NCBI GenBank assembly: GCA_938002605.1
Contig: CALLAF010000045.1
Location: 1 to 38,492 of the forward strand
Direction of reading: 5' to 3'
Length of the DNA stretch: 38,492 nt
Origin: an uncultured Paracoccaceae bacterium
Lineage (GTDB): Bacteria; Pseudomonadota; Alphaproteobacteria; Rhodobacterales; Rhodobacteraceae
The position numbers and the translations under genes were made by a program. Every line of letters begins with the position of its first letter. The stretch's first letter is position 1. Below the pieces are notes generated by a model. The model had not been told where the DNA came from, made no database searches, and worked only from the letters and a program-made list of their open reading frames with translations. Shown piece after piece: positions 1 to 38,492 of the stretch.

Positions 1-385
1 CATGCTTCCTGAACAAGACTTGCTGGTATCTCCAAACCACCGCATGCTCATTTCTTGGGGGGCAACACAAGTTCTTTTTGGTGAACAATCAGTTTTGGTT
101 GCCGCGAAATTTCTGGTTGGGTTGCCCGGAATAACCAAAGAAACAGATACCGAAACCGTATCCTATTTGCATATGCTGTTTGACCAGCACGAAATCGTTA
201 TCTCAAACGGCTCCCCAAGCGAAAGCCTGTACCGCGGTGACATTGCACTGCGTGGTGTTGCAAGTGATGTCCGTGATGAAATTTATATGCTGTTCCCTGA
301 ACTTGAGGACACAAGCTATTTTGTGCCACTTGCTGCGCCAACGTTGAAAAGCTACGAAGCCGCGGTTCTTATCACGCAAACATAG
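1..385 (+). CDS. Hint-domain (Hedgehog/intein type) protein, C-terminal part
   Basis: The reading frame is open from the left edge and ends at 385, so only about the last 128 residues are visible. The segment VSPNHRMLI, then LFGEQSVLVAAK, then HMLFDQHEIV is typical of the Hint_2 domain, which is frequent in large secreted calcium-binding proteins of roseobacters. In that family the domain is related to the self-splicing Hedgehog/intein fold, but no conserved splice-junction residues can be judged here because the N-terminal half is missing. The C-terminal tail after the FPEL motif is short. The role is unknown; an extracellular or autoprocessing protein is an inference from the family. Confidence 0.7.
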   Translation, partial: MLPEQDLLVSPNHRMLISWGATQVLFGEQSVLVAAKFLVGLPGITKETDTETVSYLHMLFDQHEIVISNGSPSESLYRGDIALRGVASDVRDEIYMLFPELEDTSYFVPLAAPTLKSYEAAVLITQT

Positions 386-629
386 ATGCCTCCGCGCTAC
401 GCAGAGTTGTTCATGATAGTCCCTGATCTCCGGATACAGGCTCCATTTTTCGGGATTGCGAAATGAGTGTCGCCAACTTACCGTCAAATCATGGTATCCA
501 ACCTTACATATTTTGAGCTGGGATGGCGTGCGCGTGGCGCGCCTTATGGCAAGACACAGGAATGGTGGCCCCCGCCCTGCGATTGATTGCACATGTTCAA
601 TCAACTTTTCAAAATAGATAGGTACTTAA

Positions 630-1736
630 ATGACCATACAATCACTTTCGGCTGCTGCCGACGGGCTTCGCGTTACGTGGGGCGACGGCAATGCGACAAC
701 ATATCCGACAATTTGGCTACGGGATAACTGCCCGTCCGGGTTCCACCCGCAAACGCATGAGCGGGTCCTTGATTTACTGGCACTGGCCCCATCACCGATC
801 CTCACCGATGCGCAGCTTGACGATGGCGAGGTGATCTTACGCTATGCCGACGGACACATCAGCAATATCCCCGCCAAACTACTGCACGACCACCGCCCCG
901 GGCAGCCCGCACATGACCCCGCGGCCATTCCGGCGCAGACTTGGCGCGCGGAAATGGATGCATCCACTGTCCCACGCTATCCGGCGGCAGAAATTCTTTT
1001 GCAAGATCAATCACTTCAATCGTGGCTGCAAGAGACTGCCCGCTACGGCATCGCAATTATTGACCAGCTTGAAAATAGCACCAGTGCAGGCACGGATGTA
1101 GCCAAACGGATTGGTTTTCTGCGCAAAACGAACTTTGGCACCACCTTTGAGGTGGTCAATAAACCCGATCCCAATAACCTCGCTTATACCTCTGTGGCAC
1201 TGCCTTTGCATACAGATTTGCCGAACCAAGAGGTCCCGCCAGGTTACCAATTCCTGCATTGCCTCGCGAATGAGGCCACTGGCGGCGGATCCATCTTTGC
1301 GGATGGGTTTGCGATGGCCGAAGATTTGCGGTCAGAAGAACCCGAAGCCTTTAAACTACTCTGCGAAGTTCCTATTCCCTTTCGCTTTAGCGACAAAACC
1401 GCCGATATTCGCGTGTATGAACCCGTGATCACATTGGACAATGCAGGCGCTGTAATTGAAATCCGCTATAATGCGCATTTGGCCGGGGTTTTTGATATGC
1501 CGTCAGAGATCATGGCCGATTACTATCGCGCCTACCGCGCCTTTATGGCCAGGACGCGCGATCCTAAATATCGGCTAACGCTGCGCCTACAGGGCGGAGA
1601 AATGGTGGTGTTTGACAATCGGCGTGTCCTGCACGGGCGCGATGCGTTTGACCCGTCGACTGGCTTTCGGCACTTGCACGGATGCTACATCGACCGCGGT
1701 GAATTTGCATCGCGCTTGCGATTGCTTGCCACATAG
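630..1736 (+). CDS. gamma-butyrobetaine hydroxylase-like 2-oxoglutarate/Fe(II) dioxygenase
   Basis: A 368-residue protein with two domains. Residues about 1-95 form a GBBH-like N-terminal domain (WLRDNCPSGFHP near residue 29), and residues about 120-365 form a TauD/TfdA-type double-stranded beta helix. The iron ligands are visible as His194 and Asp196 in LPLHTDLPN and a distal His335 in RRVLHGRD; Arg347 is placed to bind 2-oxoglutarate. Known relatives hydroxylate gamma-butyrobetaine or trimethyllysine on the way to carnitine. In animal GBBH the N-terminal domain binds zinc through a Cys cluster. Here only Cys34 of that cluster is left, so the zinc site is probably altered. No carnitine genes are adjacent, so the substrate is unassigned. 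The ATG follows an AGGT ribosome-binding-like stretch. Confidence 0.82.
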   Translation: MTIQSLSAAADGLRVTWGDGNATTYPTIWLRDNCPSGFHPQTHERVLDLLALAPSPILTDAQLDDGEVILRYADGHISNIPAKLLHDHRPGQPAHDPAAIPAQTWRAEMDASTVPRYPAAEILLQDQSLQSWLQETARYGIAIIDQLENSTSAGTDVAKRIGFLRKTNFGTTFEVVNKPDPNNLAYTSVALPLHTDLPNQEVPPGYQFLHCLANEATGGGSIFADGFAMAEDLRSEEPEAFKLLCEVPIPFRFSDKTADIRVYEPVITLDNAGAVIEIRYNAHLAGVFDMPSEIMADYYRAYRAFMARTRDPKYRLTLRLQGGEMVVFDNRRVLHGRDAFDPSTGFRHLHGCYIDRGEFASRLRLLAT

Positions 1737-1780
1737 TGACACTTCTGTTGCGCTCTTCGGTCATCCGTAGGACGCATTTT

Positions 1781-2242
1781 CTAAAGCGGCAATGCCACCG
1801 TCGATTTGATTTCTTCCATCGATAGCAATGCCGTGACGTTGTGCACTTTTACCTCTGAGATCAGCGCTTGATAGAAAGTGTCATAGGCACGCGCGTTTTT
1901 TACCCGGACCTTGAGGATGTAATCAATATCGCCCGCCAACCGGTGCGCTTCTTGCACTTCGGGACGTGATTTCAACGCCTTGAGGAATTTCCCTTGCCAG
2001 TCGGCGTCATGTTCTGACGTTCGGATCAATACAAAAAAGCAGGCTTCAAACCCCAAGGCTTCGGCGTCCAGCATTACTGTCTGATGCCCTATGATCCCCG
2101 CCTCACGCATCTTGCGAATACGATTCCAAACGGGGGTCTTGGATGAGCCTACATTTTTGGCAATTTCGTCCAATGACTGCGCAGCATCGGCCTGCAATGC
2201 CGCCAAAATTTTCCGATCTGTCGCATCAATCCGTACCGACAT
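1781..2242 (-). CDS. Lrp/AsnC family transcriptional regulator
   Basis: A 153-residue protein with an N-terminal winged HTH (DATDRKILAALQ through SSKTPVWNRIRKM, residues about 5-50) and a C-terminal RAM ligand-binding domain (RLAGDIDYILKVRV). This is the normal size and layout of Lrp/AsnC regulators, which bind amino acids or related effectors as octamers or dimers. The start at 2242 is preferred over the longer frame from 2299 because a GGAGA ribosome-binding site lies just upstream and family members begin near this Met. It is divergent from the cysG operon across 135 bp, so it plausibly controls sulfur assimilation. The effector is not evident. Confidence 0.88.
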   Translation of the reverse strand: MSVRIDATDRKILAALQADAAQSLDEIAKNVGSSKTPVWNRIRKMREAGIIGHQTVMLDAEALGFEACFFVLIRTSEHDADWQGKFLKALKSRPEVQEAHRLAGDIDYILKVRVKNARAYDTFYQALISEVKVHNVTALLSMEEIKSTVALPL

Positions 2243-2334
2243 TCTTATTTCTCCGCATTCATAGGACGGGTGGTCCAAATTCGCGGGCAACCGGAACAAC
2301 TTTCCTTAACTGCCCTGTAGGGGGCGTAAATAGC

Positions 2335-2347
2335 AGAACGATATTCT
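2335..2347. promoter_or_regulatory. possible operator in the lrp-cysG intergenic region
   Basis: A short inverted repeat, AGAA-N5-TTCT, sits in an AT-rich stretch about 30 bp before the cysG start and next to TATATT, which could be a -10 element. Position between a divergent Lrp-type regulator and its likely target operon is the main argument. Such short palindromes occur by chance, so this is weak. Confidence 0.22.
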
Positions 2348-2377
2348 ATATTAAACCCAAGAAATCAGAGGTTCGCT

Positions 2378-3769
2378 ATGCAGCACTTTCCAATCTTCCT
2401 TGCCGTCGCCGGCCAAACTATTGTCCTTTCGGGCGGTGGCGATGCGGCTATGGCAAAGCTGCGCCTTTTGTTCAAAACCGAAGCCAAGCTGGTCGTGATC
2501 ACAAAAAACGCTTCCCCTGAAATTATCCGCTGGGCCGCCCAAGGCAAGCTGACACTGGTCAATCGCGCCATGACGTCCGGCGACACGCTGGATGCCGCGC
2601 TGTTTTACGCAGCCAATGAAGATGATGTTGAGGACGCCCGCGTTGCCGCTATCGCCAAGAACGAAGGCGCATTGGCGAACATCGTCGATAACCTTGCCGA
2701 CAGCCAATTCATCACCCCCGCCATCGTAGACCGTGATCCGGTGACCGTGGCAATTGGCACCGAAGGGGCCGCACCGGTACTGGCCCGTGCGATAAAAGCG
2801 GATCTTGAAACACGCCTACCGCAGTCACTTGGCACACTCGCCCGCATCGGCAAGAGCTTCCGGCACGCAGTAGATGTGCTGCCATTGGGGCGCAAGCGTC
2901 ACGATTTTTGGGCGTCGTTCTATTTTGGTAGCGGGCCAAAGGCGCTTGAAGAAAACGGCGAAGCCGCCATCATTCCAACGCTGGAAACGCTACTTGATCA
3001 GCAGATCATGGCGACAGACACGGCTGGCCATGTTGATTTGGTTGGCGCGGGCCCCGGCGACCCCGAACTGTTGACGCTTAAGGCGCGCAATGCACTTGAT
3101 AAAGCCGATGTTGTCATACACGACCGTTTGGTAACATCTGAAATTCTGGAACTTGCCCGTCGCGAGGCGATAATCATTGATGCAGGCAAAGAAGGTTTCG
3201 GCCCCTCTATGGCGCAGTCTGAAATCGACGCGCTGATCGTAGAGCATGCAAAAAACGGCCACCAAGTTGTGCGCCTTAAGGCCGGTGATCCCACCGTGTT
3301 TGGCCGTTTGGACGAAGAAATTGCAGCGCTTGAAGCCGCCGATATCAGCTACCGCATCATTCCGGGCATTACCGCTGCCTTTGCCGCCGTCGCCACCATT
3401 GGGCAAAGCCTGACCAAGCGCGGCCGCAATTCAGCGATCCGCATGATCACAGGGCATGACACCAAAGGCTATGCTGATCATGATTGGGCCGCCTTGGCCG
3501 CCCCCGGTGAAGTTGCCGCCATCTATATGGGCAAAAAATCTGCCCGTTTCATCCAAGGCCGCCTTTTGATGCATGGTGCTGATCCTGCGACGCCCGTGAC
3601 GATTATCGAAAACGTCAGCCGCGCCGACCAACGTATTATTGCAACCACATTGGGCGCGCTTGAACCAACCATGTCAAACGCTGGTCTTACTGGCCCCGCC
3701 ATCACGTTTTACGGTCTCGCCCCACGCGATGCCGCAGCCCAATCGCTGAGCCTTAAGGAGTTCGCATAA
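2378..3769 (+). CDS. cysG: siroheme synthase (multifunctional CysG)
   Basis: A 463-residue fusion of the normal CysG length. The N-terminal half (to about residue 205) is the precorrin-2 dehydrogenase/ferrochelatase module, with the NAD-binding stretch VLSGGGDAAMAKLRLL and Asp104 in NIVDN matching the catalytic Asp of the family. The C-terminal half (from about 217) is the SAM-dependent uroporphyrinogen-III C-methyltransferase, with VGAGPGDPELLTLKA and the later GIT and IYMG blocks. The enzyme makes siroheme, the cofactor of the sulfite reductase encoded two genes downstream. It is the first gene of the sulfur operon; its stop overlaps the next start by one base (TAATG). Confidence 0.95.
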   Translation: MQHFPIFLAVAGQTIVLSGGGDAAMAKLRLLFKTEAKLVVITKNASPEIIRWAAQGKLTLVNRAMTSGDTLDAALFYAANEDDVEDARVAAIAKNEGALANIVDNLADSQFITPAIVDRDPVTVAIGTEGAAPVLARAIKADLETRLPQSLGTLARIGKSFRHAVDVLPLGRKRHDFWASFYFGSGPKALEENGEAAIIPTLETLLDQQIMATDTAGHVDLVGAGPGDPELLTLKARNALDKADVVIHDRLVTSEILELARREAIIIDAGKEGFGPSMAQSEIDALIVEHAKNGHQVVRLKAGDPTVFGRLDEEIAALEAADISYRIIPGITAAFAAVATIGQSLTKRGRNSAIRMITGHDTKGYADHDWAALAAPGEVAAIYMGKKSARFIQGRLLMHGADPATPVTIIENVSRADQRIIATTLGALEPTMSNAGLTGPAITFYGLAPRDAAAQSLSLKEFA

Positions 3770-4068
3770 TGCCCCGTGCTTTTACCCCCAAAGTCATCAC
3801 CGCCAACGCACTGATTGCAGGTGACGCCGTCTGGTTCACCGCCGACAATCGCTGGAGCCCAAAAATAAGCGAGGCCGAGTTTATCACAGACGAAGCCCAC
3901 GCTGATCTGCGCTTGCTCGAAGCGCAAGCCCGCCAAGATGAAATCGCAGGCGCCTATTTGGCTGACGCCAAACAAGGGCCACACGGCCCCGAAGCCACCC
4001 ACTTTCGCGAAGAATTCCGCACACGCGGCCCTTCAAACTATGCCCACGGCAAACAGGTAGAGCTTTAA
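3769..4068 (+). CDS. DUF2849 family protein of the sulfite reductase operon
   Basis: A 99-residue protein recognised as DUF2849 from its order in the operon and the pattern ITANALIAGDAVW with WSPKISEAEFI. Families of this type are found almost only between cysG and the nitrite/sulfite reductase gene in alphaproteobacteria. No Cys residues, transmembrane segment or catalytic motif are seen. It is translationally coupled to cysG (1-base overlap) and lies 2 bp before the sulfite reductase gene, which suggests an accessory or regulatory role for that enzyme. The biochemical function is unknown. Confidence 0.82.
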   Translation: MPRAFTPKVITANALIAGDAVWFTADNRWSPKISEAEFITDEAHADLRLLEAQARQDEIAGAYLADAKQGPHGPEATHFREEFRTRGPSNYAHGKQVEL

Positions 4069-4070
4069 TC

Positions 4071-5741
4071 ATGTACAAGTATAACGACTTTGACGAAGCC
4101 TTTGTCCGCGAACGCGTTGCGCAATTTCGTGGCCAAGTCGAACGCCGCATTGACGGATCACTGACCGAAGACGAATTCAAACCGCTGCGTTTGATGAATG
4201 GTCTGTACCTGCAATTGCACGCCTATATGCTGCGTGTGGCGGTGCCATATGGCACGCTGAATCCGACACAGATGCGCCAGCTTGCCTACATCGCGGATCG
4301 CTGGGACAAAGGTTACGGCCATTTTACCACGCGCCAAAACATCCAATACAACTGGCCAAAGCTGGACGATGTGCCTGATATGCTCGAAGCATTGGCGGAT
4401 GTCGAAATGCACGCGCTGCAAACATCGGGCAATACGATCCGCAATGTGACCGCTGACCATTTTGCAGGCGCATCCGCTGATGAAATCGAAGATCCGCGCC
4501 CGGTTGCGGAATTGCTGCGCCAGTGGTCCACTGATCACCCCGAATTCCAATTCCTGCCGCGTAAATTCAAAATTGCCGTCAGCGGTGCCAAACACGACCG
4601 CGCCGTGACCAAGGCGCATGATATCGGCGTGCGCATGGTACATAACGACGCGGGCGAAGCGGGCTATGAAATCATTGTGGGTGGTGGGCTTGGCCGTACG
4701 CCAATGGTCGGTAAAGTGCTGCGCGCTTTCTTGCCCCGGGAAGAACTGTTGGCTTATTGCGAGGCCATTGTCAGCGTTTACAATCTGCTCGGCCGCCGCG
4801 ACAACAAATACAAAGCCCGCATTAAAATCACGGTCCACGAAAACGGACTTGAGACGATGCAAGAGCTGGTCGAAGCGCGCTTTGAAGATATCCGCAAGGG
4901 TTTCACAGGGTATGACCAAGAATTGCTTAAACAGATCGAAGGCGCCTTTGCGCCGCCTGCTTATGTGTCGAAATCATCTGCAAATTTTGAGGCCGCGCGC
5001 CTTGCCAACCCGGCATTCCGGTCTTGGGCAGATACCAATATCTCTGCACATAAGGCACCGGGCTATGCGATTGTGTCCATCAGCATCAAAAAACATGGGC
5101 AAACACCCGGCGATGCAACGTCACACCAAATGCGGGTTATGGCGGATTTGGCCGAAAAATACGGGCACAGCGAACTGCGGATCAGCCACGAACAAAACGT
5201 GATCCTACCTCATGTTCATCAAGGTGACCTGCTGGCAGTTTATACCGCATTACGCGAAGCGGATTTGGCAACTGCAAACATCGGTCTGGTCAGCGACATC
5301 ATCGCCTGCCCCGGTATGGATTACTGCGCGCTTGCCACCGCCCGGTCGATCCCAATCGCACAAGAGATCGCAACCCGCTTTGATGAACTCAAGATCGAGC
5401 ACGAAATCGGTGAACTGAAGATCAAGATCTCAGGCTGCATCAATGCTTGTGGGCACCACCATGTTGGGCACATTGGGATTTTGGGCTTGGACCGCGCTGG
5501 CGTAGAAAACTACCAGATTACGCTGGGCGGTGATGGCACCGAAACCACAACCATCGGCACGCGCGCAGGCCCCGGCTTTAGCGCGGATGACATCGTGCCG
5601 GCGATTGAGCGGCTTGTGACCGGATATCTTGATCTGCGCGAAAACGCGGATGAGACTTTCTTGCAAGCCTACCGTCGCCTTGGGATGGAACCGTTTAAAG
5701 CGATCCTTTATCCAGCCGAGGACAAAGCAAATGCCGCTTAA
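4071..5741 (+). CDS. cysI: siroheme-dependent nitrite/sulfite reductase, assigned as sulfite reductase
   Basis: A 556-residue haemoprotein with the duplicated ferredoxin-like and catalytic domains of this superfamily. Ligands for the coupled [4Fe-4S]-siroheme centre are visible as Cys413 and Cys419 (CPGMDYC) and Cys456 and Cys460 (CINAC). The HFTTRQNIQ stretch near residue 84 is the usual siroheme-binding block. It reduces sulfite to sulfide with six electrons. Company with CysG, CysH and a ferredoxin-NADP reductase argues for sulfite rather than nitrite. There is no CysJ flavoprotein in the operon, so reduced ferredoxin, or another donor fed by Fpr, is the likely electron source (inference). 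Confidence 0.92.
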   Translation: MYKYNDFDEAFVRERVAQFRGQVERRIDGSLTEDEFKPLRLMNGLYLQLHAYMLRVAVPYGTLNPTQMRQLAYIADRWDKGYGHFTTRQNIQYNWPKLDDVPDMLEALADVEMHALQTSGNTIRNVTADHFAGASADEIEDPRPVAELLRQWSTDHPEFQFLPRKFKIAVSGAKHDRAVTKAHDIGVRMVHNDAGEAGYEIIVGGGLGRTPMVGKVLRAFLPREELLAYCEAIVSVYNLLGRRDNKYKARIKITVHENGLETMQELVEARFEDIRKGFTGYDQELLKQIEGAFAPPAYVSKSSANFEAARLANPAFRSWADTNISAHKAPGYAIVSISIKKHGQTPGDATSHQMRVMADLAEKYGHSELRISHEQNVILPHVHQGDLLAVYTALREADLATANIGLVSDIIACPGMDYCALATARSIPIAQEIATRFDELKIEHEIGELKIKISGCINACGHHHVGHIGILGLDRAGVENYQITLGGDGTETTTIGTRAGPGFSADDIVPAIERLVTGYLDLRENADETFLQAYRRLGMEPFKAILYPAEDKANAA

Positions 5742-6450
5742 GGAATTCGCTGAACGCCGGAACCTACTGCACCGCGATAGTGACGCACAAACAGTGCTGC
5801 GTCATGCGTTGGACGATGTGCAATTGGGCAAGGTCGCGATGGTTTCATCCTTTGGCGCCGAAAGCGTTGTGCTCTTGCATATGATCGCGCAGATCAATCC
5901 GGCGACCCCGGTGATTTTTCTAGACACCGAAATGTTGTTCCCAGAAACGCTACAATATCAAAAAGATGTTGCAGAGAAACTGGGGCTAACGGATGTGCGT
6001 ATCATCACCCCTGCCCGTGATGCGGTTCTGATTGAAGACGTCGATGGGTTGCTACATCAGGCAGATACAGACGCTTGCTGCGATCTGCGCAAGACACGCC
6101 CATTGGCGGAAGCGTTGAAAGAATTTGACGGCTGGATCACCTGGCGCAAGCGCTATCAGAACGGCCAACGTGCGGCCCTGCCGTTGTTTGAAAAAGACGA
6201 TGCGAAGATAAAGATCAATCCATTAGCGAATTGGGGGCCCGAAGACCTTAGGACCTATATGGAAGACCACAACCTACCCCGGCACCCGCTGGTTGCCCAA
6301 GGCTACCCATCGATTGGTTGCATGCCTTGTACAAGCCGGGTTAGCGCAGGTGAAGATCCCCGCGCCGGACGCTGGCGTGACACTGAAAAAGAAGAATGCG
6401 GCATTCATTTTGAAAACGGCAAAATGGTGCGCGGAGGAAAAGCAGCATGA
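5731..6450 (+). CDS. cysH: assimilatory adenylyl-sulfate (APS) reductase
   Basis: A 239-residue protein starting at the ATG inside the last codons of cysI (11-base overlap). A longer upstream frame is just cysI shadow. The N-terminal P-loop-like PP motif is SSFGAES (residues 39-45). Cys116-Cys117 (CCDLRKTRPL) and Cys197/Cys200 (GCMPCT) are the four [4Fe-4S] ligands that mark the APS-reducing type rather than the cluster-free PAPS reductases. The C-terminal ECGIH motif holds catalytic Cys223. It forms sulfite from adenylyl sulfate. The genes for sulfate adenylyltransferase are not in the window. Confidence 0.93.
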   Translation: MPLKEFAERRNLLHRDSDAQTVLRHALDDVQLGKVAMVSSFGAESVVLLHMIAQINPATPVIFLDTEMLFPETLQYQKDVAEKLGLTDVRIITPARDAVLIEDVDGLLHQADTDACCDLRKTRPLAEALKEFDGWITWRKRYQNGQRAALPLFEKDDAKIKINPLANWGPEDLRTYMEDHNLPRHPLVAQGYPSIGCMPCTSRVSAGEDPRAGRWRDTEKEECGIHFENGKMVRGGKAA

Positions 6451-6854
6451 GTGTGATTGTAACAGATAACGGGTTTGGTGTTGACGACTGGACCGCAGGG
6501 TTTGTAGCGCGCGACGAAGCGCCGGCCAATGGAGACTACTGCATTGATATTGCATCAGATACCGCTCCCGAAACGTTGGCACAGTTGACCAACGCACCGA
6601 TGATACGTATTGATTTTCCATCCTTCGCGGATGGTCGCGGCTTTACCCTAGCTGCAATACTACGCCGTGCAGGGTATCAAGGACGCCTGCGCGCCAAAGG
6701 CCACGTGATTGCCGACCAATACGCCATGGCGCGCCGGTCGGGGTTTGACGAGGTAGAAATAGACGACGCGCTAGCCAACCGCCAGCCAGAAGACCAATGG
6801 CTTTTCCGTGCGGATTGGCAAAATCACAACTATCAGGCTCGGATGCGCGGCTAA
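6447..6854 (+). CDS. DUF934 family protein of the sulfur assimilation operon
   Basis: A 135-residue protein whose start overlaps the cysH stop (ATGA). The central block IDFPSFADGRGFTLAAILRR and the following GHVIADQYAMARR are the hallmark of DUF934, a family nearly always paired with cysI/cysH in proteobacteria. There is no Cys, transmembrane segment or recognisable cofactor site. A role in delivering electrons to, or assembling, the sulfite reductase has been suggested by context only; that remains inference. Confidence 0.88.
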   Translation: MSVIVTDNGFGVDDWTAGFVARDEAPANGDYCIDIASDTAPETLAQLTNAPMIRIDFPSFADGRGFTLAAILRRAGYQGRLRAKGHVIADQYAMARRSGFDEVEIDDALANRQPEDQWLFRADWQNHNYQARMRG

Positions 6855-6923
6855 GCCCCTTCCCCTGATCCAAATCAACGACTACACCGGAGGGCGGCCC
6901 TATCAGGGTCGCCAATATTCATT

Positions 6924-7772
6924 ATGACCGAGCAAACACCCGTGACCGATACAACAGCTAAATCCGCTCCAGTTTTGCCAGATGCGCAAACCGTGACAGA
7001 AGTTAAACACTACACTGACAGCCTATTTTCATTCCGCACGACCCGGCCTGCATCATTGCGGTTTCGGTCGGGTGAATTTGTGATGATTGGCCTCATGGGT
7101 GATCCCCACCCAGAAACGGGTAAACAACGTCCGCTCTTGCGTGCCTATTCCATCGCATCCCCGTCGTGGGACGAAGAAATGGAATTCTATTCCATCAAAG
7201 TCCAAGACGGCCCGTTGACCTCAAAGTTACAGCACCTCAAGGTTGGTGATCAGATCATTTTGAAACCTAAACCCGTGGGCACATTGGTGCATGACGCGGT
7301 CTTGCCGGGCAAGCGGATGTATTTCTTTGCCACAGGCACCGGTTTCGCCCCTTTCGCAAGCCTGTTGCGTGAACCGCAAACCTACGAGGACTATGATGAA
7401 ATCATCATGACTCATACTTGCCGCGAAGTTGCCGAACTGACCTATGGCCGCGATTTAATTGAAGGGTTGAAATCAGACGAATTGCTGAACGAAGTGATCG
7501 GCGAAGGGTTCTGGAAGAAAATCAAATACTACCCAACCACAACCCGCGAAGAGAGCCCCAAGATGGGCCGCATCACCACATTGATCGAGAATGGTGAACT
7601 CTTTGCCGATCTCGGTGTGCCTGCGCTTGATCCCGCAACCGACCGCGCGATGGTCTGCGGGTCGCTTGCGTTTAACCTTGATATCAAGGAACTGATGGAA
7701 AAGGCCGGCCTGAAGGAAGGCGCGAATTCGGAACCAGGCGAGTTCGTCATCGAGAAAGCCTTTGTCGGCTAA
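6924..7772 (+). CDS. fpr: ferredoxin-NADP(+) reductase
   Basis: A 282-residue flavoprotein of the bacterial (subclass I) FPR type. The FAD-binding RAYSIASP block is near residue 75, the NADP-binding FFATGTGFAPF near residue 134, and the tail ends in FVIEKAFVG, as in Rhodobacter FPRs. About 20 N-terminal residues precede the conserved domain. It moves electrons between NADPH and ferredoxin or flavodoxin. Its place 69 bp after the DUF934 gene, before a terminator, suggests it closes the sulfur operon and supplies the sulfite reductase. FPRs also serve oxidative stress and general ferredoxin reduction, so this link is an inference. Confidence 0.92.
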   Translation: MTEQTPVTDTTAKSAPVLPDAQTVTEVKHYTDSLFSFRTTRPASLRFRSGEFVMIGLMGDPHPETGKQRPLLRAYSIASPSWDEEMEFYSIKVQDGPLTSKLQHLKVGDQIILKPKPVGTLVHDAVLPGKRMYFFATGTGFAPFASLLREPQTYEDYDEIIMTHTCREVAELTYGRDLIEGLKSDELLNEVIGEGFWKKIKYYPTTTREESPKMGRITTLIENGELFADLGVPALDPATDRAMVCGSLAFNLDIKELMEKAGLKEGANSEPGEFVIEKAFVG

Positions 7773-7791
7773 AGTCTTCACGAAGCATAAT

Positions 7792-7828
7792 AAAAAAGGG
7801 CCGCGTCAGCAATGACGCGGCCCTTTTT
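7792..7828. terminator. bidirectional intrinsic terminator after fpr
   Basis: An 11-bp perfect GC-rich stem (GGGCCGCGTCA and its complement) encloses a GCAA tetraloop, flanked by six A on the left and five T on the right. It lies between the convergent fpr and Ala/Glu repeat genes, so it can stop transcription from both sides. Confidence 0.92.
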
Positions 7829-7848
7829 AGTTGGTGGTGCTGTCAGGC

Positions 7849-8616
7849 TTACATGCCCAACATGCCCTTAAGCTGGTCAAGCGCTGCTTCCAGAAGTTCT
7901 GGGTTGTCCTTAGCGGCGTCCAGTGCAGTGGTGATGGTTGTCTTTTGGATCGCAGATAGGTCTGACCCATCAACCAGTTCCATCACTTTATCGGCGTCAA
8001 AACCGTCTGTTGTCAGCAGGTCAGCGACAGATGTCTCTGCCATTGCCTCTTCGACGACTTCCTCTACAGCATCTTCTGCGGCCTCTGTAGCTTCACCCTC
8101 GGCAGCTTCGGCGGCCTCTGTTGCTGCGGCTTCTGTTTCGGCAGCAGCAGCGGCTTCCAACTCAGCGGCAGCGGCTTCAGCAGCTTCTGCTTCGGCTGCA
8201 GCGGCAGCTTCCAATTCAGCGGCGGCAGCAGCAGCGGCTTCTGCTTCGGCCGCAGCGGCAGCTTCCAATTCAGCAGCAGCAGCAGCGGCTTCTGCTTCGG
8301 CTGCAGCAGCAGCTTCCAATTCAGCGGCGGCAGCAGCAGCAGCGGCTTCTGCTTCGGCTGCTGCAGCAGCTTCCAATTCAGCGGCGGCAGCAGCAGCAGC
8401 GGCTTCTGCTTCTGCTGCAGCAGCAGCTTCCAACTCAGCGGCAGCGGCGGCAGCAGCTTCTGCTTCAGCAGCAGCGGCAGCAGCTTGTGCTTCGGCTTGC
8501 GCTGTCGCGCCGGTCAAAACGCCAACGGCTTCGGCCGGTCCACGGCCCTTGGCCCCATATTGGTAGCCAAAAAACCCTAGCACAGCCACGATGACCAAAA
8601 TTGCAATTGCTCTCAT
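7849..8616 (-). CDS. membrane-anchored Ala/Glu repeat protein
   Basis: A 255-residue protein not recognised as a named family. Residues 4-20 form one hydrophobic segment (AIAILVIVAVLGFFGYQ) that would act as signal anchor, leaving the rest in the periplasm. Residues 61 to about 169 are six near-identical units beginning ELEAAAAAE, 17-19 residues each. Then comes an acidic stretch, and a compact C-terminal region (196-255) with the look of a small helical domain (ADLLTTDGFDADKVMELV). The body is almost only Ala and Glu, so a long acidic helical rod is likely. It recalls the spacer of TolA, but has no Lys. The frame is credible: the repeats have codon variation, the ends are non-repetitive, and it stops just before a terminator. 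Confidence 0.75.
   Translation of the reverse strand: MRAIAILVIVAVLGFFGYQYGAKGRGPAEAVGVLTGATAQAEAQAAAAAAEAEAAAAAAAELEAAAAAEAEAAAAAAAAELEAAAAAEAEAAAAAAAAELEAAAAAEAEAAAAAAELEAAAAAEAEAAAAAAAELEAAAAAEAEAAEAAAAELEAAAAAETEAAATEAAEAAEGEATEAAEDAVEEVVEEAMAETSVADLLTTDGFDADKVMELVDGSDLSAIQKTTITTALDAAKDNPELLEAALDQLKGMLGM
8110..8436 (-). repeat. six tandem 51-57 bp units inside the Ala/Glu repeat gene
   Basis: Each unit encodes ELEAAAAAEAE followed by 6-8 mostly Ala residues; successive units are 19, 19, 17, 18, 18 and about 18 codons. The DNA is rich in GCA/GCC/GCT triplets, so units can slip and change number. The units closest to the C-terminus are the most diverged (Thr and extra Glu appear). Confidence 0.85.
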
Positions 8617-8806
8617 TTCAATATCCTTTCAGATCAAACTTACGAACCTCGGGGGCTCTTAACGCGGATATGTCAGATGATACACATAAGTTGAAGCGAA
8701 ATCAGGCTATAAACTATGGGATCGGCACAGTTTTGCGGGTTGAAGACCGCCGCAGCACAGTTTACTTTGCGCATCACCTAGACGGAACAATTAAAGGATA
8801 AAGACC

Positions 8807-9352
8807 ATAGCACGCAGACCGCATAACGCCCCTCCACAACGTGACACCGGGCCACGGATCAACGACCGCATTCGCGCAAGCGAAATCCGCCTTATCGGCG
8901 CGGAGGGCGAAAACGTGGGCGTTGTTACCCCACAGCGCGCCATGGCGATGGCTGACGATGTTGGGCTCGATTTGGTTGAGATTTCTCCCAATGCGACGCC
9001 ACCGGTTTGCAAAATCATGGACTATGGCAAGTTCAAATACGAGACTCAGAAAAAAGAAGCTGAGGCCCGTAAAAAGCAAAAGATCATCGAAATTAAAGAA
9101 GTGAAATTCCGCCCCAACACGGATAACAACGACTACGATGTAAAAATGCGCAATGTTTTCAAATTCTTGGATAACGGCGACAAGGTGAAGATCACGCTGC
9201 GTTTCCGTGGCCGCGAAATGGCCCACCAAGAATTGGGGCGTAAGCTTCTTGAGCGTGTCGCCGAAGACACCAAAGACGCTGGGCGCGTAGAGAACTTTCC
9301 AAAAATGGAAGGCCGCCAGATGGTCATGCTGATTGGTCCACTGCCCAAGTAA
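8807..9352 (+). CDS. infC: translation initiation factor IF-3 with an ATA start codon
   Basis: IF-3 promotes start-codon and initiator-tRNA fidelity on the 30S subunit. The frame gives 181 residues with the N-domain ([20 protein letters not shown]), the basic linker with its many Lys/Glu, and the C-domain ending in LIGPLPK. The conserved N-terminus [17 protein letters not shown] is in frame only if translation starts at ATA at 8807; the first in-frame ATG (8942) or GTG (8915) would delete the start of the N-domain. An AAAGGA ribosome-binding site lies 8 bases upstream. infC is known for rare start codons (AUU in E. coli) through which IF-3 limits its own synthesis. A GC-rich terminator follows. 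Confidence 0.9.
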
Positions 9353-9377
9353 GCCCGCACTGGTAGGATTTAGATTG

Positions 9378-9410
9378 AAACGCGCGCTTTGCGAAAGGCG
9401 CGCGTTTTCT
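9378..9410 (+). terminator. intrinsic terminator after infC
   Basis: A 10-bp perfect stem (AAACGCGCGC and its complement at 9398-9407) with a short loop that can extend by CTTT/AAAG pairing, followed by a run of T. It lies 25 bp after the infC stop. Confidence 0.88.
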
Positions 9411-9462
9411 TATGTGCGTTCGCGCACTTGATCGCACTTGAGCCTTCTGCCTAAAATCGCAG

Positions 9463-10434
9463 ATGTTCAGTGCTGTCACGAAAAACCAATCGCCGCGCGC
9501 GCAACGCCCTGCGCCCCGCGCGCAAACCCACGCATTGGCACCTGCCGCCAATCAATCGCCACAGGTTCAGCGATTAGCGGCGTTGCAGACGATGGCCGAT
9601 GATCACGTCGCTCAGCGGGTAAAAACCGTGTCGCAAGATTATGATAACGTCAGCGGTTCACCCGTCGGCATGGCCATTCGGACGCATCTTGGTGGACCAC
9701 GCGAAACATGGACCGCAGACGCAATATTTGGCGCGACCCAGGCCTGCTATGTTGAAAACCTTGCGCGCGGTCAGGCGCTTATGGCCCAACTCCAGCAAAG
9801 CAAGGAAGATGAAACACCGGCGACAACAGGCGACGATAACGCCGCACTATTTGACGAAAGCTATACCACACGTGTCGTTCAGGACCGGCGCGGTGATCAT
9901 CGCTACAGTATCGGAACAAAGGGCGGCGACAGCCACGAGACCGCTTATCAAAATGGCTATGATGTCGCGAATGCCTCTATCGAAACGGCCACGAACTATG
10001 CCTCCCGCGACCCAAACCGCGCCGCCGAAGGCCCACACCTGAACAATTCTGAAATCTTTTGGAACCAATGGGGGGCTGCGATAGACGCTGATACACCCAA
10101 AAGTTTCTTTGAGCGCAAACGTATCCACCGCGCGCGCAAGGCCGCCAAAAAACGGGCATTGGGTAAGATCACACGTATGGCCGTATCGAACACAAGTACA
10201 ATTTTGACAGTGCAGCATATCCTGCCCGACAATGAGTCCTTCTCGCGCGAAAAAGCGGTATCCGAAATTTATGCGGCCGATACGGACGCCTTTGCCGCCC
10301 TTTTAGGGACCCCAAACGGACGGGCCGTTGGTTATTTGCTCAAAGACCATTATCATGAAATGGATTTGAAAAGTTTCGGTAACGTCGTGATTGATGGCGC
10401 AACGACCTCGCTTACCTTTAACTTTGCAGACTAA
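9463..10434 (+). CDS. hypothetical protein with an eCIS-cargo-like N-terminal motif
   Basis: A 323-residue protein of unknown function. The first 30 residues are Pro/Ala/Gln/Arg-rich and disordered-looking. Residues about 30-47 read NQSPQVQRLAALQTMADD, close to the NSPQVQQLxALQxMA motif seen at the N-termini of DUF4157-type and other proteins linked to extracellular contractile injection systems. The middle (about 145-200) is Asn/Tyr/His/Asp-rich (ETAYQNGYDVANAS), followed by a very basic helix (FFERKRIHRARKAAKKRAL, about 220-240) and a C-terminal region with many beta-like residues. No HExxH protease motif or signal peptide is seen. It ends convergently with coxM-like, overlapping by 4 bases. 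No injection-system structural genes are near. Confidence 0.7.
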   Translation: MFSAVTKNQSPRAQRPAPRAQTHALAPAANQSPQVQRLAALQTMADDHVAQRVKTVSQDYDNVSGSPVGMAIRTHLGGPRETWTADAIFGATQACYVENLARGQALMAQLQQSKEDETPATTGDDNAALFDESYTTRVVQDRRGDHRYSIGTKGGDSHETAYQNGYDVANASIETATNYASRDPNRAAEGPHLNNSEIFWNQWGAAIDADTPKSFFERKRIHRARKAAKKRALGKITRMAVSNTSTILTVQHILPDNESFSREKAVSEIYAADTDAFAALLGTPNGRAVGYLLKDHYHEMDLKSFGNVVIDGATTSLTFNFAD

Positions 10435-11216
10435 CCCGCCGCAATAACAGCGCGTTTCGTCAACACCGCGATAAGGTGCGCGCGGTAATCCGGGGTGCCG
10501 TGGATATCATCCATCATACCTTCTGTCGGGACCGTCAGCCCGTCCAACGCCTGCGCCGAAAACGCCTGTGAAAGCGCCGTTTCGGCATCAAGCCAACGAA
10601 ACACGCCTTCTTCTGACGCGCCGGTCACGGCGACCCGCACAGCATCTGCAAACCGCGCGACAAAGACGCCAACAAGCGCAAAACGAGATGCAGGCTGTGT
10701 GAATTTCGCATAATATGCGGCCTGTGGGATTGGAAAGCGGACTTCGGTGATAATTTCGCCTTCATCAAGCGCGGTTTCAAACATCCCAAGAAAATAATCA
10801 TCCGCCGCAATCGCGCGCGCGTTGGTCACGATGGTCGCCGCTGACGCAAGTGCGGCCGCTGGGTAGCAGGCTGCGGGGTCATTATTGGCAAGCGATCCAC
10901 CGATTGTACCGCGATTGCGCACCGCTGGATCGCCGATATCCACCGCGAGCGCGGCAAGCGCGGGGTATTGCGCAGTTTGTTTGGCAAGATTGGCATGGGT
11001 GACGCCTGCACCAACACAAAGCTGCCCATCGCGCTCCGCGATTGATTGTAGCTCTTTAATGCCTGTCAAGCTGACCAGCACTTCGGGCATGGCAAGCCGC
11101 GCCTTGAGCGTCGGAATCAATGTCTGCCCCCCAGCAAGCGGTTGCGCCTCTTCATTTTGAAGCGCTTGAACGGCCGCGTCGATCGTCAAAGGCGTTGTAA
11201 TTTCAAACGGATACAT
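10431..11216 (-). CDS. coxM: FAD-binding (medium) subunit of a CODH/xanthine dehydrogenase-type enzyme
   Basis: A 261-residue protein of the CoxM/XdhB-like FAD family. The two FAD pyrophosphate-binding stretches are visible: PLAGGQTLIPTL near residue 41 and TIGGSLANNDPAACYPAAAL near residue 104. The C-terminal CO_deh_flav_C domain follows. In molybdenum hydroxylases this subunit passes electrons from the [2Fe-2S] subunit to its acceptor. It starts 9 bp after the small-subunit gene with an AGGGG ribosome-binding site. The expected large molybdopterin subunit is absent from this cluster, so the substrate cannot be assigned; the symbol names the family, not proven CO oxidation. Confidence 0.88.
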   Translation of the reverse strand: MYPFEITTPLTIDAAVQALQNEEAQPLAGGQTLIPTLKARLAMPEVLVSLTGIKELQSIAERDGQLCVGAGVTHANLAKQTAQYPALAALAVDIGDPAVRNRGTIGGSLANNDPAACYPAAALASAATIVTNARAIAADDYFLGMFETALDEGEIITEVRFPIPQAAYYAKFTQPASRFALVGVFVARFADAVRVAVTGASEEGVFRWLDAETALSQAFSAQALDGLTVPTEGMMDDIHGTPDYRAHLIAVLTKRAVIAAG

Positions 11217-11225
11217 CTTGCGCCC

Positions 11226-11711
11226 CTATTCTGCCGCGATCTGCGCGACGTCTTGGCCGGAGGCCGCAAAGACTGCTTTGACAATGTTATGATAACCCGT
11301 GCAGCGACAAAAATTGCCCTCGAGATAGGTGCGAATCTCGTGCTCGGTCGGCTTTGGCGTTTCTTTTAGCAGCGCCGCTGTCGCCATCACCATGCCTGGC
11401 GTGCAGAATCCGCATTGCAGCCCGTGGTGTGTTTGAAACGCTTGCTGGATCGCGTTCAAACTGCCATCTGGGTCGGCTTGGCCTTCGATGGTTGCAACCT
11501 CGGCATCCTGTGCTTCGCGCGCGAACATCGTGCAAGATTTCACCGCAAGCCCATCCACATGCACCAAACAGGCGCCGCATTGCGATGTATCACAGCCAAC
11601 ATGTGTGCCTGTCAGACGCAAATCATTGCGCAGAAAATCAACCAGCAATGTCTGATCCGCAACATCGCGGTTCACGGCGGTGCCATTCACGACCATTGAG
11701 ACTTGTGTCAT
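11226..11711 (-). CDS. coxS: [2Fe-2S] (small) subunit of a CODH/xanthine dehydrogenase-type enzyme
   Basis: A 161-residue ferredoxin-like subunit. The plant-type cluster ligands are Cys40, Cys45, Cys48 and Cys60 ([10 protein letters not shown]). The second cluster is held by the CGFCTPGM and CRCTGY motifs of the all-helical C-terminal domain. The start at 11711 is chosen over the longer frame to 11777 because GGAGGG lies just upstream and the ferredoxin fold begins here. Genes for FAD subunit and XdhC flank it. The normal partner, a catalytic subunit of roughly 800 residues, is not encoded in the window. Confidence 0.92.
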
Positions 11712-11777
11712 CGTTCCCTCCGTCACGGAACTGCCTTTGATATGCGGCATGGTAGGCTTACGGACCGGGGTAAGCAA

Positions 11778-12752
11778 TCAATCAGATCTGCGCAGTATTT
11801 GAGTGATCTGGGCCATGATGCTGACTGCAATTTCAGCTGGCTGCCGCCCACCTAGATCAAGCCCAACTGGCCCATGAATACGCGCAATCTGTGTGTCTGA
11901 AAAGCCCGCTTCGGCCAACCGCCCCACCCGTTTTGCATGGGTCCGCTTTGATCCAAGGCTGCCAATATAAAAGGCATCGCTGTCAAGCGCGGTGATCAAG
12001 GCCGGGTCGTCCAGCTTTGGGTCATGGGACAATGTGACGACCGCGGTACGCCGGTCCAAGTTTAGCGCACGCAAAGCGGCATCTGGCCAATCATCAATCA
12101 GCATGGTTTCTGGGAAGCGTTTATCAGTGGCAAAAGCCGCACGCGGGTCAACGACAATCGGCTGATAGCCGCAGCTGCGCGCCATCGCGACAAGGGGCTG
12201 CGCAATATGTACCGCCCCGACAATCACCAGACGCAGCGGCGGGTTATGGATGGCCACAAATGTCCGGCCATCCTGTGCGACTCCGGACCGATCCAGCCGG
12301 AATTGTTCGTCATATTGTGGCGGGCAGACCAGCCTTGGATCAGGTGCTTCAAGGTCTGTCACATAGGCGACGGGCTCAGACCGGGCGCGCGATTTGACTA
12401 ACCGTTCAAGCAAGTCAATCGGAAGCGCCGTACCAACAGGTTCGATCAATATGCGGATTTCACCACCGCAGGCCAACCCGACGGAAAAAGCATCATCATC
12501 ACTAACCCCAAACGTCAGCACCCGTGGCTTTCCATCGATAATCGCCTCTTGGCTTTCAAGAATGACTGCGCCCTCGACGCAGCCCCCCGAAACAGAGCCT
12601 TCCATCGCCCCATCCGCATCAATCACCAATTGGCTACCGACCGGGCGCGGTGCCGATCCCCACGTCTGCACGACAGTCGCAATGGCCACCCCTCGTCCGG
12701 CTCGGTGCCATGCAAGCGCAAGCTTTGGTAAGTCAGTGATCGTTTCTGTCAT
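11778..12752 (-). CDS. XdhC/CoxF-family molybdenum cofactor insertion protein
   Basis: A 324-residue protein with the N-terminal XdhC/CoxI domain (VVQTWGSAPRPVGSQLVI, then VSGGCVEGAV) and a C-terminal Rossmann-like XdhC_C domain (LVIVGAVHIAQPLVA, then VVDPRAAFA). Family members bind the molybdenum cofactor and help its sulfuration and insertion into xanthine dehydrogenase or CO dehydrogenase. It overlaps the preceding DUF1203 gene by 4 bases and lies 66 bp before the small-subunit gene, in the same leftward cluster. Its presence shows a molybdenum hydroxylase is made in this organism. Confidence 0.9.
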   Translation of the reverse strand: MTETITDLPKLALAWHRAGRGVAIATVVQTWGSAPRPVGSQLVIDADGAMEGSVSGGCVEGAVILESQEAIIDGKPRVLTFGVSDDDAFSVGLACGGEIRILIEPVGTALPIDLLERLVKSRARSEPVAYVTDLEAPDPRLVCPPQYDEQFRLDRSGVAQDGRTFVAIHNPPLRLVIVGAVHIAQPLVAMARSCGYQPIVVDPRAAFATDKRFPETMLIDDWPDAALRALNLDRRTAVVTLSHDPKLDDPALITALDSDAFYIGSLGSKRTHAKRVGRLAEAGFSDTQIARIHGPVGLDLGGRQPAEIAVSIMAQITQILRRSD

Positions 12753-13219
12753 TCGCTCCGCGTGACCCTTGTTAAGAAACAGTTGTTTGAGGCCGAACGG
12801 ATATCGACGAATGCGACCTCGGGGCGATCAAACAGGTCTTTGGCATATTGCGCAACTGCCGAAGCTTTGGTGATCTGGCCGGTTCCATAGATAATGCGGT
12901 GATCCGCACAATATCCTTTTAACAAAAACTGGGAAGAATTGCGCAAGATTGGGGGTGTTGTGTCACCACAAAATGGCGTGCAATCATCTGCGCAAAGGAA
13001 AATAGGACCCGTTTCTGCATAGGGTTGTAGATTCGGAAACGGGCGCGCTGCGCAAATCAACATTTCTGCCCCTTTGGGCACATTGTTCAGGCAACAGCGA
13101 CAAGGGGTTCCCGATCCTGCCGAAATCGCCCGCTCGGGTGCGTGGCCATAGGCATCAGCACCACCTGAACGCAAGTTTACTACTGCTTTTTCATCGTAAG
13201 ATTGAAAGATAATCGTCAT
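12749..13219 (-). CDS. DUF1203 domain protein
   Basis: A 156-residue protein recognised as DUF1203 from the pattern PCRCCLNNVPKGAEMLICA with the later HRIIYGTGQI and the closing CFLTRVTR. Two conserved Cys pairs (CRCC and the Cys of FLCADDCTPFCG) suggest possible metal binding, but this is inference. An AGGA ribosome-binding site precedes the ATG. It is coupled to xdhC by an ATGA overlap and so is probably the first gene of the molybdenum-hydroxylase cluster. Function unknown. Confidence 0.85.
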   Translation of the reverse strand: MTIIFQSYDEKAVVNLRSGGADAYGHAPERAISAGSGTPCRCCLNNVPKGAEMLICAARPFPNLQPYAETGPIFLCADDCTPFCGDTTPPILRNSSQFLLKGYCADHRIIYGTGQITKASAVAQYAKDLFDRPEVAFVDIRSASNNCFLTRVTRSE

Positions 13220-13477
13220 TAGTATTTCCTTTTGCTTCGTCAGAAATACATTCGTTCACAATGGGATAGCGCGCGACCCGAATGTTGCGGGTTTTGAACG
13301 CCCAAATATCCGCGACGAAACGTCACAAAAATAATTATATCCGTCTCTTGCTGCGCCAATTAAACATGGGGTGCCACGTAAATTTGCCATATTGCGGGGC
13401 TAGTTTTACGCGGTGTGACCCGATTTTTACCCGCGCGAGTTTACGATGAATGCCCGTTTTGGGCAGAAGGACAAAAT

Positions 13478-14407
13478 ATGGACGATAAGCAACTTTCGTT
13501 TGAAACCCACCTCACGAATGCCAGCCAAAACGCTTGGCTAGGCCAGATCGACGATATTTGTGAAGACTTCGGTTTTTTTGAACAGCTTGGCGCACGACAT
13601 TGCGCGGGTTTCCTAGAAGCAGGAAACAACTTGCTTGTTACATTTGAGAATGCCCAAGATGTCCGCGCCAATAACGCCTTGTCAGAACCTCGCGGGTTTT
13701 CCTACGCGCGTCACGATGGATGGTCGCATCTCGCTATTCTTTCATATGAAGAAAGCTGGTTTCGCGACGAAAGTGTCTATGACTTTTTTGACCGTCTGAC
13801 CGATGATGCGTTTTTTGACGATTTTGAAAACATTGTCTTTTACGGTGCCAATGCTGGCGCATATGCTGCGGCCGCCTATTCTGTCGCAGCCCCCGGCGCG
13901 ACAGTTGTTGCGCTCTGCCCGCAAGCCACGCTTGAAGCGGCAAGCGCTGGATGGGACACCCGATATCGTCAACATCGGCGCATGGATTTCACGGGGCGCT
14001 ACGGTTATGCCCCGGATATGATTGATGGCGCGCGCGATGTCTTTATTGCGTTTGACCCGTATCAGCGGCTTGATTCCAGCCACGCAGCGCTGTTTCGCAA
14101 ACCCCATGTTACGCTCATCCGCTGCCCCTTAATGGGTAGCAATCTTGACCAGACGTTTGACCGTTTGGGCATCAGTGACGTCATGCTGAAACTGGCCATG
14201 GCCGGCATATTGGACGAAAAACGGTTCACACAGCTTTTGCGGGCGCGCCGTTATGACGATAAATACGCCATCAACTTGATCACCAGATTGCTTCGGCACG
14301 GCCATCCGCGCCTTGCGCTCACGATCTGCGAGTACAAACACCAGCGGAGCGCAAACCCTTACTTTGCGAAAACGCTTGATGCGCTTTCGTTCAAGAAATC
14401 AGCTTAA
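13478..14407 (+). CDS. roseobacter-conserved hypothetical protein with an alpha/beta-hydrolase-like core
   Basis: A 309-residue protein. The ATG at 13478 has an AAGGA site at good distance; a GTG 63 bases earlier lacks one. Similar roseobacter proteins are often labelled phosphoadenosine phosphosulfate reductase, but none of its Cys or PP-loop motifs are here. The stretch NIVFYGANAGAYAAAAYS (from about residue 124) followed by APGATVVALCPQATL looks like the nucleophile elbow and next strand of an alpha/beta hydrolase. The nucleophile Ser position is Asn (GANAG), so hydrolase activity is doubtful. The C-terminus has helical TPR-like character (TRLLRHGHPRLALTICEY). Function unknown. Confidence 0.75.
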   Translation: MDDKQLSFETHLTNASQNAWLGQIDDICEDFGFFEQLGARHCAGFLEAGNNLLVTFENAQDVRANNALSEPRGFSYARHDGWSHLAILSYEESWFRDESVYDFFDRLTDDAFFDDFENIVFYGANAGAYAAAAYSVAAPGATVVALCPQATLEAASAGWDTRYRQHRRMDFTGRYGYAPDMIDGARDVFIAFDPYQRLDSSHAALFRKPHVTLIRCPLMGSNLDQTFDRLGISDVMLKLAMAGILDEKRFTQLLRARRYDDKYAINLITRLLRHGHPRLALTICEYKHQRSANPYFAKTLDALSFKKSA

Positions 14408-14625
14408 AGACCGTAAACGTCGCGAAATACGTGACGAATGATGTCGTCGCGCTTGATGCCCAATTCGGCAAGCTCAGCGTCGCTCAGTGCTTCGAGGCGG
14501 CGCACTTCTGGGCTGCGGTCTTGGGCGTCCATGATGCGGGTCATTGCTGCGACGAAGCCTGAGCCGATTTTGGAAAGAATGCCAGGCTGTGATTGTGCGG
14601 CAGCAGTATCAGTAAAGAAGGCCAT
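14404..14625 (-). CDS. DUF1127 small protein
   Basis: A 73-residue protein ending in a DUF1127 domain: RRLEALSDAELAELGIKRDDIIRHVFRDVYGL spans the last 32 residues, with the LSDxELxxLGI core of the family. The start at the Met of MAFFTDTAA is preferred over a longer frame, as small DUF1127 proteins begin this way. Related proteins in other alphaproteobacteria affect phosphate, carbon and RNA metabolism, but no specific role can be read here. Its stop overlaps the stop of the convergent gene (bases 14404-14407). Confidence 0.82.
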   Translation of the reverse strand: MAFFTDTAAAQSQPGILSKIGSGFVAAMTRIMDAQDRSPEVRRLEALSDAELAELGIKRDDIIRHVFRDVYGL

Positions 14626-14730
14626 TGTTATGTTCCTATCGGATGCGTTTCCTATGCACCCAATATACGTCACATTTCCTGACCTAAAACTGCTAATGCT
14701 GCAATGCCGCATTGCGCCTGCCGCATGGCA

Positions 14731-15015
14731 CTATTCGCCAGCGTTGCGTTCCGCGATCATCTTTTTGACGGCCGCGATGATGCGCGTGGCAAAATACCCC
14801 AAAGTGCCGCCCGCAATTACCCAGAACACTGTCCCGCTATAGAGGATCGCAGCTGCGATCCCTGCAGCCAGCATCGCAGCCATAAATGCGACCAACCGCT
14901 TTTCCGTATCCGCAATGGGAATATATGACGTGATTCCCTTGAGCAAAGGCGCGATTAAGTTTTCAATTTGCGGGGTGGCAAACCCCAAACCTGCAGCAAT
15001 TAGAAAACCGAACAT
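14731..15015 (-). CDS. small two-helix membrane protein, unknown
   Basis: A 94-residue protein with hydrophobic segments at about residues 1-14, 41-58 and 60-76 (LVAFMAAMLAAGIAAAILYSG and FWVIAGGTLGYFATRII), and a basic C-terminal tail. It is most likely an inner-membrane protein. The family is not recognised. It is a single gene between the DUF1127 gene and pyrC, with start ATG at 15015 preceded by a GGAGA site. Confidence 0.65.
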   Translation of the reverse strand: MFGFLIAAGLGFATPQIENLIAPLLKGITSYIPIADTEKRLVAFMAAMLAAGIAAAILYSGTVFWVIAGGTLGYFATRIIAAVKKMIAERNAGE

Positions 15016-15133
15016 CTGGTCTCTCCATTTCTTTCAAAAAAGTTAACGACTTATATCAGTAACTACGGACAGGTATACAAGGGCGATCACTTCACCACTG
15101 GCCATGATCCGCGCAACGGTGTAACCCAGCAAC

Positions 15134-16186
15134 ATGCCTGATAAAGACCTGACATCTCTCACGATCCCCCGCCCCGACGATTGGCACCTGCACCTGCGCG
15201 ATGGTAATATGCTGCGCGCCGTGCTGCCAGAAACCGCCCGCCACTTTGGTCGCGCGATTATTATGCCCAACCTTGTGCCGCCGGTTGTAACCGCCGCACA
15301 GGCCAGCGCATACCGCGACCGGATCATGGCCGCCCTGCCCGGCGACATGGTGTTTGAACCGCTGATGACGCTTTATCTGACGGAAGCCACGGACCCTGCC
15401 GATGTGCGTGCGGCCTTTGAGAACGGGATCGCGACGGCGGTGAAACTATACCCTGCTGGTGCGACGACCAATTCCGCGTCTGGGGTGCGCGACTTTGAAA
15501 AAGTACGACCAGTACTAGAGACGATGGCCGAAATTGGTATGCCTTTGTGCGTCCACGGAGAAGTCACGGATAGCGAGATCGATATTTTTGACCGCGAAGC
15601 CGTGTTTATTGACAAGGTTCTCAAACCTCTGCGCAAAAAGGTCCCTGACCTAAAAGTCGTGATGGAACATGTGACCACGGAAGACGCGGTTGATTATGTC
15701 CGCGACAACCCCAAAAACCTCGCTGCAACAATCACAACCCATCACCTGATCATTAATCGCAACCATATGTTGGTCGGCGGGATCAAGCCGCATTACTATT
15801 GCCTGCCCGTAGCCAAACGTGAAGCCCACCGTGTTGCTCTCGTGCAGGCAGCGGTTTCTGGCGACAAGCGTTTCTTTTTGGGTACCGACAGCGCCCCGCA
15901 CACGGACCCTAACAAACTGCAGGCCTGCGGCTGCGCCGGCGTGTTTTCGGCCACCAATACCATGTCGTGTCTGGCCGAGGTTTTTGATGCTGCGGGTCAG
16001 TTGAAAAAGCTCGAAGCCTTTGTATCCCTGAACGGCCCACGCTTTTACGGACTACCTGTCAGCGAAGAAACGATCACCCTGCGCAAGGGCGATCCGGTAC
16101 AATACCCGACACAGATCGCCACCGATGACGGCCCTGTCACAGTTTTTGATCCCGGATTTGACCTGCACTGGCACGTCGAAAACTAA
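15134..16186 (+). CDS. pyrC: dihydroorotase (class II)
   Basis: A 350-residue amidohydrolase of E. coli PyrC type. The metal site DWHLHLRDG gives His18, His20 and substrate-binding Arg22. Lys104 in AVKLYPAG is the carbamylated bridging Lys. Further ligands lie in CVHGE, in TTHHLI and in the catalytic GTDSAPH. It closes carbamoyl-aspartate to dihydroorotate in pyrimidine synthesis. It sits 50 bp upstream of pyrE, so the two probably form one operon. No strong ribosome-binding site is visible before the ATG, but the N-terminus fits the family length. Confidence 0.95.
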
Positions 16187-16236
16187 CACCGCCGCCCTTT
16201 CGGGGCATCTAAGAACCCAAACAACAGGCCCGCGCT

Positions 16237-16905
16237 ATGATCCCGACCTCATTCCCCAGCAAAGAAGAAATCGCCCGTTTGACAGCAGGCATGTTGATTG
16301 AAATTGGTGCGATCGATTTTAACGCGGCAGAGCCATTTACCCATGCCTCGGGCAAGCAAGCCCCGACCTATGTCGATTGCCGCAAGCTGATTTCGTTCCC
16401 CCGCATCCGCGCGACCTTGATGGATTTTCTGTCGGTGACCGTAATGCGCGAAGCAGGGTTTGAAGCCTTTGACAATATTGCCGGAGGTGAAACGGCGGGC
16501 ATTCCGTTTAGCGCGCTTGTCGCCGAACGGCTGGCCCTGCCGATGACTTACGTGCGCAAAAAACCCAAAGGGTATGGCCGCAATGCCCGCATCGAGGGTG
16601 TCATGACCGAAGGCCAGCGTGTGCTACTGGTCGAGGATCTAACCACCGATGGCGGCTCAAAACTGTCGTTCGTCGACGCGATCCGCGAAACAGGGGCGAC
16701 CTGTAACGCCACCGCCGTGATCTTTTACTACGGCATTTTCGACGGCGTCGAAAAAACCTTGGGCGATCACGGGGTGCAATTGATCAGCCTATGCACATGG
16801 TGGGATGTCTTGGCAGAAGCCAAAGCGCGCGGCGCGTATGACACAGCGACCTTAGAAACGGTCGAAGCTTATCTGCGCGACCCAGCCGGTTGGAAACCTG
16901 CGTAA
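16237..16905 (+). CDS. pyrE: orotate phosphoribosyltransferase
   Basis: A 222-residue type I phosphoribosyltransferase. The PRPP-binding loop [15 protein letters not shown] is at residues 129-143, and the Lys-rich [12 protein letters not shown] loop near 105 contains the mobile catalytic Lys. It converts orotate and PRPP to OMP, two steps after PyrC. The length agrees with family members that have a C-terminal extension (to AGWKPA). A perfect inverted repeat follows its stop. Confidence 0.95.
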
Positions 16906-16906
16906 A

Positions 16907-16931
16907 ACTTACCCACAGCCTGTGGGTAAGT
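16907..16931. other. perfect palindrome between pyrE and dnaB
   Basis: An 11-bp perfect inverted repeat (ACTTACCCACA and complement) around a 3-base GCC centre starts 2 bases after the pyrE stop. It has no T-run, so it is at best a Rho-assisted terminator or mRNA end stabiliser. Each arm holds TTACCCACA, one base from the DnaA-box form TTATCCACA. Confidence 0.6.
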
Positions 16932-17095
16932 CCTGCTATTTGTAGCGGCAGCGCAGAATACTGCCCCTACATTTTGCAGATTCTATGTATCACCACCTGC
17001 CCGCGCCAAGTTATCCCAATCGTTCCACAGTATCCGCGCTATGTTAACGTGCGTCCCCCTGCTAGAACCCAGCGATAGATTTTTGAGAGTCGACA

Positions 17096-18583
17096 ATGAA
17101 CGAGATTACAACATTCAATGCGACTGGCGTCGAAGAAACCACACAAGAACTGATGCCGCATTCAACCGAGGCTGAACAACAGCTCTTGGGTGCGATCCTG
17201 ACCAATAACGACATTTTTGATCGGGTCGCATCGGTTGTCGGCCCTCAGCATTTCTATGATCCGGTACACGCGCGTATTTTTGAAACCGCCGCTGCGCGGA
17301 TTGCGAAAAACGCTTTGGCCAGCCCGGTGACGCTTAAGGCATTTCTAGAGGACGACGAAGGGCTCAAAGAGCTTGGCGGGCCTGCCTATCTTGCCCGTCT
17401 TGCTGGGGCCGCGATTTCGGCCTTTGCCGCACGTGACTATGCGCAGATGATCTATGATTTTTCCGTGCGCCGTGAATTGATCAAAGTCGGTCGCGATATT
17501 TCAGACAAGGCCACCCGTGTCTCGGTCGATTCTGAACCCAAAGAACAGATCGTCGAAGCGGAACAAGCGCTATATAATCTGGCTGAACAAGGCAGTTCCG
17601 ACAGCGGTTTCCAATCGTTCTTGCGCGCCGTGACAGAGGCCGTGAATGTCGCCAATACCGCTTACCAGCGTGAGGGCGGCTTGGCCGGAATTTCAACCGG
17701 GCTGATTGATTTGGACGGGAAATTAGGGGGCTTGCACAAATCTGACCTTCTGATCCTTGCCGGCCGCCCGTCGATGGGGAAAACATCGCTGGCCACCAAT
17801 ATCGCCTATAACGTCGCCAAAGCCTATCAAAAGGGCAAACTGTCCGATGGGTCCGAAGGTGCGGTAGATGGCGGCGTTGTCGGGTTCTTTTCATTGGAGA
17901 TGAGCGCCGAGCAGCTTGCGGGCCGTATTCTGGCCGAAGCGTCGGAAATTTCGTCTCATAAAATCCGCCAGGGTGACATGACCGAAGGCGAATTCCGTCG
18001 TTTTGTGGATGCCGCCAAAAGCCTCGAATCCTGCCCGCTGTTTATTGACGACACCGCCGCGATCCCAATTTCGCAGCTTTCAGCACGGGCGCGGCGGCTC
18101 AAACGGACGCATGGGCTTGATCTGTTGATTGTCGATTATTTGCAGCTGGTGCGCGGGACATCGGAAAACCGAGTGCAGGAAATCGGTGAAATTTCGATGG
18201 GGCTCAAGGCGATTGCCAAGGAACTGAACATCCCCGTTATCGCCCTATCACAGTTATCACGTCAGGTCGAAAGCCGCGAAGATAAACGCCCGCAGCTGTC
18301 GGATTTGCGCGAATCTGGATCGATCGAGCAAGACGCCGACGTGGTTATGTTCGTCTATCGTGGTGAATATTATGTTGAACGTGAAAAGCCTGATGATGCC
18401 AACATGGAAGCCATCGCCGCGTGGCAAGAAAAAATGTCGAGCCTGCACGCCAAAGCCGAAGTGATCGTCGGCAAACAGCGGCACGGCCCAATTGGCACGG
18501 TTGAGCTTGCCTTTACCGCCGAGTTCACCCGCTTTGGCGATCTGGTGAAACCATGGCAAAGCGGCGCGATTGAGGAGTATTAG
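17096..18583 (+). CDS. dnaB: replicative DNA helicase
   Basis: A 495-residue DnaB. The N-terminal DnaG-interacting domain (HSTEAEQQLLGAIL) spans residues about 20-125. The RecA-like motor has Walker A GRPSMGKTS at 223-231, Walker B LLIVDYLQLV, and the RQVESREDKRPQLSDLRESGSIEQDADVV block with the arginine finger region. It unwinds the chromosome at the replication fork. No intein is present. The start has a GAGAG site. An AT-rich foreign-looking gene follows in the opposite orientation. Confidence 0.96.
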   Translation: MNEITTFNATGVEETTQELMPHSTEAEQQLLGAILTNNDIFDRVASVVGPQHFYDPVHARIFETAAARIAKNALASPVTLKAFLEDDEGLKELGGPAYLARLAGAAISAFAARDYAQMIYDFSVRRELIKVGRDISDKATRVSVDSEPKEQIVEAEQALYNLAEQGSSDSGFQSFLRAVTEAVNVANTAYQREGGLAGISTGLIDLDGKLGGLHKSDLLILAGRPSMGKTSLATNIAYNVAKAYQKGKLSDGSEGAVDGGVVGFFSLEMSAEQLAGRILAEASEISSHKIRQGDMTEGEFRRFVDAAKSLESCPLFIDDTAAIPISQLSARARRLKRTHGLDLLIVDYLQLVRGTSENRVQEIGEISMGLKAIAKELNIPVIALSQLSRQVESREDKRPQLSDLRESGSIEQDADVVMFVYRGEYYVEREKPDDANMEAIAAWQEKMSSLHAKAEVIVGKQRHGPIGTVELAFTAEFTRFGDLVKPWQSGAIEEY

Positions 18584-18618
18584 GGTTGTAAAGTTAGCCT
18601 CGATAGCGTGGTCTCGGA

Positions 18619-19278
18619 TCAAATTTCATGACCATGCCATTGGGTTTCACTACCCATTTTGGAGAGGCGTCGCCGCAATTTTTTTGCAAGGTTTGCAGGT
18701 ACCTTAACGCGACCGCAATTAATCTGGTCAATCCCTCCATCGGCCCACTCGTTAGCATAAATAACATAAAAATCGTCTTTGCTTCGTTCTATGATACATT
18801 TTGCTCCAACGTAAGAATCGGAAGACCAACTCAGAAAGATGAACGCATCTATAAAATAGATATTATAGAAATATTCATTTTCGACAAAATTACGCCACAA
18901 CCCTAATCGATCATCGACAGTAGATGGCAAACCTAGAAAATACGATAAACTATAGCAGGAAAAAGTGTGAAATTTGCCTTCGACTTTTGCTTCTATTTCC
19001 TCATGTCGATCACAACCTGAAATCGCTTTCATCGTTCCCGAGAAGATGCGCATTCCGAATAAATCTTCGATAGTTTCAAGTGCGTTATAGTATGCAGTTG
19101 CTGGCAAATACTCCACATCTACACAGTCACCCTCTTTCAAGTTTTCGTCTTCTAACTCAATATGGTAAATGTTTCCCACATGAGGTGTTTCTAACAACGG
19201 AAGCCTTGTATCCAAATCGCGGCGCCATAAACATCTAACAGCGGAAACCTGCCACGGTGAAACCTTCTTAAAAAGCAA
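18619..19278 (-). CDS. AT-rich orphan gene, unknown
   Basis: A 219-residue protein, not recognised. It is rich in aromatic and acidic residues (ENEYFYNIYFIDAFIFLSWSS near residue 130), with Cys spread singly and a basic C-terminus (LAKKLRRRLSKM). No signal peptide or transmembrane helix is clear. The proposed start is TTG at 19278 with GAGGG seven bases upstream; the frame stays open 11 codons further up, so the start is uncertain. Base composition is visibly more AT-rich than neighbouring dnaB and alr, a sign of horizontal gain. The 290 bp to alr hold no other gene that I can support. Confidence 0.6.
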   Translation of the reverse strand: MLFKKVSPWQVSAVRCLWRRDLDTRLPLLETPHVGNIYHIELEDENLKEGDCVDVEYLPATAYYNALETIEDLFGMRIFSGTMKAISGCDRHEEIEAKVEGKFHTFSCYSLSYFLGLPSTVDDRLGLWRNFVENEYFYNIYFIDAFIFLSWSSDSYVGAKCIIERSKDDFYVIYANEWADGGIDQINCGRVKVPANLAKKLRRRLSKMGSETQWHGHEI

Positions 19279-19568
19279 TAGTTCGCCCTCAACATCATTT
19301 GTCTTTATAACCTATTTTACTCTACCAGTTTGCCGGCTTCTTCGAAACGGATTCGCAAATCATTTAAAACGGCTCTAGAATGGGTCGCCTCAGTTTCTAC
19401 CTCCTTGTTAAAGACCATTAGCTACAGGACTATATAAACGACTATAGTGTGGCAGAGTTTCGCCGAAATTCCGAGGCGCGGCGAGAAAAACACAGTTCCT
19501 GCCTGCTGTATCTATCTGCGCCGTTTAAACCTCTTGCCCGAGCGCCTGCCCCCTGCCAAAAGGTCGGC

Positions 19569-20606
19569 ATGAGTACTGGACGCCTGACAATCGATCTCGA
19601 CGCCGTCGTCGCCAACTGGCGCGCACTTGATGGCATGACCAACTGCAAAACCGCTGCGGTGGTAAAGGCTGATGCCTATGGCATCGGGATTGAAAATGTC
19701 TCTAAGGCCCTGTTCAAAGCTGGCGCGCGCAAGTTCTTTGTTGCTGTCGCAGAGGAAGGTGCCGTGCTCCGCGAGGCGCTTGGGCCCGGTCCCGAGATTT
19801 CGGTCTTTTCCGGTCATATGCGCGGTGATACCGATTTGATCCGCGAATTGAACCTGACGCCGATGCTCAATTCCGTTGAACAAATGACCCAGCATTTCGA
19901 AACCCTGCCCGGCCATCCGTTTGGCGTGCAGATCGACACCGGCATGAACCGTCTGGGGATGGAGCCGCAGGAATGGGGTGCACTGGCCGAATTGATCTTA
20001 TCACAAGGACCCAAACTGGTGATGAGTCATCTGTCTTGCGCAGACGAGCCAGATCACCCGATGAACCCACATCAATTAAGTGTTTTCAAACAGTTGACGG
20101 ACGGTATTCAAGTACCCCGCTCATTGGCAGCCACGGGTGGCATTCTGCTAGGGCCTGAATATCACTTTGACCTGACCCGCCCCGGCATTGGGCTTTATGG
20201 CGGTATGCCGTTTGAACAGGCAACCCCGGTGGTAGATCTGGAATTACCCGTCGTGCAAATCCGCGATGTGGCCGAGGGCGAGGTCGTTGGATACGGCAAC
20301 AATTGGCAGGCCGAACGCCCAACGCGTGTGGCAACGGTTTCGGGCGGCTATGCTGATGGGATCATGCGCTATCTGTCGGATAAAGCGATCCTTTACCACA
20401 ATGATACCCCCTGCCCGTTGATAGGCCGCGTGTCGATGGATTTGCTTACGATTGACGTGACAGATCTGACCGAAGACCCTGAACGGCTGACCTTGATCGG
20501 CCCACAGCAAACGCTTGATACCTTGGCAACCAAGGCAGGTACAATCGGCTATGAAATCCTGACCCAGCTTGGCGCGCGCTATAACCGCCGGACCTATGGT
20601 AAATAG
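19569..20606 (+). CDS. alr: alanine racemase
   Basis: A 345-residue PLP enzyme. Lys33 in [12 protein letters not shown] carries PLP. The second base, Tyr, is in [10 protein letters not shown]. The start at 19569 follows AAAGG; the frame open to 19449 adds 40 residues without similarity to the family and is rejected. It interconverts L- and D-alanine for peptidoglycan. The next gene starts on the base after its stop, so they are transcribed together. Confidence 0.94.
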
Positions 20607-21047
20607 ATGCTAAAGTGGTTGCAGATTGCGAATCTCGCGCTGTTGGTGCTTTTTCCAATCGCGTGGTTTGCGCCACTGATGCGCGCAGGGCTTTTGCCGC
20701 TTTTCGGGCTGAGCGAAATCAGCGTCATTACGGGGATGCAATCGCTGTGGGAAAGCGACGTGGCGCTTGCCTTGCTTGTTACTTTCTTTGCGCTTTTTGC
20801 GCCCTATCTCAAAACCATCGGCCTAGCGTTGATTCACTTTAATCTGATGCGCCGCAAGGTGTTACCAGTGCTGTCGTGGTTAGGGAAACTGGCGATGGCC
20901 GACGTGTTTTTGGTCGCGCTTTATGTCGTTGTGGTCAAAGGTGTCGGCATCGGCAAGGTTGAAACCGCATGGGGGCTATATCTGTTTACCGCCTGCATCT
21001 TAACGTCCATCGTGATTTCCGCGCTAACCGCAAAACACAAGACCTAG
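20607..21047 (+). CDS. paraquat-inducible protein A-like membrane protein
   Basis: A 146-residue protein with four hydrophobic segments (about residues 5-22, 50-68, 90-112 and 120-138). The stretch LSWLGKLAMADVFLVALYVV matches the PqiA signature WSMxDVF. PqiA proteins work with MCE-domain proteins in envelope lipid transport, but this short single-domain form lacks the zinc-ribbon Cys pairs. It directly follows alr, a pairing I associate with Rhodobacteraceae. Inner membrane; exact role unknown. Confidence 0.82.
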   Translation: MLKWLQIANLALLVLFPIAWFAPLMRAGLLPLFGLSEISVITGMQSLWESDVALALLVTFFALFAPYLKTIGLALIHFNLMRRKVLPVLSWLGKLAMADVFLVALYVVVVKGVGIGKVETAWGLYLFTACILTSIVISALTAKHKT

Positions 21048-21122
21048 CAAAACCCAAACAAAATCCCCCAAATATACCCGAACGTGTTAGGCTGTTTGCC
21101 ACAACAACCAAAGGGGTGAAAA

Positions 21123-21803
21123 ATGAAAAAACTAATCGCGGAATTTATTGGGACTTTTACGCTAGTTTTGTTTGGCTGCGGGGCAGCCGTAATCGCAGGG
21201 GCAGATATCGGGCTGACCGGGATTAGCTTTGCTTTTGGGCTCGCGCTTGTTGGGATGGCCTATGGGATTGGGCCTGTATCAGGCTGCCACATTAACCCCG
21301 CCGTCTCACTAGGGGCCGTTGCCGCAGGCCGTATGACCATCGCCGAAGCTGTCCGCTATATCGCTGCGCAGTTTGCTGGCGGCATCGTCGCCGCGGCTGT
21401 CTTGTTGATGGTCGCATCTGGCAAGGCTGATTACAGCGTTGCGGAAAACGGGTTAGGCCAAAACGGCTGGGGCGCGGGGTATCTTGGCGAATATAACATG
21501 ACAGCAGCCTTCGTATTCGAAGTCGTTGCGACGTTCCTGTTTATGGTCGTGATCTTAGGCGCAACCGGCAAAGGCGCACCAGCCAGCATGGCTGGACTAG
21601 CAATTGGTCTTGCGCTTGTGGTGATCCATTTGGTTGGAATCAATGTCACGGGCGTGTCGGTAAACCCTGCCCGGTCGTTTGGCCCTGCTTTGTTTGCAGG
21701 CACCCATGCGCTTTCACAGGTATGGCTGTTTCTCGTCGCTCCGGTGATTGGCGCGGTGGCTGCGGGGCTTTTGTTCAAATCAGGCACGCTTGACGCAGAT
21801 TAA
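21123..21803 (+). CDS. aqpZ: aquaporin Z
   Basis: A 226-residue major intrinsic protein with six transmembrane helices and two NPA boxes, HINPAVSLG and SVNPARSFGPAL. The Arg after the second NPA and the His in GCHINP fit a water-selective pore rather than a glycerol facilitator. It mediates water flux across the inner membrane. AGGGG lies before the ATG. It stands alone, ending at an inverted repeat. Confidence 0.95.
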   Translation: MKKLIAEFIGTFTLVLFGCGAAVIAGADIGLTGISFAFGLALVGMAYGIGPVSGCHINPAVSLGAVAAGRMTIAEAVRYIAAQFAGGIVAAAVLLMVASGKADYSVAENGLGQNGWGAGYLGEYNMTAAFVFEVVATFLFMVVILGATGKGAPASMAGLAIGLALVVIHLVGINVTGVSVNPARSFGPALFAGTHALSQVWLFLVAPVIGAVAAGLLFKSGTLDAD

Positions 21804-21808
21804 TCCAA

Positions 21809-21839
21809 TTGCTTGGCCGTGAAATGCGCGGCCAAGCAA
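21809..21839. terminator. inverted repeat after aqpZ, likely terminator
   Basis: An 11-bp perfect stem (TTGCTTGGCCG and complement) with a 9-base loop begins 5 bases after the aqpZ stop. No clear T-run follows, so termination may be weak or may work on the mRNA 3' end. Confidence 0.6.
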
Positions 21840-21881
21840 ACAGCCATTGCTGCATAGGACAAAATAGTCCAAAAGGTGAAC

Positions 21882-23246
21882 ATGGCAAAAGAACTCAATT
21901 TTTCCTGCTCAGAATGCGGCGCGTCCTTTGGCAAATGGTCTGGACAATGCGATTCTTGCAAAGCTTGGAACACAATTACCGAAAGCAAAGCACTTTCAAG
22001 CGGGCCCAAAGGGAAATCCCTTGGGGCAATCCGCGGCAAAGCAATCGCACTGACTGATCTTGATACCCAAGAAAAAGAACCACCGCGCACCCAAGCGGGC
22101 GTTGGCGAATTGGACCGTGTTTTAGGTGGCGGGTTGGTCAAAGCCTCTGCCTTGTTGGTTGGCGGTGACCCGGGAATCGGCAAATCCACATTGTTACTGC
22201 AGGCCGCCGCCCGTTTCGCGCGCAACGGACTAAAGGTCGTCTATATCTCAGGCGAGGAATCAAACGCGCAGGTGCAAATGCGCGCCCGCCGCTTGGGACT
22301 AGAAAAAAGCCCCGTTTTGCTAGCATCAGAAACAAACCTGCGCGATATTTTGACGACGTTAGAGGCCGAAAAGCCCGATCTGGCGATTATCGATTCGATC
22401 CAAACAATGTGGGCAGACAATGTAGATAGCGCGCCGGGCTCAGTGTCACAGGTGCGATCATCCGCGCATGAATTGACAACCTTTGCCAAACGCAACGGCA
22501 TGTCTGTGATCATGGTCGGCCATGTGACCAAAGACGGCAGCATCGCGGGTCCGCGGGTTGTCGAACACATGGTTGACACCGTGCTTTATTTTCAAGGCGA
22601 ACGCGGCCATCAATACCGAATTTTGCGCGCTGTCAAAAACCGCTTTGGGCCAGCTGACGAAATCGGCGTGTTCGAAATGACAGGCAAAGGATTGGCCGAG
22701 GTCAAGAATCCCTCGGCGCTGTTTTTGTCTGAACGGGGCAAACCTGCACCCGGTTCAGTTGTGTTTTGTGGCATCGAAGGATCCCGCCCGATGCTGTGTG
22801 AGATCCAAGCACTTGTGGCACCTTCGCCACACAGCCAACCCCGCCGATCAGTGGTCGGATGGGACAGTGGACGGCTTGCGATGATCCTTGCCGTGCTGGA
22901 ATCGCGCTGCGGTGTCCCCTTTACCGGATTGGACGTATATCTCAATGTAGCAGGGGGTTTACGCATCTCTGAACCGGCCGCAGACTTGGCCGTCGCTGCC
23001 GCCTTAGTGTCCGCACGCGAGGACGCCGCCCTGCCCGCCGAAGCCGTCATATTCGGGGAAATCAGCCTATCAGGTGCCCTGCGTCCGGTGGTGCAGACGG
23101 AAAATAGATTGAAAGAAGCGCAAAAACTTGGTTTTACAACAGCAATAGTTCCGCAACAGGCTAAACAGCCTGCGGTGGCCGGTTTGCAAATGCGTCATGC
23201 TGACGATTTGGCCGGATTTGTAGAAGAAGTATTTGGCGCCAGGTAG
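21882..23246 (+). CDS. radA: DNA repair protein RadA
   Basis: A 454-residue RecA-like helicase. The N-terminal zinc finger is Cys9, Cys12, Cys23, Cys26 (CSECG and CDSC). Walker A GGDPGIGKST ends at Lys101/Ser102. The RadA-specific KNRFG motif is in AVKNRFGPADEIG. The C-terminal third is the Lon-protease-like domain. It promotes branch migration and D-loop extension in recombination. ATG at 21882 is preferred to GTG six bases earlier because the AAAGGTG site then has normal spacing. cvpA follows after 21 bp. Confidence 0.96.
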   Translation: MAKELNFSCSECGASFGKWSGQCDSCKAWNTITESKALSSGPKGKSLGAIRGKAIALTDLDTQEKEPPRTQAGVGELDRVLGGGLVKASALLVGGDPGIGKSTLLLQAAARFARNGLKVVYISGEESNAQVQMRARRLGLEKSPVLLASETNLRDILTTLEAEKPDLAIIDSIQTMWADNVDSAPGSVSQVRSSAHELTTFAKRNGMSVIMVGHVTKDGSIAGPRVVEHMVDTVLYFQGERGHQYRILRAVKNRFGPADEIGVFEMTGKGLAEVKNPSALFLSERGKPAPGSVVFCGIEGSRPMLCEIQALVAPSPHSQPRRSVVGWDSGRLAMILAVLESRCGVPFTGLDVYLNVAGGLRISEPAADLAVAAALVSAREDAALPAEAVIFGEISLSGALRPVVQTENRLKEAQKLGFTTAIVPQQAKQPAVAGLQMRHADDLAGFVEEVFGAR

Positions 23247-23267
23247 CGTCAGGGCAGGAGACGGACC

Positions 23268-23831
23268 ATGGAAGGCTTCACACTTGTCGACGCAGGCGTC
23301 GCCATTATCATCCTCTTATCAGGCGTGCTGGCATATAGCCGCGGCTTGGTACGCGAGGCGATGGCGATCTTGGGTTGGGTCGGCGCGACGATTGTCGCAT
23401 TTATTTTCGCAGATCAGGTAGAGCCGCTGGTGCAGCAAATCCCTGTGCTCGGCGATTTCATTGGCGATAGCTGTGAACTTGCAATTATTGCGGCCTTTGC
23501 AGCCGTCTTTGCTGTCGCACTTGTTGTTTTCGCTATTTTCACACCATTGTTTTCGAGCGTCATTCAGCGGTCCGCGCTTGGCGGCGTTGATCAGGCGCTT
23601 GGATTTTTCTTTGGTGTTCTGCGCGGGATTCTTTTGGTTGCCGTTGCATTCTTTGTCTACGACACTGTTTTCGCCGCGCAAGAGATTGCCGTCATCGATG
23701 ACAGCCGTGCGGCACAGGTATTTGACCAGCTGACCGGCAAAATCGAAGAACAAAACCCAGAAGAAGCACTGGGCTGGATCAAAGAACAGTACCAACAGCT
23801 TGTTGGGTCCTGCGGTGCGCCAGTAGAATAA
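23268..23831 (+). CDS. cvpA: CvpA family membrane protein
   Basis: A 187-residue protein with four hydrophobic helices and the family pattern SRGLVREAMAILGWVGA near residue 30 and RSALGGVDQALGFFFGVLRG near 103. CvpA was named for colicin V production and affects envelope homeostasis. It lies just upstream of purF, as in many proteobacteria. GGAG precedes the ATG. It ends before a terminator, which separates it from purF here. Confidence 0.93.
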   Translation: MEGFTLVDAGVAIIILLSGVLAYSRGLVREAMAILGWVGATIVAFIFADQVEPLVQQIPVLGDFIGDSCELAIIAAFAAVFAVALVVFAIFTPLFSSVIQRSALGGVDQALGFFFGVLRGILLVAVAFFVYDTVFAAQEIAVIDDSRAAQVFDQLTGKIEEQNPEEALGWIKEQYQQLVGSCGAPVE

Positions 23832-23857
23832 AACCTGCACGAACAAGAAAACCCAAA

Positions 23858-23886
23858 AGCCATCGCAATCTGCGGTGGCTTTTTTT
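23858..23886 (+). terminator. intrinsic terminator after cvpA
   Basis: A 10-bp stem (AGCCATCGCA with TGCGGTGGCT, one G-U pair), 3-base loop, then six T. It lies 26 bp after the cvpA stop. Confidence 0.9.
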
Positions 23887-23904
23887 CGTTGTGATGCCCG
23901 AATT

Positions 23905-23933
23905 GTTGCCGGTTTCGTCACGGCAACGTTTTT
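23905..23933 (+). promoter_or_regulatory. second terminator-like hairpin upstream of purF
   Basis: A 7-bp perfect inverted repeat (GTTGCCG and CGGCAAC, 9-base loop) followed by G and five T. It lies 19 bp after the cvpA terminator and about 95 bp before the purF start. It is either a back-up terminator or an attenuator in the purF leader; the sequence alone does not decide. Confidence 0.4.
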
Positions 23934-24026
23934 CGATGCAGACAAACATGATCGTTTCGTGACACAGCGCTTGCGACCGACTAAGAGAGGGGCAATCAAA
24001 CCTCACTTCGGATTCGGAGCTGCCCC

Positions 24027-25502
24027 TTGTCCAACATCGATTGCCAAATAGACCCGTATGACGACGATAAGCTGCGCGAAGAGTGCGGTATTTATGGCGT
24101 AATAGGCGCACCGGATGCCGCAAATTTTGTCGCTCTCGGCCTACATGCCCTACAGCATCGCGGACAAGAAGCAGGCGGCATCGTCACCTACGACCCGCAG
24201 ACAGGCTTCAATGAAGAGCGGCGGCTTGGGCTGGTGCGCGATAACTTTACCAGCACCACCATGATGAAGGCCCTGCCCGGATCGCTTGGTATCGGGCATG
24301 TCAGATATTCAACGACAGGCAGTAAAAACCAACATACTGCGATCCGCGATGTCCAACCTTTTTTCGCCGAATTTTCGATGGGTGGCGCAGCCGTCGCGCA
24401 TAATGGCAATTTGACAAACGCAGTCGCATTGCGTCGTGACCTCATTGAACGTGGCGCCATTTTTCACAGCGCCTCTGACAGCGAATGCATTACACATTTG
24501 ATGGCGCGCTCAATGGGGCGCACCATCCCTGACCGGATGAAAGAAGCCCTGCGCCAAGTCGAAGGCGCGTTTGCGATCGTCGCAATGACACGGACCAAAT
24601 TGATTGGTGTACGTGATGCGCTTGGTATTCGTCCGCTTGTGCTTGGCAAGGTTGATGGTGCGCATGTGCTATCGTCTGAAACCTGCGCTCTTGATATTAT
24701 TGGTGCAGAATTCATTCGTGAAATCGATCCCGGCGAAATGGTTGTTATCTCAGCCGAGGGTGAAATCAAAAGCTATCGCCCGTTCGAAGACAAAAAGCCG
24801 CGCCCCTGTATCTTTGAATACGTGTATTTCAGCCGCCCTGATTCCGTGATTGCCGGGAAATCAGTATACGAAGTCCGCCGCAACATCGGTAAGGAACTTG
24901 CACGCGAATCCCCGGTCGAGGCAGATATGGTCTGCCCAGTGCCTGACAGCGGCACCCCCGCTGCGATCGGCTATAGCCAAGAAAGCGGCATCCCGTTTGA
25001 AATGGGTATCGTGCGCAACCAATATGTTGGCCGCACGTTTATTGAACCAACCGCGCAAATTCGAAACATGGGCGTTCGGCTCAAGCTGAACGTGAACCGT
25101 GAGCTGATGCGCGGTAAGCGCGTCATTCTTGTCGACGACAGCGTCGTACGTGGCACCACTAGCCGCAAAATCAAAGACATGGTTCTCGAAGCGGGTGCCG
25201 CAGAGGTCCATTTCCGCGTCGCCAGCCCACCCACAGTCTGGCCCGATTTCTACGGCGTCGATATGCCAAATCGCGAAGATTTGCTAGCCGCCCGGATGAC
25301 CGAAGACGAGATGCGCGACTATCTGGGTGTCGCCTCTTTGAAATTCGTATCGATTGATGGCCTTTACCGCGCCGTCGGTGAACCGGATGGGCGCGACCCA
25401 AACAATCCGGCCTATCACGATGCAGTGTTTACAGGTGACTACCCCGTTGCCCCATCGGATATGATCAAAAAGGGCTTTAAGCCAAAAATCGCTGCTGAAT
25501 AG
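24027..25502 (+). CDS. purF: amidophosphoribosyltransferase
   Basis: A 491-residue enzyme for the first step of purine synthesis. The glutaminase nucleophile is Cys20 in EECGIYGV, exposed after removal of a 19-residue propeptide. The PRPP loop is VILVDDSVVRGTTS. A start at TTG (24027) is supported by GGAG seven bases upstream and by the absence of an in-frame ATG or GTG before the catalytic Cys. The Cys ligands for an iron-sulfur cluster seen in Bacillus-type PurF are only partly evident (PRPCIFEYVYF). The next gene starts 2 bases after the stop. Confidence 0.95.
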   Translation: MSNIDCQIDPYDDDKLREECGIYGVIGAPDAANFVALGLHALQHRGQEAGGIVTYDPQTGFNEERRLGLVRDNFTSTTMMKALPGSLGIGHVRYSTTGSKNQHTAIRDVQPFFAEFSMGGAAVAHNGNLTNAVALRRDLIERGAIFHSASDSECITHLMARSMGRTIPDRMKEALRQVEGAFAIVAMTRTKLIGVRDALGIRPLVLGKVDGAHVLSSETCALDIIGAEFIREIDPGEMVVISAEGEIKSYRPFEDKKPRPCIFEYVYFSRPDSVIAGKSVYEVRRNIGKELARESPVEADMVCPVPDSGTPAAIGYSQESGIPFEMGIVRNQYVGRTFIEPTAQIRNMGVRLKLNVNRELMRGKRVILVDDSVVRGTTSRKIKDMVLEAGAAEVHFRVASPPTVWPDFYGVDMPNREDLLAARMTEDEMRDYLGVASLKFVSIDGLYRAVGEPDGRDPNNPAYHDAVFTGDYPVAPSDMIKKGFKPKIAAE

Positions 25503-25504
25503 CC

Positions 25505-25909
25505 GTGGCAACCGTTATCTATCATAATCCCAATTGCAGCGCCTCGCGCAATGCACTGGCTGTGATCCGTGCTTCTGGCACTGAACCCGTTGTGGTAAAG
25601 TATCTAGACGCGGGATGGACCAGCGCACAGCTTCTGGACCTTTTTGCCGCAGCCAATGTCACGCCGCGCGACGCCATGCGTACCAAACGCTCCCCTGCCG
25701 CCGACTTGGGCCTGCTTGATGCAGGCGTGACAGATGATCAAATCTTGGATGCGATGGTCATGCATCCCGTTCTGGTCGAACGCCCCTTTGTGCGCAGCCC
25801 TAAGGGCACTGCGCTTTGCCGTCCCCTCTCCAACCTGTTGCCGATCTTAGAAAAACCGCTGACTGCGGCCGTGACAGACAGCGTGGGCAAGGTCATTTTG
25901 CAGCCGTAG
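25505..25909 (+). CDS. ArsC/Spx-family arsenate reductase-like protein
   Basis: A 134-residue thioredoxin-fold protein with YHNPNCSASRNAL at the N-terminus. Cys11 is the catalytic Cys of glutaredoxin-dependent arsenate reductases, and the later HPVLVERPFV contains the conserved Arg pair region. It would reduce arsenate with glutathione and glutaredoxin. The GTG start lies 2 bases after the purF stop, so it is translationally coupled to it. There is no arsB or acr3 nearby; a house-keeping YfgD/ArsC-like role is possible. Confidence 0.88.
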   Translation: MATVIYHNPNCSASRNALAVIRASGTEPVVVKYLDAGWTSAQLLDLFAAANVTPRDAMRTKRSPAADLGLLDAGVTDDQILDAMVMHPVLVERPFVRSPKGTALCRPLSNLLPILEKPLTAAVTDSVGKVILQP

Positions 25910-25996
25910 CTGGCGGTCGCCCCGCTCGCAATGACGTTACGTACAAGGGGTTTCCTTGTCTTTGGCGTTCGGGCATAGCGCTGCGATCATCCTTTT

Positions 25997-26275
25997 ATGA
26001 CACGGTTTTCGAACATGACGACAGACACACCGACCAATGTCGCCGCCTCTGCGACGCTGCCCGATATGCTGAGCCTGCAAAATCTTGCCGTGATCGGCGT
26101 GATGGTGGGGCCAGATGTGCCAGCGGCGCTAATCAGGTCGCGGCGTGGGGATATTGCGCGCGTCACCACGGGCGAAACCGCATTTGGTGTCACCATTGCT
26201 GCGATTGACGCGACCCAGGTCGTGCTGACAGACCGCGCAGGCACCCAGCATGTGCTGATGGTTCCGGGCCGCTAG
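25997..26275 (+). CDS. small beta-rich protein, unknown
   Basis: A 92-residue protein. After a Thr/Ala-rich N-terminus, residues 24-90 read as a compact beta fold (LQNLAVIGVMVGPDVPAALI, then GDIARVTTGETAFGVTI, then TQHVLMVPGR). The pattern of GVM, ALIR, V..GE and a closing basic Pro-Gly resembles the short PilP/GspC-like beta domain, but the resemblance is only by eye. A second ATG at 26015 is an alternative start; neither has a strong ribosome-binding site. It lies between the arsC-like and SDR genes on the same strand. Confidence 0.6.
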   Translation: MTRFSNMTTDTPTNVAASATLPDMLSLQNLAVIGVMVGPDVPAALIRSRRGDIARVTTGETAFGVTIAAIDATQVVLTDRAGTQHVLMVPGR

Positions 26276-26313
26276 GTCTTGACCTTGGGCAGTAATCGCA
26301 GCAAACCGCTTTT

Positions 26314-26955
26314 ATGACAAAAATTGCACTTATCACCGGCGCTTCACGCGGCCTTGGCGCGGCCCTAGCCAAGGCGCTGGCCCCAACCCATCACATCATC
26401 GCCGTCGGCAAAACCGTCGGTGGGCTCGAAGAGCTGGACGATGCCATTCAGGCCGCAGGCGGTCAGGCAACCCTTGCGCCAATGGACATCACCGTTGATG
26501 AGGCCATGCAGCAATTGTGCCGTGGGATTTTTGATCGTTGGGGCAAGCTGGACCTGTGGCTACACACGGCCATTCACGCAGTCCCGCTGGCCCCAACTGG
26601 CCATATCGGCCCTAAAGACTTGGCCAAATCAATGGCCGTGAATATCGAGGCCACAGCACGGCTGATCGCCTATGCAGGCCCGCTCTTGGGTGATACGGGC
26701 AAAGCCGTGTTTTTCGATGACCCCCGCGGCGGCGAACAGTTCTTTGGCTCATACGGGGCTACCAAAGCCGCGCAAATCGCGCTGGCCAAAAGCTGGCAAG
26801 CGGAATCTGTGAAAACCGGACCGAAGGTCGAAATCCTAACGCCAAACCCAATGCCGACAGGCACACGCGCAAGGTTCTACCCCGGCGAAGACCGCGCACC
26901 ATTGGCGAGCATTTCGGATGAGGCCGCAAGGTTGTTGCCCCTCATTCTAGAGTAA
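26314..26955 (+). CDS. short-chain dehydrogenase/reductase
   Basis: A 213-residue SDR. The NAD(P)-binding Rossmann motif TGASRGLGAAL is at residues 8-18 and the catalytic Tyr-x3-Lys is in SYGATKAAQ. The Ser before the Tyr is not in its normal place (FFDDPRGGEQ occupies that loop), and the central NAG motif is replaced by LHTAI, so catalysis may be unusual. The protein is short for the family. Substrate unknown. Confidence 0.85.
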   Translation: MTKIALITGASRGLGAALAKALAPTHHIIAVGKTVGGLEELDDAIQAAGGQATLAPMDITVDEAMQQLCRGIFDRWGKLDLWLHTAIHAVPLAPTGHIGPKDLAKSMAVNIEATARLIAYAGPLLGDTGKAVFFDDPRGGEQFFGSYGATKAAQIALAKSWQAESVKTGPKVEILTPNPMPTGTRARFYPGEDRAPLASISDEAARLLPLILE

Positions 26956-27057
26956 GGCGCGCAGTGCGGCTCATCCAATGATGTAAATCGGAACAATGGC
27001 AGCTGTACGGATAAAGAGGGCATTGGCAACCATACGGCATGGCCCTAGTCTTGTGAG

Positions 27058-27762
27058 ATGAGCAAAGCTGATCTTCCGATCTTTCCAACAGAGAACATGA
27101 CACGCATGCAACGTGGTCGTTGTCATGAACGCTTTATCGATGAAGCACTCAGGCTTACGAAGAACTTGCTGAAAGAGCAAAATCTAAAGCGTAAATCGCG
27201 ATGGTTTTATCGTGTCGATGGTTATTGGTTTTTCAGTGCTTTCGTAACCGCCAACCTTCAGGACGACTGGATGGAGTGTCGCGCAAAAATCGAGGTTACA
27301 GTCAAACCAATGGCACTCGATCTGATCTACTGGCACGCTACCGATCTGGTAGAGAATTGCAAAAAACCTGCTTCGTTCAGGTGCAACGCAGCCTTCATGT
27401 TTGATGGAGATACGTTTCCGGCTCGCTTCGTTCTGGCAGGAAATACTTCACCACCAAAATTTGCAGTGGCTCTTATTCAGGAAACTGCGGACGCTCTTTC
27501 TGTCGCGAAGAACCTACTAGGGCAGCGCAGCTATTCGCAGTTCCTCGAAGACAAAGGCCACGCCAAACTGCAAATCACGAAATACGTCGCTGCTCTGATG
27601 ACGGATGGCCGGATTGATGATGCAGTCCGGAGTATTGAAGAGGAAGCAGAACTTTTCTCAGACCCCTCTGCGAGCGGCTTAAGACAATTCCGAGAATTGA
27701 TCGATACAGGTACTTTGGCGGATATTCTAGCGACAAATACGGGCAGGACCGGTCTGCGTTAG
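27058..27762 (+). CDS. hypothetical protein, accessory islet
   Basis: A 234-residue protein, not recognised. N-terminal 50 residues form a charged helix with FIDEALRLTKNLLKEQNLKRKSR followed by WFYRVDGYWFFSAFV, a layout that recalls DUF4304-type proteins, though this is weak. The middle is beta-rich and the last 80 residues helical. A later ATG at 27097 is an alternative start. No signal peptide or transmembrane segment. It lies alone between the SDR gene and surE with about 100 and 218 bp of non-coding DNA on its sides. Confidence 0.6.
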   Translation: MSKADLPIFPTENMTRMQRGRCHERFIDEALRLTKNLLKEQNLKRKSRWFYRVDGYWFFSAFVTANLQDDWMECRAKIEVTVKPMALDLIYWHATDLVENCKKPASFRCNAAFMFDGDTFPARFVLAGNTSPPKFAVALIQETADALSVAKNLLGQRSYSQFLEDKGHAKLQITKYVAALMTDGRIDDAVRSIEEEAELFSDPSASGLRQFRELIDTGTLADILATNTGRTGLR

Positions 27763-27787
27763 AGGATGTAGATATGGGCTCATTGCA

Positions 27788-27816
27788 GCCGTTCGTTACT
27801 GCGAACGAAAAACGGC
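27788..27816. other. hairpin downstream of the orphan gene
   Basis: Nested inverted repeat: outer GCCGTT/AACGGC with inner CGTTCG/CGAACG alternatives. It begins 26 bp after the stop of the orphan gene. It lacks a T-run; it could end that transcript or be chance. Confidence 0.35.
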
Positions 27817-27980
27817 CTCAACCGTCGACATGATGTGTCGAAACTATCGGCTTCGAAACCACCCCATTTCTGAGTCCTTTTCGCCACACGAGACCACGTG
27901 CCTTATCATCGTTGTCCGCACCGCTTGCCGCCCTCTAAATGCTGGCCTAGGAACGTGTTAAGACACGAAGGGACGGCAGC

Positions 27981-28766
27981 ATGCGCATTCTTATTACCAA
28001 CGACGACGGGATCAACGCGCCAGGCTTGCAGGTGTTGACCAAGATAGCCCATGAGATCGCAGGCGAAGGCGGCGAGGTTTGGACTGTCGCCCCCGCGTTT
28101 GAACAATCGGGTGTGGGCCATTGCATCAGCTACACCCACCCCACCATGATCGCCCAGCTTGAAGACCGTCGCTTTGCCGCCGAAGGGTCACCAGCCGACT
28201 GCGTAATCGCCGGGCTTTACGATGTGATGAAAGATAACCGCCCTGATCTGGTGTTGTCGGGTGTGAACCGGGGCAATAACGCGGCTGAAAACACACTTTA
28301 TTCCGGGACCATCGGCGCCGCGATGGAGGCCGCATTGCAAGGTATTCCTGCAATTGCACTATCGCAATATTTCGGCACAGAGAACGCGCAGCTTCCGGAC
28401 CCGTTCGAAGCAGCGGCAACCCATGGTGCCAGCGTCATCAAAACCTTGCTTGATCCAAACCTGTGGGATCAGGCAAACTATCGGCTTTTTTATAACGTGA
28501 ACTTTCCACCTGTCGCTGCTGCTGACGTCAAAGGCGTGCAAGCTGCCTCACAAGGGTTTCGCAAAGATACCAATTTCACGGCAGAAGCGCAAACATCCCC
28601 AACGGGCCGGAAATTTCTTTGGGTGCGCGGCGGGCCGCAACATACGCCGACCGCACCGGGCACGGATGCCGCAGCGAACCTAGATGGCTATATCTCAGTC
28701 ACACCGATGCGTGCAGACCTGACTGACTATGATATGGTTGCGGAACTTGAGGATATATTCTCGTGA
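27981..28766 (+). CDS. surE: 5'/3'-nucleotidase SurE
   Basis: A 261-residue metal-dependent phosphatase. The N-terminal [15 protein letters not shown] supplies Asp8 and Asp9, with Ser in EQSGVGH and Asn in [18 protein letters not shown] as the other metal-site residues. It dephosphorylates nucleoside monophosphates and is tied to stationary-phase survival. AGGGA precedes the ATG. Its stop overlaps the pcm start by 4 bases, the classical surE-pcm pair. Confidence 0.96.
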
Positions 28767-29404
28767 CGTTTGACGCGCCAACCAAGATGCAATTTGTCTA
28801 TGCCTTGCGTAGCAAGGGCGTCACGGATGCGCGCGTTTTGACCGCGATGGAACAGGTGGATCGCGCCGCCTATGTCAAAGGGATTTTTGCCGATCGCGCC
28901 TATGAGGACATGCCGCTGCCAATTGCCAGCGGGCAGACAATCAGCCAGCCCTCGGTCGTTGGGTTGATGACCCAAGCGCTCAATATTGGTTCGCGCGATA
29001 AGGTTTTGGAAATCGGCACCGGGTCAGGCTATCAGGCCGCGATCCTGTCGAAGCTGGCACGCAGGGTCTATACTGTGGAACGCTTCCGCAGCCTTGTGCA
29101 TGCCGCCCGCGCGACATTTGACGAACAAGGCATCAGTAATATCACCAGCCTGACCGCCGACGGCAGCCACGGGTTGCCCGACCAAGCCCCATTTGACCGC
29201 ATCCTTTTGACCGCCGCCGCCGAAGACCCCCCCGGCCCGCTATTGGCGCAATTGCGCGTTGGCGGCGTCATGGTTTTACCTGTTGGGCAGTCCGATGCGG
29301 TGCAAAGCCTGATACGCGTCACGCGGCATGAAACCGGCTATGATTACGACGAATTACGGGCTGTTCGGTTTGTCCCCTTGCTTGAAGGGCTCGGACAAGA
29401 GTAA
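28763..29404 (+). CDS. pcm: protein-L-isoaspartate O-methyltransferase
   Basis: A 213-residue SAM-dependent methyltransferase. The family motif [17 protein letters not shown] is near residue 54 and the SAM-binding [14 protein letters not shown] near 76. It starts the repair of isoaspartyl residues in aged proteins. GTG start overlapping surE. The lipoprotein gene follows after 59 bp. Confidence 0.95.
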
Positions 29405-29463
29405 ACATATGAAAAAGGCACGACCCCAGCAATAAGGGGCGGCTTGGCACAAGGAGCGGTATT

Positions 29464-30624
29464 ATGGCCAATGGGCAACGCACAGTAAGACGAATCTTAA
29501 TGACAGGTGTCGCACTCGCGGCGCTCGCAGCATGCGAAGGTTTTGACGCCGATTTTCGGGACGTCGGTAACGGGTTTGATACCTCAGCCTCTGTTGCGAA
29601 CCTACCGAACCGGCCCCGCCCAGATGATCGGGGCGTGATTTCATATCCGACCTATCAGGTCGTTGTTGCCCGCCAAGATGACACCATTCGCGGGATTGCG
29701 ATCCGACTGGGGATCGATGCGAATGAGCTTGCTGAATATAACGGGATTGAACCTGACGTGATCTTGCGCCGCGATGAAATTATCGCCCTGCCCGGCCGCG
29801 TTGCCGAACCGTCAGCGGCGACGGGGGCGACACAATCCTTTGACGTTGCCGCCGTTGCAACCACAGCGCTTGACCGGGCTGAAGCCTCGGGTGGCGTAAC
29901 CGCAACGCCGCTTGATCCGGCGCCAGCCGCAACGCCAGTGCCTACGGCACCCGCTGGCCCCGAACCCATCCGCCACCAAGTGGTTCGTGGAGAAACCGCC
30001 TATTCAATCTCGCGGCTTTACAATGTGCCGGTGACAACCATCGCCGAATGGAATGGGCTTGATAGCGCCTTCACCATTCGCCAAGGCCAGTATTTGCTTG
30101 TCCCTCAAGGCGGCACGCGCCCGGTCGAAGCCGTCACAGCCCCCGGCGAAGGTACAGCCACCCCAATCCCACCAAGCGCGGAAACGCCCCTGCCGGACGC
30201 CACGCCAACGGCCCCAATCGCCGCGCCAGAAACGCCGGACCTAGGGACACCGGCCCCTGCCCCGGCTGCATCAAACGCGCGTATGGTTCAACCGGTGCCG
30301 GGCAATATCATCCGCGAATACGCGGCTGGTCGGAATGAAGGCATCGATATTGGCGCGGCCGCAGGCACCGACGTTAAAGCGGCAGATGCCGGGAATGTGG
30401 CTGCCGTGACCGCGGATACAAGTGGCGGCTCGGTGGTGGTGATTAAGCACAGCGATGGTTTGCTTACGCTTTATACCCACCTTGATAGTTTGACTGTTGA
30501 AAAGGGCGACAACGTCACACGCGGCCAGACCATTGGTAAGGTCCGCGCAGGTGATCCAAGCTTCTTGCACTTCGAAGTACGTCGCGGATTGCAAAGCGTC
30601 GATCCCGCAAGCTACCTGCCGTAA
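29464..30624 (+). CDS. NlpD-like lipoprotein with two LysM domains and a degenerate LytM (M23) domain
   Basis: A 386-residue protein. The signal peptide ends in a lipobox with lipid-attached Cys24 (ALAALAAC). LysM 1 spans about residues 62-108 and LysM 2 about 163-212, joined by Pro/Thr/Ala-rich linkers. The C-terminal M23 fold (about 280-386) has lost catalytic residues: GRNEGIDIG has Asn where the first zinc His belongs, and FLHFEVR has Phe in place of the first His of HxH. It is therefore probably a non-catalytic amidase activator like NlpD/EnvC, acting on septal peptidoglycan. surE-pcm-nlpD is a classical order. AAGGAG precedes the ATG. Confidence 0.9.
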   Translation: MANGQRTVRRILMTGVALAALAACEGFDADFRDVGNGFDTSASVANLPNRPRPDDRGVISYPTYQVVVARQDDTIRGIAIRLGIDANELAEYNGIEPDVILRRDEIIALPGRVAEPSAATGATQSFDVAAVATTALDRAEASGGVTATPLDPAPAATPVPTAPAGPEPIRHQVVRGETAYSISRLYNVPVTTIAEWNGLDSAFTIRQGQYLLVPQGGTRPVEAVTAPGEGTATPIPPSAETPLPDATPTAPIAAPETPDLGTPAPAPAASNARMVQPVPGNIIREYAAGRNEGIDIGAAAGTDVKAADAGNVAAVTADTSGGSVVVIKHSDGLLTLYTHLDSLTVEKGDNVTRGQTIGKVRAGDPSFLHFEVRRGLQSVDPASYLP

Positions 30625-30637
30625 CCGCGCGTTAAAA

Positions 30638-30665
30638 CGTAGGATGGATCAAGATCCACCTTACG
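30638..30665. repeat. palindrome at the convergent 3' ends of nlpD-like and DUF815 genes
   Basis: CGTAGGATGGATC and GATCCACCTTACG form a near-perfect 13-bp inverted repeat around AA (two mispaired positions). It overlaps the TAA of the DUF815 gene. It may be one copy of a dispersed intergenic palindrome family and could serve as a terminator for both genes. Confidence 0.55.
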
Positions 30666-31503
30666 CCAAGCGCACCCCGTGGCGCCCTGCAAGATCAGTG
30701 AAATACTGCCACGCGACGCGGCCAGACCTGCTGCCGCGTGTGGCCTGCCATTCAATGGCTTCTGCGCGCAGGGTATCATCGTCTATTTCGACACCGTAAG
30801 CATCGCAATAGCCCCGGATCATCGCCAGATAGTCGGTTTGGTCACAAGGATGAAAGCCAAGCCACAGACCAAAGCGATCTGACAGCGATACTTTCTCTTC
30901 AACCGCTTCAGACGGCGAAATCGCTGAAGAGCGTTCGTTTTCGATCATATCACGCGGCATCAAGTGGCGACGGTTCGATGTCGCGTAAAGCACAACATTC
31001 TCGGGCCGCCCTTCGATCCCACCGTCCAGAACCGCCTTTAGCGATTTGTAATGCGCATCATCATGGCCAAAGGACAGATCGTCGCAAAACATGATAAAGC
31101 GCTCGGGCGCGCCGCGTAGCATGTTCAGACAACGACCTATGCTGGGCAGGTCTTCGCGCTGGACCTCGACGACCTTAAGGTTCGGGTAGTCCGCCTGCAA
31201 AGCACCGTGTACGGCCTTCACTAGGCTTGATTTCCCCATGCCGCGTGCGCCCCATAGCAGTGCATTGTTGGCAGGCATCCCAGCTGCAAATTGGGCCGTA
31301 TTGGCCATCAGCGTGTCACGCGACCGGTTCACACCAACCAGCAACTCAACCGGCACCCGGTTGACCCGCGCCACAGGCTCCAAGCGATCCGGGTCGGGCT
31401 GCCATACGAAGGCAGAGGCGACTGAAAAGTCAGGGGCCTCTGCCGGTGGTGGGGACATCCGCTCGAGAGCGTCGGCAATCCGGCGCAGTGATTTCTTACT
31501 CAC
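30661..31503 (-). CDS. DUF815 AAA-type ATPase
   Basis: A 280-residue P-loop ATPase. Walker A is [14 protein letters not shown]; Walker B-like [10 protein letters not shown] follows, and then a sensor-like [10 protein letters not shown]. This is the DUF815 layout of predicted AAA ATPases. Start at GTG 31503 fits the family N-terminus [15 protein letters not shown] and has GAGGA upstream inside tatC; longer frames only add tatC shadow. It overlaps the tatC end by 8 bases, so it is translated with the Tat operon. Function unknown; a link to protein export is inferred only from position. Confidence 0.87.
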
Positions 31504-32371
31504 CTTTAACGTCCTCATCTGCGTCGACTGGACCTTCACCGTGGATTTCATCGTCCCACAGCCCTTCGGCACGCAGCTTTGCTTCGCGTTTACGTTCGAC
31601 ACGGGCAACCAATTGGATGGACAATTCATAAAGCCCGTACACCACGACAAACAAAATGACTTGGCTGATGACATCAGGCGGGGTGGCCAGCGCCGCGACG
31701 ATCAAAATGCCGACCATCGCGTATTTGCGGGTGCCGCGCAGACCGCGGGCCGATACCAAACCCGCCTTGCCCATCAGGGTCAAAAGCACGGGCAGCTGGA
31801 AACACAGACCAAAGGCTACGATGAATTTGATAGTCAGGTTCAGGTAAGCCTTTGCAGAGCCCTGGAACAAAATACCGGCAGCTTGCGTAGCGCTATCTGC
31901 CCCGGTCTCAAGCACGCCAGGCTGCTGAAACCCAAGGAAGAACCCGAAAGCCAGCGGTGTAATCACATAGTAAGCAAAGGCTGCGCCCAGAAAGAACATG
32001 AACGGTGAAGCGATCAAAAAGGGTAAGAACGCGCCCTGCTCGCTTTTGTAGAGACCCGGTGCCACGAAGCGCCACATCTGAAAGCTGATGACAGGGAATG
32101 ACAACATCAACCCGCCCAGCAGCGAGATCGAAATCGCAACAAAGAAGCCTTCTTCCAGCGCAATAAATTGCAAATCACAGGCCTGTCCGCGCGATGCCAA
32201 AGCGTCACACAGCGGGTAGGTCAGGAAGTTGAAAACCGGATTCCAGATTGTAAAGCAAATTACCATGCCCACGATAAACGCGAGCAGCGATTTGATCATC
32301 CGTGACCGCAGTTCGGTCAAGTGCTCGATCAATGGTGCGGCGCTATTTTCAATGTCGTCTGTCGCGCTCAT
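31496..32371 (-). CDS. tatC: Sec-independent translocase subunit TatC
   Basis: A 291-residue inner-membrane protein with six transmembrane helices. The N-terminal [17 protein letters not shown] is the conserved TatC signature that binds the twin-Arg signal peptide. The second conserved block is [21 protein letters not shown]. It overlaps the tatB stop by 4 bases (ATGA). The C-terminal tail is long and acidic (ADEDVKGE end). Confidence 0.96.
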
Positions 32372-32793
32372 TTGCTATCGCTTTCCGGCGTCTCAGTTGG
32401 CTTTGCCTTGGGTGCCGCTTCGGCCTCCGCTTCGCGCGCTTGGCGTTCAGTTGCGGCCTTGCCCATTGCGTCACTCATCTTTTCTTTCATGGCTTGGCGT
32501 TCGGGCGACAGCGCTGGCTTTTCAGGAGCCTGCGTCATGCCCGTAGCTTCTTTGATCTTATCCACGCCAAATTTCTGCGGGTTGGCTGCGGCACGCACGG
32601 TTTTTTGGATCTCGTTCACGCCTGCCTCATCTGCGGCAGCCTCCATGGCGCGTGAAAATTCGCGCGCCATGCCGCGGGCCTTACCCGTGAATTGCCCCAA
32701 GGTGCGGAACACTCCCGGCAAGTCTTTTGGCCCGATCACAATCAGGGCCACGATGCCAACCAGCACCATTTCGCTCCAGCCTAAACCAAACAT
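32368..32793 (-). CDS. tatB: Sec-independent translocase subunit TatB
   Basis: A 141-residue protein with N-terminal helix [26 protein letters not shown], where the Glu8 and the GP hinge are TatB hallmarks. An amphipathic helix ([18 protein letters not shown]) and a long Ala/Glu/Lys/Pro-rich tail follow. It forms the receptor complex with TatC. It lies 23 bp after tatA. Confidence 0.94.
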
Positions 32794-32816
32794 ATAAGCG
32801 CTTCCTTACGGGTGAA

Positions 32817-33029
32817 TTAGGCTTTGTCTTTTTCTTCTTCTGGGGTCACATCGCGCGCAGTTTCGATGCTGTCTTCGATTTCTTGCTTGCCGTCATCAAC
32901 GCCCTTTTTGAACGCAGTGATGCCTTTACCCACTTCGCCCATCAGGCTCGAAATTTTGCCGCGGCCAAACAGGACCAAAACAACGACAGCGATCAGTAGA
33001 AGGCCCGGAAGGCCGATATTGTTAAGCAT
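32817..33029 (-). CDS. tatA: Sec-independent translocase subunit TatA
   Basis: A 70-residue protein: one short transmembrane helix ([13 protein letters not shown]), FGRGK hinge, amphipathic helix ([19 protein letters not shown]) and an acidic tail. It forms the translocation pore with TatBC. A strong GAGGAGA site precedes the ATG. It is the first gene of the leftward operon; the promoter must lie in the 260 bp to its right, where no gene is seen. Confidence 0.95.
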
Positions 33030-33289
33030 GGTAGTCTCCTCTTGCGCGCCACTTGCAGGGTGCGCTTTGCATTCTGTTCTCTAGGCATAGGCCGCATTTT
33101 AAGGCAGGGAAAGCGAAAACAGCAAAATTTCTTCGTAGAAACACCCTTTTTTGCAAGGGGTTTTCGATATTTGTGCCACGAATATGTCAGTTGCCAAAAT
33201 ATTGGCATAACATTGCATCGACGGTTCGACCTCGCAGATGATTCGTCGTAAGTTCATGACATAAACCATAGCTAACCAAGAAAACCCAA

Positions 33290-34348
33290 ATGACGGCCAA
33301 ACAGCTTATCCTCCATATCGGCAGCCCAAAAACAGGGACGACAAGCTTGCAAATGGCGCTGCGCGATTCACGCGCATACCTACGTGATCAGGGCATCGTG
33401 ATGCCCAATGGAGCGTTAATCCAAGGGAACGCGATTAGGGTCGGATACGAAATTTTTGACTTTCAGTCATTTGAATCGGAACATAAAAGCTGGCTCATCG
33501 ACCAAGACCAAAAATCCATCTTAGACGCAAAAGCTGCATGGGATGATCTTGCGATGAAAGCGTTGCGTGATAGCCCCGACAAGGTGTTGATAAGTTCAGA
33601 GCAATTCATGCGACAGTTTTCGCACGCGGCCTATGCCAATGCAAAACAGCGTCTTTGGGATATCGCGCAGGATGTGAAAATAGTCGCTTACCTAGGATCG
33701 CCCGCGAGGCGGTTTTTGTCATTTCATCAACAGAGGCTTAAGGTTGCTGGTGCGGACCTTACCCCACTGCCTCGCGATGTGATGTCGGCACAGATCAACG
33801 GTTTTGTCGAAAATGTATCACCACATGTTGCTTTGCGTGTCTTTGATCGCAGTCAGCTGTTTCAAGGCGATATCGTTGCCGATTTTGTTCATCATCATCT
33901 TCCTAATATCGACGTCAGTAAATTGACACGCAGCCCCAATGAATTGAACACAACGATGTCCGCCGAAGCAATGGCGATCCTCAAGGATTGTCATACTGGA
34001 ACATTAGACTTTAGTTTTCCAGTGGACGTTTTATGGGGCATGCTTGAACAGATCGATTGCATTGTTCCCAATCCCACAAAGCCTGAATTATGTGAAGCGG
34101 CAAGGCAATCTGTCACCAATTGGTACGCCCCTGACCTGATCGCCTTGCGCGATAAACATGACATCGCATTTCCAGATGTCGCATATGAAATTTTGAACCC
34201 AGACGACTATGATCGCGATATTCTAAACTATCGAAGCGTCGAGGATATTTGCGCCGTAGATCAACGCCGCAAATCGCAACTATTACGGCGTCTTAAGATA
34301 CAGACGTCTCTCCCAAGACCGTTGCGCCGTTGGGCCGCAAAATGGTGA
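33290..34348 (+). CDS. sulfotransferase-fold protein (paralog 1)
   Basis: A 352-residue protein. HIGSPKTGTTSLQ at residues 9-21 is the 5'-phosphosulfate-binding loop of PAPS sulfotransferases. The stretch YLGSPARRFLSFHQQRLK near residue 135 fits the 3'-phosphate-binding segment, with the Ser kept. Proteins of this kind in roseobacters are annotated as sulfotransferase family and may sulfate surface glycans or small molecules; the acceptor is unknown. The last third has NWYAPDLIALRDKHDI, shared with the second paralog downstream. The WYL regulator starts 5 bases after the stop. Confidence 0.78.
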   Translation: MTAKQLILHIGSPKTGTTSLQMALRDSRAYLRDQGIVMPNGALIQGNAIRVGYEIFDFQSFESEHKSWLIDQDQKSILDAKAAWDDLAMKALRDSPDKVLISSEQFMRQFSHAAYANAKQRLWDIAQDVKIVAYLGSPARRFLSFHQQRLKVAGADLTPLPRDVMSAQINGFVENVSPHVALRVFDRSQLFQGDIVADFVHHHLPNIDVSKLTRSPNELNTTMSAEAMAILKDCHTGTLDFSFPVDVLWGMLEQIDCIVPNPTKPELCEAARQSVTNWYAPDLIALRDKHDIAFPDVAYEILNPDDYDRDILNYRSVEDICAVDQRRKSQLLRRLKIQTSLPRPLRRWAAKW

Positions 34349-34352
34349 CGTA

Positions 34353-35024
34353 ATGAAACGCGCTGACAGATTAATGCAGATCGTGCAGATCTTACGCGAT
34401 GGTACGCTCCACAAGGCGGCGGATATTTCGGCGGCAGTGGGCGTATCACTGCGCACGATTTACCGCGACATGGAAACATTGGCGGCTTCAGGCGTGCCGA
34501 TCGAGGGCGAACGCGGCATCGGTTACCGCGTCACAGCAGCGATCACCCTCCCCCCGTTGAACCTGACAATGACCGAAGTTGAAGCCTTACATTTGGGTTT
34601 AAGCGCAGTCGGCCAATCCGATGACGCACAATTGTCAAGCGCGGCACTCGCGCTTCTGAGCAAATTAGACGCCGTCATGCCCGAGGATCGATCGCGCGCG
34701 CCCACAGGTTACGGGTTCGCGATTTACCCGTTTGCAGACGCAGCGCGCGGGTTTCAACACCTGCCCGCGATGCGCCAAGCGATCCGCACACGCCAAAAGC
34801 TATCGATTACGATTAACGATGTTGTACGCACGGTACGTCCATTGCAGCTTGATTATTGGGGGCGGCTTTGGACCTGCATTGTTTGGTGCGAAAAGACAAA
34901 AGATTTCAGCGAATTACGGGTTGACCAAATTAGCGAATTGCGCATTTTACCAAGCCTATTCGTAGACGAACATGGGAAATCTTTGGCCGATTTTAACGCT
35001 CAGCGTGTTATTGCTGGAAGTTAA
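34353..35024 (+). CDS. YafY-type HTH/WYL-domain transcriptional regulator
   Basis: A 223-residue regulator. N-terminal HTH_11 (RADRLMQIVQILRDGTLHKAADIS, then VSLRTIYRDMETLAASG) covers residues 1-60; the WYL sensor domain spans about 130-220 (VRPLQLDYWGRLWTCIVWCE and LRVDQISELRIL). The usual WYL triplet is replaced by YWG. WYL proteins bind nucleic acids or nucleotides and control defence, DNA repair and metabolism genes. It is placed between two sulfotransferase-fold paralogs on the same strand, but whether it controls them is unknown. Confidence 0.9.
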   Translation: MKRADRLMQIVQILRDGTLHKAADISAAVGVSLRTIYRDMETLAASGVPIEGERGIGYRVTAAITLPPLNLTMTEVEALHLGLSAVGQSDDAQLSSAALALLSKLDAVMPEDRSRAPTGYGFAIYPFADAARGFQHLPAMRQAIRTRQKLSITINDVVRTVRPLQLDYWGRLWTCIVWCEKTKDFSELRVDQISELRILPSLFVDEHGKSLADFNAQRVIAGS

Positions 35025-35079
35025 CACCCCGTTCGGCCAGACTGTGAGTCGTTAGTAACCTAGTATTTTGGCGTTCCGA

Positions 35080-36108
35080 ATGACTGCAAATGAACTCATA
35101 ATTCATATCGGGCATAGAAACACCGACTCTGAGGTGCTGCAAAATACGTTGACTGCCTCGCGCAAAACTCTTGATGAATACGGGGTCTACTTTCCCAAGT
35201 TTGCGACCGAAAACCACGAAAAATTTGTGCTTGGTTACGAAACACAGCTTGTCGATGAAGGCGCGCAAATAGACCCACAAAGCGTGCCACAGCGCGATCA
35301 TTGGGACCGCATCATGTCACGCAATAACCTTTTGCCGAGCACGACAACTATCGTCAGTAACCGTGCGTTTTTCAAACAGCTTACCGCGCAAAGTGCTGCT
35401 CACTTTGAAGCGGTGACAAACCATATCGCCCGCCGCAAAAAGATTGTCGCATATTTGCGACCACCTGACACATATTTCTTGCTGCTTTTGCAGCTGCGGC
35501 TTGCGCAAAACCGCGATATCGTCACCCCGTCACGCACTCGGATCAAAGAACGTATTGAACCCCTTGGCCAAGCTTGGAGCGGCGGTATTTCACTGACGCT
35601 ATTTTCTGCGAGCGTGCTGACCGACGGCAATATTGTCGACGATTTTTTTGCACATCACGTCCCAGACTTTGACAGGCAACTTTTGACCCGCCCGCTCCCA
35701 TCAAAGCCCCACCGGATCTCGGCCGAGGCGATTGCCTTGTTAATTGACCGCCAGCACGGGCGTCTTGATACGGACGTCGATTCCGCTGTGATGGTCGCAC
35801 AAATTGTCCGCGAAGACGCACGGCTGCCCGGCGCGACCCCAGCCCGACTTCGCGCCAATGCTGCACGCACAATTCGCAACTGGGCGGCGCCAGACCTTGC
35901 TTGGCTTCGACAGGAATATGGTATTAGGTTTCCTGAACAGGGCTATAAAGACGTCGACGGTGATGATGTGGATCTTAGCGTCATTCATTTTACGGATGGT
36001 GGGCAAATCTGTGCTTTTGATGCCGACCGCAAGGACGCCTTATATGAAAAAGCACTGGCGCGTGCGCGGATGCCGCGATTAGCGCGACAACTGCTAAGCC
36101 TTTGGTAA
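35080..36108 (+). CDS. sulfotransferase-fold protein (paralog 2) lacking PAPS motifs
   Basis: A 342-residue paralog of the gene at 33290. The ATG at 35080 aligns with the other paralog's start; a TTG 12 bases up is less likely. Shared blocks are HIG near residue 9, KKIVAYL near 120, NWAAPDLAWLRQEYGI near 265 and the ICAFDADRK end. The PAPS loop is HRNTDSEVLQ, without the Lys-Thr-Gly-Thr-Thr core, and the 3'-phosphate segment is YLRPPDTYFLLLLQLRL, without Ser. It is therefore probably not a PAPS-dependent enzyme; a partner or divergent role is inference. Its stop is 2 bases from the convergent tauE-like stop. Confidence 0.75.
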   Translation: MTANELIIHIGHRNTDSEVLQNTLTASRKTLDEYGVYFPKFATENHEKFVLGYETQLVDEGAQIDPQSVPQRDHWDRIMSRNNLLPSTTTIVSNRAFFKQLTAQSAAHFEAVTNHIARRKKIVAYLRPPDTYFLLLLQLRLAQNRDIVTPSRTRIKERIEPLGQAWSGGISLTLFSASVLTDGNIVDDFFAHHVPDFDRQLLTRPLPSKPHRISAEAIALLIDRQHGRLDTDVDSAVMVAQIVREDARLPGATPARLRANAARTIRNWAAPDLAWLRQEYGIRFPEQGYKDVDGDDVDLSVIHFTDGGQICAFDADRKDALYEKALARARMPRLARQLLSLW

Positions 36109-36110
36109 AT

Positions 36111-36929
36111 CTACCAGCCCATTGCCTTGCGCAGCATGTTCAGCGCAACAAGCGTCAGGAAAACACCAAACGTGCGTTTTAGCGGTTTCGGATCAAGCCG
36201 ATGTGCCAATGCGGCCCCCCAAGGGGCAGTGATCAAGGTCATCGCAATGATCAAAAAGAACGCGACGAAATTTACCGACCCGATTGTAAACGGGGGCGCC
36301 ACTTGCTGATCGACTATCAAAAAACCAATGACCGAAGGCACCGCGATTAGAATACCAAACCCGGCGGCTGTCGCAACGGCCCGGTGAATAGCGACGTTAA
36401 AGAGTGTCATCACAGGCACCCCAAATGAGCCGCCACCAATCCCCATGAGTACCGATAGGAACCCCAGCGCGGGCGACATCGCGAGACGTGTGCCCCCTGT
36501 CGGCATCTGTGGCCCCAGCCGCCAATGGCTTTGCCCCAAGGCCATGTAAAGCCCCACGATCATCGCCAAGATGCCAAAGATGCCTTGCAACGCGGTCGAA
36601 CGTAAATTAGCGGCGACAGATACACCGATCAACGCGCCAATTGCGATCCCCGGCGCCCATGTTTTCAGGATTTCCCAGTCCACCGCGCCCTTTTTATTGT
36701 GCGCCAATACTGACCGCACCGAGGTCACAATAATGGTAGCCAGCGACGTGCCCAGACACAGTTGCATCAACTGCGCGCTTTCATAACCCATTGCGCTGAA
36801 TACGTAGTAAAACGCAGGCACCAAGACGATCCCACCACCCACGCCGAGCAGCCCAGCCAAAACCCCGGCGATGGCACCAACGCCAAGCAATAGCGCGCCC
36901 ATTGTCACCAAAAGCGTCATATCATCCAT
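36111..36929 (-). CDS. TauE/SafE-family sulfite/anion exporter
   Basis: A 272-residue permease with about eight hydrophobic helices. The family repeats are GVLAGLLGVGGGIVLVPAF near residue 22 and LSVLMGIGGGSFGVPVM near 155. Members export sulfite, sulfoacetate or related anions. It starts 2 bases after dusA and is probably co-transcribed with it. Sulfur genes 30 kb away make a sulfite-detoxifying role plausible but unproven. Confidence 0.9.
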   Translation of the reverse strand: MDDMTLLVTMGALLLGVGAIAGVLAGLLGVGGGIVLVPAFYYVFSAMGYESAQLMQLCLGTSLATIIVTSVRSVLAHNKKGAVDWEILKTWAPGIAIGALIGVSVAANLRSTALQGIFGILAMIVGLYMALGQSHWRLGPQMPTGGTRLAMSPALGFLSVLMGIGGGSFGVPVMTLFNVAIHRAVATAAGFGILIAVPSVIGFLIVDQQVAPPFTIGSVNFVAFFLIIAMTLITAPWGAALAHRLDPKPLKRTFGVFLTLVALNMLRKAMGW

Positions 36930-36931
36930 AT

Positions 36932-37951
36932 CTATGCCGCCTGCGATGTAACATGCGCAAGCGCGTCTAACACGACTTGTGGCCCTGCCCCGCTTTCATG
37001 CACGTTTTCAGAAAGATGCCGTCGCCAGCCACGCGCACCCGGGCGACCTTGAAACAGCCCTAGCATATGCCGGGTTACTTGTCCCAATCGTCCACCGGCC
37101 GTCAAATGCGTCTCAATGTAGGGCAGCATCAGATGTACGATCTCTGCTGCGGTGCGGGTCTCGCCCATGCCAAAAATGCGCTGATCTGCGGCAAGCAAAA
37201 TGTCACTTGGGGTATGGTAGGCCGCACGTCCGATCATCACACCGTCCAAGCCTTGATCAAGCAACACCTGTGCATCATCCAAACTGCCAATGCCGCCGTT
37301 GATCGACAGGTTTAACCCCGGAAACAACCCTTTCATCGCCAACACCAGATCATAGTCTAGCGGCGGCACGTCGCGGTTCTCTTTCGGGCTGAGCCCCTGT
37401 AGCCAAGCTTTACGGGCATGCACGATAAAATGATCCACGCCTGCCGCCGATACCCGCGCAAGGAAGTCCGGCAAAATTTCCGCAGGGTTCTGATCGTCGA
37501 GGCCAATCCGGCATTTGACGGTAACAGGCACATCAACCGCTTTGATCATTGCGGACACACATGCTGCCACAAGCGCCGGATCCTCCATCAAGATCGCGCC
37601 AAAGCGGCCAGATTGCACACGGTCTGACGGGCAGCCACAATTGAGGTTAATCTCGTTATAGCCGTAATCCGCGGCAATGCGCGCGGCCTCGGCCAGTTGC
37701 GCCGGGTCAGAGTCGCCCAATTGCACGGCTACCGGATGCTCTGATGTGTCAAAGCCCAGCAAACGATCACGATCCCCGTGGATCACAGCGGGCGCGGTCA
37801 CCATTTCTGTGTAAAGCAACGCATGCTGCGACATAAGACGGTGCAAATACCGACAATGGCGATCCGTCCAATCCATCATGGGCGCTACGGATAGGCGAGA
37901 ATTACTATAAACGCTTGTATGTATTGACTTACTTATCACTTTAACTCGCAC
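36932..37951 (-). CDS. dusA: tRNA-dihydrouridine synthase A with an altered N-terminus
   Basis: A 339-residue flavoenzyme that reduces uridine 20/20a in tRNA. The LSVAPMMDWTDRHCRY signature starts at residue 20, NLNCGCPSDRV gives catalytic Cys107, and the FMN phosphate site is in GGIGSL and MIGRAAY. The first 18 residues are Lys/Ser/Val-rich and AT-rich in DNA, unlike the rest. That is what is expected if a genomic island has integrated into the 5' end and supplies a new start (GTG at 37951). An integrase gene is divergent 100 bp away. Confidence 0.93.
   Translation of the reverse strand: MRVKVISKSIHTSVYSNSRLSVAPMMDWTDRHCRYLHRLMSQHALLYTEMVTAPAVIHGDRDRLLGFDTSEHPVAVQLGDSDPAQLAEAARIAADYGYNEINLNCGCPSDRVQSGRFGAILMEDPALVAACVSAMIKAVDVPVTVKCRIGLDDQNPAEILPDFLARVSAAGVDHFIVHARKAWLQGLSPKENRDVPPLDYDLVLAMKGLFPGLNLSINGGIGSLDDAQVLLDQGLDGVMIGRAAYHTPSDILLAADQRIFGMGETRTAAEIVHLMLPYIETHLTAGGRLGQVTRHMLGLFQGRPGARGWRRHLSENVHESGAGPQVVLDALAHVTSQAA
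37850..37897. other. predicted attachment-site region at the dusA 5' end
   Basis: The DNA for residues 19-34 of DusA (LSVAPMMDWTDRHCR) is the strongly conserved stretch in which known dusA-associated islands integrate. To its right the composition changes to AT-rich and the coding sequence diverges. The second att copy would be at the far end of the island, outside the window, so the core cannot be delimited. Confidence 0.5.
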
Positions 37952-38006
37952 TCTGCCTTGTCGTTTACTGCTCTTTTTTGCTTGTTTTTGCCCAATATTT
38001 CCTATC

Positions 38007-38048
38007 TGAACAATATATGTTGTTCAAATAGACCAAAAATGTTGTTCA
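38007..38048. promoter_or_regulatory. operator-like TTGTTCA array between dusA and the integrase gene
   Basis: Three identical 7-bp half-sites: TGAACAA at 38007-38013 and TTGTTCA at 38020-38026 form an inverted repeat with a 6-bp centre; a third, TTGTTCA at 38042-38048, lies 22 bp on (two helical turns) and ends 3 bp before the integrase ATG. ATG precedes TTGTTCA or GTTCA in both direct copies (ATGTTGTTCA twice). Likely bound by an element-coded repressor or excisionase, or by the integrase arm domain. Confidence 0.55.
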
Positions 38049-38051
38049 GGT

Positions 38052-38492
38052 ATGGCCCAGATAGTAGAACGAAAACGCAAGAACGGTTCAATCGCTTATG
38101 TCGCACAAATAAACATAAGGCAAAACGGAAAATGGGCACACCGAGAATCTCGCTCGTTTGACAGGCGCTCATCGGCAACTGCGTGGTTCAATAAGCGGAT
38201 GAAAGAAATCCGTGATGCAGGTGACGATCTGAGCGCACTTAAAAGCAAAGGCCGCACACTTGGCGCAACCATCGACATGTATATCACTGAAAGCATAAAG
38301 GAGGTTGGCCGCACGAAAGCGCAGGTGCTCCGGTCGATCAAGGAATACGACATCGCGGATATGCCGTGCAACGAGATCCAAAGCCACCACATAGTCGAGT
38401 TTGCAAAATCTCTTGGAGCAACACGGACCCCCGCAACGGTCGGGAATTACATTTCCCACCTTGGATCCGTGTTTGCATTGGCACGACCAGCT
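38052..38492 (+). CDS. int: tyrosine-type integrase of a dusA-associated island, N-terminal part
   Basis: An open frame of 147 codons runs from ATG at 38052 off the right edge. The N-terminus MAQIVERKRKNGSIAYVAQI and RESRSFDRRSSATAWFNKR is the form of an arm-binding domain in dusA-type integrases. Residues about 60-147 look like the helical core-binding (SAM-like) domain (TLGATIDMYI, TPATVGNYISHLGSVFALAR). The catalytic R-H-R-Y domain lies beyond the window. Divergent from dusA by 100 bp. The ribosome-binding site is poor (CAGG directly before the ATG), and the start overlaps the operator-like array, so expression may be tightly controlled. Confidence 0.85.
   Translation, partial: MAQIVERKRKNGSIAYVAQINIRQNGKWAHRESRSFDRRSSATAWFNKRMKEIRDAGDDLSALKSKGRTLGATIDMYITESIKEVGRTKAQVLRSIKEYDIADMPCNEIQSHHIVEFAKSLGATRTPATVGNYISHLGSVFALARPA

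Follow-up and report, generated by a model that had tools for sequence, protein, structure and literature searches.

Both ends of a probable dusA-associated integrase element on two contigs of a Paracoccaceae genome

An element with a dusA-associated integrase has very probably inserted into dusA in this genome, judging from the sequences at its two ends. The boundary is real: a second contig holds the opposite end of the element. One end lies on C45, which is the window (the whole stretch of DNA analysed: 38,492 bases, an entire contig), and the other on C55. Under the proposed mechanism, recombination took place between the attP of the element and the 5' start of dusA. The outcome can be read in the sequence: each end of the element lies against one of two copies of an 18-bp core, the former start of dusA is now the outer edge, on C55, and dusA has a new, AT-rich start from the element. 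That start is in frame, so the dusA reading frame stays open.

On the window side, the integrase gene and dusA are divergent with adjoining 5' ends, and the contig end cuts the integrase gene (Table 1). An earlier note on this DNA had described this arrangement, and its coordinates hold. It had also described an AT-rich dusA N-terminus of about 18 residues unlike the conserved body of the protein. Counted from the GTG start, 18 residues precede the conserved RLSVAPMMDWTD, and GC content is 34.6% at 37890-38051 versus 57.2% at 36932-37866. The dusA assignment is secure with NCBIfam NF008774 (490.6 bits; cut-off 269). Neither a tRNA nor an Rfam match was found within the window. A sigma-70 promoter scan of 37700-38200 was empty, so a new dusA promoter is without support. 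Further into the contig, a 346-aa ORF (35068-36108, +) has no Pfam family at E 0.001 and a sole match at E 0.3.

Table 1. Features at the two ends of the element and elsewhere in the genome. Positions are those of the window unless a contig is given.
Feature	Position	Strand	Remarks
dusA (tRNA dihydrouridine 20/20a synthase)	36932..37951	-	GTG start, element-supplied 5' end; PF01207 277.4 bits; NF008774
att core, window-side junction (attR)	37862..37879	-	18 bp, ATGATGGATTGGACGGAT; exact match to C55:24954-24971
Element-supplied dusA codons	37880..37951	-	24 residues, replacing 16 original residues MTAANLRRAGRLSVAP; old start kept on C55, G025 and G052
Putative arm-type site, inverted copy	38008..38015	-	TATTGTTC, 1 mismatch
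Putative arm-type site, direct copy 1	38018..38025	+	TGTTGTTC
Putative arm-type site, direct copy 2	38040..38047	+	TGTTGTTC, 22 bp from copy 1
dusA-associated integrase gene, 5' part	38052..38492	+	147 aa, 3'-open ORF, gene cut by contig end
Far-end open ORF	C55:25148-25297		50 aa
C2 head-gene cluster: capsid	C2:344-1579		PHROGs
C2 head-gene cluster: protease	C2:1584-2201		PHROGs
C2 head-gene cluster: portal	C2:2775-3833		sub-threshold
C2 head-gene cluster: endonuclease VII	C2:3670-4098		weak

The 147-aa integrase piece matches phrog_1 (integrase family; 4.8e-9) and phrog_22184 (unknown function; 2.1e-12), and nothing in Pfam at E 0.001. PF00589 matches the integrase of a relative, L115, with 55.1 bits; in the window gene this catalytic part, where the RHRH/Y residues of a tyrosine recombinase would be, lies beyond the contig end. 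Relatives of the piece occur in 41 of 394 genomes of the family at E 1e-10, its own genome included. The best reach 79% identity in viral contigs and 81% in named genomes, and the six best named genomes (76-81%) are labelled Rhodobacteraceae, Roseobacter, Pacificibacter and Sulfitobacter. In a tree of the N-terminal part, the window integrase groups with L115 and L071 (97/84).

The far end was found by comparing window positions 37600-38492 with the rest of the genome. There is one other match, G000:C55:24936-24971, which pairs 36 bp at 89% identity (E 8.3e-6) with window 37862-37897 and includes the exact 18-bp core. The order on C55 is the original dusA start, the core copy and then 327 bp of element. 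The reading frame there gives MTAANLRRAGRLSVAPMMDWTD at the second copy and then departs from dusA, and the start that it has, MTAANLRRAGRLSVAPMMDWTDRHCRY, is intact in the congeners G025 and G052. The 5' end of dusA is replaced by the element, then, with the old 5' end at the outer edge, and semiconserved direct repeats lie at both element ends in the dusA 5' region.

Both congeners have an empty dusA site. When the flanks are joined at the core (C55 as far as it, the window onwards from it), they align with the G025 site over 2493 bp at 89.65% identity with 0 gap openings; the alignment with G052 is looser (76.3%, 47 gap openings). On C55 the upstream gene (Exo_endo_phos by PF03372, 27.4 bits; cut-off 24.5) corresponds to the immediate upstream neighbour of dusA in G025 and G052. 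The att repeat, the replaced dusA 5' end and the empty sites bear out the integration boundary that the earlier note had proposed, and neither of the two outcomes that it had named as refuting (no repeated dusA segment, or an arrangement fixed in all relatives) came about. Its expectation of a repeated dusA 5' segment was right as to existence and wrong as to place: the second copy is not rightward on the same contig, because the window is a whole contig.

Within the genus, dusA is present in 55 of 56 genomes. We examined the best 30 of the 55 dusA loci, the window's own included, and 8 of these (again counting the window) have an integrase homologue in the upstream stretch fetched. Three of the integrase-bearing loci look broken or partial (L011, L018 and L020) and L016 runs off its contig; L031 has a decayed integrase-like start by eye, with no report from the homologue search. 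G016, from the same genus, shows this very layout on a single contig, with about 17 kb between the copies.

Both ends of the element carry copies of an 8-bp motif, TGTTGTTC, that we take for putative arm-type integrase sites. Besides the copies next to the integrase start, the C55 end has two more exact copies, 12 bp apart and about 50 bp inside, making four exact copies at set spacings across the two ends. A joint score over four sites is 32 out of 32; none of 200 shuffles of the far end and none of 15 far ends from other elements equals it. Allowing at most 1 mismatch, a scan of 277,362 bases of the genome gave the 12-bp-spaced pair a single time, at the C55 end; it was not found in the viral contigs. 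Lambda Int binds arm-type sites with its N-terminal domain and the core with the rest of the protein. Short sites repeated on both sides of the core and common within the element, a feature of lambda Int-like systems, are present here. By analogy, the N-terminal domain of the window integrase would bind the TGTTGTTC copies and the rest of the protein the core; the copies beside the integrase start may also control its gene.

Two other origins for the C55 copy were weighed. We consider it extremely improbable that it arose simply by duplication of part of dusA, with no connection to the integrase: the copies share only about 36 bp of dusA and the ends are on different contigs, which would suit a duplication, but the conserved upstream gene on C55 and the arms at both ends argue against it, and the gapless agreement of the joined flanks with the G025 site does so strongly. 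It is also very unlikely, though less so, that C55 and C45 hold the ends of two different elements stacked in one dusA. Sulfitobacter sp. M05 (G451; L196 at about 1000-1520) seems to be a case of such stacking, the far end there lying against pieces of another integrase gene of the dusA type. Against it here, the C55 far end has both the original dusA start and the arm motif of the window integrase, a combination that two elements with the same motif could also fit. We keep to a single element with its ends on two contigs.

dusA insertion of this kind is already known. The element fits every testable defining feature of the dusA-associated integrase (DAI) elements (Farrugia et al., 2015; PMC4482086), and we count it as one of them. 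The islands and prophages in the main text of that survey share with it an integrase gene divergent at the dusA 5' end, a new 5' end supplied by the element, an old 5' end at the outer edge and semiconserved direct repeats. According to the same text, DAI elements carry prophage or island cargo, and a prtN homologue occurs in 60 of 94 elements and so is not universal. The dusA-specific integrative elements of Vibrio (PMC8409611, main text) likewise target the 5' end of dusA with a tyrosine recombinase. There, Int and RdfN suffice to excise a mini-element, and the promoter and N-terminus are altered. The Vibrio elements are SGI1-like and mobilised by IncC plasmids; the body of the window element is missing.

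The paired arm motif is an addition of the present analysis relative to the main text of PMC4482086, supplements aside, since neither 'arm' nor 'inverted repeat' occurs there (0 occurrences each). The main text of PMC8409611 likewise has no word beginning with 'arm'. No paper in our search, which covered main texts outside subscription journals, has both 'dusA' and 'arm-type'; given that scope, we make no claim of priority.

In other dusA elements the layout is similar and the motif is another one: AGTCATAC in G016, TGTAGCAC in L131, CGTAGCAC/TGTAGCAC in AH2, TGTAGCAA in H66 and GGAGCACC in AS1. The best repeat spacing before the integrase gene (12-35 bp tried) is 19-22 bp at 47 of 56 integrase starts, the window included, a count that drops 8 loci with too little upstream DNA and retains near-identical loci. 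The phage sample comprised 16 of 80 matching records, with 34 Vibrio records left out. For the joint test we set aside L142 (a near copy of L139), L143 (an integrated form), L166 (little upstream DNA) and L168 (no core within 4 mismatches). In 12 of 16 elements, no more than 1 of 200 shuffles scored as well as the true far end (11 with 0, EKP1 with 1). The test failed in the remaining four: 4 shuffles for CSP3, 19 for DC1, 147 for C5a and 159 for SMHB1. Foreign far ends scoring as well as an element's own (of 15) numbered 1 each for G382, AH2 and YeP1, 4 for BcepIL02, 5 for CSP3, 10 for DC1, 14 for C5a and 15 for SMHB1. A first, blind script gave 0 of 300 shuffles as good in 10 of 16; in some of the other 6 the motif seemingly was mis-set.

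The motif rule can also be used to look for far ends. Applied to nine long elements from other lineages, it located two, G016 and G382, and gave no location in G325, G008, G333, G294, G400, G313 and G318 (15.8-80 kb fetched). The first scripts had located the G016 far end and missed that of G382, and they gave none for G037 and G147. In a forward test, the genomes of four relatives were scanned with TGTTGTTCNNNNTGTTGTTC at up to 2 mismatches, which yielded 8 to 10 places in each (4 to 7 with the reversed pattern); the core was looked for at six of the places with at most 1 mismatch. This located the far end in three of the four. The single best place is an exact match in G449 and G451 and has 1 mismatch in G450; each time a 14-bp dusA core (2, 2 and 1 mismatches, in the order G449, G451, G450) with an open dusA-start frame is some 55 bp away. 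Provided that C1 is the integrase-bearing contig, the distance to the integrase gene is about 38 kb in G449 and 37 kb in G451, on the side of the island. The G450 place is on a different contig, longer than the one with the integrase gene, so either that element would be split as in the window genome or the place belongs to another element. The fragmented MAG G448 has two 1-mismatch places, neither with a core. By eye, the DNA just inside the far-end arms of L194, L196 and L197 is unlike C55. In an IMG/VR contig, L131 at 9700-10440, the DNA after the core is not that of dusA and there are arm pairs to either side, an arrangement that looks like the excised attP form.

We lean towards the view that the short arm-site code differs between lineages of dusA elements while its layout is common to them. 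Before the integrase gene there would be a direct pair, in most cases spaced by 19-22 bp, together with an inverted copy, and inside the far end an inverted pair spaced by 11-12 bp. This code would change with the integrase and would therefore show which ends belong together. It would find far ends across contigs and could prevent cross-recombination between stacked elements.

The earlier note had pointed to the cargo as the most promising source of a new system. This is not supported: the body parts sought did not turn up in the assembly, and the nearest relatives whose flanks can be read have phage genes beside the integrase. A search of the assembly for the rest of the integrase with the 334-aa G008 integrase returned only C45 and one match at E 0.235, which leaves the cargo unreadable. 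By eye, none of six PF00589 places in the assembly is the missing half. The tape-measure protein of one relative has no match in the assembly, from which the element body itself is missing. PF11112 likewise found no prtN homologue in this assembly without the element body, and none of 14 control genomes exceeded the cut-off. The open ORF at the far end finds only itself among 394 family genomes and no relative in viral contigs, genome contigs, plasmids, Pfam or PHROGs, nor in a protein search covering candidates of about 28-88 aa. A weak PADLOC match of this ORF (PDC-S05, E 0.019) is a lead only.

Elsewhere in the genome, a cluster of head genes lies at a contig end (G000:C2:344-4098; L170), in the order capsid, protease, portal on the coding strand. 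By eye, arginase-like, ornithine-cyclodeaminase-like and gyrA-like genes follow it. The portal-like gene was rejected as part of the element body: it is at another site, and chromosomal genes follow up to the gyrA-like one (by eye). We read the cluster as part of something separate, be it a phage, a satellite or a gene-transfer agent.

The element is probably a prophage, to judge from its relatives. Flanks could be read in four of the six named genomes with integrases at least 76% identical (L171 and L173 have too little DNA after the integrase gene), and all four have phage tail or lysis genes beside it, which makes a prophage likelier than a new system. These are Roseobacter sp. HyVt-317 (L172), Pacificibacter marinus (L174), Sulfitobacter undariae (L175) and Sulfitobacter sp. 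M05 (L176), with integrases 76-79% identical over 147 aa, and they share the dusA site and TGTTGTTC-type arms before the integrase gene. L172 was read through the IMG/VR contig L115, whose ORFs match its own and which has endolysin, tail and tape-measure genes beside the integrase; the far end of L172 was not found. In the other three, tail-fibre, endolysin or tail-lysozyme genes lie less than 10 kb from the integrase gene. G382 (69%) is prophage-like by eye.

A non-phage genomic island with accessory or defence cargo is a weaker but plausible candidate, to be held tentatively. In the main text of the 2015 survey, 46 of 94 dusA-specific elements are islands or phage remnants and 48 are prophages (PMC4482086). 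By eye, the roughly 17 kb of G016 have MerR-, resolvase- and toxin-antitoxin-like ORFs, and four elements with integrases 63-73% identical look non-phage, with no obvious phage genes among the ORFs read: L178 (73%, integrase frame broken), L177 (69%), G325 (69%) and G091 (63%). The far-end ORF, with no homologue found and its one PADLOC match, also fits an island. Against this stand the closest integrases, those of the four phage-like genomes, and we keep prophage as the preferred reading.

These results demonstrate, across two contigs, a dusA-integrated element in a genome of the Alphaproteobacteria that is Rhodobacteraceae-like to judge from its relatives. They also yield a simple rule by which the far end of such elements can often be located from sequence, and which could help to bound prophages and islands in fragmented assemblies.
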